This document shows, piece by piece, positions 1 through 64,000 of a DNA stretch of 64,000 bases. This stretch comes from Flavobacteriia bacterium 40-80 (GTDB lineage Bacteria > Bacteroidota > Bacteroidia > Flavobacteriales_D > Crocinitomicaceae): the NCBI GenBank assembly GCA_001899145.1, contig MKVF01000018.1, positions 496,001 to 560,000 on the forward strand. Reading direction: 5' to 3'. The notes beneath the pieces are model-generated. The model was not told the DNA's origin. It ran no database searches and was given only the letters and a program-made list of their open reading frames with translations. The position numbers were made by a program, and so were the translations under genes. Numbering within the stretch: position 1 is the first letter of the stretch; every line of letters begins with the position of its first letter.

Positions 1-562
1 TTGGCGAATAACCGCCTTTTTCATATTCGTAGTAATAATCTCCGAGACAGATAACTGCATCGAAGTCCTGCCGTTGGGCCAAAGCTCCATAGACATTAAA
101 GTATCCTGCTTCAAGATTCGCACAGGAAACTACCGCAAACCGCACGCTGTCCTTTTCCACCGTTGGCAGAGGTGTCGTTTTGGTTCTTCCCTGGATGCTG
201 CTCTTTCCTTCTGCATAAAACTCATAATAATACCAGGTATCCGGCTGAAGATTGGTAACATCCACTTTCACTGTGTAATCTCTGGATGCGTTTGTCAGAA
301 AGCTTCCCGATTGGACAACCTGTGTCATAGCTGTGTCTGTTGCCATCTTCCATGAAACGACAACCGGCTGATTATTTTGAACGGAAGGGGTAACTCTTGT
401 CCAGATGATTACTCTGTCATGAAGCGGATCTCCGGATGCAACCCCGTGATAGAATGGTTTCATACATTCTTCTGCTGTCAGTGACTTGGGAATCTGGGTG
501 AATAATATGCTATTCGCCCAGATTGTTCCTATAAAGATGAAGATGGAAAGCAGTTTTTGCAT
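1..562 (-). CDS. phoD: PhoD-type alkaline phosphatase, N-terminal part (cut by window edge)
   Basis: Reading leftward from an ATG at 562, the frame is open to base 1, so about 187 N-terminal residues are visible. It starts with a hydrophobic signal peptide (MQKLLSIFIFIGTIWANS) followed by the PhoD N-terminal domain signature FYHGVASGDPLHDRVIIWTR, a fibronectin-like strand region ending WYYYEF, and the start of the metallophosphatase domain (VRFAVVSCAN, CLGDYYYEY). The family hydrolyses phosphomonoesters or diesters outside the cytoplasm with a Ca/Fe centre. The ATG lies only 6 bases after the stop of the upstream glycine-rich gene, so it is the last visible gene of a four-gene operon. The C-terminus, and any T9SS domain, lies outside the window. 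Confidence 0.87.
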   Translation of the reverse strand, partial: MQKLLSIFIFIGTIWANSILFTQIPKSLTAEECMKPFYHGVASGDPLHDRVIIWTRVTPSVQNNQPVVVSWKMATDTAMTQVVQSGSFLTNASRDYTVKVDVTNLQPDTWYYYEFYAEGKSSIQGRTKTTPLPTVEKDSVRFAVVSCANLEAGYFNVYGALAQRQDFDAVICLGDYYYEYEKGGYSP

Positions 563-568
563 TGTCAA

Positions 569-2128
569 TTATTTTTTGATGAACTTCAGGGATGAAGCCT
601 GATTGTTGATTTCGATATTGATGAAATATAGCCCGGCGTTAAGATTACGGATGTCAAATGAAATCGGATTGCCGGAAATGAAAAGTTCCTCTGAAATGAT
701 TCTTCCCAAAGCATCCTGGATCTGTACGCTTCCGTTTTGACCTTCCGGCACGTTGACGAATGTTACAGAAACAATATCTGTGGCAGGGTTCGGATAAACA
801 GAGAATTTTAAAGTTTCTGTTTCACTTACACTCAGGTTGCTGTTACAGACTTTAGCAAAAGTTCCTTGTTCTGCAGAGCCACCTCCATTCACAATGACAG
901 TCGCATTTTCGGTTGTTGCAGAGCAGGATTCCACAAACAGCTTTATCCGGCCTCCGCCACCGTCACCACCATTTTCTCCGGTAGCTCCTGTTCCTGTTGA
1001 AATGCTTTGTGAACCACAGAAAGTAGCGGAATAGCTGCATGAAGTCCCTGCACCGGCATTTCCGGAAGTTCCTCCGGTCCCTCCTGTTGCACTCAATGTT
1101 CCCGTAACAGATGCGGTGTTATCTGATTTTAATAGAATACCGCCACCGGAGCCTGCACCAGATCCGGAACCTGCTCCTGCACCGCTTGAAAAAGTAGCTT
1201 CTCCGCAATCATCACAAAGATCCGAGCAGCATTTTGGTGTTGCGCCGCCATTACCTGCATCTCCGCCGTTTTTTCCGTTCTCGCCATTTACGGTAATAGT
1301 ACCGGAAATTGTTAGATTATTTTCTGCGTGAAGAATAACCAGCCCACCGCCGTTACCACCTTTTTTTCCGTTTGTTCCGGTAGCATAGGAACGTCCACCG
1401 CCGCCTGCACCGGCTCCTCCTGATCCGAGAGAAATATCAGCGCCGAATTCTGTTCCGTAGGATGCTCCCGGATTTCCGCCGTTACCTCCAAGACCGGCAA
1501 CAACCGGATATGCCGTAGAAATCGGAGCTCCGGAATTGGAATAAGCAGACGAACCGTTTCCGCCTTTTTTTCCTGCTGTTCCGTTACCTCCGTAGCTGGC
1601 ACCGCCGCCTCCGCCAGCACCGCCTGATCCGGCAATCATTCCGAACGCATCGCTGCTGCTTTGACAGATTTGTTTTGGCCCGCTTCCACTTGTTCCGTCA
1701 GCGCCTTTGAGCCCTCTACCATTTCCCATGCCATCTGTTCCGGATTTTCCTCCTTCCACAGAGACAATTCCTGAATTATCTTTGTTGCTACAGCCGGTCA
1801 GCGCATTCTGATCTCCTGTTAAGCTATTGACAGTGCTACCGCTATACCCGCCGTTTCCGCCGCTGTAGCCTGCATAATCACCGTTTATTGTTCCTTCAAT
1901 AATGATTTTCTTGGCGTGAATTTCTAAGGTGCCACAGCCGTTTGAAGCGTATGGATTTACATATACAGTGATGCCTTCATTGACCTTGAATGTTCCATCA
2001 ATATAATATACACCGGACATTATCTCGTCAAAAGCAATTGTTTTTCCTTGTTGCAAGTAGGTGGTGTCACATTGGGACTTGGCTGTAAATGCGGTTCCCA
2101 GAAGAGCGAGTAAAAGTATTTTTTTCAT
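569..2128 (-). CDS. Glycine-rich secreted protein with T9SS sorting domain
   Basis: 519 aa. A signal peptide (MKKILLLALLGTAFTAKSQ) is followed by a region to about residue 110 that looks like a short beta domain. Then come roughly 280 residues dominated by Gly with Ala/Ser/Asn and many GGNGG and GAGGG runs, interrupted by small cysteine clusters (CCSDLCDDC). The last 80 residues are a typical T9SS type A domain (FSVYPNPATDIVSV, then DALGRII and LNAGLYFINI, ending FIKK), so export across the outer membrane and surface attachment or release is predicted. No catalytic motif is visible. A structural or matrix role is inference. It is tightly packed between another glycine-rich gene (2-base gap) and phoD. 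Confidence 0.8.
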   Translation of the reverse strand: MKKILLLALLGTAFTAKSQCDTTYLQQGKTIAFDEIMSGVYYIDGTFKVNEGITVYVNPYASNGCGTLEIHAKKIIIEGTINGDYAGYSGGNGGYSGSTVNSLTGDQNALTGCSNKDNSGIVSVEGGKSGTDGMGNGRGLKGADGTSGSGPKQICQSSSDAFGMIAGSGGAGGGGGASYGGNGTAGKKGGNGSSAYSNSGAPISTAYPVVAGLGGNGGNPGASYGTEFGADISLGSGGAGAGGGGRSYATGTNGKKGGNGGGLVILHAENNLTISGTITVNGENGKNGGDAGNGGATPKCCSDLCDDCGEATFSSGAGAGSGSGAGSGGGILLKSDNTASVTGTLSATGGTGGTSGNAGAGTSCSYSATFCGSQSISTGTGATGENGGDGGGGRIKLFVESCSATTENATVIVNGGGSAEQGTFAKVCNSNLSVSETETLKFSVYPNPATDIVSVTFVNVPEGQNGSVQIQDALGRIISEELFISGNPISFDIRNLNAGLYFINIEINNQASSLKFIKK

Positions 2129-2130
2129 TT

Positions 2131-3561
2131 CTATTTTTTCAGAATTAATTTTTGTACAAAAAGCCTGTTTTCACTTTGGAACCGGATGAAATAATTGCCA
2201 TCATTAAGATGAGAAACATTTAGTATTTCTCCGGTTTGAAAGTTGGTTATTTCGAAAACGACTTTACCTGTCAGGTCAAGAATGCTGATCTTGTCCGGAT
2301 GTGATAAATGGGGATATTCAACAGCAATTTCTCCATTGGAAGGATTCGGATAAACCACAAATGAATAAGTGCTTATCTCTTCTGTTGAAAGTGAATTAAA
2401 AGTAAAGCAGTTGGATGTTATCTGACAATTCCCGTGAGTAATGATTACTTTGTAGATCCCATTCGCGGTTGGGGTATAGGTAGTTCCAATTGCGCCGGAA
2501 AGAGGCGTATTTGTAATGCAATTATACCACTGATAAGAGGTAGAAGAATTATCGTGTGTAAAATCTGTTTTCAGATAAGTATTTTCTAAAGAAACAATTG
2601 TCTGACTCTGTGTTATTTCAAGGTTTGTCAGTGATTCCGAATTTCCTTTTTTCGTGAAGACTTTGATCTTTCCGCCGGCAGTGGAATTATTCGTGATTAA
2701 TTTCAGCGTAGAATCATTTTCAATAGTAAAGCTTACCGGTTGAGAACCGATGTAAACAGAATCCGTTGCTGAAAAGTTTACTCCTTTTACTGTAATTGTT
2801 TCATTCTGACAGGCAGTACCTGGCGAAAAGCTGTTGACTTTGCTCCAGCTTACGACAACCACGCCATTCGCTCCGTTTCCTCCGTTTCTTGTGCTTCCTC
2901 CGTTGGCGCTGGATCCGCCTCCTCCGCCACCATAGCTTGCCCCGTTATTTCCTGTCGCGCCGTCATCTCCGCCGTTTCCGCCCGCACCTCCGTAATTTGC
3001 TTTGTTGGCACCTGCTGTCACTGTGGAACCGTCATTTCCGTTTCCTGTTGAGCCGGCAGCACCGCCACCTCCGCCACCATCGGCATCACTTTCTTTTCCA
3101 TTTCCGCCTTTTCCTCCGTTGTATTTGACTTGTCCGACGGAATTAGCTGCTTTTCCTCCTTCAGCACCGGCTTCTTCATCATTTCCCGAACGGGTCTTAC
3201 CACCTTCGGCAAAAATCTGAGTTCCGTCATTGAAATAAGAATTTCCTCCGTCAACGGAAGAACCGTCATTTTTTCCTCCTGCGCCGACAATAACCGGATA
3301 ACTGTTTCCATTCACAACGGATACAAATCCTGCTGCATAAGCACCACCTCCGCCGCCACCGGCAGCGTCTTTATCAAGAAAGTTGCTGGATGTTACACGT
3401 CCGCCCGCACCACCGGCACCCACACATTCCACATAGACTGATTTTACGCCTTCAGGAACAGTGAAATTACTGTTGGAAGTAAATACCTGCTGTTGGGCAA
3501 AGCTTCCGTAAGCGCATCCTAAAACTGCGGATGCACATAATGTTTTGAATAATGTTATCAT
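2131..3561 (-). CDS. Glycine-rich surface protein with IPT/TIG-like and Ig-like domains, T9SS cargo
   Basis: 476 aa. A signal peptide ends near residue 22 (SFAQQ). Residues about 25-235 are glycine-rich (GAGGAGG, DGGGGGGAAG). About 240-315 resembles an IPT/TIG fold (GTACQNETITVKGVNFS, then DSVYIGSQPVSF). An Ig-like segment (YQWYNCITN, TPTANGIYKVII) precedes the T9SS type A tail (FVVYPNPSNGEIAV, ending LILKK). The N-terminal part (VFTSNSNFTVPEGVKSVYVECVGAGGAGG) is the opening often seen in glycine-rich surface proteins of this phylum. It is a paralogue in architecture, not in sequence, of the next gene. Its start codon lies one base after the stop of the phosphatase gene. Function unknown. Confidence 0.8.
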   Translation of the reverse strand: MITLFKTLCASAVLGCAYGSFAQQQVFTSNSNFTVPEGVKSVYVECVGAGGAGGRVTSSNFLDKDAAGGGGGGAYAAGFVSVVNGNSYPVIVGAGGKNDGSSVDGGNSYFNDGTQIFAEGGKTRSGNDEEAGAEGGKAANSVGQVKYNGGKGGNGKESDADGGGGGGAAGSTGNGNDGSTVTAGANKANYGGAGGNGGDDGATGNNGASYGGGGGGSSANGGSTRNGGNGANGVVVVSWSKVNSFSPGTACQNETITVKGVNFSATDSVYIGSQPVSFTIENDSTLKLITNNSTAGGKIKVFTKKGNSESLTNLEITQSQTIVSLENTYLKTDFTHDNSSTSYQWYNCITNTPLSGAIGTTYTPTANGIYKVIITHGNCQITSNCFTFNSLSTEEISTYSFVVYPNPSNGEIAVEYPHLSHPDKISILDLTGKVVFEITNFQTGEILNVSHLNDGNYFIRFQSENRLFVQKLILKK

Positions 3562-3562
3562 T

Positions 3563-5626
3563 TTATTTTTTGATAAAAGATTGATTGATCGTTTTGTCTT
3601 CTTTTTTGATTCTGAGGATATAATTTCCCGGTACCAGGCTGTTGATATTCAGGATCGTATTCTTGGAATCTGCAATCCCTGAAAGGATTATTTTTCCCTG
3701 ATTATCAATTACCGAATAAGGAGCATTGATCATATCGTCCGATATGCTGAAAGTAATCTGATTGTCAGCAGGATTAGGAAAAAGCTTTAAGGTTGAAGAT
3801 GTTGTTTCCTCCACGCTTAGGCTTTGAACTATAAATACTTCTGAAGTTGCTGAACATCCCTGCTGATTAGTGATTGTTAAGGTGTAATTACCGTTGAACT
3901 GAGGCGTATAATAATTGGATGTTGCGCCGGTTATCGGATTGCCGTTAATGTTCCATTGATAGCTTATATTCTGAACAGAGCTGACAGCTTCAAGCGTACC
4001 TGGCAGAGGTTCGCTGATAGCCGGAGCAGGAAGTTCCGTAACGGTTATTGTAAAAGTAGTTGTTTCTATTTGCTGGGTATAAAGGTCTTTTACAGATAAT
4101 GTATAAGTTGTGGTAGTTACCGGAGATAAAGTTGCTGTATTTCCGGAGGTAATAGTACTACCTGCCACCCATTTGATCTCAAGGTTGTCGGAACCTCCGG
4201 TGAATAATGCCTGTACATTCGCTGACTGCCCTTTACAGATGATAAGATTGGAAAGTGATTGTAATACCAGGTCCTTTTTAAGTATAGTAAATTCATCCCC
4301 GATCTGTCCGTCGGATTTCAGGTATTTTGCGTCCAGTCGGTTTTTATAAACATCAATAACAAAAGAGCCGTAAGCGCTGCTTCCTCCATCCGAATAGAAC
4401 ATTGCAGGATGATTTAGCGCAGGGCCTCCTTCTGAGCTTCCCGAGTTACCACAAACGACATACACTGTTCCGTTTTTCGTAGCATAAGAATTATCTTTTA
4501 TATAGGCATTTCCATCTGAGAATTTACCGTTGGTTGCGCTTTTAACCATGGTGGAAGCGTTGAATGAATCGGACTTGCCGAAATGACCATTCATCAGATA
4601 GCTTCTTTCAAAAACATGGCTGTGTCCGTTTACTACCAGATCAACGTCATATTCTTCCAGAACAGGGATTATTTTTTCGCGCATCGCTTTGATAACAAGC
4701 TCATAGGCTGCATCTGAATCATGTGATCCCTTTGAGTAAGGGCATTGATGAAAATAAGCAATCGTAAATTTCCGGGTATTTTGATCCAGGTCGTTTCTGA
4801 TCCACTGGATCATCTGATTGATTCCATCATAAGACAACGTATAATCAAATACTTCAGAATTCAGGGACAGAAAGTGGACGTCTCCATAATCAAAAGAGTA
4901 AAATACTTCTAATTGAGAAGGATAACCTCCCGCTTCCGCATATTTCGGTACTTCTACCAGATCATAATAAGGGCCTTTATGATTTACCAACGGGATGTTG
5001 GAATAAGGAATTCCCAAAGTAGTGCTTGCCGGCCAGACAGAATTATAATCATGATTTCCGGGACAAGGATAGAAAGGTAAACGGGAGAAAACATCACTGA
5101 ATCCGTTTACTGCAAATACTTTTGATTGATATTCCGCATCGGAACCATCCTGATAAGCATTGTCACCTAACCATAACCAAACGTCCGCACCGCGGTTTCC
5201 TGTATAATTTTCGAAAGACTGCTTACAGTCAATCTGTCCCTGATTTCCGCGACCGAAATCACCAATCGCCCAGATTCTTGTCGGAGTAGGGGTTCCCGGA
5301 ACCGGGTGTGTCTTAAAAGTGTAGCTGGCTGTTCCTCCTGCCAATACACCAGACGTTGTTCCTACGGCGTAATAATAGGTCGTCAGCGGAGCAAGGCCGT
5401 CCACTTTGATAATATGATCTTTAACATTGGCACTGATCACTTTGGTAAGATTCAGATTGTTCGGGTCAGTTCCGTACCACACTTTCGTGTTGGTTTCGGT
5501 AGAAGTTCTCCACATGAAAATGATGCTTTCATGCGTGTTGCTCTGCATATACGGACCCCGAACGACCGTCTGTCCTGTAGCCAGAGCAATATTAAAAATA
5601 AACGTGAAAAATAGAATTAGTCTCAT
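3563..5626 (-). CDS. Purple acid phosphatase-like metallophosphoesterase, T9SS cargo
   Basis: 687 aa. It has a signal peptide (residues 1-19), then an N-terminal fibronectin-type domain (VRGPYMQSNTHESIIFMWRT), as in purple acid phosphatases. The calcineurin-like phosphoesterase core carries all metal-binding blocks in order: GDFG (about 122), GDNAYQDG (about 154), GNHDY (about 190), YFHQCPY (His about 292) and NGHSHVFERS (about 333). Two Ig/PKD-like domains follow, then a T9SS type A tail (LKLFPNPADNQITF, ending FIKK). It should hydrolyse phosphate esters outside the cell. First gene of the operon. A TACCTTTG element at 5644-5651 (minus strand) lies 17 bases upstream of the ATG. Confidence 0.9.
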   Translation of the reverse strand: MRLILFFTFIFNIALATGQTVVRGPYMQSNTHESIIFMWRTSTETNTKVWYGTDPNNLNLTKVISANVKDHIIKVDGLAPLTTYYYAVGTTSGVLAGGTASYTFKTHPVPGTPTPTRIWAIGDFGRGNQGQIDCKQSFENYTGNRGADVWLWLGDNAYQDGSDAEYQSKVFAVNGFSDVFSRLPFYPCPGNHDYNSVWPASTTLGIPYSNIPLVNHKGPYYDLVEVPKYAEAGGYPSQLEVFYSFDYGDVHFLSLNSEVFDYTLSYDGINQMIQWIRNDLDQNTRKFTIAYFHQCPYSKGSHDSDAAYELVIKAMREKIIPVLEEYDVDLVVNGHSHVFERSYLMNGHFGKSDSFNASTMVKSATNGKFSDGNAYIKDNSYATKNGTVYVVCGNSGSSEGGPALNHPAMFYSDGGSSAYGSFVIDVYKNRLDAKYLKSDGQIGDEFTILKKDLVLQSLSNLIICKGQSANVQALFTGGSDNLEIKWVAGSTITSGNTATLSPVTTTTYTLSVKDLYTQQIETTTFTITVTELPAPAISEPLPGTLEAVSSVQNISYQWNINGNPITGATSNYYTPQFNGNYTLTITNQQGCSATSEVFIVQSLSVEETTSSTLKLFPNPADNQITFSISDDMINAPYSVIDNQGKIILSGIADSKNTILNINSLVPGNYILRIKKEDKTINQSFIKK

Positions 5627-5643
5627 AGCATTTTTTTTTGAGA

Positions 5644-5651
5644 CAAAGGTA
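5644..5651 (-). promoter_or_regulatory. Bacteroidota -7 element (TACCTTTG)
   Basis: On the minus strand this reads TACCTTTG and matches the Bacteroidota -7 consensus TAnnTTTG. It lies 17 bases before the ATG at 5626, the right distance for a short leader on the phosphatase operon. No good TTTG -33 box was found. Confidence 0.55.
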
Positions 5652-5852
5652 GGATGCGCTTTTTCGCTGCCCGTGAAGTGAAATTTAAATCTGTTTTATG
5701 AAAGCTGAATGTGTGAAATAAGAAAATTTTAATAAGTTACTTTGTTTTTCAGCTGTTTATGTGTCGTTTCTTCCTGTAGTATCACTTAATAAATTGATAA
5801 TTTCGACTTAAAGTACAGGCTTTCTATTTTATCTTTTTTTGCAACAAAAACG

Positions 5853-7682
5853 ATGAAAAATTATCGATGGCTGTTGGCGGTTCTGCCGCTTGTGTTTTTT
5901 TGTTTCAGCAAAAAGCCGGATTTCCAGCAGGAAACAGCTGAGAAGGTGCAGCGTGCTTATATGAAAGGAATTTATCAGCTTCAGGAACATATAGACAAAT
6001 TAATTGCCGAAGAGAAGAAAGGAAGAACGGAGGAGGAGCTGATCCCGTTCTTTTTGAAAGCAAGAGAGTGCTTCAAACGGATCGAATTTTTGCTGGTATA
6101 TGTCGATAATCTGGAATCAAAGAATATTAACGGGGCGAATATTGAGGTGAATAATTATACGTATCTCACTCCCAAAGATAATATTGAACCTCACGGATTG
6201 CAGGTGATAGAAGACCTGCTGTATAATCCTGATGAAACATCCAGAGCTGTTTTAAAACAGGAACTGCAATTATTCAAAGAGCTGATCCAAACGATTTATA
6301 ACAGGAATCTTTCGTTTAAACTGTATGGATTCAAAGAATATAATCTGATCGTCTGGGACGCGATCCGTTATGAATTATACCGGATCGAAGCGATGGGAAT
6401 TACGGGATTTGATGTTCCTGATTCCCAAAATTCACTTCCGGAAACAGCAGAAGCATTGTCCGGTTTACAGGAGGTCATTCAATTGTATAAGCCCTTTTTT
6501 TCAGATGAAAAGGGAAAACAATTGCTGAGTTCAGGGGTGCGGCGATGGAAGCAGGCAATTGATTATGTAAGGAAGAACCAGCATGATTTTGATGCTTTTG
6601 ACCGTTTGACATTTATGAAAGAACATTTGCATGAGCTTCAAAAATGGACGAAAGAAGCGATCCTTTACCTGAATTATGAATATCCTGATGAGGTGCGGCC
6701 TGTATCAAAGAGCGCTGCTCATCTTTTTGCAGAAGATTTTTTTAATGTACGGTTTTTTGCTTCGAGCTCAACCCCGGAGAAAATACAGCTCGGTGAAAAA
6801 TTATTTTATGATACTGTTTTTTCCGCAGGAAATAAACGCAGCTGCGCTTCATGTCATATTCCGGAGAAAGGATTTGCCGACGGTTTGCGCAAGAACCTTT
6901 CGATCGATGGTTTAGAAGAGCTGAAACGCAACACACCATCATTGCTTAATTCAATTTTTCAGACAAAGCAGTTTTATGATTCAAGGGCAGGAAATTTGGA
7001 ACGGCAATCCTGGGATGTGATTCACAACGAACAGGAAATGGGAGGCAATATGGCATTGATCATTCAGGCGCTTAAAAGTAATCCTGCCTACAATAAGCTG
7101 TTCAAAAATGCTTTTTCTAACGGGGAAATCAATCAGAATAATATACTGATGGCGGTTGCAAGCTATGTGGGATCACTGATAAGCCTGAATTCTGAATTTG
7201 ATCAATATTTGCGCGGGCAGCTTCCGGATTTATCCCCGGAAGTGAAAAACGGTTTTAATCTGTTTGCGGGAAAGGCGAAATGCGCAACCTGTCATTTTAT
7301 GCCACTATTCAACGGTTTGGTCGCTCCGAATTACACGGATACAGAATCCGAAATTCTGGGAATTCCGAAAGAAAAGACAAAACCATATAAACTGGATGAT
7401 GATTTGGGACGATATACCTATACGAGGCTCGATCTTCATAGGAATGCGTTTAAAACCAGTTCGGTCCGGAATATTGAATTGACAGCTCCTTATATGCACA
7501 ACGGTGTTTTTGATACACTGGAAGAGCTGATGGACTTTTATAATAACGGAGGCGGAGCAGGGCAGGGGATCAACCTGCCGGAACAAACACTTTCTTCTGA
7601 TTCATTACACCTCACCAAAAAGGAAATCAGTGATATTATTTCTTTTATGAAATCATTGACAGGAAAAAGAAATAGTAAATGA
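5853..7682 (+). CDS. Di-haem cytochrome c peroxidase with long N-terminal helical domain
   Basis: 609 aa. An N-terminal hydrophobic segment (residues 4-18, ending FFCFSK) suggests export or a lipid anchor. Residues about 25-275 are a predicted all-helical extension not present in classical peroxidases. The C-terminal half is a di-haem CcpA/MauG-type domain: first haem site CASCH at 331-335 (followed by EKGFADG), second CATCH at 477-481, and the distal APYMHNG motif near residue 545. The family reduces H2O2 with electrons from small cytochromes in the periplasm. The final residues (FMKSLTGKRNSK) lie in a perfect 905-bp direct repeat, and a second version of the gene's end (FMKSLTDPKYKKK) is found at 9331-9495. 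This C-terminus may therefore have been acquired by recombination. Confidence 0.88.
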   Translation: MKNYRWLLAVLPLVFFCFSKKPDFQQETAEKVQRAYMKGIYQLQEHIDKLIAEEKKGRTEEELIPFFLKARECFKRIEFLLVYVDNLESKNINGANIEVNNYTYLTPKDNIEPHGLQVIEDLLYNPDETSRAVLKQELQLFKELIQTIYNRNLSFKLYGFKEYNLIVWDAIRYELYRIEAMGITGFDVPDSQNSLPETAEALSGLQEVIQLYKPFFSDEKGKQLLSSGVRRWKQAIDYVRKNQHDFDAFDRLTFMKEHLHELQKWTKEAILYLNYEYPDEVRPVSKSAAHLFAEDFFNVRFFASSSTPEKIQLGEKLFYDTVFSAGNKRSCASCHIPEKGFADGLRKNLSIDGLEELKRNTPSLLNSIFQTKQFYDSRAGNLERQSWDVIHNEQEMGGNMALIIQALKSNPAYNKLFKNAFSNGEINQNNILMAVASYVGSLISLNSEFDQYLRGQLPDLSPEVKNGFNLFAGKAKCATCHFMPLFNGLVAPNYTDTESEILGIPKEKTKPYKLDDDLGRYTYTRLDLHRNAFKTSSVRNIELTAPYMHNGVFDTLEELMDFYNNGGGAGQGINLPEQTLSSDSLHLTKKEISDIISFMKSLTGKRNSK

Positions 7683-8424
7683 TTTTTGCAGGAGATAAAC
7701 ATAGTGAATTGAAGAATATTAATTCTGCTTTTTTTACTTGATTTTATATGAAGTGAAAGACTGATTATTTGTGTTTTATTTTGTTTTTAAAAGAAAAAAA
7801 TGAAGTACGCAATGAATGTTCTTCCATACTGTCATGGTTTTAATTAATAATAAGCGTTACGCTTTTAATATTTATTTTATCTGTGATCACAGCAACACAC
7901 CATCCTTGTGCGATAGTCGTTTCATTTAAAGTAATATCAATTTTGAGAGAGTAAAGATTCTTTCAAATAATTCAGTTGAAATACCTGCTATTCCATTAGG
8001 GGCAACTCCTTTAACCAGTAGAAGCGTTTTTGTTGAAAAATCTATTTGTGGGTTATTGTTACAAGTAAAATAATTTTCAAATTCTTCTTTACTGTTAATT
8101 ACATGAACCTCGTCAAATTTCATCGTATTAGCAGCACAATTCTGGGGAATTTCAACTGTGGATATTTCTATTTTTTTGGCTACATTTTTCTCACAGGAAA
8201 TTAATCCTGCAAAGACAAACAAAAATGGTATTACTTTTTTCATACATTATATCTTCCTGTTTTCCGCTCTGCAACTTACAGAAATAATATTGAAAAGAGT
8301 AATATTTGTAAACTCTTTTACTGTATGTCTGTTATCTTATGATTATCTGTTCTGAACCTTTCTTTAAACTTTTACAGAAGTAAAGATAATCTGCCTCAAC
8401 GTAATTATGGATCTTTGATTTGTC
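7520..8424. repeat. 905-bp tandem direct repeat, unit 1
   Basis: Starts with GGAAGAGCTG inside the peroxidase gene. It holds the last 53 codons of the peroxidase, an AT-rich spacer and the antisense-oriented lipoprotein gene, and ends in ATTTGTC. Unit 2 (8425-9329) is the same sequence base for base as far as I could compare. There is no transposase, no terminal inverted repeat and no target duplication. Confidence 0.92.
7840..8243 (-). pseudogene. Small lipoprotein gene, apparently frameshifted (copy 1)
   Basis: From the ATG at 8243 the open frame runs 105 codons to 7926. It begins with a lipoprotein signal peptide and lipobox (VFAGLISC). The last nine or so residues (IFTLSKLILL) look out of character. 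Moving by one base near 7950 opens another frame that continues for about 38 residues (LYSLKIDITLN, then IAQGWCVAVITDKI) to a stop at 7840-7842. Joined, the two give a coherent lipoprotein of about 134 aa, so a one-base deletion is likely. Recognisable family: none. A copy with the same lesion lies 905 bp downstream. Confidence 0.65.
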
Positions 8425-8425
8425 G

Positions 8426-8587
8426 GAAGAGCTGATGGACTTTTATAATAACGGAGGCGGAGCAGGGCAGGGGATCAACCTGCCGGAACAAACACTTTCT
8501 TCTGATTCATTACACCTCACCAAAAAGGAAATCAGTGATATTATTTCTTTTATGAAATCATTGACAGGAAAAAGAAATAGTAAATGA
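8426..8587 (+). pseudogene. 3' fragment of cytochrome c peroxidase gene (unit 2)
   Basis: Encodes only the last 53 residues of the peroxidase (from EELMDFYNNGGG to LTGKRNSK) with the stop at 8585-8587. There is no start, no haem motif and no upstream peroxidase sequence. It is a by-product of the tandem duplication and not a working gene. Confidence 0.85.
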
Positions 8588-8744
8588 TTTTTGCAGGAGA
8601 TAAACATAGTGAATTGAAGAATATTAATTCTGCTTTTTTTACTTGATTTTATATGAAGTGAAAGACTGATTATTTGTGTTTTATTTTGTTTTTAAAAGAA
8701 AAAAATGAAGTACGCAATGAATGTTCTTCCATACTGTCATGGTT

Positions 8745-9148
8745 TTAATTAATAATAAGCGTTACGCTTTTAATATTTATTTTATCTGTGATCACAGCAA
8801 CACACCATCCTTGTGCGATAGTCGTTTCATTTAAAGTAATATCAATTTTGAGAGAGTAAAGATTCTTTCAAATAATTCAGTTGAAATACCTGCTATTCCA
8901 TTAGGGGCAACTCCTTTAACCAGTAGAAGCGTTTTTGTTGAAAAATCTATTTGTGGGTTATTGTTACAAGTAAAATAATTTTCAAATTCTTCTTTACTGT
9001 TAATTACATGAACCTCGTCAAATTTCATCGTATTAGCAGCACAATTCTGGGGAATTTCAACTGTGGATATTTCTATTTTTTTGGCTACATTTTTCTCACA
9101 GGAAATTAATCCTGCAAAGACAAACAAAAATGGTATTACTTTTTTCAT
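8745..9148 (-). pseudogene. Small lipoprotein gene, apparently frameshifted (copy 2)
   Basis: Same sequence as the gene at 7840-8243: lipobox FAGLISC, a 105-codon frame from 9148 to 8831, and an alternative-frame tail to 8745. Because both copies carry the same putative deletion, the frameshift predates the duplication, or both come from one assembly error. Confidence 0.65.
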
Positions 9149-9329
9149 ACATTATATCTTCCTGTTTTCCGCTCTGCAACTTACAGAAATAATATTGAAA
9201 AGAGTAATATTTGTAAACTCTTTTACTGTATGTCTGTTATCTTATGATTATCTGTTCTGAACCTTTCTTTAAACTTTTACAGAAGTAAAGATAATCTGCC
9301 TCAACGTAATTATGGATCTTTGATTTGTC

Positions 9330-9461
9330 GGAAGAGCTGATGGACTTTTATAATAACGGAGGCGGAGCAGGGCAGGGGATCAACCTGCCGGAACAAACAC
9401 TTTCTTCTGATTCATTACACCTCACCAAAAAGGAAATCAGTGATATTATTTCTTTTATGAA
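9330..9461. repeat. 905-bp direct repeat, partial third copy (132 bp)
   Basis: Matches the first 132 bases of the repeat unit exactly, then diverges after TTTTATGAA. The junction is inside the peroxidase C-terminal codons. Confidence 0.9.
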
Positions 9462-9495
9462 GTCTCTTACGGATCCGAAATACAAGAAAAAGTAA
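9331..9495 (+). pseudogene. 3' fragment of cytochrome c peroxidase gene with alternative C-terminus
   Basis: 54 codons in the peroxidase frame, ending FMKSLTDPKYKKK and a TAA at 9493-9495. The first 44 codons are identical to the intact gene. The last ten differ in DNA (GTCTCTTACGGA against ATCATTGACAGG) while still encoding Ser-Leu-Thr, so the two ends are diverged homologues. This is probably the original 3' end of the locus, separated from its gene by the inserted and duplicated segment. Confidence 0.8.
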
Positions 9496-9645
9496 GAATT
9501 TACGTTTCATAAAGGAATTTCTGCTGATATTTCAGGAATCTGCTTATGGGATTTTTTGTTTTCTGTGACAAGAAAACCCTAAAGTCACAGATTAATTTTA
9601 TATTCGCAGGTTATTGTACTACGATCAAAACAATTTTGACAGAAT

Positions 9646-12600
9646 ATGGAGAATTATAAAAAGCTAAACACCTACACAGGTTGGTTCACATTCTTAATCG
9701 CTACAATCGTTTATTTCTTGACGGTAGAGGACACGGTGAGTTTATGGGACTGCGGGGAATATATTACTGCAGCTTATAAATTGGAAGTAGGTCACCCTCC
9801 GGGCGCACCGCTGTTCATGATTCTGGGAAGATTATTCTCTTTCTTCGCAGCACCTGAAAATGTAGCATTATGGATTAACCGTATGTCTGCTCTTTCTTCA
9901 TCAGCAACTATTCTGTTCATGTTCTGGTCGATCTCCATGCTGGTGAAAAAAATGATATTCAAGCAATACAATAAAAGAACTTTAACAACAGGTGAGACCA
10001 TTGCTGTTTTGGGAAGCGCTTTTATAGGCTCGCTGGTTTACACATTTTCTGATTCTTTCTGGTTTTCAGCTGTTGAAGGTGAGGTATATGCGATGTCTTC
10101 CTTATTTACAGCGGTAATTTTCTGGGCGATTTTGAAATGGGATGAGGAAATGGATGCAATTAAGTTCCAGGAAATTGATCCTAATCAAAACTCCCTGAAA
10201 TGGCTTTTGCTGATCATGTTTCTGTTCGGGCTGGCGATCGGTGTCCATTTATTGGGCTTATTGGTGGTTCCGGCGATTACGTATGTGATTTATTTTAACC
10301 AGGCTGGAAAAGTAGATGTTAAGAACTTCCTGATTGTTGGAGTTTTATCCGTTATTATTTTAGGAGGAATTCAGGAAGGAGTAATTCCGGGCACGATTGC
10401 GCTGGCATCAAAAATGGAGATTTTCTTCGTAAACGGCTTAGGCCTGCCTTTTTACTCCGGAGCTATTTTCTTTATTATTTTGTGCATTGCGGCATTTTAT
10501 TTCCTGATCCGCTATTCGAGAAAAAACAACAAGCCGATTCTTCATGCCTCTGTATTGGGATTATTAGTTTTATTATTGGGCTATGCTTCTTTTGCTACGA
10601 TCGTAATTCGTTCCAATGCAGATACGCCTTTGGATGAAAACGACCCGGAGAACTTAGTAACATTACATGCCTATTTAAAGCGTGAACAATACGGTTCATG
10701 GCCGATTTTGAACGGTCCTTACTGGAATTCCAAAAAAAATGATCCAAGCGAATACGGTGACGGAAATCCGAAGCATGTTCGTCGTTTCGTAGTTACAAAC
10801 GGAGATGAAGATATAAAAGCATTCAAATATGAGAAAGATGCTCAGAAATATGCAGATAGTATAAATTCCGGCTATGATATCGTAGAGAAATACTATGTTC
10901 ATAACAAGAATTTCCTGAAAAATTCGGAGGTTACGTATGCTCAGACGACTTTTTTCCCGCGGATGTGGTGGACAAACAATGACGGAAAAGTAGAAGGGTA
11001 TAAAAAATGGTCGGGTTATAACCCCGGAGATGTGGAAGCAAGTGACATAATCGGTGCTGACGGCGCCCGTTTACCTCGTTTCTCTGAAAACATGCGCTAT
11101 TTCTTCCATTATCAGCTGGATTGGATGTACTGGAGGTATTTCATGTGGAATTTTGCAGGACGTCAGAATGACATTCAGGGACATGGAGATGAAATGAGAG
11201 GAAACTGGTTGTCCGGTATTCAGAGCATTGATGCGATGCGCCTGGGTGCGCAGGGTGCGGATGCACCAAGCTTTACGACAGATAATGAAGCCTATAACCG
11301 TTTCTTTTTCTTACCGCTGATCTTAGGCTTGATCGGCTTAGTGTTCCATTTTTACAGAGCACCGAAAGATGCTTTTGTTGTGTTCCTGACATTTTTATTT
11401 ACAGGACTTGCGATTGTAGTTTATCTGAATCAGAAACCATTCGAGCCGCGTGAAAGGGATTATGCGTATGCAGCTTCTTTTTACGCCTTTGCAATGTGGA
11501 TAGGTATCGCTGTTTATGCTTTATTTGATATTTTCAGGAACTTCGGACAGCAGGAAATTAAAAAAACAGGAATTCTTGTTCTTGCCGGTGTGTTTATTTT
11601 CGGATTGGCAGGCTTAGGCTCTGAGAATGGTTTTGCCTCTTTAATGGCATGGCTGTTTATCTGTGCTGTTGCAATTGCGTTGATCGCATTAATGCTGGTT
11701 TTCCGAAAAGCGAAACTGAGTGAAACAGCATCTGCTTCCGCAGTGACTGTCCTGACATTGTTTGTTCCTTTTTTAATGGGAGTTCAGGGCTGGGATGACC
11801 ACGATCGAAGTGAAAAAAGCACCGCTTTGGATTTAGCTCATAATTACCTGGAATCCTGTCTTCCGAATTCTATTCTTTTCACAAACGGAGATAATGATAC
11901 GTTCCCGTTGTGGTATTATCAGGAAGTTGAAAACAAACGTACAGATGTACGTGTTTGTAACCTGTCGCTTTTAGGTACAGACTGGTATGCAGAACAGATG
12001 AAATACAAAGTGTACGATTCAGAAGCATTGCCGATTAAGTTCACATCCGATCAGATTTTAAGCTTTGATGGCGCGACAGAGCAGGTATTCTTCCATAATT
12101 TGTTTGAATTGACATTTATGGATATTTCTGAAGCCGGATTTAAAAATTATTATGATCTGAAGTTTAAGCATAACGCGGCTAAAATGACGGCAGATTATCA
12201 GAATATGCTGAACGCATACAGAACGAAATTTGCCGCATTGAGAATTAAGCAAAATTCAGCGAAAGTAGCTTCTGTACAGTCTATCATTAATAATGCCGAT
12301 ATGGATAAGCCTACTGCTGAGAACACTTACAAATTATTCTCATCGTTCAAGCTGCTGGTGGATTGTATCCGTGATGGATCTATTGAAGATGCGGATAAAT
12401 CAAACGCAAATGTTATCGCAATTCAGGATTTACTGAAAAACTTTGAGCAAAACCCGAATACGGTTCCATTAGAAGAAGCAATGGCATTTGTACGTGACGA
12501 CCGCAATATGATCCAGCACCCGGTTTACGGATCGCTGAGAGTGATCCCTGCGAATTCATTCACTATTAAAGTGAATAAAGAAAATGTAATTAAATCAGGA

Positions 12601-13758
12601 ATTGTAAGTGAGAAAGACAGAAAGAACATTGTAGATTATGTGACATTCAAGCTGACAAAACAATACGTTACGAAAGAGCAGGTAATGATGCTGGATATTC
12701 TTGCGAATAACGACTGGAAACGTCCTATTTTCTTCTCGTCTCATTATGGTTCTGATGTTTCAATCGCATTGTTCCAGGAAGGTTTTATAAAACAGGTGGG
12801 TGTCGCGTTTGAGCTGCTTCCGGTTAAAAATCTTTACAGAGCTGCGGTAGACACGGATCGTATGTATAAAAACCTGATGGAAGTTTACAACTACGGTAAA
12901 ATGAATCAGGGAGTACTGACAGATTACTATGCCAGAAGACATACGGTTCAGTACAGAAATAACTTCTCCCGTCTGGCTGAGTATTTCTTAAATGTTGCTG
13001 AAAATAATGAGCAGCAGATCAAGAACTATCAGAATTACATTTCTTTCAATCCGACACTGGTTGCTTCTCAGAAAGATTCTCTGGAAAGAGAAATAACAAA
13101 AATGAAAACGGAAATTACCGATAACAAAGCGAAAGCACTTTCATTATTGAAGAAATCGCTGGAAGTAATGCCGATTGATATGGTGCTGGATTATGGTGAG
13201 CAGCCGAATGAAATCCGTCCGATCCAGGTTGGAGGGTTGACGATCAGCAATTACTCAGACGGAACACTGCATGATTTTGTTTCGCTGATGTACCGTGCAG
13301 GAAACAAAGAGGAAGCAGATAAGGTTGCAACGCAGGTATTTGATCTGGTGAAACGAAATATCAATTATTTCATGAAGTCAAAACCAACATTCATGTATTA
13401 CAATAAAAGAGACTTTATTGCTGCATTGAATGCGATGTTCACTATAGATATGATTGCAAATGATCAGGCAACAGGTAATCCGGATGGTAAGCCGGCGCAG
13501 AATATTAATAAATATATCGAGCAGCTGGCAACTAAAGAATACCCTGCAAAAATGGTAGAGTTTAAAGACCTTGCCGATAATGCAGGTGATAGATATTCAG
13601 ATCTGTACCAGTCCGGTTATAAGGAAATGCGTGAGCTGTTGCCGGCGTTGATGAGCACGTATGGTTATCAGGTGGACGGCTTGCCTCAGGGAGGCGGAAA
13701 TTCCCAGGGATTGTCACCTGAACAGATTCAGCAAATGATTCAGCAGCAGCAACCTTAA
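9646..13758 (+). CDS. DUF2723 (TMEM260-like) polytopic membrane protein
   Basis: 1370 aa. The N-terminus carries the DUF2723 signature (YTGWFTFLIATIVYFLTVED, then SLWDCGEYITAAYKLEVGHPPGAPL). It has several membrane helices up to about residue 320, a soluble stretch, a second helix cluster (about 540-700) and a long soluble C-terminal half ending in a glutamine-rich tail. DUF2723 proteins are GT-C-fold membrane enzymes related to TMEM260 (a protein O-mannosyltransferase), so transfer of a lipid-linked sugar at the membrane is the likely role. The acceptor is unknown. The stop codon abuts the ATG of a polysaccharide deacetylase gene. A TATATTCG element at 9599-9606 could be the -7 box. Confidence 0.85.
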   Translation: MENYKKLNTYTGWFTFLIATIVYFLTVEDTVSLWDCGEYITAAYKLEVGHPPGAPLFMILGRLFSFFAAPENVALWINRMSALSSSATILFMFWSISMLVKKMIFKQYNKRTLTTGETIAVLGSAFIGSLVYTFSDSFWFSAVEGEVYAMSSLFTAVIFWAILKWDEEMDAIKFQEIDPNQNSLKWLLLIMFLFGLAIGVHLLGLLVVPAITYVIYFNQAGKVDVKNFLIVGVLSVIILGGIQEGVIPGTIALASKMEIFFVNGLGLPFYSGAIFFIILCIAAFYFLIRYSRKNNKPILHASVLGLLVLLLGYASFATIVIRSNADTPLDENDPENLVTLHAYLKREQYGSWPILNGPYWNSKKNDPSEYGDGNPKHVRRFVVTNGDEDIKAFKYEKDAQKYADSINSGYDIVEKYYVHNKNFLKNSEVTYAQTTFFPRMWWTNNDGKVEGYKKWSGYNPGDVEASDIIGADGARLPRFSENMRYFFHYQLDWMYWRYFMWNFAGRQNDIQGHGDEMRGNWLSGIQSIDAMRLGAQGADAPSFTTDNEAYNRFFFLPLILGLIGLVFHFYRAPKDAFVVFLTFLFTGLAIVVYLNQKPFEPRERDYAYAASFYAFAMWIGIAVYALFDIFRNFGQQEIKKTGILVLAGVFIFGLAGLGSENGFASLMAWLFICAVAIALIALMLVFRKAKLSETASASAVTVLTLFVPFLMGVQGWDDHDRSEKSTALDLAHNYLESCLPNSILFTNGDNDTFPLWYYQEVENKRTDVRVCNLSLLGTDWYAEQMKYKVYDSEALPIKFTSDQILSFDGATEQVFFHNLFELTFMDISEAGFKNYYDLKFKHNAAKMTADYQNMLNAYRTKFAALRIKQNSAKVASVQSIINNADMDKPTAENTYKLFSSFKLLVDCIRDGSIEDADKSNANVIAIQDLLKNFEQNPNTVPLEEAMAFVRDDRNMIQHPVYGSLRVIPANSFTIKVNKENVIKSGIVSEKDRKNIVDYVTFKLTKQYVTKEQVMMLDILANNDWKRPIFFSSHYGSDVSIALFQEGFIKQVGVAFELLPVKNLYRAAVDTDRMYKNLMEVYNYGKMNQGVLTDYYARRHTVQYRNNFSRLAEYFLNVAENNEQQIKNYQNYISFNPTLVASQKDSLEREITKMKTEITDNKAKALSLLKKSLEVMPIDMVLDYGEQPNEIRPIQVGGLTISNYSDGTLHDFVSLMYRAGNKEEADKVATQVFDLVKRNINYFMKSKPTFMYYNKRDFIAALNAMFTIDMIANDQATGNPDGKPAQNINKYIEQLATKEYPAKMVEFKDLADNAGDRYSDLYQSGYKEMRELLPALMSTYGYQVDGLPQGGGNSQGLSPEQIQQMIQQQQP

Positions 13759-14370
13759 ATGAAGTTTTTTCATACTCCGGATCTGATCAGGCGGTTTTCC
13801 AAAGATTTGGTGTGGAGTATTGATCCTGTTGCAAATGAGGTTTATCTGACATTTGATGACGGACCAAATGAAGAGATTACAGCATATATTTTAGATCGTC
13901 TGTCGGCCCTTGGCTGGCAGGCGACTTTTTTTTGTGTAGGTGAAAATGCTGCCAAACGGCCTGAGTTACTGCAACGGATAATTTCTGAAGGACATTCTGT
14001 AGGGAACCATACTAATACTCATGTGAATGCATGGAAAACTTCTTCCGAAAGTTATTTACAAAATGTGGAGACGGCAGCCCGGATTATCAAATCGTCTCTT
14101 TTCCGACCGCCTTACGGCAAAATTTCAAAACGGCTGGTAAACAACCTGTCTGAAAAATATAAAATTGTAATGTGGTCATTTATGGCCTACGATTTTGATA
14201 GCAAAGTTCCGCATGACGTAATAAAGGAACGCGCTGAAAAATACATCCGGCCGGGCAGTATTATTGTGCTGCATGACAATGAGAAATTCATACCGAATGA
14301 AAAAGCCGTTTTTGAGGTTATAGTAGAGGTGCTTCAGAAGAAAGGGTTGGTGTCGAGAAGAATTTATTAG
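13759..14370 (+). CDS. Polysaccharide deacetylase (NodB/CE4 family)
   Basis: 203 aa, a typical NodB catalytic core. Motif 1 is TFDDGPN (Asp33-Asp34), motif 2 is HSVGNHTNTH (metal ligands His84 and His88), motif 3 is RPPYG (about 116-120) and the last is LHDN (His172). These enzymes remove N-acetyl groups from GlcNAc polymers or peptidoglycan using a divalent metal. No signal peptide is evident, so the protein may act at the inner face or leave by another route. Its ATG directly follows the stop of the DUF2723 gene, so the two are probably co-translated and may act on the same glycan (inference). Confidence 0.88.
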   Translation: MKFFHTPDLIRRFSKDLVWSIDPVANEVYLTFDDGPNEEITAYILDRLSALGWQATFFCVGENAAKRPELLQRIISEGHSVGNHTNTHVNAWKTSSESYLQNVETAARIIKSSLFRPPYGKISKRLVNNLSEKYKIVMWSFMAYDFDSKVPHDVIKERAEKYIRPGSIIVLHDNEKFIPNEKAVFEVIVEVLQKKGLVSRRIY

Positions 14371-14408
14371 TCATTTAATATTCCCCTTTTCCAGCTCAAT
14401 TATTTATC

Positions 14409-14416
14409 TATTTTTG
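14409..14416 (+). promoter_or_regulatory. Bacteroidota -7 element (TATTTTTG)
   Basis: TATTTTTG matches TAnnTTTG and lies 20 bases before the ATG at 14437 of the ankyrin gene. No clear TTTG -33 box. Confidence 0.5.
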
Positions 14417-14436
14417 CCCGAAAAAACCATCGATTT

Positions 14437-15315
14437 ATGAAAAATATTACCATCCTGTTATTTCTTTTATTACCCCTGATTTCTCTGGCTGATCCGGAAT
14501 ATAGCTTAGTGTTGAGATATTTAGTGAATTTACCTTCCGAGACCACTGATAAGGAGGCAATTGAAGGTTTAAAGAGAATGAATGTTTCTGATGAAGCAAA
14601 GAAAGATGTTGGTGTAGGAGTTGCAACAGTAATGAAACGTTATGAGCTAGCATGGTACATGACAGAAAATGGTTACGTAAAACTGGGTACAATCGGTGAA
14701 ATGTTTGCCACACCTTTTGCAGACAATTACACTCCTAACAGAATTCAGATGTCAGGCAGAATATACTCTGAAGGTGAACTGCTGGAATATGCAAAAAAAT
14801 TCATCCAAACAGGTACGAAAGTAACTGCCGGAGATGTTCAGGGAATTAAGGCCAAAGGAACTTATCCACAATTGGCTGAATACCTGAACAGTTTACTTTC
14901 AGATAATCAAGTTGATGAGTTAAATTCGAATACTCTACGCCAGATGCTCGTGAAAAGACCTGTCAATTTTGAGGAAGTAAAATCGTTGATTAATTCAACC
15001 GGTACATCTGCACCTAAGGATGCCTTGGCTTTTGCACGGATTGAGACAGTGGAATTAACGCAATTGCTGCTGGACAACGGTGCTGACCTGAAAGCCGATA
15101 ATGTACTGGTAAATGGTATCAATATGGGAAATGTTGAAGTGGTACAATTTCTTTTGGATAAAGGTGCTGATCCCTGCAGAAATGAAACAACCAAGATTGA
15201 TCCGCTGGAAACTGCTGAACGTTTTATGAATAAAGCGAAAACGAAAGAACGACAAGAGAACTTAAAGAAAATCATTAAGATTCTAAAGCCCGCTACTAAA
15301 AATTGCCCCAAATAA
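14437..15315 (+). CDS. Exported ankyrin-repeat protein
   Basis: 292 aa with a signal peptide (MKNITILLFLLLPLISLADP). Residues about 185-265 contain two ankyrin-type repeats (ELTQLLLDNGADLKADN and EVVQFLLDKGADPCRNE), with a lysine-rich tail. The first 180 residues match no family I know. Ankyrin repeats bind proteins, so a periplasmic or surface protein-interaction role is inferred. A separate TATTTTTG promoter element suggests transcription independent of the deacetylase gene. Confidence 0.75.
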   Translation: MKNITILLFLLLPLISLADPEYSLVLRYLVNLPSETTDKEAIEGLKRMNVSDEAKKDVGVGVATVMKRYELAWYMTENGYVKLGTIGEMFATPFADNYTPNRIQMSGRIYSEGELLEYAKKFIQTGTKVTAGDVQGIKAKGTYPQLAEYLNSLLSDNQVDELNSNTLRQMLVKRPVNFEEVKSLINSTGTSAPKDALAFARIETVELTQLLLDNGADLKADNVLVNGINMGNVEVVQFLLDKGADPCRNETTKIDPLETAERFMNKAKTKERQENLKKIIKILKPATKNCPK

Positions 15316-15364
15316 ATTAAACCGGCTTGTATTTTACTAATGTATAAAAGCTTACCCGATAAAA

Positions 15365-15395
15365 AGAAACCGGCTCATTGAGCCGGTTCCTACTT
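15365..15395. terminator. Bidirectional terminator hairpin
   Basis: Perfect inverted repeat AACCGGCTCA / TGAGCCGGTT at 15368-15388 with a one-base loop. It lies between the converging ankyrin (+) and GIN-domain (-) genes. On the minus strand it is followed by TTTCTTTTT, on the plus strand by a weaker T-tract. Confidence 0.75.
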
Positions 15396-15419
15396 TTGAA
15401 ATCTATGATTAAACAATTG

Positions 15420-16586
15420 CTAGAATTGCCGTATTTTGGAGGCTCCGGTCACTGTTTTATCAGTGATTGTCGGGGAACCTTTGTATTTCACATCACTTGC
15501 TCCTGAAACTTGTACTTCAAGAGTATCTGTGACATGTATTTTTGAAGAGCTTGCACCTGAACAGGTGATTTTCGCATCCTTTGCTTTGAATTTTTCTGCT
15601 TTCAGGTCACTTGCACCTGAACAAATCAATTCGAGAGCAGAAGTAGTGCCGGAAATTGTCACATCAGATGCGCCTGACACTGAAACTGTCGACTTTTCTG
15701 CCGTCAGCGTTAACTGCACGTCAGAAGCACCTGATAAAGAAGTGGAAAAAGCAGTGACATTCAGTTGTAATTTTATATCTGAAGCACCAGAGGTCTTCAG
15801 CTCCAGTTGTTTGAATTTAAGCTCTCCTGAAGAAGATAAATCTGAAGCACCGGAACATTCCAGCTTTTCAAGCTCCGTAACTGTAACAAAGACATTTATT
15901 TTGCAGTCTTTTGCACTGTTTGTAGTTGCTTTGCTATAGATTTCCAACAATTCATTTTTGTTGTTAATAACAATCTGATCCTTACACTCCGGAGTACTTT
16001 CAATCTCCACATTGTTTTCACTTCCCTGACGCAGAGTAACATTTACAGCACCTGATATTTTAATGCTTCGAAAGGAGTAAACAGCTTTATTTGTAATAAG
16101 AGGCTCAGTAACAGAGGTTGGTAATTGTTCTGTTGTAACCGGAGGTAATTCAAGCAGAACAATTTCTTGTACAAATGGCACTTCCGGTTCTGTCTCCGTT
16201 TTAGTCGATTCTTGTATTACAGGAGAAAAAGGCTTCTGTATCTCGTCAATAGTAATGACTATTTCTTCTTCTTTCTCTTCCGGTTGGATCACCACAGGTT
16301 TATAAATACTTGCTTCTTTTTGGACAGGAAGTGTTTTTACTTCCGGCGTATGTTCCGTCTGGGTCAGGAAATAAGTACCAGCTCCCAAACCGACGGATAA
16401 AATAATTGATGAATACATAAAAAATGATTTAGTGACTATTAACTTTAATTTGGCGAGTAAACCGATGAGTAAAGTTCCTATTGTCACAAAGCCGATCCAT
16501 TGCTGAATGTCGCTGACAGTCGTTTCTGTCTTTGCATTCCGGGCTTGTTCAAACAAGTTATTTAATATATTTTCTTCTCGTGACAT
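15420..16586 (-). CDS. Membrane-anchored GIN-domain (DUF2807) protein next to ECF sigma factor
   Basis: 388 aa. Residues 1-75 hold two membrane helices (IGFVTIGTLLIGLLAKL and FFMYSSIILSVGLGAGTYFL). A proline/glutamate-rich linker follows to about 165, then a head-GIN/DUF2807 beta-helix in which SGASD or a variant recurs about eight times, once per coil. It starts 4 bases after the stop of the sigma-factor gene. The N-terminal cytoplasmic piece of about 25 residues followed by membrane helices is the position usually taken by an anti-sigma factor, so it may regulate that sigma (inference). No zinc anti-sigma motif is seen. Confidence 0.78.
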   Translation of the reverse strand: MSREENILNNLFEQARNAKTETTVSDIQQWIGFVTIGTLLIGLLAKLKLIVTKSFFMYSSIILSVGLGAGTYFLTQTEHTPEVKTLPVQKEASIYKPVVIQPEEKEEEIVITIDEIQKPFSPVIQESTKTETEPEVPFVQEIVLLELPPVTTEQLPTSVTEPLITNKAVYSFRSIKISGAVNVTLRQGSENNVEIESTPECKDQIVINNKNELLEIYSKATTNSAKDCKINVFVTVTELEKLECSGASDLSSSGELKFKQLELKTSGASDIKLQLNVTAFSTSLSGASDVQLTLTAEKSTVSVSGASDVTISGTTSALELICSGASDLKAEKFKAKDAKITCSGASSSKIHVTDTLEVQVSGASDVKYKGSPTITDKTVTGASKIRQF

Positions 16587-16590
16587 ATAC

Positions 16591-17097
16591 TTAATTCGTT
16601 ACAAGTGAATCTTGTCGGGTTATTATCTGAGCCAGTTCCTGTCTTCCCCTGGATAAGCGCTTTTTTACGGCATCCTCACCGGATTCCTGAATTACAGCGA
16701 TTTCCTTTATGGAAAAACCGGATATCTCAAAAAGTATCAATGCCTCCCGTTGCTGCTCGGGTAATTGCCCCAGAGCTTTGTACAGATCTTCGATTTCCAG
16801 CTTTTTATCTGTGTCCGGAAAATCCGAAGAGCGCTTTTCAAATGAGTCAGACCATTGAGCTTCCCGTCGCTTTTTATTTGAATTAGACAAAATACGAACA
16901 CTGATACCGAATAAAAAATGAAGAAATGTTTCCTTATTTTTTAGTTCGTCCAGTTTTTCAAAAGCAACAACAATTGTCTCCTGCATTAAATCTTTAAAAT
17001 CCATTTCCCCGTAAGCGCGCGCTTTGCAAAACCGTTCAAAATGAGTATGAACAGGTTTATACAGAGACATGAATTCTTTTTTCTTTTTATTACTCAT
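16591..17097 (-). CDS. ECF-type RNA polymerase sigma factor
   Basis: 168 aa from ATG 17097. Sigma region 2 is near residues 15-75 (RAYGEMDFKDLMQETIVVAFEKL). Region 4 is near 105-160 (LYKALGQLPEQQREALILFE, then GFSIKEIAVIQESGEDAVKKRLSRGRQ), with the helix-turn-helix. A longer frame from GTG 17106 exists, but it begins three bases after the TACCTTTG promoter element at 17110-17117, ahead of the probable transcription start, so ATG 17097 is preferred. Such factors direct polymerase to stress or envelope promoters. The next gene, a membrane GIN protein, is the likely partner. Confidence 0.87.
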   Translation of the reverse strand: MSNKKKKEFMSLYKPVHTHFERFCKARAYGEMDFKDLMQETIVVAFEKLDELKNKETFLHFLFGISVRILSNSNKKRREAQWSDSFEKRSSDFPDTDKKLEIEDLYKALGQLPEQQREALILFEISGFSIKEIAVIQESGEDAVKKRLSRGRQELAQIITRQDSLVTN

Positions 17098-17109
17098 AAG
17101 GTTCACTCA

Positions 17110-17117
17110 CAAAGGTA
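17110..17117 (-). promoter_or_regulatory. Bacteroidota -7 element (TACCTTTG)
   Basis: Minus-strand TACCTTTG, 12 bases before ATG 17097 of the sigma-factor gene. It rules out the upstream GTG 17106 as a useful start. No distinct autoregulatory ECF promoter was identified. Confidence 0.58.
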
Positions 17118-17237
17118 AGTGTAATAAAAAGCGAAAAGGTGACACGGATGAGTGATTTTTTTCTGAAAATTTATTTAGCGGAGAAATAAATACTTAAAAA
17201 AGTGTATATTGCCCTTAATAATTTAAACGGCGAATCT

Positions 17238-18266
17238 ATGAAAACTACTTTACTATTGATGACACTGATGATCTGTAGTATAATTTCATCTGTTTCTTTT
17301 GCCCAGGAAAAGATTCTTGATCCAACGGCAGATACCTCTAAATATATAAAAATCACGATGAATAACGGAATGGAGTATTCCGGTAAAATTTTAGCGGATG
17401 ACGGACGGGAAATTCTTTTTCAGTCCTCAACAGTTGGCAGAATCTATCTGAATAAGGCAGATATACGTTTGATTTCTGAATTGAAGGAAACGGGAGTTGT
17501 TCTGGATAAAGATTATAAGGTAATCGGCCCGTTTACAACACGCCATCATTTTACTACCAACGCTTTTCCTGTCAAAAAAGGAGAAAATTACATGGTGTAT
17601 AATCTGTATGGCCCGGAGGCTCATTTTGCGGTTGCAAAAGGCCTGTCCATCGGAGTCATGGCGACATGGATTCTTAGTCCTGCAGCTTTATCAATAAAAT
17701 ATACCTTACCAACGGATCTGAAGAATCTGCATTTTGCCATCGGAACAATTAACGGCTCGTCCGGTTACCTGAATGTCGGCAGAGGATATGTCGGATTACA
17801 TTACGGGACAATCACTTTGGGACAAAGAGGTAAAAACATAAGCTTATCAGGTGGATATGGATATATTGACCTTGGTTTTAACCGGCCGTTTCCGTTGAAG
17901 CAGGCTGGAATTCTTTCCTTGGCGGGGATTATCTCTATCGGGAAAAAGGCGAGCTTTATTTTTGACAGTATGATTGCTTTCGGTAAGCATTACCGGCAGG
18001 AATATGAAACAGTTTATGATGAATATGAATATGGTTATACAACGGTAACGGGAGTTTCAAAAGGAAATAAAATTACCGCGCTGCTTATGCCCGGATTCCG
18101 TTTCCAGACTTCGGAAAGAAGAGCATTTCAGTTCTCTTTGGCAGGGATCATAGAATGGCGGGAAATGGGATATAAGAACGGAGGATTTTTTCTGGGAAAT
18201 GCTTCAACGAACGGAAAGATCGTCGCTTTTCCCATACCGATGGTGAGCTGGTATCTGAGGCTGTGA
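17238..18266 (+). CDS. Predicted outer-membrane protein with small beta N-terminal domain
   Basis: 342 aa from ATG 17238, which puts a good signal peptide (TTLLLMTLMICSIISSVSFAQ) at the N-terminus. The 12 extra upstream codons would spoil it. Residues about 35-80 (ITMNNGMEYSGKILADDG, then VGRIYLNKADIRLI) resemble the small beta barrel found in Sm-like or DUF-type domains that sense or bind. The rest has alternating hydrophobic strands with glycine and aromatic residues and ends in Trp-Tyr-Leu-Arg-Leu, as in outer-membrane beta barrels. Function unknown. It is transcribed away from the sigma-factor operon and may belong to its response (inference). Confidence 0.65.
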   Translation: MKTTLLLMTLMICSIISSVSFAQEKILDPTADTSKYIKITMNNGMEYSGKILADDGREILFQSSTVGRIYLNKADIRLISELKETGVVLDKDYKVIGPFTTRHHFTTNAFPVKKGENYMVYNLYGPEAHFAVAKGLSIGVMATWILSPAALSIKYTLPTDLKNLHFAIGTINGSSGYLNVGRGYVGLHYGTITLGQRGKNISLSGGYGYIDLGFNRPFPLKQAGILSLAGIISIGKKASFIFDSMIAFGKHYRQEYETVYDEYEYGYTTVTGVSKGNKITALLMPGFRFQTSERRAFQFSLAGIIEWREMGYKNGGFFLGNASTNGKIVAFPIPMVSWYLRL

Positions 18267-18281
18267 TTTGAATTTAAGATC

Positions 18282-20027
18282 CTATTCCGCCAGCTGCTTC
18301 AAATACATTTCATAATAAGCGCCTTCTTTCTGCAGAAGATCTTCATGAGACCCGTTTTCCACGATCACGCCATCTTCGATTACCAGAATACGGTCGGTGA
18401 AGCGCAATGAAGAAATACGGTGGCTGACAATTACAACAGTTTGATTTTGCAGCTCATCAAGCGATTTCAGAATGATTTCCTCTGTTTCCGTATCTACTGC
18501 GGAAAGACAATCATCCAGCAGCAGCAATTCCGGTTTTCTGATTAATGCTCTTGCAATGCTGATCCGCTGCTTTTGTCCGCCGCTCAGATTGACGCCACGT
18601 TCTCCTAATACAGTATCAAACTTTTCAGGGAAACGTTCGATATTGTGATACACGTGCGCCTGCTTGGTGACATTGATTAATTCTTCATCTGTGATTTCAG
18701 CATCGTTGATACCGAAAGCGATATTATTTCTTATGGAATCGGAGAATAAAAACACTTCCTGTGGAACAACACCGAATTTTCTGCGATAAGCATCCAGATT
18801 GATGGACTGAATAGGCGTTTCATTGATAAAAACGGTTCCTTTTGTAGCATCAAACTGCCGGGTGAGAAGATACAAAATACTGGTTTTTCCGCTTCCCGTT
18901 TTCCCGATAATGCCGATTTTTTCTCCTTTTCTAATGCTGAAATTCAAATCTTTCAATGCCGTTATTCCTGAATTTTCATAAGTAAAGCTCACATTTTCAA
19001 AACGAATGGAATCAATGGAAGAAAGCGGTGTCTGCACCGTATTGACAATTTCCGGCTGCAGCTTTAAAAATTCATTGATCCGCTCCTGGGAAGCTGCAGC
19101 CCTCTGAATAATGGATGTTACCCAGCCGACGCTTGCAAAAGGCCACGTCAGCATATTGACATACATGATGAACGCGATGATATCCCCGATCTGGATTTCA
19201 TTTGTGTACGTCATTAAACCGCCAACATAAATAGAAAGCAGGACACTAAGCGCGATCAGAAAAGTTATTGACGGCATGAACAACGAATTTAGCAGCACCA
19301 TCTTCATGGTTTTACCTTTGTAGGCTTCTGCTGATTCGTTGAACTTCTGTTTACTTTCCTCTTCTCTCAGATAAGCCTTCAGAATCCTGATTCCCGAAAA
19401 ATTTTCCTGAGTGATGCTGGAGATCCGTGATTGCTCTTCCTGCACTTTCCGGCTGGCGTAATTGATCTTTGAGGAAACTTTGTAAATGATATAAGATAAG
19501 AGCGGAAGTGGGGTAAGAACCAGCAGCGTCAGCTTGACGTTGGTCTGCATCATCCAGTAAATACACAAAGGGAACAATACCAGTAAATTGATGTTGTACA
19601 TTAATCCCGGCCCAAGGTACTGACGCACCTGCGAAACATCCTCTGAAATGCGGTTCATCAGATCACCGATCCGGTTTTTTTTATAAAATCCGAAATCCAA
19701 CTTTTGGTAATGTTCGTAAATTTCGTTTTTTAAATCATATTCTACCAGACGCGACATGATGATGATGGTCTGACGGGTCAGAAACAGGAAAAATCCTTTA
19801 CCTATATTAAGAAGCATATAAAAACCCGCAATCATGAATGTGCCCCACAAAATGTCGTTTGCCGGTACATGAGCTGCTATATCATCTTTGAATCCGTTTA
19901 CGGCGTCTCCGACGACTTTAGGCATCATCACACCAAATAAGTTGGACGCGATAATGCAGAGAATGCCAAGCCAAATGCGCCATTTATATTTTAATAAATA
20001 TTTGTTCAGATACCGGAGAGAGTTCAT
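18282..20027 (-). CDS. ABC exporter half-transporter (membrane plus ATPase)
   Basis: 581 aa. The N-terminal ABC type-1 exporter domain (about residues 15-310) has six predicted helices. The C-terminal ATPase has Walker A GKTGSGKTS (about 372), signature LSGGQKQR (about 480), Walker B LLLLDDCLSAVD (about 502) and switch SHR. It acts as a homo- or heterodimer that exports lipids, peptides or drugs (MsbA/MdlB/YheI type). The substrate cannot be told from sequence. It is alone on its strand and divergent from leucine dehydrogenase. Confidence 0.88.
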   Translation of the reverse strand: MNSLRYLNKYLLKYKWRIWLGILCIIASNLFGVMMPKVVGDAVNGFKDDIAAHVPANDILWGTFMIAGFYMLLNIGKGFFLFLTRQTIIIMSRLVEYDLKNEIYEHYQKLDFGFYKKNRIGDLMNRISEDVSQVRQYLGPGLMYNINLLVLFPLCIYWMMQTNVKLTLLVLTPLPLLSYIIYKVSSKINYASRKVQEEQSRISSITQENFSGIRILKAYLREEESKQKFNESAEAYKGKTMKMVLLNSLFMPSITFLIALSVLLSIYVGGLMTYTNEIQIGDIIAFIMYVNMLTWPFASVGWVTSIIQRAAASQERINEFLKLQPEIVNTVQTPLSSIDSIRFENVSFTYENSGITALKDLNFSIRKGEKIGIIGKTGSGKTSILYLLTRQFDATKGTVFINETPIQSINLDAYRRKFGVVPQEVFLFSDSIRNNIAFGINDAEITDEELINVTKQAHVYHNIERFPEKFDTVLGERGVNLSGGQKQRISIARALIRKPELLLLDDCLSAVDTETEEIILKSLDELQNQTVVIVSHRISSLRFTDRILVIEDGVIVENGSHEDLLQKEGAYYEMYLKQLAE

Positions 20028-20037
20028 TCTTTATTTC

Positions 20038-20045
20038 TATTTTTG
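20038..20045 (+). promoter_or_regulatory. Bacteroidota -7 element (TATTTTTG)
   Basis: TATTTTTG 66 bases before the ATG at 20112, in the short divergent gap between the ABC exporter and leucine dehydrogenase genes. It implies a leader of about 60 bases. No strong TTTG -33 box. Confidence 0.5.
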
Positions 20046-20111
20046 CAACGCCAAAGTGTAAAAGAGGCAAAATTAAGAAATACATTTTATTAATTTCTAA
20101 ATTAAAGTCGC

Positions 20112-21209
20112 ATGTTTGAAGTAAAAGACATTAAAGATACTAATCTTATAGAAAACCCCGTAATTGCACAAATGAGCCAGTATAACCACGAACAATTATT
20201 GTTTTGCAACGATAATGCTACTGGTTTAAAGGCGATTATTGGTGTTCACAGCACTGTTCTGGGACCTTCCCTGGGAGGGACAAGAATGTGGATGTACAAC
20301 AACGAGCTGGAAGCGCTTACGGATGTATTGCGCCTGTCTCGTGGGATGACTTATAAAAACTCTTTGGCAGGATTGAACTTGGGCGGAGGAAAATCGGTGA
20401 TTATCGGTGATTCCCGAACAATGAAAAATGAAGCGTATATGCGCCGTTTCGGTAAATTCGTTAACAGTCTCGGAGGAAAATACATCACAGCTGAAGACGT
20501 CGGAACAAGCACTCAGGATATGACATGGGTAAGCATGGAAACAAAGCATGTTGTCGGTTTGCCGGGAAAAAGCGGTGATCCGTCTCCTGTGACAGCTTAC
20601 GGTGTGTATGTCGGTATGAAAGCCGCTGCAAAAGAGCAGTTTGGTACAGATGCTCTGAAAGGAAGAAAAATTGCTGTTCAGGGTGTGGGCCACGTAGGAG
20701 AATACCTGGTTGGCCACCTGGTAAAAGAAGGTGCAGAAGTTTTTGTAACAGACATTAACCAGGAGTTATTAAAACGGATCTCTTCCGAGTATGGAGTGAA
20801 AGTGGTAGGATTGGACGAAATCTACGACCTGGACGTGGATATTTATGCTCCTTGCGCGCTTGGTGCTACTGTAAATGATGAAACATTGAAACGATTAAAA
20901 TGTGCTGTAATTGCGGGAGCAGCTAATAACCAGCTGAAAGAAGAAAGTGTTCACGGCCGGTTGGTAATGGAAAAAGGGATCATTTACGCTCCTGATTTCG
21001 CATTGAATGCCGGAGGTGTTATCAACTGCTACTCTGAGTTTGCAGGCTTAAACCCGGATTGGGGAATGATTAAAGCGGAAGAAATTTATACAACGATTCA
21101 AAATATCATTAAACGTTCTAAACAAGAGAATATCCCTTCCTATCAGATCGCCAACCGTATGGCCGAGGAGCGTATTGAAGCGATAGGAAAAGTTAAATTA
21201 CCAATGTAA
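20112..21209 (+). CDS. ldh: Leucine dehydrogenase (Glu/Leu/Phe/Val dehydrogenase family)
   Basis: 365 aa, full family length. The substrate domain has LGGTRMWMY and the catalytic-lysine block GLNLGGGKSVIIGD. The Rossmann half has GRKIAVQGVGHVGEYLV followed by acidic VTDIN, which suits NAD. It converts leucine, valine and isoleucine to their 2-oxoacids with release of ammonia, feeding branched-chain acyl-CoA for iso-fatty acids, which dominate Bacteroidota lipids. The stop overlaps the start of nusB by one base (TAATG). A branched-chain aminotransferase gene sits elsewhere in this window at 43768. Confidence 0.9.
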   Translation: MFEVKDIKDTNLIENPVIAQMSQYNHEQLLFCNDNATGLKAIIGVHSTVLGPSLGGTRMWMYNNELEALTDVLRLSRGMTYKNSLAGLNLGGGKSVIIGDSRTMKNEAYMRRFGKFVNSLGGKYITAEDVGTSTQDMTWVSMETKHVVGLPGKSGDPSPVTAYGVYVGMKAAAKEQFGTDALKGRKIAVQGVGHVGEYLVGHLVKEGAEVFVTDINQELLKRISSEYGVKVVGLDEIYDLDVDIYAPCALGATVNDETLKRLKCAVIAGAANNQLKEESVHGRLVMEKGIIYAPDFALNAGGVINCYSEFAGLNPDWGMIKAEEIYTTIQNIIKRSKQENIPSYQIANRMAEERIEAIGKVKLPM

Positions 21210-22156
21210 TGTTAAATCGAAGACATTTAAGAATTAAAATTTTACAAGCCGTTTACGCTTACTTTCAATCTCACAATTCCGATAAGTTCGCGGCAGAACG
21301 GGAGCTGTTTAAAAATATTGAGCAAATCCATGATCTGTACCTGTACTTTTTACTGACGTTCGAAACACTCGTTTCTGTGGAGAACCGCCGTCTGGAAGAA
21401 CTGAAAAATAAGCGTTTCGTAAGTGAGGAAGACCTGAACCCGAACCGGAAATTTGTAGATAATGCAATTTTCGCTATTCTGGAAAACAATAATGGTCTTG
21501 CGAGCTATGCGGCAAACCGGAAAGTGAGCTGGGTAGGAGCAGAGGAACAGGAAATGCTTCGAAAAGTGATGGGGAACATTCGCGAATCGGAAGTTTATAC
21601 ATTGTACATGGCAGATCCTCAATCTTCATTTGAGGGAGATCTTAACTTTTCTGTTGATATTTTTAAGGAATGCATTGCAAATTCTTCTTTGATTTACAAT
21701 TATTTTGAAGAAAAAAGCATTCATTGGATGGACGATATTGACCTTGCCTGCTCAATGGTGATCAAGACACTGAAATCGTTTACAGAAGAAGGGACCAATA
21801 CTATTTTGCCTTTGTATAAAGACGAAGAGGACGAAAAAGATTTTGTACAAAAGCTTTTCAGAAAGTCGATTGACAATTATAACGACAATAAGGCTCTGAT
21901 TGACAGCCTGATTAGTAACTGGGAATTAGACCGCCTGGCATTGATGGATATTTTACTTATGAATATCGCGATTACCGAGGCGATTGAATTCAGTAATATT
22001 CCGATCAAAGTAACGTTAAATGAATACATTGAAATTTCAAAATATTACTCTACACCGAAAAGCAACGGATTTATCAATGGCGTTTTAGACAAGGCTTTTG
22101 CCCGCTTGAAAGGAGATGGACGAATTGTGAAGATCGGAAGAGGATTAATGGAATAA
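21209..22156 (+). CDS. nusB: Transcription antitermination factor NusB (long Bacteroidota form)
   Basis: 315 aa, about twice the length of E. coli NusB, as is usual in this phylum. The N-terminus (NRRHLRIKILQAVYAYFQSH) and the C-terminal block (ALMDILLMNIAITEAIEFSNIPIKVTLNEYIEISKYYSTPKSNGFINGVLD) are the conserved NusB parts. A variable middle of about 150 residues carries the extra length. NusB with NusE binds boxA RNA and helps complete rRNA transcription. Translationally coupled to ldh. Confidence 0.9.
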   Translation: MLNRRHLRIKILQAVYAYFQSHNSDKFAAERELFKNIEQIHDLYLYFLLTFETLVSVENRRLEELKNKRFVSEEDLNPNRKFVDNAIFAILENNNGLASYAANRKVSWVGAEEQEMLRKVMGNIRESEVYTLYMADPQSSFEGDLNFSVDIFKECIANSSLIYNYFEEKSIHWMDDIDLACSMVIKTLKSFTEEGTNTILPLYKDEEDEKDFVQKLFRKSIDNYNDNKALIDSLISNWELDRLALMDILLMNIAITEAIEFSNIPIKVTLNEYIEISKYYSTPKSNGFINGVLDKAFARLKGDGRIVKIGRGLME

Positions 22157-22172
22157 TTAAAAACTAAAGACG

Positions 22173-22562
22173 ATGAGAAATTTATTTTTTATTGCAGTAA
22201 GTATTTTTGCATTAGCTGCCTGTAATTCAAAAGATGAGTACCAGATCGGCCAGAAAACCACAATGGAGGTTGTTGACCGTATTGATGCAGGTGAAGTGAT
22301 GTTGGGAGAAAAGGTGAAAACAGTTATTAAAGTGAAAAATACGGGAACGTACCCGCTGGTGCTTTCAGATGTGAAAGGCTCTTGTTCCTGTACGATCGCT
22401 GACTATCCTGAAGATCCGATTGCTCCGGGAAAAACAGCTGATATCAAAGCGGAAATCGAAACCAAATCTATTGGTAAATTGACAAAAGATGTCCGTATTT
22501 CTGCGAATACAGAACCATCGCTGAGCACAGTGATTATCACTGCGGATGTAATAAGTAAGTAA
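22173..22562 (+). CDS. DUF1573 lipoprotein
   Basis: 129 aa. Signal peptide with lipobox (FALAACNSK). The remainder is a single DUF1573 domain, an Ig/ASH-like beta sandwich, with the typical GEVMLGEKVKTVIKVKNTG and VKGSCSCTIADYP (Cys pair) and PGKTADIKAEI. Molecular role unknown. The gene commonly sits between nusB and yajC in this phylum, as here, with a 16-base gap after nusB. Confidence 0.85.
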   Translation: MRNLFFIAVSIFALAACNSKDEYQIGQKTTMEVVDRIDAGEVMLGEKVKTVIKVKNTGTYPLVLSDVKGSCSCTIADYPEDPIAPGKTADIKAEIETKSIGKLTKDVRISANTEPSLSTVIITADVISK

Positions 22563-22650
22563 AAAGGGAGCTGCTGAAAATTCAGAAATCAACTGGCGGA
22601 CAAGCCGGGATTTTTAGCTACTCTCGGAATATAAACCATAAATTAAAAAT

Positions 22651-22923
22651 ATGAATCCACAATCGATTAACATGCTTTTAATGGTACTGATCTTTGGAGT
22701 TTTCTACTTCTTTATGATCCGTCCACAACAGAAAAAGCAAAAAGAACAGAAAAAATTCAGAGAAAACCTGAAAGCAGGTGACAGAGTGATTACCATCGGA
22801 GGTATTCACGGCAAAGTGCTGGAAGTAGCCGATACAACTGTTCTAATCAGTTCAGAAGGTACAAAGCTACGCTTTTCCAAAGCGGCTGTTCAGCAGTCCA
22901 CAGAAGAGCAATTGTCAGTTTGA
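22651..22923 (+). CDS. yajC: Preprotein translocase subunit YajC
   Basis: 90 aa. One membrane helix ([18 protein letters not shown]) is followed directly by the [13 protein letters not shown] motif and a small cytoplasmic domain ([20 protein letters not shown]). It associates with SecDF at the inner membrane. Followed by a strong terminator. Confidence 0.92.
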
Positions 22924-22944
22924 TTTATTTTTACTGAGGATATT

Positions 22945-22978
22945 AAAAGCCGGATTCGTTAAGAGTCCGGCTTTTTTA
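22945..22978 (+). terminator. Rho-independent terminator after yajC
   Basis: Stem AAAAGCCGGA (22945-22954) pairs with TCCGGCTTTT (22966-22975), loop about GTTAA after three more inner pairs, then a T-run. It ends the ldh-nusB-DUF1573-yajC unit. Confidence 0.85.
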
Positions 22979-23012
22979 TGAGAAATTATTCTTAGATGTT
23001 TTCCGTACATTA

Positions 23013-23951
23013 TTATTCGTACAGTTCAATTCCTTCTTTCTCCTCAATTCCTTTGCTTCCCTGAATGCCTCCCGTATGAATGAAAATAATTTTTTCATTT
23101 CTCAGATCAAGCTTTTGGATAAGGTCTTCCATTGCGGAAAAAGCTTTTCCCGTGTAAACCGGATCCAGCTTCAGCCCGAACTGTCGGTACTTTTCAGTAA
23201 TATAATTCAGAAGCTCCGGTGTATATTTTCCATATCCGCCGAAGTGATAATCCTGCTCTATCTTTAATTTGCTGAAAAACTCCGTAAGCAGCTCTTCATC
23301 CAGAAAATAACTGTATAAAAGTTGCTTCATTTCCGCTTCCGCATCAAAACCTTTCAGAACCGGAACAGCATGAATGAAGCAGCTTTTCGGTGCTCCGAGC
23401 AAAATACCGCAGCTGGTAGTGGTTGTTCCCTGTGCTACAAAAATACGATCCGTGTCTTTCGGGAGCTCTTTCCAGATTTCCTGGCAGCCAAGCACACCGT
23501 AAAAATTCGCTCCGCCTTCCGGAATGATAAGTGAATTCGGATAATCTAAATGAAGCTCCTCCCACCACTGACGGTCGTTTCGGAGATGGTACAATTCCCT
23601 CGAAACAAAAACAAGCTCCATTCCATAATCTTTGCAGCGCTGGAGTGTGGCGTTACTTTCTGCTGTTAACTCTTCTCCGCGAACAATTCCGATGGCTTTT
23701 AATCCGTTTAGTTTAGCTGCGCATGCTGTTGCTACTAAGTGATTTGAAAATGCACCTCCGAATGTCAGAATAGTATCATTTCTTTTTAGTTGAGCCTGTT
23801 CAATATTGTAAACCAGTTTCCGCCATTTATTACCAGAAATTTCATCATGGATCAGATCGTCCCGCTTGACTAAAACCGTCAGGTTACGTTTTTCCCATTC
23901 GGGAGTTGAAATTTCTTTTAAAATTGAACGATTGAAATCGGGAAAGTTCAT
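23013..23951 (-). CDS. PLP-dependent ACC deaminase / D-cysteine desulfhydrase family protein
   Basis: 312 aa, fold-type II PLP enzyme. The lysine block is VKRDDLIHDEISGNKWRKL (the PLP lysine is in GNKWRK), followed by ILTFGGAFSNHLVATA. Later come GTTTTSCGILLG (phosphate-binding turn region) and IHTGGIQG. Family members open ACC or desulfurate D-cysteine. The usual bacterial annotation covers both, and the sequence alone does not settle the substrate. The start is divergent from the small DUF5522 gene, 23 bases away. Confidence 0.85.
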   Translation of the reverse strand: MNFPDFNRSILKEISTPEWEKRNLTVLVKRDDLIHDEISGNKWRKLVYNIEQAQLKRNDTILTFGGAFSNHLVATACAAKLNGLKAIGIVRGEELTAESNATLQRCKDYGMELVFVSRELYHLRNDRQWWEELHLDYPNSLIIPEGGANFYGVLGCQEIWKELPKDTDRIFVAQGTTTTSCGILLGAPKSCFIHAVPVLKGFDAEAEMKQLLYSYFLDEELLTEFFSKLKIEQDYHFGGYGKYTPELLNYITEKYRQFGLKLDPVYTGKAFSAMEDLIQKLDLRNEKIIFIHTGGIQGSKGIEEKEGIELYE

Positions 23952-23962
23952 GACAAGTTTCT

Positions 23963-23970
23963 TAATTTTG
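23963..23970 (+). promoter_or_regulatory. Bacteroidota -7 element (TAATTTTG), nearly leaderless
   Basis: TAATTTTG ends only 4 bases before the ATG at 23975. If used, the transcript would start at or very near the start codon. Confidence 0.45.
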
Positions 23971-23974
23971 AACT

Positions 23975-24163
23975 ATGAGTGAAGATAATTCAGACTTTTC
24001 CAAGCGCTTTAACCTTGATCCGGAGGATTTTTACCTCAGTGAACATGGTTTCATAGTATTTACGGAGAAATACCATTTAAAACGCGGGTATTGCTGCAAG
24101 AGCGGCTGTAAGCACTGCCCGTACGGATATGATAAAAAAACAGATACATTTAAGAAAAAATAA
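23975..24163 (+). CDS. DUF5522 small cysteine-rich protein
   Basis: 62 aa. Contains PEDFYLSEHGFIVFTEKYHLKRGYCCKSGCKHCPYGY, the DUF5522 signature with a CC-x3-C-x2-CPY cysteine cluster likely to bind a metal or FeS centre. Lysine-rich end. Function unknown. Its stop abuts the stop of the convergent acyltransferase gene at 24164. Confidence 0.85.
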   Translation: MSEDNSDFSKRFNLDPEDFYLSEHGFIVFTEKYHLKRGYCCKSGCKHCPYGYDKKTDTFKKK

Positions 24164-24718
24164 TTAAACCTCTTCCGGACGGATGCCGTTTGTTAAGGTT
24201 CTTCCGGAATATTTTACCAGGCGTCGCTTGATCTCTAAAATATCTCCGTCCACATCTCCTGTCGGTTCAAATTTCCCGTCAAAACCTCCTGTTTTATTTT
24301 TGTAATCGATAAATCCCAGGTAAATAGGCACACCTGCTCTTTCCGCAATGTGATAAAAACCCTTTTTCCATTCCGGGTTATATTCCCGTGTTCCTTCCGG
24401 CGTGAATACCAGGAAAATATCGTCATAGTGGCTGAAATATTCCACTGCCTGGTCTGTCAGGTTGGTCTTTTTCTTACGGTCAACGGGAATACCGCCTAAA
24501 CGCCGGAGTAAAATACCGAGCGGAAAGAAAAACAACTCCTTTTTTATCAGAAATTTGGTCGGTATCCCATAATATCCGAAGGCGATTTTCCCGATAACAA
24601 AATCCCAGTTGGATGTATGCGGAGCGACACATACTATGGCTTTTCGTACACCGTCAGGTTGTTGCTCATGGATCCTCCATCCCATCAATTTCAGGATGTT
24701 AAATAATAATTTGTTCAT
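24164..24718 (-). CDS. Lysophospholipid/glycerol acyltransferase (PlsC-like)
   Basis: 184 aa. The HX4D catalytic motif appears as APHTSNWD (about residues 32-39), followed by the acceptor-binding FTPEGTREYNP (about 107) and later VPIYLGFIDY. This short form is common in Bacteroidota. It transfers an acyl group at the inner membrane. The exact acceptor is unknown. No signal peptide. The neighbour on the other side (24756, +) is divergent. Confidence 0.85.
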   Translation of the reverse strand: MNKLLFNILKLMGWRIHEQQPDGVRKAIVCVAPHTSNWDFVIGKIAFGYYGIPTKFLIKKELFFFPLGILLRRLGGIPVDRKKKTNLTDQAVEYFSHYDDIFLVFTPEGTREYNPEWKKGFYHIAERAGVPIYLGFIDYKNKTGGFDGKFEPTGDVDGDILEIKRRLVKYSGRTLTNGIRPEEV

Positions 24719-24755
24719 TACTATTTTATTTGCTGATTGTCGTTATATTCGTGTT

Positions 24756-25991
24756 ATGCGAAGCTCAAAAATAACAATTGTTTTTAAAGCAATCATATCC
24801 CTTCTCATTTTATGGGGTGTCGTACTAACCTTTTTTGTGATAAGCGATAAGGAAAATCCGTTTATCGTGGAAGTGCCTGCTGATTATGACGAGCTGGTAG
24901 TGATCAATTCCTCAAAAGCATTAACCGAAGCATTGGGAGAATTAGCTGTGAATGAACAATATCAGCCGCTTTATAATAAATTGATTGAGACTGCGAAAGA
25001 ACGCCTGAAAGAGCCGTCACAGGAAAAATTGGGCTTTGATCCGTTGCAGCCTGTTTTACTTGTTACGAAGAAAAATGACGGAGAAACTTATCGCTATGCG
25101 GTATTAAAAGTTATAAATAAGAACGACTTTTTAAGCTTTGCAAAGGAAATCGGGCTAAAGGCAAAGGTCAGGGATAATAAAGGTTTCTTATTTATTTCAA
25201 ATGCATACACTGTTGAACCGAAAAAATTTAAGCTGAAGGAAGTAAATTCCGGACAATTGATCAGCTACTTTTCTGATAAGGGAGAATTTCAGGTAGAGCT
25301 GAAAGCAGATAAATTAGTGCTCTCCGGGGAAATAGCCTCCGGAATATTGGGTCCTTTAAAGTATTTACCAAAGAATGAAGGTTTGTTATTACAATTTCCT
25401 TTCCAAATGCCGGCAGCCGGTATGGAAAAGCTTTCTGTGGAATGGCAGGAGCTTTTAAAGAATATTCGCCAATTTGCAATTGATTACAAAGGAATTGAGC
25501 TTCAGAATAAAGGATTTTATCCGAATGCCAATGCCACTTTTTCAGTAAGCCCGGATTTTCATGTGAATCAGATCAGGGTGCTGGCGGAACAGGCAGGAAT
25601 CAGATGGATTGAACTGGAAGCTGATAATTACCGTTTACTTATCGCGGACAAAAAGTACATTTTAAAAAGACTTTCAGCAGATGAATGGTTCTTAGGTACA
25701 GATCTGAAATCTGTTCAGGAAAATACACAGCAGCAGGTATCTGCTGTCGTGGGGATTCCTTCCAGCCTGACGAAGGTGGAAGGAGGATTTTTAGTTTCGG
25801 CGGGACTGAGCTTTATCCCGGGATTTGCACCTACAAAACAATACCTCGACAAAATGGAGCAAATTGATATCCGGTATAAGCTGGTTGGAGATAGGGTGGC
25901 TTGTCAGGGTGAACTCCGGTTTAAAGACGAAAAGAATGCTGTTCTGGAAACCTTAAATTATATTCTGGAAATGAGTGAGGTGATGAAATAA
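24756..25991 (+). CDS. Single-pass membrane protein, unknown function
   Basis: 411 aa from ATG 24756. A longer frame from 24609 would overlap the divergent acyltransferase and adds unconvincing sequence. An N-terminal anchor (IVFKAIISLLILWGVVLTFFVI) is followed by about 380 soluble residues of alternating beta and helix without motifs I recognise. A TATATTCG element at 24744-24751 lies 4 bases before the ATG, again suggesting a very short leader. The gene may be expressed with the next one (11-base gap). Confidence 0.68.
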   Translation: MRSSKITIVFKAIISLLILWGVVLTFFVISDKENPFIVEVPADYDELVVINSSKALTEALGELAVNEQYQPLYNKLIETAKERLKEPSQEKLGFDPLQPVLLVTKKNDGETYRYAVLKVINKNDFLSFAKEIGLKAKVRDNKGFLFISNAYTVEPKKFKLKEVNSGQLISYFSDKGEFQVELKADKLVLSGEIASGILGPLKYLPKNEGLLLQFPFQMPAAGMEKLSVEWQELLKNIRQFAIDYKGIELQNKGFYPNANATFSVSPDFHVNQIRVLAEQAGIRWIELEADNYRLLIADKKYILKRLSADEWFLGTDLKSVQENTQQQVSAVVGIPSSLTKVEGGFLVSAGLSFIPGFAPTKQYLDKMEQIDIRYKLVGDRVACQGELRFKDEKNAVLETLNYILEMSEVMK

Positions 25992-26002
25992 TAAGAAAAT
26001 TT

Positions 26003-26890
26003 ATGATGCCGTTAAAAAAAGTATATATATCTAAGCATACTAAACTAAAATGGTTTAGCTTGCTTCTTTTGTTTTTATCATTAACATTAGATATAAATGC
26101 TCAATCTACTTTTTACATTAATCCTAAAGCAGGAATGGCTATGACTTTTACTTCCGTTAAAGGATTTAAACCATCTAATACTGCTTTTATTTCTCCTTAT
26201 TCTGTAGGTCGTAATTATAATTTTCTGAAGTCTCCATCTTTAACAATTGGATTAGCTGCCGGGCTTATAACAAAAAATCAAAGACATAAAATAGAATTTG
26301 AATGGGAAAAAGGTGCTGTTTCCTACCAATCAGAAATATTTGTCTCGGATTACAGATATGCCGAGAGCTCATGGGAAGTTGTAAATCCTTCCATAAAAGA
26401 AAAGATGAATAGACTATTAATCAATTATGCATATAAATTAACACAAAATCCAAATAAAACCGCTTTCTGGATAAATGTGTCTTCGGGTATTTCTTTTAGT
26501 TCAATGTTTAACCTTTTTATGGGGAGAATATATAATAATTTTCATTTGGCACCAAATGTTTATCTTGATCATATCAGTTTTCAACCAATTTCGCAAACAA
26601 ATGTCAATGCAAATATCAGGATGGGCTTTGATGTTGATTTCTACCAGAGAGAAAAATATATTTTATCCCTTTCACTTTGTTACACACAAGGTTTTGGGAA
26701 ATTGCAGAGAAATGAATTACACATTGGTTACACAAAATATAATGAAGATTTCAGTAGTAAGGAGGTAAAAGATTTTTCAAGAGAGATATATTCAAGAGGT
26801 TCTGCTTTTCAATTATCAATTTCCAGAAGACTACAGTTTTATCCATGGAAACCGGGTAAGAAAGTGAAAAATACGAATCCTGAATTATAG
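26003..26890 (+). CDS. Predicted secreted or outer-membrane beta-barrel protein, unknown
   Basis: 295 aa. An N-terminal basic stretch and hydrophobic core (LKWFSLLLLFLSLTLDINAQ) indicate export. The body has alternating aromatic/hydrophobic strands (YILSLSLCYTQGF, AFQLSISRRLQFYPW) as in porin-like barrels of this phylum. The codon usage is visibly more AT-rich than the flanking housekeeping genes and resembles the barrel genes at 50-56 kb, so it may have a similar origin (inference). No family recognised. Confidence 0.6.
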   Translation: MMPLKKVYISKHTKLKWFSLLLLFLSLTLDINAQSTFYINPKAGMAMTFTSVKGFKPSNTAFISPYSVGRNYNFLKSPSLTIGLAAGLITKNQRHKIEFEWEKGAVSYQSEIFVSDYRYAESSWEVVNPSIKEKMNRLLINYAYKLTQNPNKTAFWINVSSGISFSSMFNLFMGRIYNNFHLAPNVYLDHISFQPISQTNVNANIRMGFDVDFYQREKYILSLSLCYTQGFGKLQRNELHIGYTKYNEDFSSKEVKDFSREIYSRGSAFQLSISRRLQFYPWKPGKKVKNTNPEL

Positions 26891-26920
26891 ATCTGTAATG
26901 ACAGAAATAAACTGCGATTA

Positions 26921-27712
26921 TTATTTCAGATCAAACCATTCTTCAAGCTGATCTTCAATATACGGAACAATCTCCTGCATCTTAGAGCCGTACCAGGAAA
27001 AGACCTCGCCATCTACTAATATTACTTTTGCTGACGGGTATTTTTTCTGAAAATAAGAAAGATGCTTTTCTTTGAAAGGATAAGGTTCAGAACTTAAAAA
27101 GATAAAATCAGCATCTGTTGCCTTCTCTGCTTCCGGATAACGTTCTTCACTGCAGGCATTGATCATTCCCAAAGTTTCGAATACGCTATCAATATAGGTG
27201 TTTTTTCCGGCAGTAAAATCCGGTTCGTGCCAGATGAAATATAAAAAACGTTTACCTTTCAGGCAGGTATATGCTTCGCTTTTTTTGTAGGAGATAAATT
27301 GCTGTTCCGTGTTTTTAACTAACGCCCGTGCCTCCTTTTCTTTGCCCAGGATCTGTCCGAGATGAATGATCGCCTGATAAGCATCATCCAAAGTGTAAAT
27401 ATCAGTGATGTAAACCGGGAAATCAGCTTCAAGAGAGGCAATGATTTCTTCTGTGTTCTCTTCTTTATTGGCAATAATAAAGTCCGGGTGGAGCGCATGG
27501 ATTTTATCTGAATGAACTTGCTTGGTGCCTCCGACTCTTGGTTTGGTTTTGAACCATTCTTCCGGATGGATACAAAACTTCGTGATGCCGACTACTTCAC
27601 TTTCCAGACCGAAATAGGAGAGAAGCTCAGTAAGGGATGGCACTAAACTAACAATCCGTTTAGGTGTTGATGCTAAACGGATTGTGCGGTTCATTTGATC
27701 CTTAATTTCCAT
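26921..27712 (-). CDS. BtuF-like helical-backbone metal/cobalamin-binding protein without signal peptide
   Basis: 263 aa. Two Rossmann-like lobes of the periplasmic-binding (BtuF/FhuD) fold: RIVSLVPSLTELLSYFGLESEVVGITKFCIHP and later HPDFIIANKEENTEEI, YLDDAYQAI-type helix and ILVDGEVFSWYGSKM. Relatives bind cobalamin or haem for ABC import. It has no signal peptide or lipobox and starts MEIKDQMNRTIRLAS, so it is predicted cytoplasmic. Its ATG overlaps the stop of the cystathionine beta-synthase gene (TAATG). No permease gene lies nearby. A cytoplasmic corrinoid-binding role is inference. Confidence 0.75.
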   Translation of the reverse strand: MEIKDQMNRTIRLASTPKRIVSLVPSLTELLSYFGLESEVVGITKFCIHPEEWFKTKPRVGGTKQVHSDKIHALHPDFIIANKEENTEEIIASLEADFPVYITDIYTLDDAYQAIIHLGQILGKEKEARALVKNTEQQFISYKKSEAYTCLKGKRFLYFIWHEPDFTAGKNTYIDSVFETLGMINACSEERYPEAEKATDADFIFLSSEPYPFKEKHLSYFQKKYPSAKVILVDGEVFSWYGSKMQEIVPYIEDQLEEWFDLK

Positions 27713-29079
27713 TAAGATAAATTGTCGATGATATCTTGTCTGGAGATAATATGATATTTTCCGTTTGTCAGCTCGACTAAAACGGCAGGTGTTTCTTTAT
27801 TGATAAGCTTAGAAACCGATTCGATGGACTGATGCTCTTTCACGATCGGGAAAGGCTTTTGCATCACCGAAGAAATCGGAGCGTCAAGATTTTGCGGATT
27901 TTCTACCAGTACCTGGTAAATGTGCGTTTCATCCAGGGAACCTACAAAATTTCCGTCTTTAATAACCGGGATCTGGGAAATACCGAATTTCTTCATCCGG
28001 CCGATCGCGTGGCTTACCAGCTCTTCTCCGAAAACAGTTAATAACGGCCTTTCGCCATGCTTGTTTACAATGTCACCGGCTGTTTTGATTTCATCGGTCA
28101 GATAACCTCTGTCACGCATCCAGTCATCATTGAATATTTTTCCGACATAACGCGATCCGGAATCATGGAACAGAACAACCACAACGTCATCCGGACCGAA
28201 TTTATCTTTCAGTTGCAGCACGCCTTTAATCGCTGAACCGGAAGACATTCCTACAAAAAGGCCTTCCTCCAGTGCTAATTTACGTGTGTAAAGCGCGGCG
28301 TCCTTATCCGTTACCTTTGTAAATCCGTCAATAAGGGAAAAATCCACGTTTTTAGGAAGAATATCCTCTCCGATCCCTTCTGTCACATACGAGTAGATCT
28401 CATTTTCATCAAAGATTCCCGTTTCGTGGTATTTTTTGAAAACCGAACCATACGTGTCAACTCCCCACACACGGACATTCGGATTTTGCTCTTTCAGATA
28501 TTTCGCAACTCCGGAAATTGTGCCTCCTGTTCCTACGCCAACTACGAAGTGCGTTACTTTTCCTTCTGTCTGTTCCCATATTTCAGGTCCTGTCTGCTCG
28601 TAATTCGCCTGTGTGTTGGACGGATTATCGTATTGATTGACATACCAGCCGTTAGGTGTTTCTTCAGCTAACCGTTTGGAAACAGAATAATAAGAACGGG
28701 GATCTGTCGGTTCAACGTCTGTAGGACATACCACTACTTTTGCTCCCATGGCGCGCAGAATATCCACTTTTTCTTTAGATTGCTTGTCGGTAGTGACACA
28801 GATAAGCTTGTATCCTTTCACAACAGCGGCCAGAGCCAGTCCCATTCCGGTATTTCCGGAAGTTCCCTCGACAATGGTTCCACCCGGCTTCAGACGCCCG
28901 TCTTTTTCGGCGTCTTCTACCATTTTCAGCGCCATACGGTCTTTACACGAATGCCCGGGATTGAAATATTCAACTTTTGCCAGTATCGTTGCAGGAATTT
29001 CTTTTGTGATGTTGTTCAATTTCACCATGGGCGTATTTCCGATGGCTTCTAAAATATTATTGCAGATTTTCATGTTCAT
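27712..29079 (-). CDS. Cystathionine beta-synthase (PLP domain plus CBS pair)
   Basis: 455 aa. The fold-type II PLP domain has GNTPMVKLN, the lysine block FNPGHSCKDRMALKM and EGTSGNTGMGLA, then VGVGTGGTISGVAKYL. A C-terminal pair of CBS domains (about residues 335-455, FGISQIPVIKDGNFVG) may bind adenosyl ligands and regulate. The reaction is serine plus homocysteine to cystathionine, or cysteine synthase-like. A TTTG-N21-TATCTTTG promoter lies just upstream. ATG 29079 and ATG 29073 are both possible starts. Confidence 0.88.
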   Translation of the reverse strand: MNMKICNNILEAIGNTPMVKLNNITKEIPATILAKVEYFNPGHSCKDRMALKMVEDAEKDGRLKPGGTIVEGTSGNTGMGLALAAVVKGYKLICVTTDKQSKEKVDILRAMGAKVVVCPTDVEPTDPRSYYSVSKRLAEETPNGWYVNQYDNPSNTQANYEQTGPEIWEQTEGKVTHFVVGVGTGGTISGVAKYLKEQNPNVRVWGVDTYGSVFKKYHETGIFDENEIYSYVTEGIGEDILPKNVDFSLIDGFTKVTDKDAALYTRKLALEEGLFVGMSSGSAIKGVLQLKDKFGPDDVVVVLFHDSGSRYVGKIFNDDWMRDRGYLTDEIKTAGDIVNKHGERPLLTVFGEELVSHAIGRMKKFGISQIPVIKDGNFVGSLDETHIYQVLVENPQNLDAPISSVMQKPFPIVKEHQSIESVSKLINKETPAVLVELTNGKYHIISRQDIIDNLS

Positions 29080-29089
29080 TCAATTAGTG

Positions 29090-29122
29090 CAAAGATAGGT
29101 ATTTCAACTGCCAAAATTCAAA
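29090..29122 (-). promoter_or_regulatory. Bacteroidota promoter, TTTG-N21-TATCTTTG
   Basis: On the minus strand TTTG (29122-29119) is followed after 21 bases by TATCTTTG (29097-29090), matching both the -33 and -7 consensus. The ATG of cystathionine beta-synthase is 10 bases further. Confidence 0.65.
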
Positions 29123-29159
29123 TCCATTCTTAAAAATCATGTTGAAAACCTTTTCTTCT

Positions 29160-29226
29160 CATTACTAATTTTCCAATCTTCTTAATTTTCTCCATCTTTC
29201 AATCTTCTGAATCTCCCAATTCCAAT
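29160..29226. repeat. Degenerate AATCTTCY-type short repeat
   Basis: About seven imperfect units of 6-10 bases (AATTTTCC, AATCTTCTT, AATTTTCTCC, ATCTTTC, AATCTTCTG, AATCTCCC, AATTCC) between the cystathionine beta-synthase and topoisomerase IV genes. A similar tract in opposite orientation lies near 34757-34795. Confidence 0.6.
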
Positions 29227-29346
29227 GTTTTTAACGTTTTGTTGTCAAAAAGTAGTAGATATTCACTGTTTTTAAAGACTTCTTTATTAGTAAATTTGAA
29301 ATTGGCTCATTGTCACCGGTTGGCAGTGATAAAACCAAATTCTATA

Positions 29347-31236
29347 ATGGCAGAAGTTCAATATACTGAAGATAATATCCGTTCTTTAGACTGGAAAGAG
29401 CACATTCGTTTACGCCCCGGAATGTATATCGGGAAGCTTGGAGACGGCTCCTCCGCTGATGACGGTATCTACATTCTTGTAAAAGAAGTGATGGATAACT
29501 GTATCGATGAATTTGTAATGGGGAACGGAAAACGTGTTGATGTAAAAATCAAGGAAAATAAAGTTTCCGTTCGGGACTACGGCCGTGGAATCCCGCTGGG
29601 AAAAGTCGTGGAAGTTGTTTCTAAGATGAATACCGGAGGTAAATACGATTCCAAAGCATTTAAAAAATCGGTCGGATTAAATGGAGTCGGTACAAAAGCG
29701 GTGAATGCGTTGAGTACATACTTCATGGTATATGCCGTCCGTGACGGGGAAAAGAAAGAAGCTGTATTTTCCCAGGGAGAGCTGGTGGAAGAAAAACCGA
29801 TTGTAAAAACCGATGAAGCAAACGGTACGTACGTTGAATTTATCGCGGACGATACGATTTTTAAAAAATACAGCTACCGTTCGATCTATCTGGAAAAGAT
29901 GTTCTGGAACTATTGTTACCTGAACAGAGGCTTATCCATTTACTACAACGGCGAAAAATTTCAGTCCAAAGACGGGTTGAAGGATTTGCTGGAAAACAAT
30001 ATGGACGGAGATCCGCTTTATCCGATAATCCATCTGGAAGGAGAAGATATCGAGGTGGCTTTTACGCATGGCAAAACATACGGTGAAGATTATTATTCCT
30101 TCGTGAACGGCCAGCATACCACACAGGGCGGAACACACCAGGGAGCTTTTCGGGAATCAATAGCGAAAGTGATCCGTGATTTTTACAATAAAAACTACGA
30201 TGCGACAGATATCCGCCAGTCGATAGTGGCGGCGATTTCCGTGAAAGTGATCGAGCCGGTATTTGAATCCCAGACAAAAACGAAATTGGGATCCCAGGAA
30301 ATCGAGCCGGGAGGACAGTCTATCCGAACATTTGTCAATGATTTCCTGAAAGAAAAACTGGATAATTTCCTGCACCGTAATCCGGATGTAGCAGAGATCA
30401 TCGAGAGAAAGATCAAGCAGAGTGAAAAGGAAAGAAAAGAGCTTTCCGGTATCCGTAAATTAGCAAGAGACCGTGCGAAAAAAGCAAGTTTGCACAACAA
30501 AAAATTGCGTGACTGTAAACTGCATCTGACCGACGAAAAAGAGGTAAGAAGAGAAGAAACGACTTTGTTTATCACAGAGGGAGATTCTGCGAGCGGATCA
30601 ATTACCAAATCAAGAGATGTGGCAACACAGGCGGTATTCTCGCTGCGTGGTAAACCGCTTAATTCTTACGGGCTGACAAAGAAGATCGTCTATGAGAACG
30701 AAGAGTTCAACCTGCTGCAGGCAGCGCTGGATATCGAAGAAGATATGGACAACCTTCGTTATAACAAGATCGTTATTGCTACCGATGCCGATGTGGACGG
30801 GATGCACATCCGGTTATTGCTGCTGACCTTCTTTTTGCAATTCTTCCCTGATTTGATAAAAAGAGGGCATGTGTTTGTGTTGCAGACGCCGCTTTTCAGG
30901 GTGAGAAATAAGAAGAAGACCATTTATTGTTATTCAGAAGAAGAGCGCAGAAATGCAATCGCGGAACTTGGGAAAAACCCGGAAATCACGCGGTTCAAAG
31001 GATTAGGAGAAATTTCGCCGGATGAGTTTAAGAATTTTATCGGAGAAGATATCCGTCTGGATCCCGTGGTCATTTCCAAAGAAGCATCTATCGAAACGAT
31101 ATTGTCCTACTACATGGGGAAAAACACCCCTGAACGCCAGGATTTTATTATTGATAACCTGAAAGTAGAAAAAGATAGTGAAGAAGCATTGATCGGAGGA
31201 GCCAAAACTAAAACAGAAGAAAACGAGGAATTATGA
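29347..31236 (+). CDS. parE: DNA topoisomerase IV subunit B (GyrB/ParE family)
   Basis: 629 aa from ATG 29347 ([20 protein letters not shown]). The 36 upstream codons run into an intergenic repeat and are not convincing. The GHKL ATPase has [27 protein letters not shown] and [12 protein letters not shown]. The Toprim part has [10 protein letters not shown] and [13 protein letters not shown]. With subunit A it decatenates chromosomes. The length and the start signature fit the ParE-like branch of this phylum better than GyrB. The stop overlaps the start of the A subunit. Confidence 0.9.
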
Positions 31237-33905
31237 TGGATGAAGAAGAAAAAGACGACGCTTTGAATCAACCGGAAGAAAACCCGGATTTTTCCGGAGA
31301 TAAAATTGTTCCTCTCAGCGGTCTTTATGAAAACTGGTTTCTGGATTATGCCTCGTATGTGATTCTGGAACGTGCGGTTCCCTCTTTATACGACGGGTTT
31401 AAGCCCGTTCAGCGCAGAATCCTGCATTCGATGAAAGAGCTGGATGACGGCCGCTACAACAAAGTAGCGAATGTGATCGGAAACACAATGAAATATCACC
31501 CGCATGGTGATGCTTCGATTGGTGATGCGCTTGTCGGAATGGGACAAAAAGACCTGCTGGTGGATTGCCAGGGAAACTGGGGAAATGTGTTGACGGGAGA
31601 TGGAGCTGCTGCACCGCGTTATATTGAAGCACGTTTATCAAAATTCGCAAGTCATGTAGTTTTTAATCCGAAAACAACGAACTGGCTTTTAAGCTATGAC
31701 GGCCGGAATAAAGAACCGGAGCAATTACCTGTAAAATTCCCTTTGCTTTTGGCACAGGGAGCAGAAGGGATCGCCGTAGGCATGGCATGTAAAATTTTAC
31801 CGCATAACTTCATCGAGCTGATCGACCAGTCGATCAATCATTTAAAAGGTAAGAAAGTCGAGATTTTCCCTGATTTTCCACAGGGAGGATCAGCGGATTT
31901 TTCCGGTTACAACGACGGATTGCGGGGCGGAAAGGTACGCGTGCGTGCCCGCATAAAAAAAGTGGACAATAAAACACTGATGATCTCTGAAATTCCGTAC
32001 GGGACAACTACGGGGAGTTTGATTGATTCGATTATCAAGGCAAACGATAAAGGAAAGATCAAGGTTAAGAAGATAGAAGATAATACGTCCGCGAATGTGG
32101 AGATCATGATCCATATCGCACCGGGAGTTTCTCCGGATAAAACGATTGATGCTTTGTTCGCATTTACGGACTGCGAAGTGTCTATCTCTCCGAATTGTTC
32201 GGTGATTGATGGTGAGAAGCCTCGTTTTATGGGAGTTTCCGAAATTCTGAAAACAAATACGGATCATACTGTTCAGCTGTTAAAATGGGAGCTGGAAATC
32301 CGTTTGAATGAGCTGGAACAACAATGGCATTTTTCCACCCTGGAAAAAATCTTCATTCGTGAGGAAATGTACATTGATTTCAAAAAATATTCGGACAGAG
32401 AAAGTTTATATACGTATTTGTACAAGCGATTTGAGCCGTTCAAAAAACAGTTTATTCGTGAAATAACAGACGAAGATCTGTTAAAGCTGACACAGATTCA
32501 GATGATTCGTATCACGCGTTTTGACTCCGATAAAGCCGATGAAAACATCGCGAAGCTGGAGGCAGAAATGGAAGAAGTGAAAGCGAAGCTGGCGAACCTT
32601 ATTGAATATGCGGTTGATTATTATAAGGATCTGAAAAAACGTTTCGGTGACGGCAAAGAGCGTAAAACTGAAATGAAGATTTTTGACAATATCAACGCAA
32701 CAAAAGTAATTATTGCCAACAGGAAATTATACGTTGATACAGAAGAAGGCTTTATCGGTTACGGGCTGAAAAAAGGAGAGCCGGTAAATGACTGCTCCGA
32801 AATTGATGATGTAATTATTTTCTTCAGTACGGGGAAAATGATGGTTACAAAAGTGGCGGACAAGAAATTTGTCGGGAAAGGAATTATTCATGCGGATGTC
32901 TGGAAAAAAGGAGATAAGCGCACCATTTATCACCTGATGTATCAGGATGGACTGGGTGGCGCAACCATGATGAAACGCTTTTATGTGAATTCCATCACCA
33001 GAGATACGGAATATGATCTGACAAGAGGAACAAAAGGTTCGAAAGTATTGTATTTCTCCGTACACCCGAACGGTGAACGCGAGGTGGTAACCATATTATT
33101 GCGCCCGAGACCGCATTTGAAACGTTTGCGTTTTGATATTGATTTTGGGGATCTGCTGATAAAAGGCAGAAATGCCGGCGGGAACAGAGTGACGAAAGAA
33201 ATTGTTTCTAAAATTATTCAGAAAGAGGTCGGCGGTTCAACGCTTTCCGCGAGAAAAATATGGTATGATGCTGTTGTCGGACGCCTGAACGATGAAGGCA
33301 GAGGAAAATACCTGGGCGCGTTCAAAGGAGATGAGCGTATTCTTACCTTATATAAAAACGGCGAGTACCGTCTTTCAGGATTTGACCTGGCGACACATTT
33401 TGACGAAGATATGATCCATATTGAAAAATGGATCAAAGACCGCCCGATCTCAACGGTTTATTTTGATGCAGAGAAAGATCTGCATTTTGTGAAACGCTTC
33501 CTGTGCGAAGTTACCATGGATAAAAGAGTGAGCTTCATTTCAGAATCAGAAGGTTCTTATATGGATGCCGTTTCCACTTCTTTCCGTCCGGAGATCAGGA
33601 TTGTTTACAACAAGCTGCTGAAACAAACGAAAAACCTTCCGGACAATGTGGTCAACATTGCCGACATGATCGAGATCAAAGGAATGAAGGCACAGGGAAA
33701 TCAGGTGACGAAATTAAAAGTGAAGGAAATTGTGCTGACACACGAAATAGACGGCGGAGAGCCCTGGCCGGAAGATGTAGTGGAAGAGGTGCCTCAGGTC
33801 GATTCAGAAGATGATATGGGAGAAGAAACAGAGGATAATACCTTTGAATGGGATGTGACAGATCCGGAATCGGAAGAAGATGACGGACAGGCAAAGCTGT
33901 TCTGA
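31233..33905 (+). CDS. parC: DNA topoisomerase IV subunit A (GyrA/ParC family)
   Basis: 890 aa. It has an acidic N-terminal tail, the winged-helix core [14 protein letters not shown], then [25 protein letters not shown], and the catalytic tyrosine in [12 protein letters not shown] coiled coil is seen near residue 440. The C-terminal part has degenerate beta-propeller blades and a strongly acidic end (about 860-890). It cuts and rejoins DNA with the ParE-like subunit. Overlap with parE is four bases (ATGA), so translation is coupled. Confidence 0.9.
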
Positions 33906-33977
33906 TCTGATAATATTGAATAAACAGAATTTTGTATTGAAATAATTTATAAATTAGATAATTAAACCATAATAAAG

Positions 33978-34709
33978 ATGAAAAACTACCTTGGAAGTGC
34001 AATTATCGGTATCGCAGTAGTGATTGCCGCAATCGTTTTAGGAAATGCGTATGCTAAAAAATTTACGCAGAATGATATTATTACCGTAACCGGTTTGGGA
34101 GAAGAAGATTTTTCGTCCGATCTGATCGTTTGGAACGCTTCTTTTCGTGTGAATGATTACGACCTGAGCGCGGCGTACAAAAAACTGGAAAAGGACAGAA
34201 ACAAGATCAGGAATTATTTTATTTCCAAAGGAATAAAGAAAGAACAGATCGTTTTTTCTTCAGTGGATATTTCCAAAGATTACGATTACCAGTACAATGA
34301 CAACGGGAACTTAATCGGGCAGACTTTCCGCGGATATTCACTGAACCAGCTGGTGACTATTGAGTCCAGTGAAGTGGATAAAGTGGAAGTATTATCGCGG
34401 GAATCTACGGAATTGATCAACGATGGAATTGAATTGTTTTCCAATCCGCCGTCCTATTATTATACAAAACTGGCAGAGCTGAAATTGAAAATGATCGAAA
34501 ACGCTACGAAAGACGCGTATGGACGTGCTAAAATTATTGCTGAAAATGCCGGCGGGAAACTGGGAGATCTGAAATCGTCTTCCATGGGAGTGATACAGAT
34601 CAACGGACGTAATTCCAATGATGACTATTCCTGGGGTGGAAACTTTAATACTTCTTCAAAGCTCAAAACAGCTTCGATCACGATCCGCCTGGAATACGAG
34701 GCGAAATAA
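33978..34709 (+). CDS. SIMPL domain (DUF541) protein
   Basis: 243 aa. One N-terminal membrane helix or uncleaved signal (YLGSAIIGIAVVIAAIVLGNAYA), then a SIMPL domain beginning DIITVTGLGEEDFSSDLIVWNASF and containing LSAAYKKLEKDRNKI and DAYGRAKIIAENAGGKLGDL. Family members lie in the periplasm or membrane and oligomerise. Biochemical role unclear. Confidence 0.85.
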   Translation: MKNYLGSAIIGIAVVIAAIVLGNAYAKKFTQNDIITVTGLGEEDFSSDLIVWNASFRVNDYDLSAAYKKLEKDRNKIRNYFISKGIKKEQIVFSSVDISKDYDYQYNDNGNLIGQTFRGYSLNQLVTIESSEVDKVEVLSRESTELINDGIELFSNPPSYYYTKLAELKLKMIENATKDAYGRAKIIAENAGGKLGDLKSSSMGVIQINGRNSNDDYSWGGNFNTSSKLKTASITIRLEYEAK

Positions 34710-34730
34710 CAGGGCGGAGAGCAAAGTAAG

Positions 34731-35975
34731 ATGAAAGGTGGATTAATTTTTTCCCTTAACAAGAAGATTAATGAGGGGAGATTGAGGAAGAGATACTTTC
34801 GGGATTTCCCTGTCTTTAATTTTCGATTTTCATTCACCCTTCTTTTTCTGCTGATACAATCGGCGGTATTTTCCCAATCGTGGAAAAATTACCTGTTCAC
34901 GGAAGAAATCAAGGAAAAATATGCGGAGGATTCAAGCATTGCAAATGTTCAGCAGTTAATTCTCGAAGCGATGAACACAGGCAATTATGAATTGTCCTTA
35001 CAGTTCTATGATAAAATTTTCCCGAAGCCGTCCTTATCCGCTTACAATGATTCATTGTTAAGCAGCGGTTCGTTCTCAAGAGAAGAAGCAAAAACGGCAT
35101 TTTTAGCATTGACTGATCAGCACCGGGTCACTTTGCTGAGCGATGCTTACTTTTTTCCTGCACCGCGTTACTTTCTGAAAAGTTCATTACCTGAATTGTG
35201 GAAACAAGGATACCGGTATCTGGGGTTGGAAGGATTATATGTGGATTCCCTCGAAGGAACAAAGCTCCTGACAGATTCTCTTGGATTTTATATGCCGGAA
35301 AAAAATTATCGTGAGCTGGTTCAGACTGCCCTGGATTTAGGCTTTGTAATTTTTTCCTATGATGACCTGAACGCGCCCTCATGGGATGAACGCCTGGAGC
35401 GCCAGGTTCAGAAAGCGGAGACATTTTTGAGTAAGCATACGGAAGGGAAAATTTTGTTTTTCTGTAATACCTACCATCTGGACGAACACCAGGATGATTC
35501 ACTGATTACCAGCATTGCGAGCCTGCTGTGCCATAAATCGGGGATTGATCCGCTGACGGTAAACCAGTCTTTTGTAACCGGGCGATCGGACAAAAACCTG
35601 GAAAGCAGCCTGATCAGAGAAATTCAGTATCCTGTTTGCTTAAAAAAAGACGGAGAAATTTTCGGAGGCCTTGATTCCTTAAAAAGGACCGATATGATCA
35701 TTTTTCAGCCGGAATGGAAAACGATTGTAGCTTCCGCAGCCCGGCAGGCGGATAATTTCACAATTCCCCATAAGCGGATCATTGATTATCCTGTTTTTCT
35801 GATGGCATTTCAAAAAGAGCCTTTTGAGAAGGGCGGTTTTCCTTTCATCCTCAAAGAAGTAAAAAGTAAAGAAGACAATACTTCCTTTTATTTACCCAAA
35901 GGAGAATATACTTTTTTATTTTTGTACAAGGACAGAGAGCTGTTCCATACTTTAAATGTGGTAAAAACGAAATAA
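34731..35975 (+). CDS. Secreted protein of unknown function
   Basis: 414 aa if begun at ATG 34731. The real export signal is at residues 33-49 (FSFTLLFLLIQSAVFSQ). The preceding 30 residues are encoded by a short repeat tract resembling 29160-29226 in reverse, so the N-terminus is doubtful. The mature part contains VTLLSDAYFFPAPRYFLKSS and GYRYLGLEGLY, faintly like the erythromycin-esterase/ChaN-type layout, but with no catalytic residues that I can assign. Sits 21 bases after the SIMPL gene and one base before a small membrane protein gene. Confidence 0.6.
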   Translation: MKGGLIFSLNKKINEGRLRKRYFRDFPVFNFRFSFTLLFLLIQSAVFSQSWKNYLFTEEIKEKYAEDSSIANVQQLILEAMNTGNYELSLQFYDKIFPKPSLSAYNDSLLSSGSFSREEAKTAFLALTDQHRVTLLSDAYFFPAPRYFLKSSLPELWKQGYRYLGLEGLYVDSLEGTKLLTDSLGFYMPEKNYRELVQTALDLGFVIFSYDDLNAPSWDERLERQVQKAETFLSKHTEGKILFFCNTYHLDEHQDDSLITSIASLLCHKSGIDPLTVNQSFVTGRSDKNLESSLIREIQYPVCLKKDGEIFGGLDSLKRTDMIIFQPEWKTIVASAARQADNFTIPHKRIIDYPVFLMAFQKEPFEKGGFPFILKEVKSKEDNTSFYLPKGEYTFLFLYKDRELFHTLNVVKTK

Positions 35976-35976
35976 G

Positions 35977-36156
35977 ATGAAGAATAATAAGATATTGATA
36001 CTCGGAATTGCAGGAATGGGATTTTTATGTTTGTTACAGCTGATCCTGATTTTTACAAAAGCGCCAAATCCCGCTCCCAGATCATTGATAGTCGGTTATG
36101 TCCTGATGGCGTTGCTGACATTCGCCGGAGTGATTAAAGGGATGCTTAAGAAATAA
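35977..36156 (+). CDS. Small two-helix membrane protein (59 aa)
   Basis: 59 codons from ATG 35977 to TAA 36154-36156. Two hydrophobic segments (ILILGIAGMGFLCLLQLILIF and LIVGYVLMALLTFAGVI) are joined by a short basic/proline hinge (TKAPNPAPRS), ending KGMLKK. The ATG begins one base after the stop of the previous gene, supporting real, coupled translation. No family recognised. Confidence 0.65.
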   Translation: MKNNKILILGIAGMGFLCLLQLILIFTKAPNPAPRSLIVGYVLMALLTFAGVIKGMLKK

Positions 36157-36170
36157 TGAACAGCATTCCA

Positions 36171-36262
36171 TCTAATCTCTAATCTCTGATATCTAATATC
36201 TAATATCTATTGTCTAATGTCTGAATTCTCTTACTCTAACATCTAATATCTAGTGTCTGAAA
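36171..36262. repeat. Heptamer tandem repeat, about 13 units of TCTAATA-type
   Basis: Consecutive units with period 7: TCTAATC twice, TCTGATA, TCTAATA twice, TCTATTG, TCTAATG, TCTGAAT, one 8-mer TCTCTTAC, TCTAACA, TCTAATA, TCTAGTG, TCTGAAA. TCT is invariant at the start of each. It fills the gap between the small membrane protein and the DsbA-family gene and stops two bases before the latter's ATG. Confidence 0.85.
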
Positions 36263-36264
36263 AA

Positions 36265-36972
36265 ATGAAAGTAGAAATATGGTCGGACGTAATGTGTCCG
36301 TTTTGTTACATCGGAAAGCACAAGTTTGAAACGGCTTTGAACCAGCTCCCTTTTAAAGAAAAAGTGGAAGTGGAATGGAAAAGCTTTCAGCTGGCTCCCG
36401 ATCTGGCTCCGGTTCCCGGAGTGGATATTTATGATATGCTGGCAAAGATGAAAGGACAGACAAGAGAATGGTCTGTTCAGATGCACGATCAGGTGACGCT
36501 TGCGGGAAAAGAAGCAGGAGTGGATTTTCACTTTGAGAAAGGTATTCCTGCAAATACGTTTGACGCGCACCGGTTATTGCAGGCAGCAAAAGTCATGGGG
36601 AAGGGAAATGAAGCGGAAGAGCGGATGTTCCGGGCGTTTTTTTCCGAAGGATTGAATGTTGCGGATCACGGTGTTCTGAAAGCAATTGCGCTCGAAATCG
36701 GATTAGATGAACAGGAAACTGTTAACGTGCTCACGACCCAAAAATATGCGGACGAAGTAAAGAAAGACATTGCCGAAGCACAGCAAATAGGAGTGAGAGG
36801 CGTTCCGTTCTTTGTATTTGACAGAAAATACGCAGTTTCCGGAGCGCAGGACGTAACTGTTTTTGTTCAGACTTTGGAGAAGAGCTTTCAGGACTGGCTG
36901 GAAAAGCACCCTTCGGAAGAATTTAAAGTGATTGAAGGAAGTGTCTGCCGGGTAGACGGAACCTGCGATTAA
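36265..36972 (+). CDS. DsbA-family (FrnE-like) thiol oxidoreductase
   Basis: 235 aa from ATG 36265. A GTG at 36253 also lies in frame but is inside the heptamer repeat. It opens MKVEIWSDVMCPFCYIGKHKFE, a thioredoxin-fold with CPFC active site. A helical insert and IGVRGVPFFVFDRKYAVSGAQ (cis-proline region) follow. There is no signal peptide, so it is cytoplasmic, as FrnE-type proteins are. The C-terminus has a second Cys pair (VCRVDGTCD). Likely a disulfide isomerase or oxidoreductase. Confidence 0.88.
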   Translation: MKVEIWSDVMCPFCYIGKHKFETALNQLPFKEKVEVEWKSFQLAPDLAPVPGVDIYDMLAKMKGQTREWSVQMHDQVTLAGKEAGVDFHFEKGIPANTFDAHRLLQAAKVMGKGNEAEERMFRAFFSEGLNVADHGVLKAIALEIGLDEQETVNVLTTQKYADEVKKDIAEAQQIGVRGVPFFVFDRKYAVSGAQDVTVFVQTLEKSFQDWLEKHPSEEFKVIEGSVCRVDGTCD

Positions 36973-37007
36973 AGAAGGAAAAAGCCCGGAAAATATTCTG
37001 TTTTTTC

Positions 37008-37015
37008 TACATTTG
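37008..37015 (+). promoter_or_regulatory. Bacteroidota -7 element (TACATTTG)
   Basis: TACATTTG, 43 bases before ATG 37059. Supports a separate transcript for the exported protein that follows. Confidence 0.5.
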
Positions 37016-37058
37016 CTTCCGTTTTGTGCTGAAAGATTTAATCTTAAATAATTTGATT

Positions 37059-37697
37059 ATGAAAATAATGCTGCTTCTGATTTGTTTATTGACTTCACCG
37101 GTATTTATAAATGCTCAAAAATCAACAGACATCAGGCTGATCCGGGAAAACTACGAGCTATACACCAAAGCATTATTGACCTTTGACGGAAAATCAGCAG
37201 TAGATTATGTGACGCAAAACACCATTGATTATTACGGGAAGCTCAATGAGCTGGTAAAGCATGGTGATTCGGCAACAGTGGCAAAATCACCGCTCATGGA
37301 TCGTTTTATGGTGTTCCGTATCCGCCATCAGATGTCCCTGGAGCCATTAAGCTTTTATTCGGGAAGAGAATTGCTGATCTACGCCATTACTTCCGGTTTG
37401 ATCGGTAAGAACAGCGCACGAGATATCATACTGGATAAAATCTCCGTTAAAGGAAATGAGGCGATTGCCGGAGCGAAAAAAGGAAAAGAAATAGCAGGGA
37501 GATTTTATTTCAAAAAAGAAAACAATAAATGGCGGATGAACCTGGTACCTTTAATCGATGAGACCAGCGCTTACCTTTCCTCCGACCTGAAAAAACGTTC
37601 TGTCAAGGAAAATGACTTTATCCACGAGCTGATCCAAAGTGTCAATGAATCTCCTGTAGATAAGGGGATTTACTGGCTTCCGACGGAAGGGAAATAA
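37059..37697 (+). CDS. Exported protein of unknown function
   Basis: 212 aa from ATG 37059. The frame extends back to a GTG at 37026, but the signal peptide (MKIMLLLICLLTSPVFINAQ) begins at this ATG. The mature part is mixed alpha-beta (LIRENYELYTKALLTFDGKSAVDYVT, later GRFYFKKENNKWRMNLVPLID), resembling NTF2/SnoaL-like layout weakly. Not assigned. Followed by a good terminator. Confidence 0.68.
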   Translation: MKIMLLLICLLTSPVFINAQKSTDIRLIRENYELYTKALLTFDGKSAVDYVTQNTIDYYGKLNELVKHGDSATVAKSPLMDRFMVFRIRHQMSLEPLSFYSGRELLIYAITSGLIGKNSARDIILDKISVKGNEAIAGAKKGKEIAGRFYFKKENNKWRMNLVPLIDETSAYLSSDLKKRSVKENDFIHELIQSVNESPVDKGIYWLPTEGK

Positions 37698-37727
37698 CAA
37701 ACATCAATACGATTTTTTTAAATAACG

Positions 37728-37762
37728 AAAGGCGGTCTGTTAAGATCGCCTTTGCCTTTTTA
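37728..37762 (+). terminator. Rho-independent terminator
   Basis: Stem AAAGGCGGTCT (37728-37738) and AGATCGCCTTT (37743-37753) with one G-T wobble and a four-base loop, followed by GCCTTTTTAT. The end of the convergent lipoprotein gene at 37779 is close, so it may serve both strands. Confidence 0.8.
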
Positions 37763-37778
37763 TATATTGATAGCTTTA

Positions 37779-38468
37779 TTAATTAACAATAACAACCGCT
37801 TTATTAGGGCAACGATATCTGTAACGGATCTGGCCTCCTTTTTCAGTTCCTTCCGTAACATTGACAGTTGTTTTACGATCCATCACCAGAGTGGCATTTC
37901 CCAGCGTGAGATTCGCCTTCTGTGAAACTCCCATTACGATATTAGTGCCGCCAAGGTCTGAATTAAAAAAGAGCGCATCTTTTCCCCATGCCGGTGTTCC
38001 GATGTAAATCCCTGCATATTCATTGGCAGAAAGCGCCGGTCCTACCCAGGTAACGGTATTGGCAATACTTTTTCGGATCGTATCTAAATCGGAAGGAAAT
38101 GCGATTGTGGCTCCGGAAGGTACCGTATTTGTGAATACATTTCCGGCAGTATTGGTATAAACAAACGTTCCTGTTGTAAGTTGTCCTGCGTACTCCTTAT
38201 GATGCCCGGTATAAAGGTGATTATAAGGCAGTATATCACCATTGAATTTAACAGATGCACCACTGGAATCAGTGAGCTCGAGAATGGTACCCGTCAATCC
38301 CCCGAACCGGAAACGCGCCACAACATGAGTTTTATCCTCATTAGCATTGTAGAACAATTCATAATCACAATAAATTTTGTTTTGATTAACATCCGAGGAG
38401 TCTTCCTTAGTACAGGCTGATGTCAGGATAGCTAATGCTCCCATCATTAAGTAAAATAGTTTTTTCAT
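37779..38468 (-). CDS. Lipoprotein of unknown function
   Basis: 229 aa from ATG 38468. The 20 codons upstream belong to no signal. Lipobox at ALAILTSAC. The mature region is predicted beta-rich (YELFYNANEDKTHVVARFRFGG, LELTDSSGASVKFNG, GAT IAFPSDLDTI) with an Ig-like feel and ends in a cysteine-containing strand (YRYRCPNKAVVIVN). No family recognised. Stands alone with a 219-base gap to the VWA operon. Confidence 0.72.
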   Translation of the reverse strand: MKKLFYLMMGALAILTSACTKEDSSDVNQNKIYCDYELFYNANEDKTHVVARFRFGGLTGTILELTDSSGASVKFNGDILPYNHLYTGHHKEYAGQLTTGTFVYTNTAGNVFTNTVPSGATIAFPSDLDTIRKSIANTVTWVGPALSANEYAGIYIGTPAWGKDALFFNSDLGGTNIVMGVSQKANLTLGNATLVMDRKTTVNVTEGTEKGGQIRYRYRCPNKAVVIVN

Positions 38469-38687
38469 TTTGTCAGTTTTAATTTGTAACAGGCTCTGAA
38501 AGAAGAGAAATGAGCGCCTGTTTCCCATTTCTTAAATTAGGATAAATATAGAGTCTTTTTTTATTAATTTCTCATTTGGGAATCTATTTTAGATCTCCGT
38601 TAATCAGTGAACTACGATACAAATAAATCAGTAAACCTGTAAAACATTCAAAATTCAGTATTGAAAATTCAATACTAAAATCACAGA

Positions 38688-40760
38688 TCAGTAGCTCCCG
38701 TTATATCTTTTTATAAACCACTCCGTACCGAAAACGGCAATGATCAATAAGATCAGCCACCAGTAGTCGATCAGGTTCTTAACGGTTTGCTCCTGGGATT
38801 CAACCGGCCGGATATCTTCCCGTTTAGAAAGCTCATCCAGCAGCTGTGAATAATCTGACAGCAGATAGAATTTTCCTCCCGTTTGTGTGCTCAATTGATC
38901 GAGAATTTCAAAATTGGAAGTATTGTCCAGCAGCTCAATATCGTTTGATTCAATCACCAGATCCCCTGAAAGCTGGTGGAGCTTTCCTTCTATTTTGGTG
39001 GATGCCGTCCATTTGTAATTGCCAGCGGCCAGCTTTCCTAAGTTCAGCGAATAATAGTTGCCCGAAACAGAGAAATCATACGTCTGCTGTGTACCTTTTT
39101 CGCTGGTAAGCCGGAAATCCACGGTGGTATTAGTGACCAGCTCCATGGAAGCGTTGTACACTTCTGCTTTCACGATAACAGGCTCATTCGCTTTACTTTT
39201 TTTAGGAACGGAAACCCTGAAAGGCGTATTGTTCTTTTTCGTAGTCAGGTATTGAGCGGTTTTCTGGAAAATCTCATCAAATGCCTCCGTGTTTTCTGCC
39301 GAGCGGTAATTTGCCAGCTTCCATCTCCAGATTCCTTCTCCCTGGAGAATACCGATTTTTACATCATTTACAGAATGGAAGAACAGCTGAGCATCTTCTT
39401 TCTGTACATCTCCGACGCCTTGGTAAAACAAAACCTTTGCGTTCGGGCTGAGCTTCATCCTTCCGAAAACGGACCGCAATGGCGGGAAAAAACGAAACTG
39501 GCGTTTGGTTTCTGCCGAAAGCTCAAACAAATCGAAATTTTTGTTGAAGACCGGAACATTTTCGTCCATCTGATTGAAAGCGGTATATTCCATTCCAAGA
39601 TAGGAAGCTCCCTTTCTAAAGTTGGATTGCGCGCCTAATATGGCAAAAACGGGACATTTCTGATCGACGATCTGACGGAGGAGCTCTGCCTGGTTCCCGC
39701 TTAGCGGATCGTGGAAAACAATCAGGTCAAATTTGGAAGCGTTTTTATCCCAGTCGCTGACAAGCTTCACTTCCACTAAGTTGTTTTTTTCTTTTTCCAG
39801 AACACTTTTTATGGCTGAAATATCCGGATGAGGTGCATTTGCCAGCAAAAGAACCTTGCGGACATCATCGATCACTTCAATATAAAATCCCTGCTTATTA
39901 TTTTTAGTTGTGTATTCGCCTGCTGCCTCGTCCGCGATGACCTGGTAGTATTGAACGCCTTTATTTTTAGCTTCCGTTTCGAAATTTACCTTATAAAAAG
40001 AAGTTCCGGGATGAATGCTGATCGTTTTTGAATCAATTGTTTTTCCCTGGTGGACCAACCGGACATTCAAGGCCCTGTTTCCGGTTTTTTTGGCTTCGAT
40101 CAAAGCTTCTACCGGAAAAAAGTTGTTCAGGAATACAAAATCATTGGATTGTACATTCCTGACAATAATATCACGTTTTGTAATGGTATCTCCGACAGCC
40201 AGAGAAAATACCGGAACATGCGTTAAGTTTCCCGTTGCATAAAGCGGATGGTCGCCTTCATTGTAATTCCCGTCAGAGATCAGTGTTACAGCACCGATAT
40301 TATTCCCGTAAAATTGCTCTGCCAGGCTGGTGAAAGGAGCAGAAAGATTGGTTTTATCCTCTGTAAAAGAAAGAGCATCCAAGGGGCTCAGATTTGCACC
40401 TATTTTGTAGTTTTTAATAGTATAATCAGATCCGAATTTCTCTCTGACAGCAGAAAGATAACCGGAAATATGCTTTTTGAAGCTGCTGCTGTCAGCATAA
40501 TTGCTCATCGACACGGAATTATCAATGAGATTGATTAAAACAGGCTTTTCAGTTCTGGTTTTAGTCGTTTGCATAAAAATACCGAGAAACAGTATTCCTA
40601 TAAGAATTAAGCCGAACGCCCGGAGAGAAAGCAGGATCCGCCGAAGCTTTTTTGAATAATTTTTTCCTTCTTTTCCGCTGTACAGAAAATAAGCTGCCGC
40701 AAAAGCGATACCGCTTAAAAGCAGTATGTAAAAAGGGGATATTTCACTGATCAGTTTCAT
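38688..40760 (-). CDS. VWA-like membrane protein (Bat-type, DUF-rich)
   Basis: 690 aa. Two N-terminal helices (FYILLLSGIAFAAAYFLY and ILLSLRAFGLILIGILFLGIFM) and one C-terminal helix (LIDYWWLILLIIAVFGTEWFI) frame a periplasmic body. After the second helix comes a von Willebrand A-like start with a MIDAS-type VLINLIDNSVSMSNYADS and later VTLISDGNYNEGDHP. Middle domains resemble the glutamine-amidotransferase-like and Ig-like parts of large Bacteroidota VWA proteins. It likely assembles protein complexes at the cell envelope. Last of a four-gene unit starting at recQ. One base after the 156-aa gene. Confidence 0.82.
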   Translation of the reverse strand: MKLISEISPFYILLLSGIAFAAAYFLYSGKEGKNYSKKLRRILLSLRAFGLILIGILFLGIFMQTTKTRTEKPVLINLIDNSVSMSNYADSSSFKKHISGYLSAVREKFGSDYTIKNYKIGANLSPLDALSFTEDKTNLSAPFTSLAEQFYGNNIGAVTLISDGNYNEGDHPLYATGNLTHVPVFSLAVGDTITKRDIIVRNVQSNDFVFLNNFFPVEALIEAKKTGNRALNVRLVHQGKTIDSKTISIHPGTSFYKVNFETEAKNKGVQYYQVIADEAAGEYTTKNNKQGFYIEVIDDVRKVLLLANAPHPDISAIKSVLEKEKNNLVEVKLVSDWDKNASKFDLIVFHDPLSGNQAELLRQIVDQKCPVFAILGAQSNFRKGASYLGMEYTAFNQMDENVPVFNKNFDLFELSAETKRQFRFFPPLRSVFGRMKLSPNAKVLFYQGVGDVQKEDAQLFFHSVNDVKIGILQGEGIWRWKLANYRSAENTEAFDEIFQKTAQYLTTKKNNTPFRVSVPKKSKANEPVIVKAEVYNASMELVTNTTVDFRLTSEKGTQQTYDFSVSGNYYSLNLGKLAAGNYKWTASTKIEGKLHQLSGDLVIESNDIELLDNTSNFEILDQLSTQTGGKFYLLSDYSQLLDELSKREDIRPVESQEQTVKNLIDYWWLILLIIAVFGTEWFIKRYNGSY

Positions 40761-41231
40761 CTACGAAGCCAATATAGTCAATAAATCGTTGTAATCGTTT
40801 TTCAGATCGTCTTCTAATTTGTCATGCGCAGCAATAACGTATTTATAGTTCCGGTCGTATATATTGGTGAGCTTATGGCCGAAGCTTTTTCCCATGATCT
40901 TTTTCCGGAACAATAAAAGGAAAGCGCCTCTCAGTTCAATTTCCACATCTTTTCTCTTCGCATATTTCAGCTGGAGATTCAGGTATTTCTGAATCCGGGT
41001 GAGGCTTTTTTTTGCGATTTTAAAATTGGTGAACGGAAGCGCAGCGAAGAATTCTTCCAGTTTTTGCTTCTGCTCGTTTTGAAAATAAGTGATATCATCG
41101 CTTTCAAACAACAAATGAACCAGGTAACCTTTTATTTCCTTATTGTACTTAGAAATCTTAAGGATCAGTTCCCGAAGCTCTTCGGTGTCCAGTTCTTTAA
41201 GTTCGCGGCGTATTTCTTTGATTCCGGACAT
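40761..41231 (-). CDS. Conserved-looking cytoplasmic protein, unknown
   Basis: 156 aa, all-helical and charged, no signal or membrane segment. The N-terminus (GIKEIRRELKELDTEELRELILKISKYNKEIKGYLVHLLFE) and a middle coiled region suggest a small helical bundle. Its ATG overlaps the stop of the barrel gene by one base and its stop abuts the VWA gene, so it is co-translated within the recQ unit. I do not recognise a characterised family. Confidence 0.72.
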   Translation of the reverse strand: MSGIKEIRRELKELDTEELRELILKISKYNKEIKGYLVHLLFESDDITYFQNEQKQKLEEFFAALPFTNFKIAKKSLTRIQKYLNLQLKYAKRKDVEIELRGAFLLLFRKKIMGKSFGHKLTNIYDRNYKYVIAAHDKLEDDLKNDYNDLLTILAS

Positions 41232-41773
41232 TAAATGCTGAAAATAAAAGCAACGCGGTAAAAAAGAGGAATACGGACGCCTTTTGCTGTTTGCGCAATA
41301 TAAGAAGGCCTTAGCGGCGAGTTGACATTATTAATAATGTCATAGTTGATACCTGCATTGATGCGAAAACGCTCTCCGATCTTCCGGGACAATCCTGCGG
41401 ACAGGATGAGTGCGGGTGCTACGGATTTGGGCTTGGTAGCTCCGACCTTGTAATTGTAAGGAGTGAAGTAGAGCTCGAAATCAGCACCGGCGTATAACCA
41501 CTCGATGAAGCGGTAATGCCCGTAAAGCCCGAATCCGAAAATATTAGAGCTGAATTTCTGTCCGTATAAAGTGCTCCAGTGATTAATATATCTTACCGAA
41601 GGGCCGATTACAAAGTTATCCGCAGCTTCGTATCCGAAACGAGGCGCGACATTAATGCTCCCGCCATTATTGGATGCCCAGAAGTTTAAATCCACACCAA
41701 TTTCTTTGCTTCCTTGCTGTGAGAACATAAAGCCACTGATCAGCAAGCTGAAAATTGCAATGTATTTTTTCAT
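41231..41773 (-). CDS. Small outer-membrane beta-barrel protein (OmpX/OprF-like size)
   Basis: 180 aa. Signal peptide (YIAIFSLLISGFMFSQQ) then eight or so amphipathic strands (NFVIGPSVRYINHW, IFGFGLYGHYRFIEWLYAGADFELYFTPYNY, FRINAGINYDIINNV), ending with aromatic FRVAFIFSI, as needed for Bam insertion. Function unknown. Overlaps the recQ stop by four bases. Confidence 0.75.
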   Translation of the reverse strand: MKKYIAIFSLLISGFMFSQQGSKEIGVDLNFWASNNGGSINVAPRFGYEAADNFVIGPSVRYINHWSTLYGQKFSSNIFGFGLYGHYRFIEWLYAGADFELYFTPYNYKVGATKPKSVAPALILSAGLSRKIGERFRINAGINYDIINNVNSPLRPSYIAQTAKGVRIPLFYRVAFIFSI

Positions 41774-43659
41774 TTTTTCCGTTTTAATAAATTATTTTCC
41801 TCAATAAGTATTTCTTCCCGCATTAATTGCTGGATCAGTTGGATGACCTTGTCGCGGTCCTGGATTTCAAAATTAATGTAAATATCCTCAACCGGAACGC
41901 CGTGCTCGCTTAATTTTAAAATTGCCGTGCGGGCGGCGGAGCTGTCAAATGTCTTTTTTGCATGCAGACAGATATCGCATTTTCCACAAGGTTCCACCTT
42001 TTGCCCGAAATAACCGATAAGATATTGTGAACGGCAGATAGCTGTTTCTGTCAGATAGCCTTTCATCTTTTCCCAGCGTTTACGGACAACTTCCTTCCGG
42101 ATACGGTATAAGTGATCCTCGATTCTCAGGTTGTCGTTGGGCAGCCGTTCTTCCGTAAAGAAAACAAGCGGCAGGTCTGTTTTCCAGCTGATATCGATGA
42201 TCCCGTGCTGCTCCAGGAATTTCAGCTGCCGCTCCAGCTCATCTGCTGAAATCCCGAGACGTTTCAGTAAAATTCCCTCCTGGATATCCATGTATTCGTC
42301 AAAAATTCCCGGAAAGCTCCTGGTAAGATAAGTGGTGATTTTTACCATGGTCTCATTCTGAAGCTGGAAACCATATAACGTTGAATTATTGACGATCAGC
42401 TTCACTTTTGTCGGATGATATACACTGTCCGAAAAGGAGAAATAATTATTCAGCTCCAGGAATTTGATGGAATTATAAACATCCAGGTAGTCCAGCTTGT
42501 AAGTATCGACAAACTTTCTGATATCAAAAGGATAGGCTTCTCCTTTTCCGGCACCAATCGCCACTTTCAGAAAATTGCAGATGAGCTGATAGGTTGATTT
42601 TATGGTTTCGACAGGAGGGAACTGCTTACGGATCTGCTCCTCCATTTCTGTAAATTCCGTGTTATTGTAGAATACGAATGTTCTGGAAGGCAGGCCGTCT
42701 CGTCCTGCTCTTCCCGCTTCCTGGAACAGGGCTTCGGGGTTGTTGGGAAATTCATAGTGGGCAACGAACCGTACATCCGGCTTATCGATCCCCATCCCGA
42801 AAGCATTAGTGGCCACCATGATCCGGAATTTATCATTCAGCCATGATTCGAGCATGTGCGAACGGCTCTTGGCATCCATTCCGCCATGGTAAATTCCCAC
42901 ATTGATTCCCAGAGATAAAAAATGCTGTGCGACCTGCTTGACACTTTTGCGCTTCTGGCAGTAAATGATTCCCGTCTGATCGGGAAAATAGCTTAAAATA
43001 CGCTGGATCGCCCTGTATTTGTTCGGAACCTGGTAGACCTCGTAGCTAATGTTTTCCCGGACAAAAGAAGCTTCGAACAGTTCCGGCTGCCGGAGCTGCA
43101 GCTGTTCAATAATGTCCTTTTTTACTTCCGGGGTTGCCGTAGCGGTAACAGCCATCACAGGAACTTCAGGGTGATATTCACGCAGCTTTGAAATCTCTCT
43201 GTACGGCGGGCGGAAATCGTGCCCCCATTCGGAAATGCAATGCGCTTCATCGACCACGATCAGGCCGACTTTCATGAGTTTAAAACGCTCAACGAACAGG
43301 CGGGACTGTAGTCTTTCCGGGGAAACATATAAGAATTCAACTCCGCCGAAACGTACATTATCTAATGTAATATCAATTTCCCGGTAGGACATTGCTCCCG
43401 TCAGCGCTTTTGCGCGTATTCCTCTTTTTTGCAGCTGGAGCACCTGGTCTTCCATCAGCGCGATCAGCGGAGAAATAACGATGCAGACGCCTTCCCTTGC
43501 CAGGCCCGGAACCTGGAAGCAGACCGACTTTCCGCCGCCTGTGGGAAGCAGCGCCAGAACATCTTTTCCGTAGATGGCGGCATCGACAATATCCTCCTGT
43601 AACGGGCGGAATTGGCCGTACTTCCAAAAACGTTGCAATATTTCCCTGCTTTGTTCCAA
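41770..43659 (-). CDS. recQ: RecQ-family ATP-dependent DNA helicase
   Basis: 629 aa from TTG 43659. An in-frame TAG 15 bases further upstream leaves no ATG option, and the sequence begins at once with the RecQ start (ILQRFWKYGQFRPLQEDIVDA). Helicase motifs: LLPTGGGKSVCFQVPG, VVDEAHCISEWGHDFRPPY, AVTATATPEV, ATNAFGMGIDKPDVRFVAH and QEAGRAGRDG. The RecQ zinc site is present (CRSQYLIGYFGQ, EPCGKCDIC). No HRDC domain follows, only a short winged-helix tail. It unwinds DNA 3' to 5' in repair. First of a four-gene overlapping operon with envelope genes. Confidence 0.9.
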   Translation of the reverse strand: MEQSREILQRFWKYGQFRPLQEDIVDAAIYGKDVLALLPTGGGKSVCFQVPGLAREGVCIVISPLIALMEDQVLQLQKRGIRAKALTGAMSYREIDITLDNVRFGGVEFLYVSPERLQSRLFVERFKLMKVGLIVVDEAHCISEWGHDFRPPYREISKLREYHPEVPVMAVTATATPEVKKDIIEQLQLRQPELFEASFVRENISYEVYQVPNKYRAIQRILSYFPDQTGIIYCQKRKSVKQVAQHFLSLGINVGIYHGGMDAKSRSHMLESWLNDKFRIMVATNAFGMGIDKPDVRFVAHYEFPNNPEALFQEAGRAGRDGLPSRTFVFYNNTEFTEMEEQIRKQFPPVETIKSTYQLICNFLKVAIGAGKGEAYPFDIRKFVDTYKLDYLDVYNSIKFLELNNYFSFSDSVYHPTKVKLIVNNSTLYGFQLQNETMVKITTYLTRSFPGIFDEYMDIQEGILLKRLGISADELERQLKFLEQHGIIDISWKTDLPLVFFTEERLPNDNLRIEDHLYRIRKEVVRKRWEKMKGYLTETAICRSQYLIGYFGQKVEPCGKCDICLHAKKTFDSSAARTAILKLSEHGVPVEDIYINFEIQDRDKVIQLIQQLMREEILIEENNLLKRKK

Positions 43660-43677
43660 AATTCGCTGAGTCTATGC

Positions 43678-43685
43678 CAAAATTA
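43678..43685 (-). promoter_or_regulatory. Bacteroidota -7 element (TAATTTTG) for recQ
   Basis: Minus-strand TAATTTTG 18 bases before the TTG start of recQ. Supports initiation at the TTG, since no ATG follows within the conserved N-terminus. Confidence 0.5.
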
Positions 43686-43715
43686 TAAAATTATTAATTG
43701 AATAACCTGCTAAAA

Positions 43716-43747
43716 TTTGACCAGCTCCTTTTAAAAAGTTATATTCG
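43716..43747 (+). promoter_or_regulatory. Promoter of ilvE, TTTG-N20-TATATTCG
   Basis: TTTG (43716-43719) and, after 20 bases, TATATTCG (43740-43747), one mismatch from TAnnTTTG. The ATG is 20 bases downstream. The same TATATTCG variant occurs before 9646 and 24756. Confidence 0.6.
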
Positions 43748-43767
43748 CAATCAAGAAAATCCAGAGT

Positions 43768-44838
43768 ATGTTAGTTTCAAATGATATTAAAATAACCCCA
43801 ACAGAGAAGTCCCGGATTAACGAAATTAATTGGGATACACTTGTTTTCGGAAAAGAATTTACAGATCACATGCTGGTCATGAATTACGCAAACGGAACAT
43901 GGAATGCCCCTGAAATTGTTCCTTTCGGGAACCTGGCTTTACATCCGGCTACATCCGCCTTACATTACGGACAGGCACTTTTTGAAGGATTAAAGGCTTA
44001 CCGCCAGGTCAACGGCGATGTTACTGTTTTTCGTCCCGATATGAACGCGGTACGATTTAAAGAATCCTGTGAACGTATGTGCATGCCGGTTATTGATGAA
44101 GAGCTGTTCATCCAGACGATATTAAAATTTGTTGAAACGGAAAAGAACTGGGTTTCGGACAGAGAAGGCTATGCTTTATACCTGAGACCTTTTATGTTTG
44201 CAACAGATCCGTATGTAGGGATTCGCCCGTCGGAAACATATACCTTTGTAATTTTCGCTTGCCCGGTAGGACAGTATTATTCCGAACCTGTACGGGTAAA
44301 GATCGAAGAGCATTATACGCGTGCAGCCGCCGGAGGAGTAGGAAGAGCAAAAGTTGCCGGAAACTACGGAGCGGCAATGTATCCTGCTAAATTAGGACAG
44401 AACGAAGGATTTCACCAGCTGTTATGGACGGATGGCGTATCTCATGAATATATTGAGGAATCAGGAACGATGAATGTGATGTTTGTTAAAAACGGCACGA
44501 TCATTACGCCGACGGAAGAATCAGATACAATCCTGAGAGGAATTACCAAGCGCAGTGTGATTGAAGTTGCGCAGCACTGGGGATTAAAGGTTGAGGAGCG
44601 GAAAGTAAGCGTCAAAGAAGTGATAGAAGGAATTAAAGACGGTTCGGTTACTGAAATGTTCGGAGCAGGGACGGCAGCGACCATCGCGCCGATCGTTAAG
44701 CTCGGATACAGAGATGAAGTGCTGGAGCTTCCGCCTGTGGAAACAAGAGAATTTTCGAACAAAGTGAGCCAGTATATCACCGATATTAAACTTGGAAAGG
44801 CAGAAGATATCTTCGGCTGGAATTTTAAGGCGAGCTGA
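43768..44838 (+). CDS. ilvE: Branched-chain amino acid aminotransferase
   Basis: 356 aa, class IV PLP aminotransferase. ALHYGQALFEGLKAYR, then RPDMNAVRFKESCERMCMP, the catalytic lysine in GRAKVAGNYGAAM, and TPTEESDTILRGITKRSVIEVA with GAGTAATIAPI (phosphate cup). Interconverts leucine, isoleucine and valine with their oxoacids. Together with leucine dehydrogenase (20112) it gives two routes to branched-chain oxoacids. Own promoter and terminator. Confidence 0.93.
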   Translation: MLVSNDIKITPTEKSRINEINWDTLVFGKEFTDHMLVMNYANGTWNAPEIVPFGNLALHPATSALHYGQALFEGLKAYRQVNGDVTVFRPDMNAVRFKESCERMCMPVIDEELFIQTILKFVETEKNWVSDREGYALYLRPFMFATDPYVGIRPSETYTFVIFACPVGQYYSEPVRVKIEEHYTRAAAGGVGRAKVAGNYGAAMYPAKLGQNEGFHQLLWTDGVSHEYIEESGTMNVMFVKNGTIITPTEESDTILRGITKRSVIEVAQHWGLKVEERKVSVKEVIEGIKDGSVTEMFGAGTAATIAPIVKLGYRDEVLELPPVETREFSNKVSQYITDIKLGKAEDIFGWNFKAS

Positions 44839-44860
44839 TTAAAAAAATTATATTTTTTGG

Positions 44861-44889
44861 AAGACTGCTTTTCGGAGCGGTCTTTTTTA
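44861..44889 (+). terminator. Rho-independent terminator after ilvE
   Basis: Stem AAGACTGCT (44861-44869) and AGCGGTCTT (44876-44884) with one T-G pair, followed by a T-run. Confidence 0.85.
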
Positions 44890-45253
44890 TTTTGCAGAAT
44901 GGTAAAAAAGGACTATCTGTAAAAAGAAAGAAGCGCATTTTTTTAAGTGTGAAATTACAGGTGTAATTATGTTTCGTATTTGTGAATTAATGTCATTTTA
45001 ATTTCACTGTTTTGTGTTAGTAATTGTAAATTAAGATACCCTTTACTCAATTTCTGACCCCTGAAATTTAGGCTTTAAATCACTGCCTGTTTTGTAATTT
45101 GAAACTGTATAAATTCATAATAGATTAATTTTTAATTATTTATTTCGTAATATTTAACAATTTTAACAAAAATAAAAAGCAAATAGGGTATAAATACTCT
45201 ATTTTTTTTCGTTCGGGCAGTTTAATTTTGCAGAAACTTTAATTTGCTCACTT
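44890..45253. other. AT-rich gene-free stretch upstream of surface-protein cluster
   Basis: About 360 bases with no ORF of merit. It is strongly AT-rich and contains a -7-like TAATTTTG at 45223-45230 before the ATG at 45254. Nothing else recognisable. Confidence 0.6.
45223..45230 (+). promoter_or_regulatory. Bacteroidota -7 element (TAATTTTG)
   Basis: TAATTTTG 23 bases before ATG 45254, the probable promoter of the surface-protein/glycosidase/barrel cluster. A clear TTTG -33 box is not present. Confidence 0.5.
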
Positions 45254-47281
45254 ATGCGAAATTTTATTTCTCTCTTTGCAAGTGTGATTTTTACACTTTT
45301 ACTGATATCTCCGGATTTATTTTCACAGGCCTCCGTAACCTGGGGCCTGACTTCAAACGGGAACGCATCCGTTTCCGGTAACCTGACAGCAGGAGCTGTT
45401 TCAACAGGTCCCGGCTACCGGTCGGGCGGGATCGGCTCAAAAACCTACAATTCCAATGGAGTAAGCTCCACCAACTGGATCGGTTATTCTTATCTTCAGT
45501 TCGATATCAACAGTTCCTATTACAATAAGGACTATTACCAGTACACCGTTTCACCGGCAGCAGGTAACAATTTTACGATCAACAGCATTTCCTATACGGT
45601 ATCGGCATCCACAGCGCCCGTTTCGTGGTATGCGTACTATTCCCTGGACGGATTTGCCACCTATACGGCACTGGGCGGCCGGAACGCAACCACTCATTCG
45701 GGATTAACGATCAGCGTTCCGGAAGGAAGCACGTTTACACTGCGTATTTACGGAATGGACCTGGTGTCCGCATCAACTGCGTTCCGCAATAAAAATGTGG
45801 TTATTTCGGGAGCTTCCGTTCCGTCCTGTATTCCGCAGACAGCAAATGCAGGAAGTAATTTCTCCATCTGTAAGAACGGGACGACGCCGGTGCTGGGAGG
45901 AACTGTCGGCGGCTCTGCCACTACCGCGATCTGGAGCTCCAATGCCGGTGGAACATTTACGCCAGATGCGGCTGCGCTGAATGCAACCTGGACGCCTCCC
46001 AACGGATTTACGGGAAATGCCCTGCTGACACTTACCACAACGAATGGTTGCGCGACACCTGCGACAGCAGTTAAAACCGTCACCGTCAACAATACCGTGA
46101 CGGTTAATAATCCGCAGGCCATTTGCGCAGGCGGAAGCTATTTCATTAACGGACATACCTATACATCCGCCGGAACTTATACTGACGTGCTGCAGTCACA
46201 AAACGGTTGTGACAGCACTGTTATAACAACACTTACCGTACAGCAGGTGACGCTGAACAATGCGATCAGCAATACCCAGAACGGAACAACGCTGGTTGCG
46301 GCGGAAACCAATGCGCTTTATCAGTGGGTGCGCTGTGATCAGGGGAACGAGCCGGTAAGCGGTGCGACTTCTCAGGCTTTTATTCCCCAGGTAAGCGGCA
46401 GCTATGCGGTGGTGCTGACTTCTCCTTCCTGTCCGGAGGTGACAGCGGTTTCTTCCTGCATTTCGATCAATAAGGACGATGTTGGTATTGCCGGGAATTT
46501 ACAGGTAGCCGGAACAGCGGAATTTGAGCAGCGGGTAACGATGTTTCAGGGACTGAACCTGAAAGCGCTTGATACTACTGCTATTTCCAGGGAAGATTCA
46601 ACGGTCAATGCTTCTTTCCTGCTCCGAACGGGAGTGGATGGCACTGTAACGAGCGTTAATTTTGAAGATATTCTGGGGTTGCTTTACAACGTCAATGTAA
46701 TGAGGTGCCTTCAGCCGCATTATCCTGTCTGGTCGAACAAGCCGGATGTGCTGTTCACGGGACTGAAGCCTTGCGAAGGAAAAGTAGGGATCGGAACGGA
46801 TGCTCCTTATACACGCCTGGATGTGAGAGGAAATGCCCGTTTCACGCACGGAATCGGAATTGGACTGACAACAGAGCCGCAGGCAAGCATCCATATAAAT
46901 AACCCGGATGCTGCGGGACTGGGGAAGAAAAACCTGCTGTTGCTGATAGAAAACACACAGCAAAAATTATTGCAGCTGGATAATAACGGACTGCTCAGGG
47001 CCAGAGAGATCAAAGTGGATCTGAATTCATGGCCGGATTACGTGTTCAAAAAAGAATACCGGTTGATGCCGCTGAAAGAGGTGGAAGCGTTCATCAGCAG
47101 TAACGGGCATTTGCCGAATGTTCCGAAAGCGGAAACAATTGAAGCGGACGGCGTGAATCTCGGAGAGATGAACAAAGTGCTGATGGAGAAAGTTGAAGAG
47201 CTGACACTTTACCTGATTGAGCAGCAGAAGCTGATCGAAGCGCAGCAACAGCGTATTGAAGCACTTGAAAATAAAAAATAA
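45254..47281 (+). CDS. Large surface protein with Ig/PKD-like domains and coiled-coil tail
   Basis: 675 aa. Signal peptide (SVIFTLLLISPDLFSQA), a beta-sandwich with YSLDGF near residue 130, then PKD/Ig-like repeats (FSICKNGTTPVLGGTV, NPQAICAGGSYFINGHTYTSAG, NALYQWVRCDQ). The C-terminal 150 residues are the common Bacteroidota fibre end: GKVGIGTDAPYTRLDVRGNA, then WPDYVFKKEYRLMPLKEVEAFI, HLPNVPKAE, LGEMNKVLMEKVEELTLYLIEQQ and a coiled coil. That end replaces a T9SS domain. Probably a surface fibre or adhesin. Gap to the glycosidase gene is four bases. Confidence 0.75.
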   Translation: MRNFISLFASVIFTLLLISPDLFSQASVTWGLTSNGNASVSGNLTAGAVSTGPGYRSGGIGSKTYNSNGVSSTNWIGYSYLQFDINSSYYNKDYYQYTVSPAAGNNFTINSISYTVSASTAPVSWYAYYSLDGFATYTALGGRNATTHSGLTISVPEGSTFTLRIYGMDLVSASTAFRNKNVVISGASVPSCIPQTANAGSNFSICKNGTTPVLGGTVGGSATTAIWSSNAGGTFTPDAAALNATWTPPNGFTGNALLTLTTTNGCATPATAVKTVTVNNTVTVNNPQAICAGGSYFINGHTYTSAGTYTDVLQSQNGCDSTVITTLTVQQVTLNNAISNTQNGTTLVAAETNALYQWVRCDQGNEPVSGATSQAFIPQVSGSYAVVLTSPSCPEVTAVSSCISINKDDVGIAGNLQVAGTAEFEQRVTMFQGLNLKALDTTAISREDSTVNASFLLRTGVDGTVTSVNFEDILGLLYNVNVMRCLQPHYPVWSNKPDVLFTGLKPCEGKVGIGTDAPYTRLDVRGNARFTHGIGIGLTTEPQASIHINNPDAAGLGKKNLLLLIENTQQKLLQLDNNGLLRAREIKVDLNSWPDYVFKKEYRLMPLKEVEAFISSNGHLPNVPKAETIEADGVNLGEMNKVLMEKVEELTLYLIEQQKLIEAQQQRIEALENKK

Positions 47282-47285
47282 GCTT

Positions 47286-50015
47286 ATGAAACGCTATCTT
47301 TTAATAATCGCGGGTGTTTTCTTCCTTTCCGGGCTGAATGCGCAGGTAAACGTCTTTGACTGCGGAACATATCATCAGGATCTATCGCCCTCACAAGTCA
47401 ACTCCCAGCAGGTGATCAACGGAAGCTGCATGACATTGGGAGCGAACGGAGCGATCCAGGTAAACAACAGTACCAGCAAATCTGTTTTCGCCTCTCAGGG
47501 AATTACGCTGAAAAACGATGTGCACATCGGGGCATTTGATACGGATGGCGGTGTACACCTTAAAATTACCGGAAAAGCAGGTCTGGAAGTGGTTGTAATG
47601 AACTATACGGATTTGTACGGCGTGCTGCGCTACAAAAAAGCAGAGTTCGGCATAAGGCTTCCGGATGATATTTTAACCCGGATTGGTCATTTTCTGAATG
47701 AAGAAGGAATTCATCAGGACGAGCTGAACCCGTTTCTGGAATGGAACATAGATGTGGAAGCAATGTTCACACATCCTGCCAGCGGTACGGTACGGAAAGT
47801 GGACGGCTACTACACACGGGAATATTCGGAAAATTCCCAGACGGACGACTGGGATGATGTCGGAACCGATTACCCGTTCCGGGTCCGTTTTGCTCCGCCG
47901 CTCAACGGGGACTGGATCGCTGAGATCAGCATTCGTATCGATAATGAGCAGCAACCTGCTTATACTTCTGATCTGTTCGGCTTTAACGTAGTGGAAAGCG
48001 GCGATCCGGGATATGTTAAGGTGCATGAGAATAAGAAAAATCTGATAAGAGGAGAACGAATGATTTTCCCGGCTGGTCATAATTTTCCCGCTCCTAATGA
48101 TCATGGCAATGCCTTTTTAGGAGCTGGCAGTTCTTATTTGGGAAATTACCTTTTAACATTGGGTAATACGGCCAAAGCTACAAATACAAAAGAATGGGAT
48201 TTTTATCTGCAGAAAGTGGAAAGTTATTTTCAACAGGGAGGCCGTTATATCCGCACTTCACAACTGCCGTGGTCTTCGCTCATTGAATTTGAGAAGAAAG
48301 GAAACTACTATGATCGCTTGCATTATGCCTGGGAGCAGGATAAGCTGCTGGATTTATGTGAACAATACGATGCCCTGATGGCCTTTAATATGATGTTCCA
48401 TACTCCTTTTGTTATCTGTGATGGTTATGGAATGTCTTTGTGGGACTGGGAACGATATTGGAAGGATTCAAATGATAAAATCTACTATGATGTACAGGAT
48501 CCATGGCCGGTCTATTGTTACAATGATAATCCCCAGGAAGTTGGAGGTAAAAAACCGCATGAAGCGCTTTCGAATGAAGATGATCTGAAATACCATGAGC
48601 AACGCACGCGTTATTATATCTCCCGTTACGGTTACTCTACGAAAATATATGAATTTGAGTTGTTGAGCGAGCCTTTTAACGTGGATGCTAATGCGAAGGA
48701 CGTGACAAAACCATATCAGGACAGTATTACACAGGAGCAGTTACGGCAGGAAATTTTTACGGCTATTGAAGCTTACCATGGAAGGCTCGGCTGGTATATC
48801 AAGGAAAAAATGGGGCATAATGAGCATCTGATAGGAGTAGATTACAGTCCTGATTCATGGCAGAAACCAAAGGATCAAAGCTTTTTGCATGGAACCATTG
48901 ATGTCATAGGGCTCAACGATTATGACGCTTCTTTCAATAAATATATCAAAACAAAAAATGGCGATAATAACGTTTTTGAAGATGGAGAGAATTCAAGAGC
49001 GAAGATAGTTAAGGATTTTCAGAGCTGGACAGGCAAACCGGTTATTCTTTCCGAGTTTGGAGATGATGAAAAATACAAAGGGTGCACTACCTACAAAGGA
49101 AGTGTTATTGACGCCATGTCTATGGGATTTACAGGTATCTGTGGATACAGTTTGTGGGAAGGGCAAATAGAAGGGCAGGAGCACATGTGGACGGCAACGA
49201 TTCGGGCACAATACCATCTCAATGGGGATGATGTGATCAATACTCTGAGTAATGGAAATGGTCAATGGATGCAGGGAAGGCAGAAAGAAAAAATCTATAA
49301 TGCTCATGACGAAGCAGCCAAAGAATTACAATATTATATTTCAAATAGTAAAGAACTATCGGTTGGCTATATACGTAATAGGACTTATAATATCCATACC
49401 AAACGAATTGGTGAAAAATGTAATTTATTCATAAATACAATACCTGTTGACAATCTTTATAATTTCGTTTGGGATGACGGACCTTATAAGCTTAGATTGG
49501 AAGGGTTAAAAAATAATACGGATTACCAGATAGACTGGTATTCTTTTGAAGAAGGCTTATATATAGGAAGTGATTGCCAGAATACACAAGGAGATGAGCT
49601 TGTTTTGCATTTTCCGGAACTGTCTGTCACTTCGGATAAACCGGAGCAACCTTTGGTGTGGTTTGTCGTGAGGGAACAAAATTGTCAGCAGGCTATGAGA
49701 TCATCTGAAGGAGAATCAGATGTGCTTCAATTATTTGAAGATATAAGACAAGATGTAGGGATAGAAGATAATTCTGATATTTTGGATAATACAGAGAAAT
49801 TATCAGGGATTTATCCAAATCCTTTTGAGAATTACTTTATCATCAGCAGTACGTGTGAGGATATCTTAACATTGCAAACTATTGATGGGACCGTTATAGG
49901 AAACTATAAAATTTCTAAAGGAGTGACAAAAATACCTACTGCTTTTCTGCCAAAAGGAGTTTATTTAGTATGCTTGCAAAAGCAGAATCAGCAATTTAAA
50001 ATAGTAAAGCAATGA
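47286..50015 (+). CDS. DUF5060/clan GH-A-like glycoside hydrolase, T9SS cargo
   Basis: 909 aa from ATG 47286, which gives a clean signal peptide (MKRYLLIIAGVFFLSGLNAQ). About residues 145-255 is a DUF5060-like Ig domain (YPFRVRFAPPLNGDWIAEISIRI, ending GYVKVHENKKNLIRGERMIFPAGHNFP). About 256-680 is a TIM barrel: RYIRTSQLPW, the presumed acid/base in ELLSEPFNV (Glu462) and the presumed nucleophile in PVILSEFGDD (Glu590), as in GH5-like enzymes. The T9SS type A tail is LSGIYPNPFENYFII, ending FKIVKQ. Substrate unknown. A 5'-truncated paralogue follows at 50710. The DNA turns AT-rich near 48020. Confidence 0.82.
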   Translation: MKRYLLIIAGVFFLSGLNAQVNVFDCGTYHQDLSPSQVNSQQVINGSCMTLGANGAIQVNNSTSKSVFASQGITLKNDVHIGAFDTDGGVHLKITGKAGLEVVVMNYTDLYGVLRYKKAEFGIRLPDDILTRIGHFLNEEGIHQDELNPFLEWNIDVEAMFTHPASGTVRKVDGYYTREYSENSQTDDWDDVGTDYPFRVRFAPPLNGDWIAEISIRIDNEQQPAYTSDLFGFNVVESGDPGYVKVHENKKNLIRGERMIFPAGHNFPAPNDHGNAFLGAGSSYLGNYLLTLGNTAKATNTKEWDFYLQKVESYFQQGGRYIRTSQLPWSSLIEFEKKGNYYDRLHYAWEQDKLLDLCEQYDALMAFNMMFHTPFVICDGYGMSLWDWERYWKDSNDKIYYDVQDPWPVYCYNDNPQEVGGKKPHEALSNEDDLKYHEQRTRYYISRYGYSTKIYEFELLSEPFNVDANAKDVTKPYQDSITQEQLRQEIFTAIEAYHGRLGWYIKEKMGHNEHLIGVDYSPDSWQKPKDQSFLHGTIDVIGLNDYDASFNKYIKTKNGDNNVFEDGENSRAKIVKDFQSWTGKPVILSEFGDDEKYKGCTTYKGSVIDAMSMGFTGICGYSLWEGQIEGQEHMWTATIRAQYHLNGDDVINTLSNGNGQWMQGRQKEKIYNAHDEAAKELQYYISNSKELSVGYIRNRTYNIHTKRIGEKCNLFINTIPVDNLYNFVWDDGPYKLRLEGLKNNTDYQIDWYSFEEGLYIGSDCQNTQGDELVLHFPELSVTSDKPEQPLVWFVVREQNCQQAMRSSEGESDVLQLFEDIRQDVGIEDNSDILDNTEKLSGIYPNPFENYFIISSTCEDILTLQTIDGTVIGNYKISKGVTKIPTAFLPKGVYLVCLQKQNQQFKIVKQ

Positions 50016-50698
50016 AATTAATTATTTATACCAGTTTATTTTTGGCTTTTATTTTTCAAGGGCATAGTCAAAAAAACATAAATTTAATGATTGGAATTTC
50101 TAATACGTATTCCTTGAATATTATGCCAACATTTAATTCATACTCAGGAACAAATATCTCAGTAGGCTCACAAATAGAAACTAAAAAAGGTAATTTTAAT
50201 ATTCTGGGAACATACCAATTCTCAGGAAATTATTCACGGGGAACTGTTTTTTCTTTACAAAGTCATCTATTGGGAATAATTTTTCAATATCGAATTTTGA
50301 GCAATAAACGTAGATTTAGTCCTTTTTTTGAAATTAAAGGATTAACTGAAGTGGGAACCAACTATAAAAACGGGTATATGTCAATTGATTATTGGTTTCC
50401 AAGTATTTATCCTGAAGAATTTTCTAAATGGGTTTACTCTTCCAGATTTTATGTAGGAACCCCCTTTGTTGGTAATTTACTTTTAGGATGTGATATCCGA
50501 CTTACAGGTGGCCTACATTTAAACATTTCCGCGGGATATGGTTTGAGGGTAATGCAGACAAGATATGCAGATTGGCTTTATGATCCCGTACCTCCAAAAG
50601 AAGAAATTTATAAAAAACCTGTAAAAACGAGAAATTTTCAGATGTTGGATGTACAATTAGGAATAAGTTATGCATTTTCATTTAAGAAAAAGAAATAA
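50012..50698 (+). CDS. Predicted small outer-membrane beta-barrel protein (family member 1)
   Basis: 228 aa. Signal peptide to about residue 19 (FIFQGHSQ). It is made of paired amphipathic strands: GTNISVGSQIETKKGNFNILGTYQF, SHLLGIIFQYRIL, FSPFFEIKGLTEVGTNY, GNLLLGCDIRL and LHLNISAGYGLRV, ending LGISYAFSFKKKK. It overlaps the glycosidase stop by four bases. Closest relatives in the window are at 55345 and 53936. Family unknown to me. It is smaller than PorP/SprF proteins. Confidence 0.7.
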   Translation: MKLIIYTSLFLAFIFQGHSQKNINLMIGISNTYSLNIMPTFNSYSGTNISVGSQIETKKGNFNILGTYQFSGNYSRGTVFSLQSHLLGIIFQYRILSNKRRFSPFFEIKGLTEVGTNYKNGYMSIDYWFPSIYPEEFSKWVYSSRFYVGTPFVGNLLLGCDIRLTGGLHLNISAGYGLRVMQTRYADWLYDPVPPKEEIYKKPVKTRNFQMLDVQLGISYAFSFKKKK

Positions 50699-50709
50699 AA
50701 TCCGGAAGG

Positions 50710-52326
50710 GTGAATAGTACTAATGAAAAATGCTCAGGTTACGGTATGTATTACTGGGATTGGGATAATTACCTGAAACAGGACAAAGAAACCCATCCTT
50801 CTCATTTGCCTGATATCAATGGTCCTTCGGGCTGGTATTACGATTACCCGCCTTATTGCTATAATGACAATCCTTCCTGGAGATCCGTAAGTACTGTGCA
50901 CGAAGGAAAAAAACCGTATGAGATGTTCACCAATGAAAGTGATCTGAACTATCACAAGCAGCGGACACGTTATTACGTTGCCCGTTACGGTTATTCTACC
51001 AAAATTTTTGAATTTGAGATGCTGAGCGAGCCCTGGAGCCTGAATAGTGCGGAATGGGCGAAACCTTACGATGGCATTACGCATCCGGAACATTTGGCTA
51101 CCCGGAATGCGGTAAAAAACTACCATGAGGTAATATCTGAATACCTGAAAGACAGCTTAAAAGTGAACCAGCTGGTCGGTATTGATATTCATTACTGGCC
51201 GGATTCAACTGTTCAACAACTTGAAGGATCCATTGCGCTGTCAAAAATCGATATTGTGGGTACCAACCCGTATTATGCAGATCCTAGTGCTGCTTTTTCT
51301 TTTTATGACTATCTACAGAAGATTCATCAAAAACATGGCAGCACAATTCCTGTAATTTTAGCGGAAGGAGGAGTTGATGAAGAATATCAGGGATGCTCTG
51401 GTTATTCCCAGCATCCGGTGGACATGATGACTTTTCCGTTTACAGGAGTAGCAGGTTATTTTACCTGGTTTGGTATGCAGGAAGGTTTGGAGTATCTATG
51501 GCCGGCGACGATTCGTGCGCAGCAACATATGGATGGGGAACAGGTGATTGAAACATTGAGTGAGGGAAATGGACAGTGGGTGCATGATAAAAAGGATTCA
51601 CAATTGAAGAAGGGTTTTTTAGGTTTGGGAAGAACTAAAAACTCCTTGGTAGAACAACAATATTATACATCTGCAAGTAAAAATTCGGCCGTTGGGTATG
51701 TAAAAAACAGAACCTATAATGTGCATACCAAAGGATGCTCTTCGATGATTTTTGATAATGATGATGAAGGTGATTTTATTCAGGTGAAAGATATCCAAAC
51801 GAATAATTTAAAAGAAGAAAATCAGTTTACTATAGGTGGTCTTCTATCAAAAACCAAATATTATGTGGACTGGTATTCTTACAAAGAAGGAAATTATTTG
51901 AAAACAGACTACTTAGAAACGAATTCAGGAGGTGATTTGAAGTTGGAATTCCCGACTCTGTATACAGAAGGAGCGGAAAATCCAGTTGCTTGGTTTGTAG
52001 CGCATAAGAATGCTTATAGTGGGATGATGCAGTATGAAGATACCTTAAAGAATATCATGACTTCTTTTGAATTTCAGCCAGTTGTACGTGATACGGTTGA
52101 TGTGAATTTTACGAATTCTATCTTTCCTAACCCGTTTAACAATGTGATTACTGTAAATAGCATAGAAGATGATTATCTTATTTTAACTATACCATCAGGA
52201 GCAATTGTGAAAGAAGTAAAAATTCAAAAAGGGATTAATTGTTTGATTTTAGAAAATTTACCTAAGGGATTGTACTTTGCAGAGTTTAAAAATCAGGAAT
52301 TTATTACTAAAATAATACGGCTATGA
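50710..52326 (+). pseudogene. 5'-truncated second copy of the GH-A-like glycosidase
   Basis: Frame of 538 codons from a GTG at 50710. It aligns with residues from about 380 to the end of the glycosidase at 47286 (GYGMSLWDWERYW against GYGMYYWDWDNYL; YYISRYGYSTKIYEFELLSEP against YYVARYGYSTKIFEFEMLSEP). It keeps both presumed catalytic glutamates (Glu107 in MLSEPW, Glu219 in VILAEGG) and a T9SS tail (NSIFPNPFNNVITV). The signal peptide, Ig domain and first barrel strands are missing, so it could not be exported or folded normally. Most likely a remnant of a duplication interrupted by the barrel gene before it. Confidence 0.72.
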
Positions 52327-53117
52327 GAAGGAAATTGTTTTTATCGTTTTTTATCATTTTTGTATGCTTTTCTTACAAAGCACAAATAAAAGTTCAGCCT
52401 GAGATTGGTTTCTCGGGAACTGCTGCTGCTTTTGGATTTTATAATCCAGATAAAGTTCATGATTTTTCTCCTTATGAAAGCCATTCTAAAATGTATGGAT
52501 CAGAAAATGGATATGTAGGTCTTAACGCAAATGCCGGTTCGAGGTTTTTATTAAAAAACATGAGTATTTTTATTTATGCTCACTACCAGTGGTTGAGAGC
52601 CCGTACTTATAGTAAATATTTTGATGAAACTGCTATCCTTGCTTCTAATTTATTAGGAATAGGGACAGGGGTACGATTCTTTGAAAAGAGTAAGATTCGA
52701 CTGTTCTTCAATGCTCAGATTTTATCAGAAGTTTATTCTGAATATAAAGATAAATACCTGAGTATTAGGAATTATCGTCCTAGTATAAGTTTTCATGTAG
52801 ATCCAGGTGCACCTGCATATGAAAAATCATTAAAGAGAAATATTTATAAAGGTACTCCTTTAATCAGTGATTTTTTGGTCGGTTGTAATGTGAAAATTGT
52901 TGATGAGCTGAGTTTAAATTTTTCGGTAGGCTATGGAATAAGGGTATTAAAAAGTCAATATGCATACCTGCATTTCAATACGGATATATCAACTACTGTG
53001 CCTGTAGCAACACAGTATATAGATAAACCCTACAATGTTGTTTTTCACATGGTTGATTTTCAGCTAGGTCTGAGTTATGCTTTTTCATTTAAGAAGAAAG
53101 AGAAACAAGTGAAATGA
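52323..53117 (+). CDS. Predicted small outer-membrane beta-barrel protein (member 2)
   Basis: 264 aa. Signal peptide (LFLSFFIIFVCFSYKAQ). It shares the general pattern and the C-terminal LGLSYAFSFKKKE with the other members, but otherwise it is the most divergent (VQPEIGFSGTAAAFGF, ISDFLVGCNVKIVDELSLNFSVGYGIRV). The ATG overlaps the stop of the truncated glycosidase by four bases. Unknown function. Confidence 0.68.
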   Translation: MRRKLFLSFFIIFVCFSYKAQIKVQPEIGFSGTAAAFGFYNPDKVHDFSPYESHSKMYGSENGYVGLNANAGSRFLLKNMSIFIYAHYQWLRARTYSKYFDETAILASNLLGIGTGVRFFEKSKIRLFFNAQILSEVYSEYKDKYLSIRNYRPSISFHVDPGAPAYEKSLKRNIYKGTPLISDFLVGCNVKIVDELSLNFSVGYGIRVLKSQYAYLHFNTDISTTVPVATQYIDKPYNVVFHMVDFQLGLSYAFSFKKKEKQVK

Positions 53118-53162
53118 TGAAAGAATATAATACCTGCCATTTACATTTAAAATAGTAAAATT

Positions 53163-53939
53163 ATGAAAGTGTATATAATTCTGATTCTTGTTTTGTTTTC
53201 AACAATAACCGGAATCACACAAGAGAATAAAATTAAACTCTCACTTAATGTTTCAAATACTTTTATGAATTGTTTCAGGAGTTATAAGGATTTAATATTC
53301 GATTTAACTACTATTGGCTTTGGGATTGATATCAAAAAAACAAATGGTAATTTCAGATTGCATGCTGCTTATGGATTTAATACATATATAGAACCCACAA
53401 GAGAAACTTTATACTATATAAAAAGTTTTTCCTATAAAAGCCATTTATTAGGTTTAGCTTTCGAGTATCATCGCTTAAACGAGCAAAAAAGATTCCACCC
53501 TTTTATCGGAATGAGTATTAGCAGCGAAATTGCTACCAACTATAAAAATGGATATATTCATTACAAATATGAATATTTCCCTCCATATCCGCATTCGGAT
53601 GTATTCGGACAAGGTCCGGGCGGTGGTCCATATTATTATATATCATATAAAACAAGGTCCTATCAGTCTATGCCATTGGTAAGCACCTTTTATGCCGGTT
53701 GCAATATTAAAATAGTTGAAAATCTGAACTTGAATCTTTCTCTAGGTTATAATTTGAGTTTAATGAATTATAAATATGTACAATGGTCATATAATGGTTA
53801 TGGAAAACCGGATGAAAGTACTGTTAAAAAAGATTACTATAATAGCTTGGGAACGACACCTGTTCAAATATTAGTATTACATTCTTTAGCGGTGCAACTC
53901 GGTTTAAACTATACATTTCCACTAAAGAAACAGAAATGA
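53163..53939 (+). CDS. Predicted small outer-membrane beta-barrel protein (member 3)
   Basis: 258 aa. Signal peptide (IILILVLFSTITGITQ). Strand pattern as in its neighbours (IGFGIDIKKTNGNFRLHAAYGF, VSTFYAGCNIKIVENLNLNLSLGYNL) with a Pro/Gly/Tyr-rich loop (PHSDVFGQGPGGGPYYYIS). It ends LGLNYTFPLKKQK and overlaps the next gene by four bases. Confidence 0.68.
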   Translation: MKVYIILILVLFSTITGITQENKIKLSLNVSNTFMNCFRSYKDLIFDLTTIGFGIDIKKTNGNFRLHAAYGFNTYIEPTRETLYYIKSFSYKSHLLGLAFEYHRLNEQKRFHPFIGMSISSEIATNYKNGYIHYKYEYFPPYPHSDVFGQGPGGGPYYYISYKTRSYQSMPLVSTFYAGCNIKIVENLNLNLSLGYNLSLMNYKYVQWSYNGYGKPDESTVKKDYYNSLGTTPVQILVLHSLAVQLGLNYTFPLKKQK

Positions 53940-54622
53940 GGTTTCTAGTTATTTACACCTCTTTTTTATCCGTTTTTTGTTTTTCACAGGAGAAATATAA
54001 AATGATCGTTGAAATCTCGGATAACAATTCTATTGATATTATAGGAACAGGTAACTTTTTTTCGGGTACAAACTTTTCTGTGGGCACACAGATAGATACT
54101 AAAAAAAGTAGTTTCAATTTATCCGGTATATATCAGTTTGGAGGAAACTGGTGGGGAGCTCCTCCTTATTATATGAAGTATCACTTGTTGGGAATAAAAC
54201 TAAAGTATAGAGTTTTAAATATTGAAAGAAGAGTCAGTCCATTTTTTGAAATAACAGGATTAACAGAAGTTGGAACTAATTATAGAGATAGTTATATTTC
54301 ATATAGCTGGAGACCAACCACTTATGCTTCTGAATTTTCAAATTTGTCTTACTCTTCCAGATTTTATGCAGGAACCCCCTTTGTTGGTAATCTACTTTTA
54401 GGATGTGATATCCGCCTTGTACATGGTTTGCATTTGAATATCTCGGCCGGGTATGGTTTGAGGGTAATGTTAACAAGATATGCAATTTGGTCAAAAGGAT
54501 ATATGCTTTCAAAAGAGCAGATTCATGAACGCTCCGTAAGTACAAAGAATTTACACATGCTGGATTTTCAGTTGGGTCTGAGTTATGCTTTTTCGTTTAA
54601 GAAGAAAACTAAAAATATATAG
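53936..54622 (+). CDS. Predicted small outer-membrane beta-barrel protein (member 4)
   Basis: 228 aa. Signal peptide (FLVIYTSFLSVFCFSQ). Very similar to members 1 and 6 from GTPFVGNLLLGCDIRL onward. Bases 54356-54438 are identical to 55771-55853 of member 6. Ends FSFKKKTKNI. The next ATG is one base after its stop. Confidence 0.7.
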   Translation: MRFLVIYTSFLSVFCFSQEKYKMIVEISDNNSIDIIGTGNFFSGTNFSVGTQIDTKKSSFNLSGIYQFGGNWWGAPPYYMKYHLLGIKLKYRVLNIERRVSPFFEITGLTEVGTNYRDSYISYSWRPTTYASEFSNLSYSSRFYAGTPFVGNLLLGCDIRLVHGLHLNISAGYGLRVMLTRYAIWSKGYMLSKEQIHERSVSTKNLHMLDFQLGLSYAFSFKKKTKNI

Positions 54623-54623
54623 A

Positions 54624-55343
54624 ATGAAAACATTCGCCTTTTTTATTCTGTTTCCGGTGTTTTTCTGTTTTTCACAAAACACTTTGTTTTCAACGAGAAT
54701 AGCCAATGCTGTATCAGCAAATATTACTTCTGATTATCTGACTGTTTATAATGGTACTTCTTTGGGAATAGGAGCCCAGATTAATGGAACTGGAGGAAGT
54801 TTAAGTATTTTATCTGTGTATCAGTTTGGGGGCTCTTTAGTCTCTAATGGCTTAAAACCATATTTGATGCAGAATCATTTTGTGGGAGGCACTATTCAGT
54901 ACAGAATTCTGAGTGAATCAAAATCAATTAGTCCTGTAGTTGAAATGACTGCACTTACAGAGATAGCATCTAACTATCGAGGTGGTTATATTAAAGATTA
55001 CGGTCCCCAAAAATTTCCTTCTGCATATTGGACTAGTTATGGAAATGGACTTCAAATTGATTATTATCATTCTGATTATTACATTTCTACTCCAATGATC
55101 GGAAATTTATTAATCGGTTGTGATTTTCGGATAATCAACGGATTGAATATAAATGTTGCATTGGGCTATGGTTATCGAATAATGAAGATCAGGTATAAAC
55201 AATGGCATCCTGATGAGCAAGAACCTTGGGCAGATTTATCTGGTAAATATAACTTAAAAGATGGAGATTTGCTTCATTGTGTTGATTTCCAAATAGGTTT
55301 AAATTATACTTTATCAGTAAAGAAAAAAACTAAAAATATATAG
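54624..55343 (+). CDS. Predicted small outer-membrane beta-barrel protein (member 5)
   Basis: 239 aa from ATG 54624. The frame extends back to 54585, but only this ATG gives a signal peptide (FAFFILFPVFFCFSQ). Strands GTSLGIGAQINGTGGSLSILSVYQF, IGNLLIGCDFRIINGLNINVALGYGYRI. C-terminus LSVKKKTKNI. The junctions at both ends repeat the same 25 bases (about 54605 and 55326), 721 bases apart, which points to a tandem duplication of a gene-sized unit. Confidence 0.7.
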   Translation: MKTFAFFILFPVFFCFSQNTLFSTRIANAVSANITSDYLTVYNGTSLGIGAQINGTGGSLSILSVYQFGGSLVSNGLKPYLMQNHFVGGTIQYRILSESKSISPVVEMTALTEIASNYRGGYIKDYGPQKFPSAYWTSYGNGLQIDYYHSDYYISTPMIGNLLIGCDFRIINGLNINVALGYGYRIMKIRYKQWHPDEQEPWADLSGKYNLKDGDLLHCVDFQIGLNYTLSVKKKTKNI

Positions 55344-55344
55344 A

Positions 55345-56028
55345 ATGAAAGTATTCGCCTTTTTTATTCTGTTTCTGTTTTCGGTGGTTTTTTGTTTTTC
55401 ACAGAAGAAATACAAAATGATTGCTGAAATTTCCAATACATCTTCCCTGAATATTATACCAACATTTAATTTGTACTCCGGAACAAATATCTCAGCAGGT
55501 TCGCAGATAGAAACTAAAAAAGGTAATTTTAATATTATGGGAACATATCAATTCTCAGGAAATTACTGGCGGGGAGCTGTTTTTTCTTTACAAAGTCATT
55601 TATTGGGGATCATTTTTCAATATCGAATTTTGAGCAATGAACGAAAAATAAGCCCTTTTGTGGGTATTTCTGCTATTACAGAAGTGGGAACCAACTATAA
55701 AGACAAATATATTTCACGTGACTTGGCTCCAAGTATTTATCCTGAAGAATTTTCTAATTTGTCTTCTTTTTCCAGATTTTATGCAGGAACCCCCTTTGTT
55801 GGTAATCTACTTTTAGGATGTGATATCCGCCTTGTACATGGTTTGCATTTGAACATTTCGGCTGGTTACGGTTTGAGGGTGATGCTGACAAGATATGCAA
55901 TCTGGTCAAAAGGGGCTGTTCTTTCAAAAGAACAGATTCATGAATATTCCATAAATACAAAGAATTTTCACATGTTGGATTTTCAGTTGGGTCTGAGCTA
56001 TGCTTTTTCATTTAAGAAAAGGAAATAA
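55345..56028 (+). CDS. Predicted small outer-membrane beta-barrel protein (member 6)
   Basis: 227 aa. Signal peptide (FFILFLFSVVFCFSQ). Its first half is nearly the same as member 1 (GTNISAGSQIETKKGNFNIMGTYQF, SHLLGIIFQYRILSNER) and its second half nearly the same as member 4, so it looks like a mosaic. Ends LGLSYAFSFKKRK. Last gene of the cluster. Confidence 0.7.
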   Translation: MKVFAFFILFLFSVVFCFSQKKYKMIAEISNTSSLNIIPTFNLYSGTNISAGSQIETKKGNFNIMGTYQFSGNYWRGAVFSLQSHLLGIIFQYRILSNERKISPFVGISAITEVGTNYKDKYISRDLAPSIYPEEFSNLSSFSRFYAGTPFVGNLLLGCDIRLVHGLHLNISAGYGLRVMLTRYAIWSKGAVLSKEQIHEYSINTKNFHMLDFQLGLSYAFSFKKRK

Positions 56029-56072
56029 GATAAACGATTGAAGGATGTATAATTAAGTTTTAATTATAAAAA

Positions 56073-56128
56073 TGTCAAAATGACATCATTTTCCAAAAAC
56101 AAATAATAAAAACAAGTCATTTTGTCTT
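56073..56128 (+). promoter_or_regulatory. Paired inverted heat-shock-type element upstream of hsp20
   Basis: TGTCAAAATGACA at 56073-56085 (arms TGTCA/TGACA, three-base centre) and, 43 bases on, AGTCATTTTGTCT at 56115-56127, which is the reverse complement of a 10/13 match to the first. The spacing is about four helical turns. It lies 80-135 bases before the ATG of the small heat shock gene, so an operator or special promoter is likely (inference). Confidence 0.5.
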
Positions 56129-56207
56129 AGTTTCCCTTATGGTATTAATCTTGAGAAAAGGATAAACGTAGATTTAAAAATAAGTTTAACCAAAAAAGAT
56201 AATAGTT

Positions 56208-56645
56208 ATGAGCTTAGTAAAATTTGACAAAGGAGAAGCATTCAATCAGTTTCCGAATGTATTTGAAGATTTCTTCGGAAAGGATTTTTTCAACAGAGTT
56301 GCGCCAAAAGCTTCCGTTCCATCTGTGAACGTGAAGGAGTCGGACAGCAGATTCGAAGTGTTTTTAGCTGCTCCGGGGCTAAGTAGAGAAGATTTTAATA
56401 TCTCCGTTACAGACAATGTTCTGACAGTTTCCGCGGAAAGCAGGCAGGAAAAAGAAGAAGCCAAAGAGGACGGAAGATTTACACGTAAAGAATACAGCTA
56501 CAGTAAATTCGCGCGTTCATTTACACTTCCTGAAAATGCCGATACGGAAACGATCGCAGCGAAGTATGAGAACGGTGAGCTGAAGCTGGAAATACCGAAA
56601 GTAAACCCGGTGAAGCCAACCGTAAAGCAAATTTCGGTAGAATAA
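56208..56645 (+). CDS. hsp20: Small heat shock protein, Hsp20/alpha-crystallin
   Basis: 145 aa. A short N-terminal arm with FEDFFGKDFFNR, then the alpha-crystallin domain (VPSVNVKESDSRFEVFLAAPGLSREDFNISVTDNVLTVSAES, REYSYSKFARSFTLPENADTETIAAKYENGELKLEIPK). It holds unfolded proteins until they can be refolded. Monocistronic, with own upstream element and terminator. Confidence 0.93.
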   Translation: MSLVKFDKGEAFNQFPNVFEDFFGKDFFNRVAPKASVPSVNVKESDSRFEVFLAAPGLSREDFNISVTDNVLTVSAESRQEKEEAKEDGRFTRKEYSYSKFARSFTLPENADTETIAAKYENGELKLEIPKVNPVKPTVKQISVE

Positions 56646-56689
56646 AAAAGCAAATAGTTTAGTTTTTTCATAGTTAGGTTTAGTTTGGG

Positions 56690-56722
56690 CGGTCTTTTGC
56701 GAACAGCGAAAGGCCGTTTTTT
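56690..56722 (+). terminator. Rho-independent terminator after hsp20
   Basis: CGGTCTTTTGC (56690-56700) pairs with GCGAAAGGCCG (56706-56716) using two T-G pairs, then TTTTTT. Confidence 0.85.
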
Positions 56723-56756
56723 GTTGTCGATAAGACAAGCCTAAATAAAAAATAGT

Positions 56757-56764
56757 TACATTTG
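56757..56764 (+). promoter_or_regulatory. -7 element of the B12 operon (TACATTTG)
   Basis: TACATTTG matches TAnnTTTG and ends four bases before the first paired base of the riboswitch, so the transcript should begin at the riboswitch P1 stem. Confidence 0.6.
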
Positions 56765-56767
56765 TAC

Positions 56768-56917
56768 CGCATTATAGCGATTGGGAATTCCGTGCAAACC
56801 GGAAACTGTATCTGCAGCTGTAAATCCTGTGAATGCCATTCAATAAGTCACTGTACGTCATTTGACAAGCGGGAAGGCGGATGGACGGGGATGAGTCAGA
56901 ATACCGGCTATGATGTG
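56768..56917 (+). promoter_or_regulatory. Cobalamin riboswitch (B12 aptamer)
   Basis: The class-typical blocks appear in order: GGGAATTCCGTGCAAACCGGAAACTG, then CAGCTGTAAATCC, GCCA...GTCACTG, GGGAAGGC and the B12-box-like GATGAGTCAGAATACCGGC. The closing helix P1 pairs CCGCATTATAGC-side bases 56768-56778 with GCTATGATGTG at 56907-56917 (two G-T wobbles). Downstream, to the ATG at 57037, about 119 bases hold a weak hairpin (GACTT/AAGTC) and no obvious terminator, so control may act on translation. Confident from sequence pattern. Covariance scoring was not possible. Confidence 0.88.
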
Positions 56918-57036
56918 TATTAGTGAAGACTTCAGATTAAAGTCGGGCTGTATGTTGCTTTTTTCATATCCGGAAAAAGTGTTCATGTTCTCTTATCTGA
57001 TTTCTTTAATGTTTAACTTTTTTAATTAATTAAAAC

Positions 57037-57999
57037 ATGAAGAAATTTTTATTTTCGGCCCTTGCGGCAATTCCATTCGTAATGAATGCACAAAATGTAG
57101 TGGATTTTGAAGACCTTAACCTGTCGGCAGAATCGTATTACAACGGTTCCGACGAAGCAGGAAGCTTTGCTTCCGGAGGCGTTTCTTTCAGCAATACTTA
57201 TGTGAATGATCCTTCTTATCCTTACTGGGCAGGCGGTTTTGCTTATTCCAACATGACAGATAACACCACTGCAGGATTTACGAATATGTACAGCGCTTAT
57301 CCGGCATCAGGAGCAGGAAGTTCCGCTAAATATGCAGTATTTACACCGGGATACAGTGGTGCTGAGCGCGTTGATTTCAACGGTACGGTAATAGTGAACA
57401 AGCTGAAGATCACCAATACGACTTACGCGTACTTATCAATGAAAGATGGAGACAGTTTTGCTAAAAAATTCGGTTCAGCGACAAATGCTGCCGGTGAAGC
57501 AGACGGAACGGACGGAAAAGACTTTTTCTATGTAACGGTTTATGCCCATGATGTAAATGATGAAAAAACAGATTCATTAGACATCTATCTGGCAGATTTC
57601 CGTTTTGAAGATGATAACGACGATTATATTCTGGGTTCATGGAAAGAGATAGCTGTTAACCTTGTAGCGGCAAAATTATCTTTTAAGCTGACTTCTTCTG
57701 ATATCGGGGAATACGGGATGAATACACCGGCTTATTTTGCGCTGGATGATATTGAATATGCAACGAACGTAGGAGTGAAAGGACTGGATAAAGTTCAGGT
57801 TTCTGTTTATCCTAATCCTGCTGAAAATCAATTGTTCGTAAATAACTATTCAGGAACTGCCGGCATTTACTCAATGACAGGTGCATTGGTAAAATCCGTT
57901 CAGCTGGACGGAACAACAGCTGTTGATATTACGGAGCTTACGACCGGAATTTATCAATTGGTTACGGAAACGGGAAGCGTAAAATTCAATAAGCGTTAA
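57037..57999 (+). CDS. DUF4465 surface protein, T9SS cargo, first gene of B12 operon
   Basis: 320 aa. Signal peptide (FLFSALAAIPFVMNAQ). DUF4465 body (VDFEDLNLSAESYYNGSDEAGSFASGGVSFSN, ending YFALDDIEYA) over residues 20-245, then a T9SS type A tail (VSVYPNPAENQLFVN, ending KFNKR). DUF4465 proteins are often found with TonB receptors and cobalamin riboswitches in this phylum. A corrinoid-capture role is inferred from this context only. The stop shares one base with the receptor gene. Confidence 0.85.
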   Translation: MKKFLFSALAAIPFVMNAQNVVDFEDLNLSAESYYNGSDEAGSFASGGVSFSNTYVNDPSYPYWAGGFAYSNMTDNTTAGFTNMYSAYPASGAGSSAKYAVFTPGYSGAERVDFNGTVIVNKLKITNTTYAYLSMKDGDSFAKKFGSATNAAGEADGTDGKDFFYVTVYAHDVNDEKTDSLDIYLADFRFEDDNDDYILGSWKEIAVNLVAAKLSFKLTSSDIGEYGMNTPAYFALDDIEYATNVGVKGLDKVQVSVYPNPAENQLFVNNYSGTAGIYSMTGALVKSVQLDGTTAVDITELTTGIYQLVTETGSVKFNKR

Positions 58000-59945
58000 T
58001 GTTTAAAAAAGGTGTCTTTTTGTTTTTTCTGATCTGGAGGAGCATCGCCTTCGGACAGGAGGAGCAATTAGACACCTTGACTATTTCCGTCAAAGGAAAA
58101 CCTTCCGGATTGACAACCATTTCTTCAAAAGAAATTTCTCTTTTTCAGCCCAATGACCTGGGTGAAATCCTTCAGAAGCTTCCCGGAATTACCGTAAAAA
58201 ACTACGGTGGAATAGGAGGAATGAAGACTGTTTCGGTTCGTGGTCTCGGAAGTGCTCATCAGCAGATCGTAATGGACGGCTTTATCGTTCCGAATACACA
58301 GACGGGACAAATTGATCTGGGAAACGTATATGCCTCTAATATTGAATTAGTACAGCTGATTTCCGGGGGATTTACAGATAAGCTGCTTCCCGTAAGCGCG
58401 CTGCTTGGCGCAAATGCTTTATGGATCGAACGATCAGAATCTGTGTTTCCGGCAAAAACGTATTCATTGAAGTCTAAAATTTCTTACGCTTCCTTCAATA
58501 CGTTTGAAACGTGGATTTCGAATAAGATCCGTCTTACATCTAAACACGCGCTGGCTTTAAGCGGAAGCTTCCGTTCTTCCGCCGGCAATTATCCGTATCG
58601 TTTTATGAATTACGCGCAGCATTACACCGGAAAAAGAGTTAATGCCGATGTGCTGGACGGTACCGGCAATGCGGTGTACCAGTTTGTGATTTCCAAAACG
58701 ATAAAACTATACGCTGATTACTCATTTTTCGCCAGCGATAAAGGACTTCCCGGTGCGGTAATCCTCTACCTGAATGCGGCACAGCAGCGTTTGAATACAC
58801 AGACGCACCAGGTGAATGCCGGGCTTGACCTCAGCTTTAAACGCTGGAAAGGACGTTTTTATACAACTTACAAAAATGAAAAGATAATATACCTGGATGA
58901 AGGCTATCTGAACACGCAGGGATTTATGCGGTCAGTCTATCACCAGCAGCAGCTGATCTCCGGCTGGGTGATGAATCAATCGCTTGGAAAATTTTTCCGG
59001 CAGGAACTGGGGATAGAATCTTTCCTGGCGAAGCTGACAGGAGATATTTCACAGGATGTACAGCCTCAGCGTATCCAGATCAAAGGCTTTTACGGTGTCG
59101 GGCCTGTTTTTCCCTGGGGAAGCTTCCGGGCGCAGGTGGCAGGACAAACCCTGAATGATTTTAATGGAACCGTTGCTCTGCACAAAACAAAAGGATTCTT
59201 CCAGCCGGGAGTTTATTTTGATACAAAAAAAGACTGGAAGATAATCGGTGATCTCCGGTTGTTTTATAAACGAAATGTTCGTGTGGCAGGCTTTAATGAA
59301 TTATATTACAACCAGGTAGGGAATAAAAACCTCCTTCCCGAAATCGCAGATCAGGTCCAGTTCTCCTTTTCAAAGGAGTACAGGAAAAATAAATACAGCC
59401 ACCAATACGGAGCAAACGCCTATTACAACCAGGAGCACAATAAAATAGTAGCGATACCTACAAAAAACCTGTTCGTGTGGATGATCCAGAATGTGGACGA
59501 GGTGCAGGTGCTGGGAACAGATCTTCAGTACCGTTACCTGCATTTCTGGAAAAACTGGAACCTCTCGGCTTCTGTTAACTATACGTTTCAGTCCGTTACA
59601 AACAGAACAGATAAAAATACCTCGTATTACGGCGATCAGATTGCCTATTTCCCGGAGCATATCGGAAACGCGGATCTTGCCGTGAACTGGAAAAATGCGG
59701 GATTATCCCTGAATATCTTCGCGGTTGGGAAACGTTATGCGCTGAACGAAAATATTCCGTCCAACGAGGTGGAAGGCTATATTACGGCAGATGTCCAGGC
59801 ATCATATAAATTTCAGTTTAAAGCTACGCACCACCTGACGGTACGTGCCATGTGTAAAAATATCGGTAACTTGACCTATGCTTACGTGAAGTATTACGTA
59901 ATGCCGGGTGCAAACTATTTAATTGTCCTGAATTATGAATTTTAG
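57999..59945 (+). CDS. btuB: TonB-dependent outer-membrane receptor, BtuB-like
   Basis: 648 aa. Signal peptide (GVFLFFLIWRSIAFGQ), TonB-box-like EQLDTLTISVKG, plug domain at about 35-130 (EILQKLPGITVKNYGGIGGMKTVSVRGLGSAHQQIVMDGF) and a 22-strand barrel ending in MPGANYLIVLNYEF. Short for a receptor (no carboxypeptidase-like N-terminal domain), as in B12 receptors. Placed under a cobalamin riboswitch and followed by a beta-propeller lipoprotein, so corrinoid uptake is the likely substrate. Confidence 0.87.
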   Translation: MFKKGVFLFFLIWRSIAFGQEEQLDTLTISVKGKPSGLTTISSKEISLFQPNDLGEILQKLPGITVKNYGGIGGMKTVSVRGLGSAHQQIVMDGFIVPNTQTGQIDLGNVYASNIELVQLISGGFTDKLLPVSALLGANALWIERSESVFPAKTYSLKSKISYASFNTFETWISNKIRLTSKHALALSGSFRSSAGNYPYRFMNYAQHYTGKRVNADVLDGTGNAVYQFVISKTIKLYADYSFFASDKGLPGAVILYLNAAQQRLNTQTHQVNAGLDLSFKRWKGRFYTTYKNEKIIYLDEGYLNTQGFMRSVYHQQQLISGWVMNQSLGKFFRQELGIESFLAKLTGDISQDVQPQRIQIKGFYGVGPVFPWGSFRAQVAGQTLNDFNGTVALHKTKGFFQPGVYFDTKKDWKIIGDLRLFYKRNVRVAGFNELYYNQVGNKNLLPEIADQVQFSFSKEYRKNKYSHQYGANAYYNQEHNKIVAIPTKNLFVWMIQNVDEVQVLGTDLQYRYLHFWKNWNLSASVNYTFQSVTNRTDKNTSYYGDQIAYFPEHIGNADLAVNWKNAGLSLNIFAVGKRYALNENIPSNEVEGYITADVQASYKFQFKATHHLTVRAMCKNIGNLTYAYVKYYVMPGANYLIVLNYEF

Positions 59946-60999
59946 AAAGTTGCTTGTTGTCTCTTCTTTTGTGCTGGCACTGCTCAGCTGTAAAAAGGAA
60001 ATACCTCCGGTGGAAGAAGATGGAAATAAGCTGAAAAACGGTTTTTTAGTCCTGAATGAAGGGTTGTTCCAGCTGAACAATTCCAATATGTCATGGGTGG
60101 ACCTGGCGACAGGCTCCGTCAACTACCAGATCTTTGAGGAACGTACCGGCAGGCAGCTGGGCGATACCGGGAACGATATGCTGATCTATGGAGGAAAGCT
60201 GTACGTAGTGACGAGTGTTTCTTCCACGCTTGAAATTCTGGATGCAAAAACATTAAAGTCGATTAAGCAGCTTTCAGTTGTTGAAAATAACACAGCACAA
60301 CAGCCTCAGAACATTACCGCTCTGAACGGGGAAATTTATTTTTCAACCTTTGGAGGAAAAGTGTGGTGTGTGGATACGGCAACGCTGGAAGTAAAAAGTA
60401 AAATCCAGGTAGGGTCGAATCCTGACAAGATCACGAATGATGGACAGTACATTTATGTATCTAATTCCGGCGGATTAAATTATCCTGATTATGATTCTAC
60501 TGTTTCTGTTATCCATCCTGTTACAAAAACAGAAATAAAAAAAGTAACTGTTGCGGCAAATCCGGGAGAAATCGTTGTCGGTCCGGATCAGAATATTTAC
60601 GTGATCACCCGCGGTAACTATGCAGAAGTTCCTGCGGCTTTACACCGGATTAATAAACAGACGCTGGAAAAAGACACGACGTATGCTGTGAAAGCTTTAT
60701 ACCTGATTAATTTCAGTAACACGGAGCTGGTTGTTGCGTATTATAATTCTTCCGGTAATGTAGAAGTAGCAAAGTTTAATGTTTCTCAGCAGCAGTTGAA
60801 AACACCGAATTTTATTGATTTAAACGGCATCACTACTTTTTATGGAATTCAGTATTCTTCAGCTAAAAATCAATTTTATGTGAAAGATGCAAATTCCTAT
60901 ACAAATTCTGGGACTTTACGTGTTTACAATAGTTCAGGAACATTTTTAACATCCTATTCTGTAGGATTGAATCCCAATAAAGTTATTTATTATGAATAA
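59935..60999 (+). CDS. btuG: Beta-propeller surface lipoprotein, BtuG-like (DUF5074/YncE type)
   Basis: 354 aa. Lipobox at LALLSC (Cys19). The rest is a repeating propeller blade pattern: GFLVLNEGLFQLNNSNMSWVDLATGSV, MLIYGGKLYVVTSVSSTLEILDAKTL, YVSNSGGLNYPDYDSTVSVIHPVT and NPGEIVVGPDQNIYVITR. Bacteroides BtuG proteins of this type sit on the cell surface and hand cobalamin to BtuB. The ATG overlaps the receptor gene by 11 bases, a strong sign of shared function. Direct B12 binding is inferred. Confidence 0.8.
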   Translation: MNFRKLLVVSSFVLALLSCKKEIPPVEEDGNKLKNGFLVLNEGLFQLNNSNMSWVDLATGSVNYQIFEERTGRQLGDTGNDMLIYGGKLYVVTSVSSTLEILDAKTLKSIKQLSVVENNTAQQPQNITALNGEIYFSTFGGKVWCVDTATLEVKSKIQVGSNPDKITNDGQYIYVSNSGGLNYPDYDSTVSVIHPVTKTEIKKVTVAANPGEIVVGPDQNIYVITRGNYAEVPAALHRINKQTLEKDTTYAVKALYLINFSNTELVVAYYNSSGNVEVAKFNVSQQQLKTPNFIDLNGITTFYGIQYSSAKNQFYVKDANSYTNSGTLRVYNSSGTFLTSYSVGLNPNKVIYYE

Positions 61000-61993
61000 G
61001 ATCAGGCTATTTCTTTTAAGCATTCTTTCAGTGCCTTTTGGTTTTTCCCAAAGCTATGCACCGCCGGCAGATCAGCCCGGAACAACAGCTATTCATATGG
61101 ATAGTTCTGTCTTCGTAGCATGGGCAACAGGTTTGACTGTGGAGCGCGGCTACTTAAACAGCACAGACACGAGTGTGCAATATCAGGGGAGCAACAGAGC
61201 CAGTTTTGGTGTAGATACAATGGTGCTTGGAAAACCGAAGGGAATGACCACTATGGCTGTCAGTCTGGGAGACGGAGGTACGGCAATTCTGACATTTGAT
61301 GTGCTCATTAAAGACGAACCGGGATGGGATTTTGCGGTATTTGAAAATTCATTTTCAGATGATTTTCTTGAGCTGGCATTTGTGGAGGCGAGTTCTGACG
61401 GGATCCATTATTTCCGTTTTCCGGCGCATACGGAAGTGCCGTTTGATGTGCAGATAAATGGCTTCGGATCAATGGACTGCCGTTATATTAATAACTTTGC
61501 GGGAAAATACAGGCTGAATTACGGAACTCCGTTTGATTTAAGCGAGTTGCCGGATGATGCTTTATTGGATAAAAATGCGGTCAGGTATATAAAATTGATT
61601 GATGTTGTCGGAACAATAAATCCGGAATATGCTTCATCTGATGCTTTTGGAAATATTGTCAACGACCCTTTTCCGACACCGTTCAATTCCGGCGGTTTCG
61701 ATCTGACAGGCGTTGGAGTGATTCATGCTGTTCCCGACCCTGAATTAGCAGTAATAACGACCGATGAAGAAATGAAGCTGACGGTTTATCCGACTGTTGT
61801 TTCTGACTTTGTAACGATCAAAGCGGACAGAGAATTTTCCTATACGGTTTATTCTGCTGAAGGGAAGTTTATCGCCGGAGGAGAAGGACAGTCCGGGGAA
61901 AATAAGCTGGAACAAATTCCGTTTCAGGCAGGAGTCTATTTGCTGAAAATATACTCCGGAAGAAATGCAAAGACTTTCAGGCTGGTAAAATAA
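60992..61993 (+). CDS. Secreted surface protein with T9SS tail, fourth gene of B12 operon
   Basis: 333 aa. Signal peptide (LFLLSILSVPFGFSQ). The body contains VSLGDGGTAILTFDVLIKDEPGWDFAVFENSF, FLELAFVEASSDGIHYFRFP and NAVRYIKLIDVVG, a beta-sandwich pattern shared by secreted PEP-CTERM and T9SS cargo. The T9SS tail is KLTVYPTVVSDFVTIKA, ending TFRLVK, with PT in place of PNP. It overlaps the propeller gene by eight bases. Probably cell-surface and related to corrinoid uptake by context. Confidence 0.8.
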   Translation: MNKIRLFLLSILSVPFGFSQSYAPPADQPGTTAIHMDSSVFVAWATGLTVERGYLNSTDTSVQYQGSNRASFGVDTMVLGKPKGMTTMAVSLGDGGTAILTFDVLIKDEPGWDFAVFENSFSDDFLELAFVEASSDGIHYFRFPAHTEVPFDVQINGFGSMDCRYINNFAGKYRLNYGTPFDLSELPDDALLDKNAVRYIKLIDVVGTINPEYASSDAFGNIVNDPFPTPFNSGGFDLTGVGVIHAVPDPELAVITTDEEMKLTVYPTVVSDFVTIKADREFSYTVYSAEGKFIAGGEGQSGENKLEQIPFQAGVYLLKIYSGRNAKTFRLVK

Positions 61994-62013
61994 TTTGTTG
62001 CAATATAAAAAAG

Positions 62014-62568
62014 TTACCAGTTCATTCCGGTCCATTTCCACAAGCCGTGTTCTCGTATAAGGATCATTTTTTTACCATGTTGCGGCTGAATCCGGAACAT
62101 ATTTTCCATCGGAAACTCCATGATCAGCTGTAGAAATACACGAATAACTCCCGAGTGGGTAATGATCAGTACTTTATCACCGGAGTGTTTCTGTTCTATT
62201 TCCGTAAGAAAATCCCGTATGCGTCTCTGCATAACCAGAAGGTTTTCCCCGTTGGGCGGTGTTACGTGAATAAAATCAGTGTACCATGGTTGAATCTGTT
62301 CCGTTGGAATTGCATCCCATTGCTGTAGTTCCCAGTCGCCGAAGCTCATCTCTATCAGGCGGTTTTCCACGGTATAATCCAGCTGAAAATGATCAGCAAG
62401 CTGTGTACAGCGTTTCAAGGGACTTGAATAAACAGCAGAATAGTCTTTTTCCAATTGTATGGAACTTAGGTCATCGGGCCATTCCGGGCGTAACTCTACG
62501 TCCGATTGTCCGAAGCAGAAGGCATCGGAAACAGCTACTTTTGTGTGGCGGATTAAATGAAGCTCCAT
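62014..62568 (-). CDS. cobC: Histidine phosphatase, CobC-like (alpha-ribazole phosphatase)
   Basis: 184 aa from ATG 62568. The longer frame back to 62721 lies inside cobS and adds no domain. Begins MELHLIRHTKVAVSDAFCFGQSDVEL with the RHT catalytic histidine, then VYSSPLKRCTQLADHF, LIEMSFGDWE and VLIITHSGVIRVFLQ (second histidine). Removes the 5'-phosphate of alpha-ribazole or cobalamin-phosphate. The ATG overlaps the cobS stop by 16 bases. Confidence 0.88.
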   Translation of the reverse strand: MELHLIRHTKVAVSDAFCFGQSDVELRPEWPDDLSSIQLEKDYSAVYSSPLKRCTQLADHFQLDYTVENRLIEMSFGDWELQQWDAIPTEQIQPWYTDFIHVTPPNGENLLVMQRRIRDFLTEIEQKHSGDKVLIITHSGVIRVFLQLIMEFPMENMFRIQPQHGKKMILIREHGLWKWTGMNW

Positions 62569-63353
62569 ACGATTAGTATTCCCAGATAAATAGTAAGCTC
62601 TGAAACCTGTTGAATGGCTCCCAGACAATCGCCTGTGTACCCGCCGATATGTTTCTTGAAGTAAGCGGCCAATCCCATTTTTGCAGCGTAGGCAAGTGGC
62701 AGCACGAGTAAAAATTTCCATGCAGGAAAAAACAGAAACGGAATTAAAACAGCTGTTCCACCCATTATCAGTGCAAAAACAGAAAGCGCTTTATCTGCTA
62801 CCGGTTTTGCTTTACTGTCTGCCGTATCACGTACATATTGATGGGTATAGACGGTTGTCACCGCCATAAAACGGCTTGCTGTATTAGCAAGTATCATGGC
62901 GAATAGCACCAGATATATATTATGATCAGCAATCTGAACCAAAACGACAAATTTTAACAGTAATAAAAGGGAGATACCGACCGTTCCGTAGGCTCCGATC
63001 CGGCTGTCTTTCATAATGGAAAGAATTTTTTCCTTTCCGTAACCGCCGCCAAAAGCATCACAGACATCTGTAAAGCCGTCTTCGTGAAAAGCTCCCGTGA
63101 GCAGTACTCCTGCAATGATTGCGAAAATAACAGCGATAGGATTCCCGAATACAAATTGAAAAAGGAAAAACGTAAGCGCATAGATACCTCCGACAATCAG
63201 TCCTGTCCACGAATAGTATTTTTGTGAACGATTCATGATTTCGGAAGAATAAGGGAGCTGAAATGGAATTGGAATGCGCGTAAAGAACATCAGTGCCGTA
63301 CAGAAATAAATAAGTTCCTTTTTTAAATATCCGATCATAATATCATTCTTCAT
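62553..63353 (-). CDS. cobS: Adenosylcobinamide-GDP ribazoletransferase (cobalamin synthase)
   Basis: 266 aa polytopic membrane protein. Family motifs: LMFFTRIPIP near residue 20, TGAFHEDGFTDVCDAFGGGYGKEKILSIMKDSRIGAYG (acidic metal site DGFTD, about 92) and later TRFM-like NTASRFMAVT. It joins alpha-ribazole(-phosphate) to adenosylcobinamide-GDP at the inner membrane. ATG 63353 overlaps the cobT stop by 11 bases. Order cobT-cobS-cobC on the minus strand. Confidence 0.92.
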   Translation of the reverse strand: MKNDIMIGYLKKELIYFCTALMFFTRIPIPFQLPYSSEIMNRSQKYYSWTGLIVGGIYALTFFLFQFVFGNPIAVIFAIIAGVLLTGAFHEDGFTDVCDAFGGGYGKEKILSIMKDSRIGAYGTVGISLLLLLKFVVLVQIADHNIYLVLFAMILANTASRFMAVTTVYTHQYVRDTADSKAKPVADKALSVFALIMGGTAVLIPFLFFPAWKFLLVLPLAYAAKMGLAAYFKKHIGGYTGDCLGAIQQVSELTIYLGILIVWSFI

Positions 63354-64000
63354 TACTCACTTTAGCTTCTTCAAAGCTAGCCATTTCATTCAGGAAATTG
63401 ACGGCACTCTGTATCAGCGGGTAGGCCAGTGCACATCCGGTTCCTTCCCCTAATCGAAGCTGTAAATCAAGGATTGCTTTCTGATCGAAGAGCCGGAGCA
63501 TTTTTTCATGTGCGTGCTCGTCCGAAGTATGACAGAAAATGCAATTGTCAAGAATGTTTCTGTTGAGCTCCGCTGCAATCGCAACTGCTGAAGTTGCGAT
63601 GAAACCATCCACCAGAATAATCATACCATTTCTGTAAGCTTCCTGAACCGCACCCGTCATTTGTGCTATTTCCAGGCCGCCAAATGTCCGGAGAATATCC
63701 ATTGGTTCATAGACAGCAGGATGGCGTTGTTGTACGTTGCTGAGAATGGATATTTTTCTTTGCAGCTGCTCTTCCGTTACTCCTGTTCCTTTTCCTGCGC
63801 ATTCAGAAACAGGCAGCTGATGTATTGCGGAAAAAATCAAAGATGCGGAGGAGGTGTTACCGATGCCCATTTCACCAAAACCGATGATATTGCAGCCTTT
63901 TTGAAAAACATCCCGGACAATTTCAGCTCCTTTTTCTAATGAAAAGGTCAGCTCTTCTGCTGACATGGCTTTTTCATGCACTATATTTCTGCTGCTGTTT
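63343..64000 (-). CDS. cobT: Nicotinate-nucleotide:dimethylbenzimidazole phosphoribosyltransferase, C-terminal part
   Basis: About 218 residues of the C-terminal part are visible; the frame is open to the window edge at base 64000, so roughly the first 130 residues lie outside. Contains NIVHEKAMSAEEL, GCNIIGFGEMGIGNTSSASLIFSAI and GKGTGVTEE, then GGLEIAQMTGAVQEAYRNGMIILVDGFIATSAVAIA and RLGEGTGCALAYPLIQSAVNFLNEMASF (catalytic glutamate in RLGEGTG). It activates the lower base for the cobamide nucleotide loop. A promoter or second riboswitch would lie outside. Confidence 0.92.
   Translation of the reverse strand, partial: NSSRNIVHEKAMSAEELTFSLEKGAEIVRDVFQKGCNIIGFGEMGIGNTSSASLIFSAIHQLPVSECAGKGTGVTEEQLQRKISILSNVQQRHPAVYEPMDILRTFGGLEIAQMTGAVQEAYRNGMIILVDGFIATSAVAIAAELNRNILDNCIFCHTSDEHAHEKMLRLFDQKAILDLQLRLGEGTGCALAYPLIQSAVNFLNEMASFEEAKVSNEE

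Follow-up and report, generated by a model that had tools for sequence, protein, structure and literature searches.

The four-gene operon described here lies in a 64,000-nt stretch of DNA, the window, and raises the question of which of its proteins capture corrinoids and, above all, of what P4, the protein encoded by its last gene, might be. The initial annotation had read this locus as a corrinoid operon of four overlapping genes behind a cobalamin riboswitch. The open reading frame coordinates, an Rfam match, the gene families and the nearest solved structures all agree with that reading, and each of the four frames overlaps the next (Table 1).

Table 1. Features of the operon and its surroundings, in window positions.
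Feature	Position	Strand	Basis or remark
Hsp20 gene	56208-56645		5' neighbour of the operon
Terminator-like hairpin 3' of the Hsp20 gene	56687-56719	+	1 found; shuffles mean 0.4
Cobalamin riboswitch aptamer	56765-56926	+	Rfam match 56736-56926; P1 arms 56768-56778 and 56907-56917
Gene 1, BtuJ-type protein	57037-57999	+	signal peptide (by eye), DUF4465, T9SS type A tail
Gene 2, BtuB-like TonB-dependent outer-membrane receptor	57999-59945	+	plug domain, nearest PDB chain
Gene 3, BtuG-like beta-propeller (DUF5074)	59935-60999	+	N-terminal lipobox LALLSC (by eye)
P4	60992-61993	+	signal peptide (by eye), BtuH-like domain 61043-61729, T9SS tail
cobC-like alpha-ribazole phosphatase	62014-62721	-	TIGR03162 151.8 bits, below its cut-off of 162.9
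cobS, adenosylcobinamide-GDP ribazoletransferase	62553-63353	-	family matches
cobT	63343-64000	-	family matches; 5' end outside the window

An Rfam scan, the check originally proposed for the operon leader, matches the cobalamin riboswitch RF00174 at 56736-56926 (+) with 70.5 bits against a gathering score of 31.5, and this is the sole Rfam match at gathering thresholds in the window. A match to the Bacteroidota -7 box (TAnnTTTG), TACATTTG, lies at 56757-56764 (+). Excerpts of the published description place this box at -12 to -5 (PMC9723704), and from the match found here the +1 is expected at about 56769. The motif occurs 32 times on the + strand of the window, which amounts to a chance of about 5% per 100 bases, and no TTG is present 15-27 bases 5' of the box. 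The promoter-box count used 53 of the 64 riboswitch matches, with 11 low-ranking ones left out. When the RNA is folded from 56765, an 11-pair P1 closes a cobalamin-like core. Given the -7 box and this P1 fold, the start at 56757 that was annotated originally fits better than Rfam's 56736, and the 5' end of the Rfam match appears to be misplaced. The folding energy of the aptamer is ordinary (z -0.39, 70 of 200 shuffles equally good), and the leader from 56890 to 57036 folds somewhat better than its shuffles (z -1.31, 22 of 200 equally good). The hairpin 3' of the Hsp20 gene would separate the operon from that gene.

Genes 2 and 3 had been annotated as a BtuB-like receptor and a BtuG-like propeller lipoprotein, and both assignments hold. 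Gene 2 contains a plug domain (54.2 bits), and its best PDB chain by sequence is BtuB1 of B. theta (189.7 bits). It scores 72.3 bits with the BtuB equivalog model TIGR01779, for which the whole-protein cut-off is 599.7 bits, and we therefore label it BtuB-like rather than a TIGR01779 equivalog. Gene 3 combines a DUF5074 propeller (81.9 bits) with a lipobox read by eye and a position adjoining the btuB-like gene, and its best PDB chain by sequence is BtuG1 (169.1 bits).

The protein encoded by gene 1 matches DUF4465 (PF14717) over residues 61-239 with 145.4 bits against a cut-off of 25. It shares this Pfam domain and an MNTPxY-type loop with BtuJ (9FCT, 9I2L, 9HMU), the loop being MNTPAY at residues 228-233. 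The loop Tyr is thus present in gene 1; of 37 aligned DUF4465 relatives, 20 have Phe there and 16 have Tyr. DUF4465 had been put forward as a candidate new corrinoid binder. The binding half of that proposal stands and the novelty does not, since DUF4465 is, in excerpts of the 2025-26 literature, a published B12-binding family (PMC12751083, PMC13398666).

What is new in this analysis is the identity of P4. No Pfam domain model matches P4, the Pfam and NCBIfam matches being confined to its T9SS tail. A PDB search with its sequence was rejected as a route to its identity, having given one tail-region match, two chance-level matches and, at E<=10, no match to BtuH. The AlphaFold model of P4 (pLDDT 94.8) has only three Foldseek matches in the PDB at E<=0.001, all of them chains with a BtuH domain (8blw_B, E 1.0e-4; 7biz A, 2.4e-4; 7biz B, 2.7e-4), on which the superposition is loose (TM 0.45, rmsd 10-11 A). 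VIA-align, which re-ranks Foldseek's top 1000 matches, places 7biz_B first (Z 12.4, 157 residues, 3.2 A, chain 318-593), followed by 8blw_B (Z 11.2, 165 residues, 3.8 A, chain 392-660) and then by a match of Z 9.4; it also shows that CBM32 and sugar or protein binders of the discoidin type have this fold as well.

Compared directly with BtuH, the P4 profile gives a weak match (E 7.4e-5, 62% probability, 36 columns). A divergent sister group matches P4 at E 7e-25 and BtuH lipoproteins at E 1.3e-8. Control comparisons against DUF4465 gave E values of 0.13 and 0.26, and P4 as a DUF4465 relative was rejected at the former value. At E<=10, the sister-group profile finds one PDB chain, 8blw_B, within its BtuH part, with an E value of 0.0015 over the chain and 0.0088 over the matched stretch. 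VIA-align ranks 7biz_A (Z 11.8) and 8blw_B (Z 11.7) ahead of all other matches to the sister-group model (next, 8.1), while 7biz is absent among the 50 Foldseek matches listed for that model. The P4 profile also matches the BtuH frame of one genome, G107 (E 2.9e-4, 523-residue frame). That match aside, none of 296 genomes has both P4 and BtuH; mutual exclusion was rejected as uninformative, there being only 8 and 7 carriers. Before counting, partial or duplicate BtuH rows (L157, L159 and L161; copies in L124, L132-L134 and L138) were taken out of A3.

As judged from its predicted fold and from profile kinship, P4 looks like a relative of the B12-binding domain of BtuH, which sharpens the earlier suggestion that the last protein of the operon is a candidate corrinoid binder. 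P4 resembles 7BIZ (BtuH2) and 8BLW (the BtuG1 H-domain) in fold, in a motif whose Asn and Phe align with two B12 contacts, and in operon company. Unlike them, it has no PKD or propeller partners and no lipobox, and it spans approximately 230 residues compared to approximately 275. Since P4 consists of a signal peptide, the domain and a T9SS tail, with no lipoprotein anchor, we call it BtuH-like rather than BtuH.

The B12 contacts Asn399 and Phe401 of BtuH sit in its GNAF motif. Asn399 aligns with P4 Asn119, which is kept in 81 of 81 P4 sequences, and Phe401 with Phe121, kept in 73 of 81. These are the clear counterparts of two of the eight listed BtuH contacts, none being established for the other six: Gln333 was aligned by eye with P4 position 28, where 43 of the 81 sequences have Gln, and His476, Tyr510, Trp511, Trp577 and Leu578 are without an established counterpart. 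So small a number of shared contacts would be expected if P4 had the BtuH fold but bound another ligand or were a mere surface scaffold, with the DUF4465 protein alone capturing corrinoids. Also in keeping with such a role are a P4 subgroup (L057, L061, L068, L080 and the partial L072) that lies beside ftcD-, queE- and folD-like genes (by eye), with no B12 gene detected in the fetched flank, and, in two relatives, P4-like domains set within proteins 985-2309 residues long. Moreover, BtuK2 and BtuL of B. theta, proteins of such operons, are reported in the literature not to bind cobalamin, so operon membership is no proof of binding. Nevertheless, we consider a non-corrinoid P4 rather unlikely, because eight residues of P4 (W44, D113, E118, N119, K172, D204, D217 and D237) are invariant and position 227 is aromatic in 81 of 81, and because P4 keeps the company of B12 genes. 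Seven P4 rows were dropped from A1, six because they lack the cutting motif and one because it is truncated at a contig end.

This gene linkage is strong. At 70 of 80 P4 loci, which were picked by P4 similarity alone, a homologue of btuB, btuG or DUF4465 (BtuJ-type) lies within the fetched flank, and at 10 all three are absent from it. A home-made model finds a riboswitch at 52 of the 80. The explanation that this model is too weak and misses sites was rejected after an Rfam rescan of 9 of the 28 negative loci returned 0 matches. Many of the other negative loci are short contigs. On the other side stand the 10 loci with none of the three genes and a phylum sample, in which five of the seven strong-P4 loci besides the window have a riboswitch match and two have a detected BtuB or BtuG. 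Counting the genome of the window, 26 of 39 searched relatives have a strong P4 match.

The initial annotation had also assigned T9SS sorting tails to two of the operon proteins, and these are borne out by the type A model TIGR04183 (NCBIfam cut-off 23), which scores 32.4 bits on gene 1 (residues 257-318) and 29.4 bits on P4 (residues 265-333) in a genome that contains SprA (507 bits). The Pfam tail model accepts gene 1 (36.7 bits) and misses P4 (21.9 versus 27). Scores this modest, together with the Pfam miss, could mean that the sorting domains are non-functional and that both proteins remain periplasmic. This is improbable, as TIGR04183 matches at E<=0.01 in 78 of 81 P4 and 34 of 37 DUF4465 proteins and this genome has SprA. 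SprA likewise occurs in eight of eight genomes with a strong P4. The DUF4465 counts leave out L021 and a minus-strand frame of L073 (tail-only matches, by eye). With 91 TIGR04183 tails over the cut-off in this genome the tail alone says little, but that both proteins are ordinary secreted proteins co-transcribed by chance in what is simply a btuB-btuG operon is most improbable, given that B12 binding by DUF4465 is experimentally established, that gene 1 keeps the loop and its Tyr, and that the DUF4465-P4 pair recurs. At three loci, two of which are near copies, the pair is fused into a single frame, and other contigs have it with PEP-CTERM-like tails of weak score.

For DUF4465, C-terminal sorting domains are already known. 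Gene 1 carries a T9SS tail in place of the lipobox and lipoprotein anchor of B. theta BtuJ1 and BtuJ2. According to excerpts of a 2025 paper that counted such domains, 38% of 824 DUF4465 proteins have C-terminal extracellular targeting domains, and these never occur in the same protein as a lipoprotein signal (PMC12751083). A lipoprotein anchor is therefore not a family-wide feature of DUF4465. A quick-method tree of 44 DUF4465 rows, with long branches and tag labels assigned by us, needs three tag changes, two of them forced by starred branches. From A5, eight DUF4465 rows that lack the cutting motif were dropped, as were those with lengths outside 300-350 residues. For a T9SS-tailed BtuH, we found no description among the open-access journal papers listed by literature searches.

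Published excerpts on the B. theta cobamide loci (PMC6143338, PMC8941943, PMC12751083, PMC10404256) describe BtuB, BtuG, BtuH, BtuJ and BtuK. Those loci share with the window a cobalamin riboswitch, a BtuB-BtuG gate, BtuJ (DUF4465) and a BtuH-like domain, and families, fold and profile kinship together mark the operon as a BtuB-BtuG-BtuJ-BtuH-like set. Whereas BtuG, BtuH, BtuJ and BtuK of B. theta are described there as lipoproteins, in this operon only BtuG has a lipobox. The operon is therefore a variation on a known B12 system, in which BtuG stays a lipoprotein and the other two capture proteins are T9SS-tailed. Surface B12 capture in Bacteroidota is known in detail for gut Bacteroides; the window and its relatives have the same set of binders under another delivery tag.

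We consider it probable that this is a riboswitch-controlled corrinoid uptake operon with a BtuB-BtuG gate and T9SS-exported BtuJ-type and P4 capture proteins. Under this arrangement, plentiful B12 would lower operon expression through the cobalamin riboswitch, and BtuB with its lipoprotein lid BtuG would form the gate in the outer membrane. The DUF4465 protein and P4 would be exported in two steps, through Sec followed by the type IX secretion system, would be held at the surface or released from the cell, and may bind scarce corrinoids tightly and pass them to BtuG-BtuB. According to excerpts of PMC10404256, B. theta BtuH forms no stable complex with the BtuBG core, and a capture protein can accordingly have an anchor different from that of the core. 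The adjoining salvage genes cobTSC may complete incomplete imported corrinoids; the true start of the cobC-like gene is probably near 62568, because its family match begins at residues 52-54.

If true, this reading would give the P4 family a testable function and show BtuH-type capture outside the gut as well. One would then have to ask whether corrinoid carriers can be released instead of anchored. A broader proposal, possible but doubtful, is that P4 founds a large unnamed branch of the BtuH superfamily, a portable corrinoid-binding module that swaps lipobox, T9SS and PEP-CTERM tags, with some members shed by T9SS bacteria as free, siderophore-like corrinoid carriers and with the Leptospira lipoproteins of the LIC_13355 family (NF033170) included. 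NF033170 matches 30 of 81 P4 members at E<=0.01 and the sister group more strongly (best 9e-12), at 44.7 bits against a curated cut-off of 120. Excerpts of five papers contain no B12 link or B12 neighbours for LIC_13355 (PMC3953431, PMC8055020, PMC5348505, PMC3493377, PMC11891782); in such excerpts, its published AlphaFold model is compared with structures other than BtuH, and in L. interrogans the gene annotated as btuB is LIC12374.

A candidate second B12-regulated site in the genome, at C18:341528, was rejected at only 30.7 bits, below the gathering score. The next frame of at least 150 residues listed after it resembles ribosomal protein L13 by eye.

The initial annotation had placed a cobalamin riboswitch ahead of four overlapping genes, and Rfam agrees: the match scores 70.5 bits against a gathering threshold of 31.5 and is the only Rfam match of the window at gathering thresholds. 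Successive ORFs of the operon overlap by 1, 11 and 8 bases, and therefore the four genes very likely share one transcript. Its BtuB-like receptor, its BtuG-like propeller lipoprotein and its T9SS sorting domains on two components were likewise recovered. By sequence, the PDB matches of gene 2 other than BtuB1 score below 26 bits, and the PDB structures nearest gene 1 are DUF4465 structures. Signal peptides and the lipobox in the operon's proteins were judged by eye.

Features of the operon, its surroundings and compared loci (window coordinates unless a locus or genome is named)
Feature	Coordinates	Strand	Assignment
Tandem proteins	53163-56028		Four similar secreted proteins, 227-258 residues, outer-membrane-barrel look (by eye); second and fourth near-identical in parts
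Riboswitch	56736-56926	+	Cobalamin
P1 stem	56768-56778 with 56907-56917		11 pairs
Gene 1	57037-57999	+	DUF4465 (BtuJ type), 145.4 bits; T9SS type A tail
Gene 2	57999-59945	+	TonB-dependent receptor; best PDB relative BtuB1, 189.7 bits
Gene 3	59935-60999	+	DUF5074 propeller, lipobox (by eye); best PDB relative BtuG1, 169.1 bits
Gene 4 (P4)	60992-61993	+	Signal peptide (by eye), domain absent from Pfam, T9SS tail
cobC-like phosphatase, then cobS, cobT		opposite	Beyond operon
MetH (methionine synthase)	G000:C6:548514-552534		Present in the window's genome, but broken up as two ORFs of 333 and 896 residues with ~460 bases between
DUF4465 of L064	L064:6786-7595		Lipoprotein (FMQSC)
DUF4465 adjoining P4	L081:751-2402		Opitutaceae-titled contig
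DUF4465 adjoining P4	L074:7062-9065		Akkermansia-titled contig

We are fairly confident that the operon is an altered form of the Bacteroides corrinoid-capture system, with predicted binding, secretion and regulation. That confidence is a shade below its initial level because the Foldseek superpositions are loose and the phylum-sample loci are weaker in context. What is new is the well-founded assignment of the unnamed P4 family as BtuH-like; the DUF4465 binder and its tails were already known.

The window's promoter box, TACATTTG, lies 21 bases inside the Rfam match. RNA folded from the base after the box forms a P1 that closes a normal-looking core, which suggests why the box falls inside: the automatic 5' alignment is probably off. 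Since the folding energy is ordinary for the composition (z -0.39), this support for the re-set 5' end is architectural only. A hairpin present in the other rows of the riboswitch alignment is, by eye, missing from this aptamer. Given the Bacteroidota box position of -12 to -5 in PMC9723704, transcription of the operon would start near 56769. A home-made riboswitch model gave 64 matches, of which we surveyed 53, 100 bases each, for the box TAnnTTTG. It lies at the 5' edge in 39 (precisely at model position 1 in 38 and at -2 in the other), a count that is partly by construction because the model includes those columns, elsewhere within the 100 bases in 8, and is absent from 6. The box directly abuts the aptamer in 38 of the 53, so the 5' edge of a match often takes in the promoter.

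A model of the P4 domain, built from an alignment of 74 domains including the window's, has a pLDDT of 94.8 and a pTM of 0.92. Foldseek returned three matches at E<=0.001, all B. theta chains holding a BtuH domain, with loose superpositions (TM 0.42-0.45). VIA-align, used to re-examine the full set of Foldseek matches, gave Z scores of 12.4 for 7biz_B (BtuH2) and 11.2 for 8blw_B (BtuG1 with its H-domain), both over the BtuH domain, with PAPP-A2 (9.4) and CBM32 (9.2) as runners-up. The lead of BtuH over this common fold is genuine yet not large, so sequence kinship was examined as well. For a divergent sister group of P4 (model pLDDT 74.9), 8blw_B was top in Foldseek and 7biz was absent among the 50 matches listed; VIA-align put 7biz_A (Z 11.8) and 8blw_B (11.7) on top, with the next at 8.1.

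A search with the P4 profile across a sample of 296 genomes from the phylum yielded 8 strong matches and 29 weak ones. Of the weak ones, that in G107 is a BtuH ORF, in the same frame as found with the BtuH profile; the remaining 28 fall outside the window's class, and twelve of them constitute the divergent group. Profile comparison aligns this group with P4 along the greater part of the domain (E 7e-25) and, over 96 columns, with a set of eleven BtuH domains (E 1.3e-8); at E<=10 the group's profile finds one PDB chain, 8blw_B, in the BtuH part of that chain (0.0015). ORFs in 3 of the 8 divergent loci examined are matched by the BtuH profile as well (1.5e-7 to 2.9e-5). Direct comparison of the P4 and BtuH profiles gave 7.4e-5 (62% probability, 36 columns), against 0.13 and 0.26 for DUF4465 controls. 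As a check on the BtuH set, its first member was compared with 8blw_B (418 bits) and 7biz_A (192.7 bits). Among the BtuH B12 contacts enumerated in PMC8941943, Asn399 and Phe401 sit in a GNAF motif and correspond by alignment to P4 Asn119 (81/81) and Phe121 (73/81). The last protein, proposed as a new corrinoid binder, looks like a BtuH relative by profiles and fold, and two of the eight contacts have clear counterparts.

We collected 80 related loci by P4 similarity alone. These hold btuG (53), btuB (47), DUF4465 (36) and a riboswitch (52, eight of which were used in building the riboswitch model), and 70 carry btuG, btuB or DUF4465, singly or together. Homologues of btuG occur in 124 of the 296 genomes, mostly one per genome, from which we infer a chance btuG neighbour within 17 kb in about 1% of loci. 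The common gene orders, with J for DUF4465, are P4-BtuB-BtuG (18), BtuB-J-P4-BtuG (12), J-P4 (10), J-P4-BtuG (8) and BtuB-P4-BtuG (8), and DUF4465 and P4 are fused in L029 and its near copies L038 and L040. The divergent group has btuB and/or btuG in 7 of 8 loci examined. Against the linkage stand ten of the 80 loci, in which btuG, btuB and DUF4465 are all missing. Several of these are contig stubs, but L057, L061, L068, L080 and the partial L072 have a different neighbourhood in common, and L060 has another. By eye, that five-locus P4 subgroup lies between ftcD-, START-domain-, queE- and folD-like genes, and no B12 genes were detected near it. Context is also weaker among the seven phylum-sample loci other than the window that have a strong P4, with a riboswitch match in five (L112-L116) and btuB or btuG detected in two (L115, L116); L114 has btuB/btuG-type genes by eye. 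The contig of L047 is titled Woesearchaeota archaeon, probably wrongly; it carries a typical Bacteroidota P4-btuG arrangement and a riboswitch.

DUF4465 had been proposed as a new corrinoid binder, of which the binding, as a property of the family, stands and the novelty does not. We take IPR026444 to be the T9SS-type sorting domain and IPR013424 to be PEP-CTERM. Besides describing BtuJ1 and BtuJ2, PMC12751083 reports that 38% of 824 DUF4465 members have C-terminal domains for extracellular targeting (229 IPR026444, 88 IPR013424). According to PMC13398666, eight divergent members of the family, including one from Fluviicola, bind B12. Therefore, neither the binder nor the tail on DUF4465 is a discovery. 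At the HI-loop tyrosine, conserved in DUF4465 according to PMC13398666, the window protein has MNTPAY; of the 37 aligned relatives, 20 have Phe at that position and 16 have Tyr.

T9SS tails (TIGR04183, E<=0.01) occur on 78 of 81 P4 and 34 of 37 DUF4465 proteins. Among 51 btuG found by tblastn in the same loci, 36 fit a lipobox pattern, and in the remaining 15 a Cys follows the hydrophobic stretch by eye. Thus, a single operon appears to use two delivery routes: T9SS tails are found on the BtuJ-type protein and the BtuH-like one, and BtuG, whose B. theta counterpart docks on BtuB, is still a lipoprotein. In B. theta, BtuH is not in stable association with BtuBG, according to PMC10404256. SprA is present in 8/8 strong-P4 genomes, 8/8 divergent-group genomes examined and 5/7 BtuH genomes, so a genome that has a T9SS need not use it for BtuH. 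The surface tag on DUF4465 and P4 proteins can change: the L064 lipoprotein clusters with four T9SS-tailed DUF4465 (support 99), and in L081 both proteins end in PEP-CTERM-like tails with weak scores. By eye, the P4 of the L064 operon has a T9SS-like end; by eye and weak matches, L074 has the PEP-CTERM-like tail on DUF4465 only.

The NCBIfam model NF033170, which represents the LIC_13355 lipoproteins of Leptospira, has matches in 30 of 81 P4 proteins and stronger ones in the divergent group (loci L091 and L096; L091 at 9e-12, 44.7 bits, cut-off 120). These matches suggest that the LIC_13355 family shares the BtuH-like domain with P4 and the divergent group; the portions of the LIC_13355 literature available contained no mention of B12. 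In genomes G320 and G330, P4-like domains occur, twice in some cases, in proteins of 985-2309 residues, so the domain is also employed outside B12 loci.
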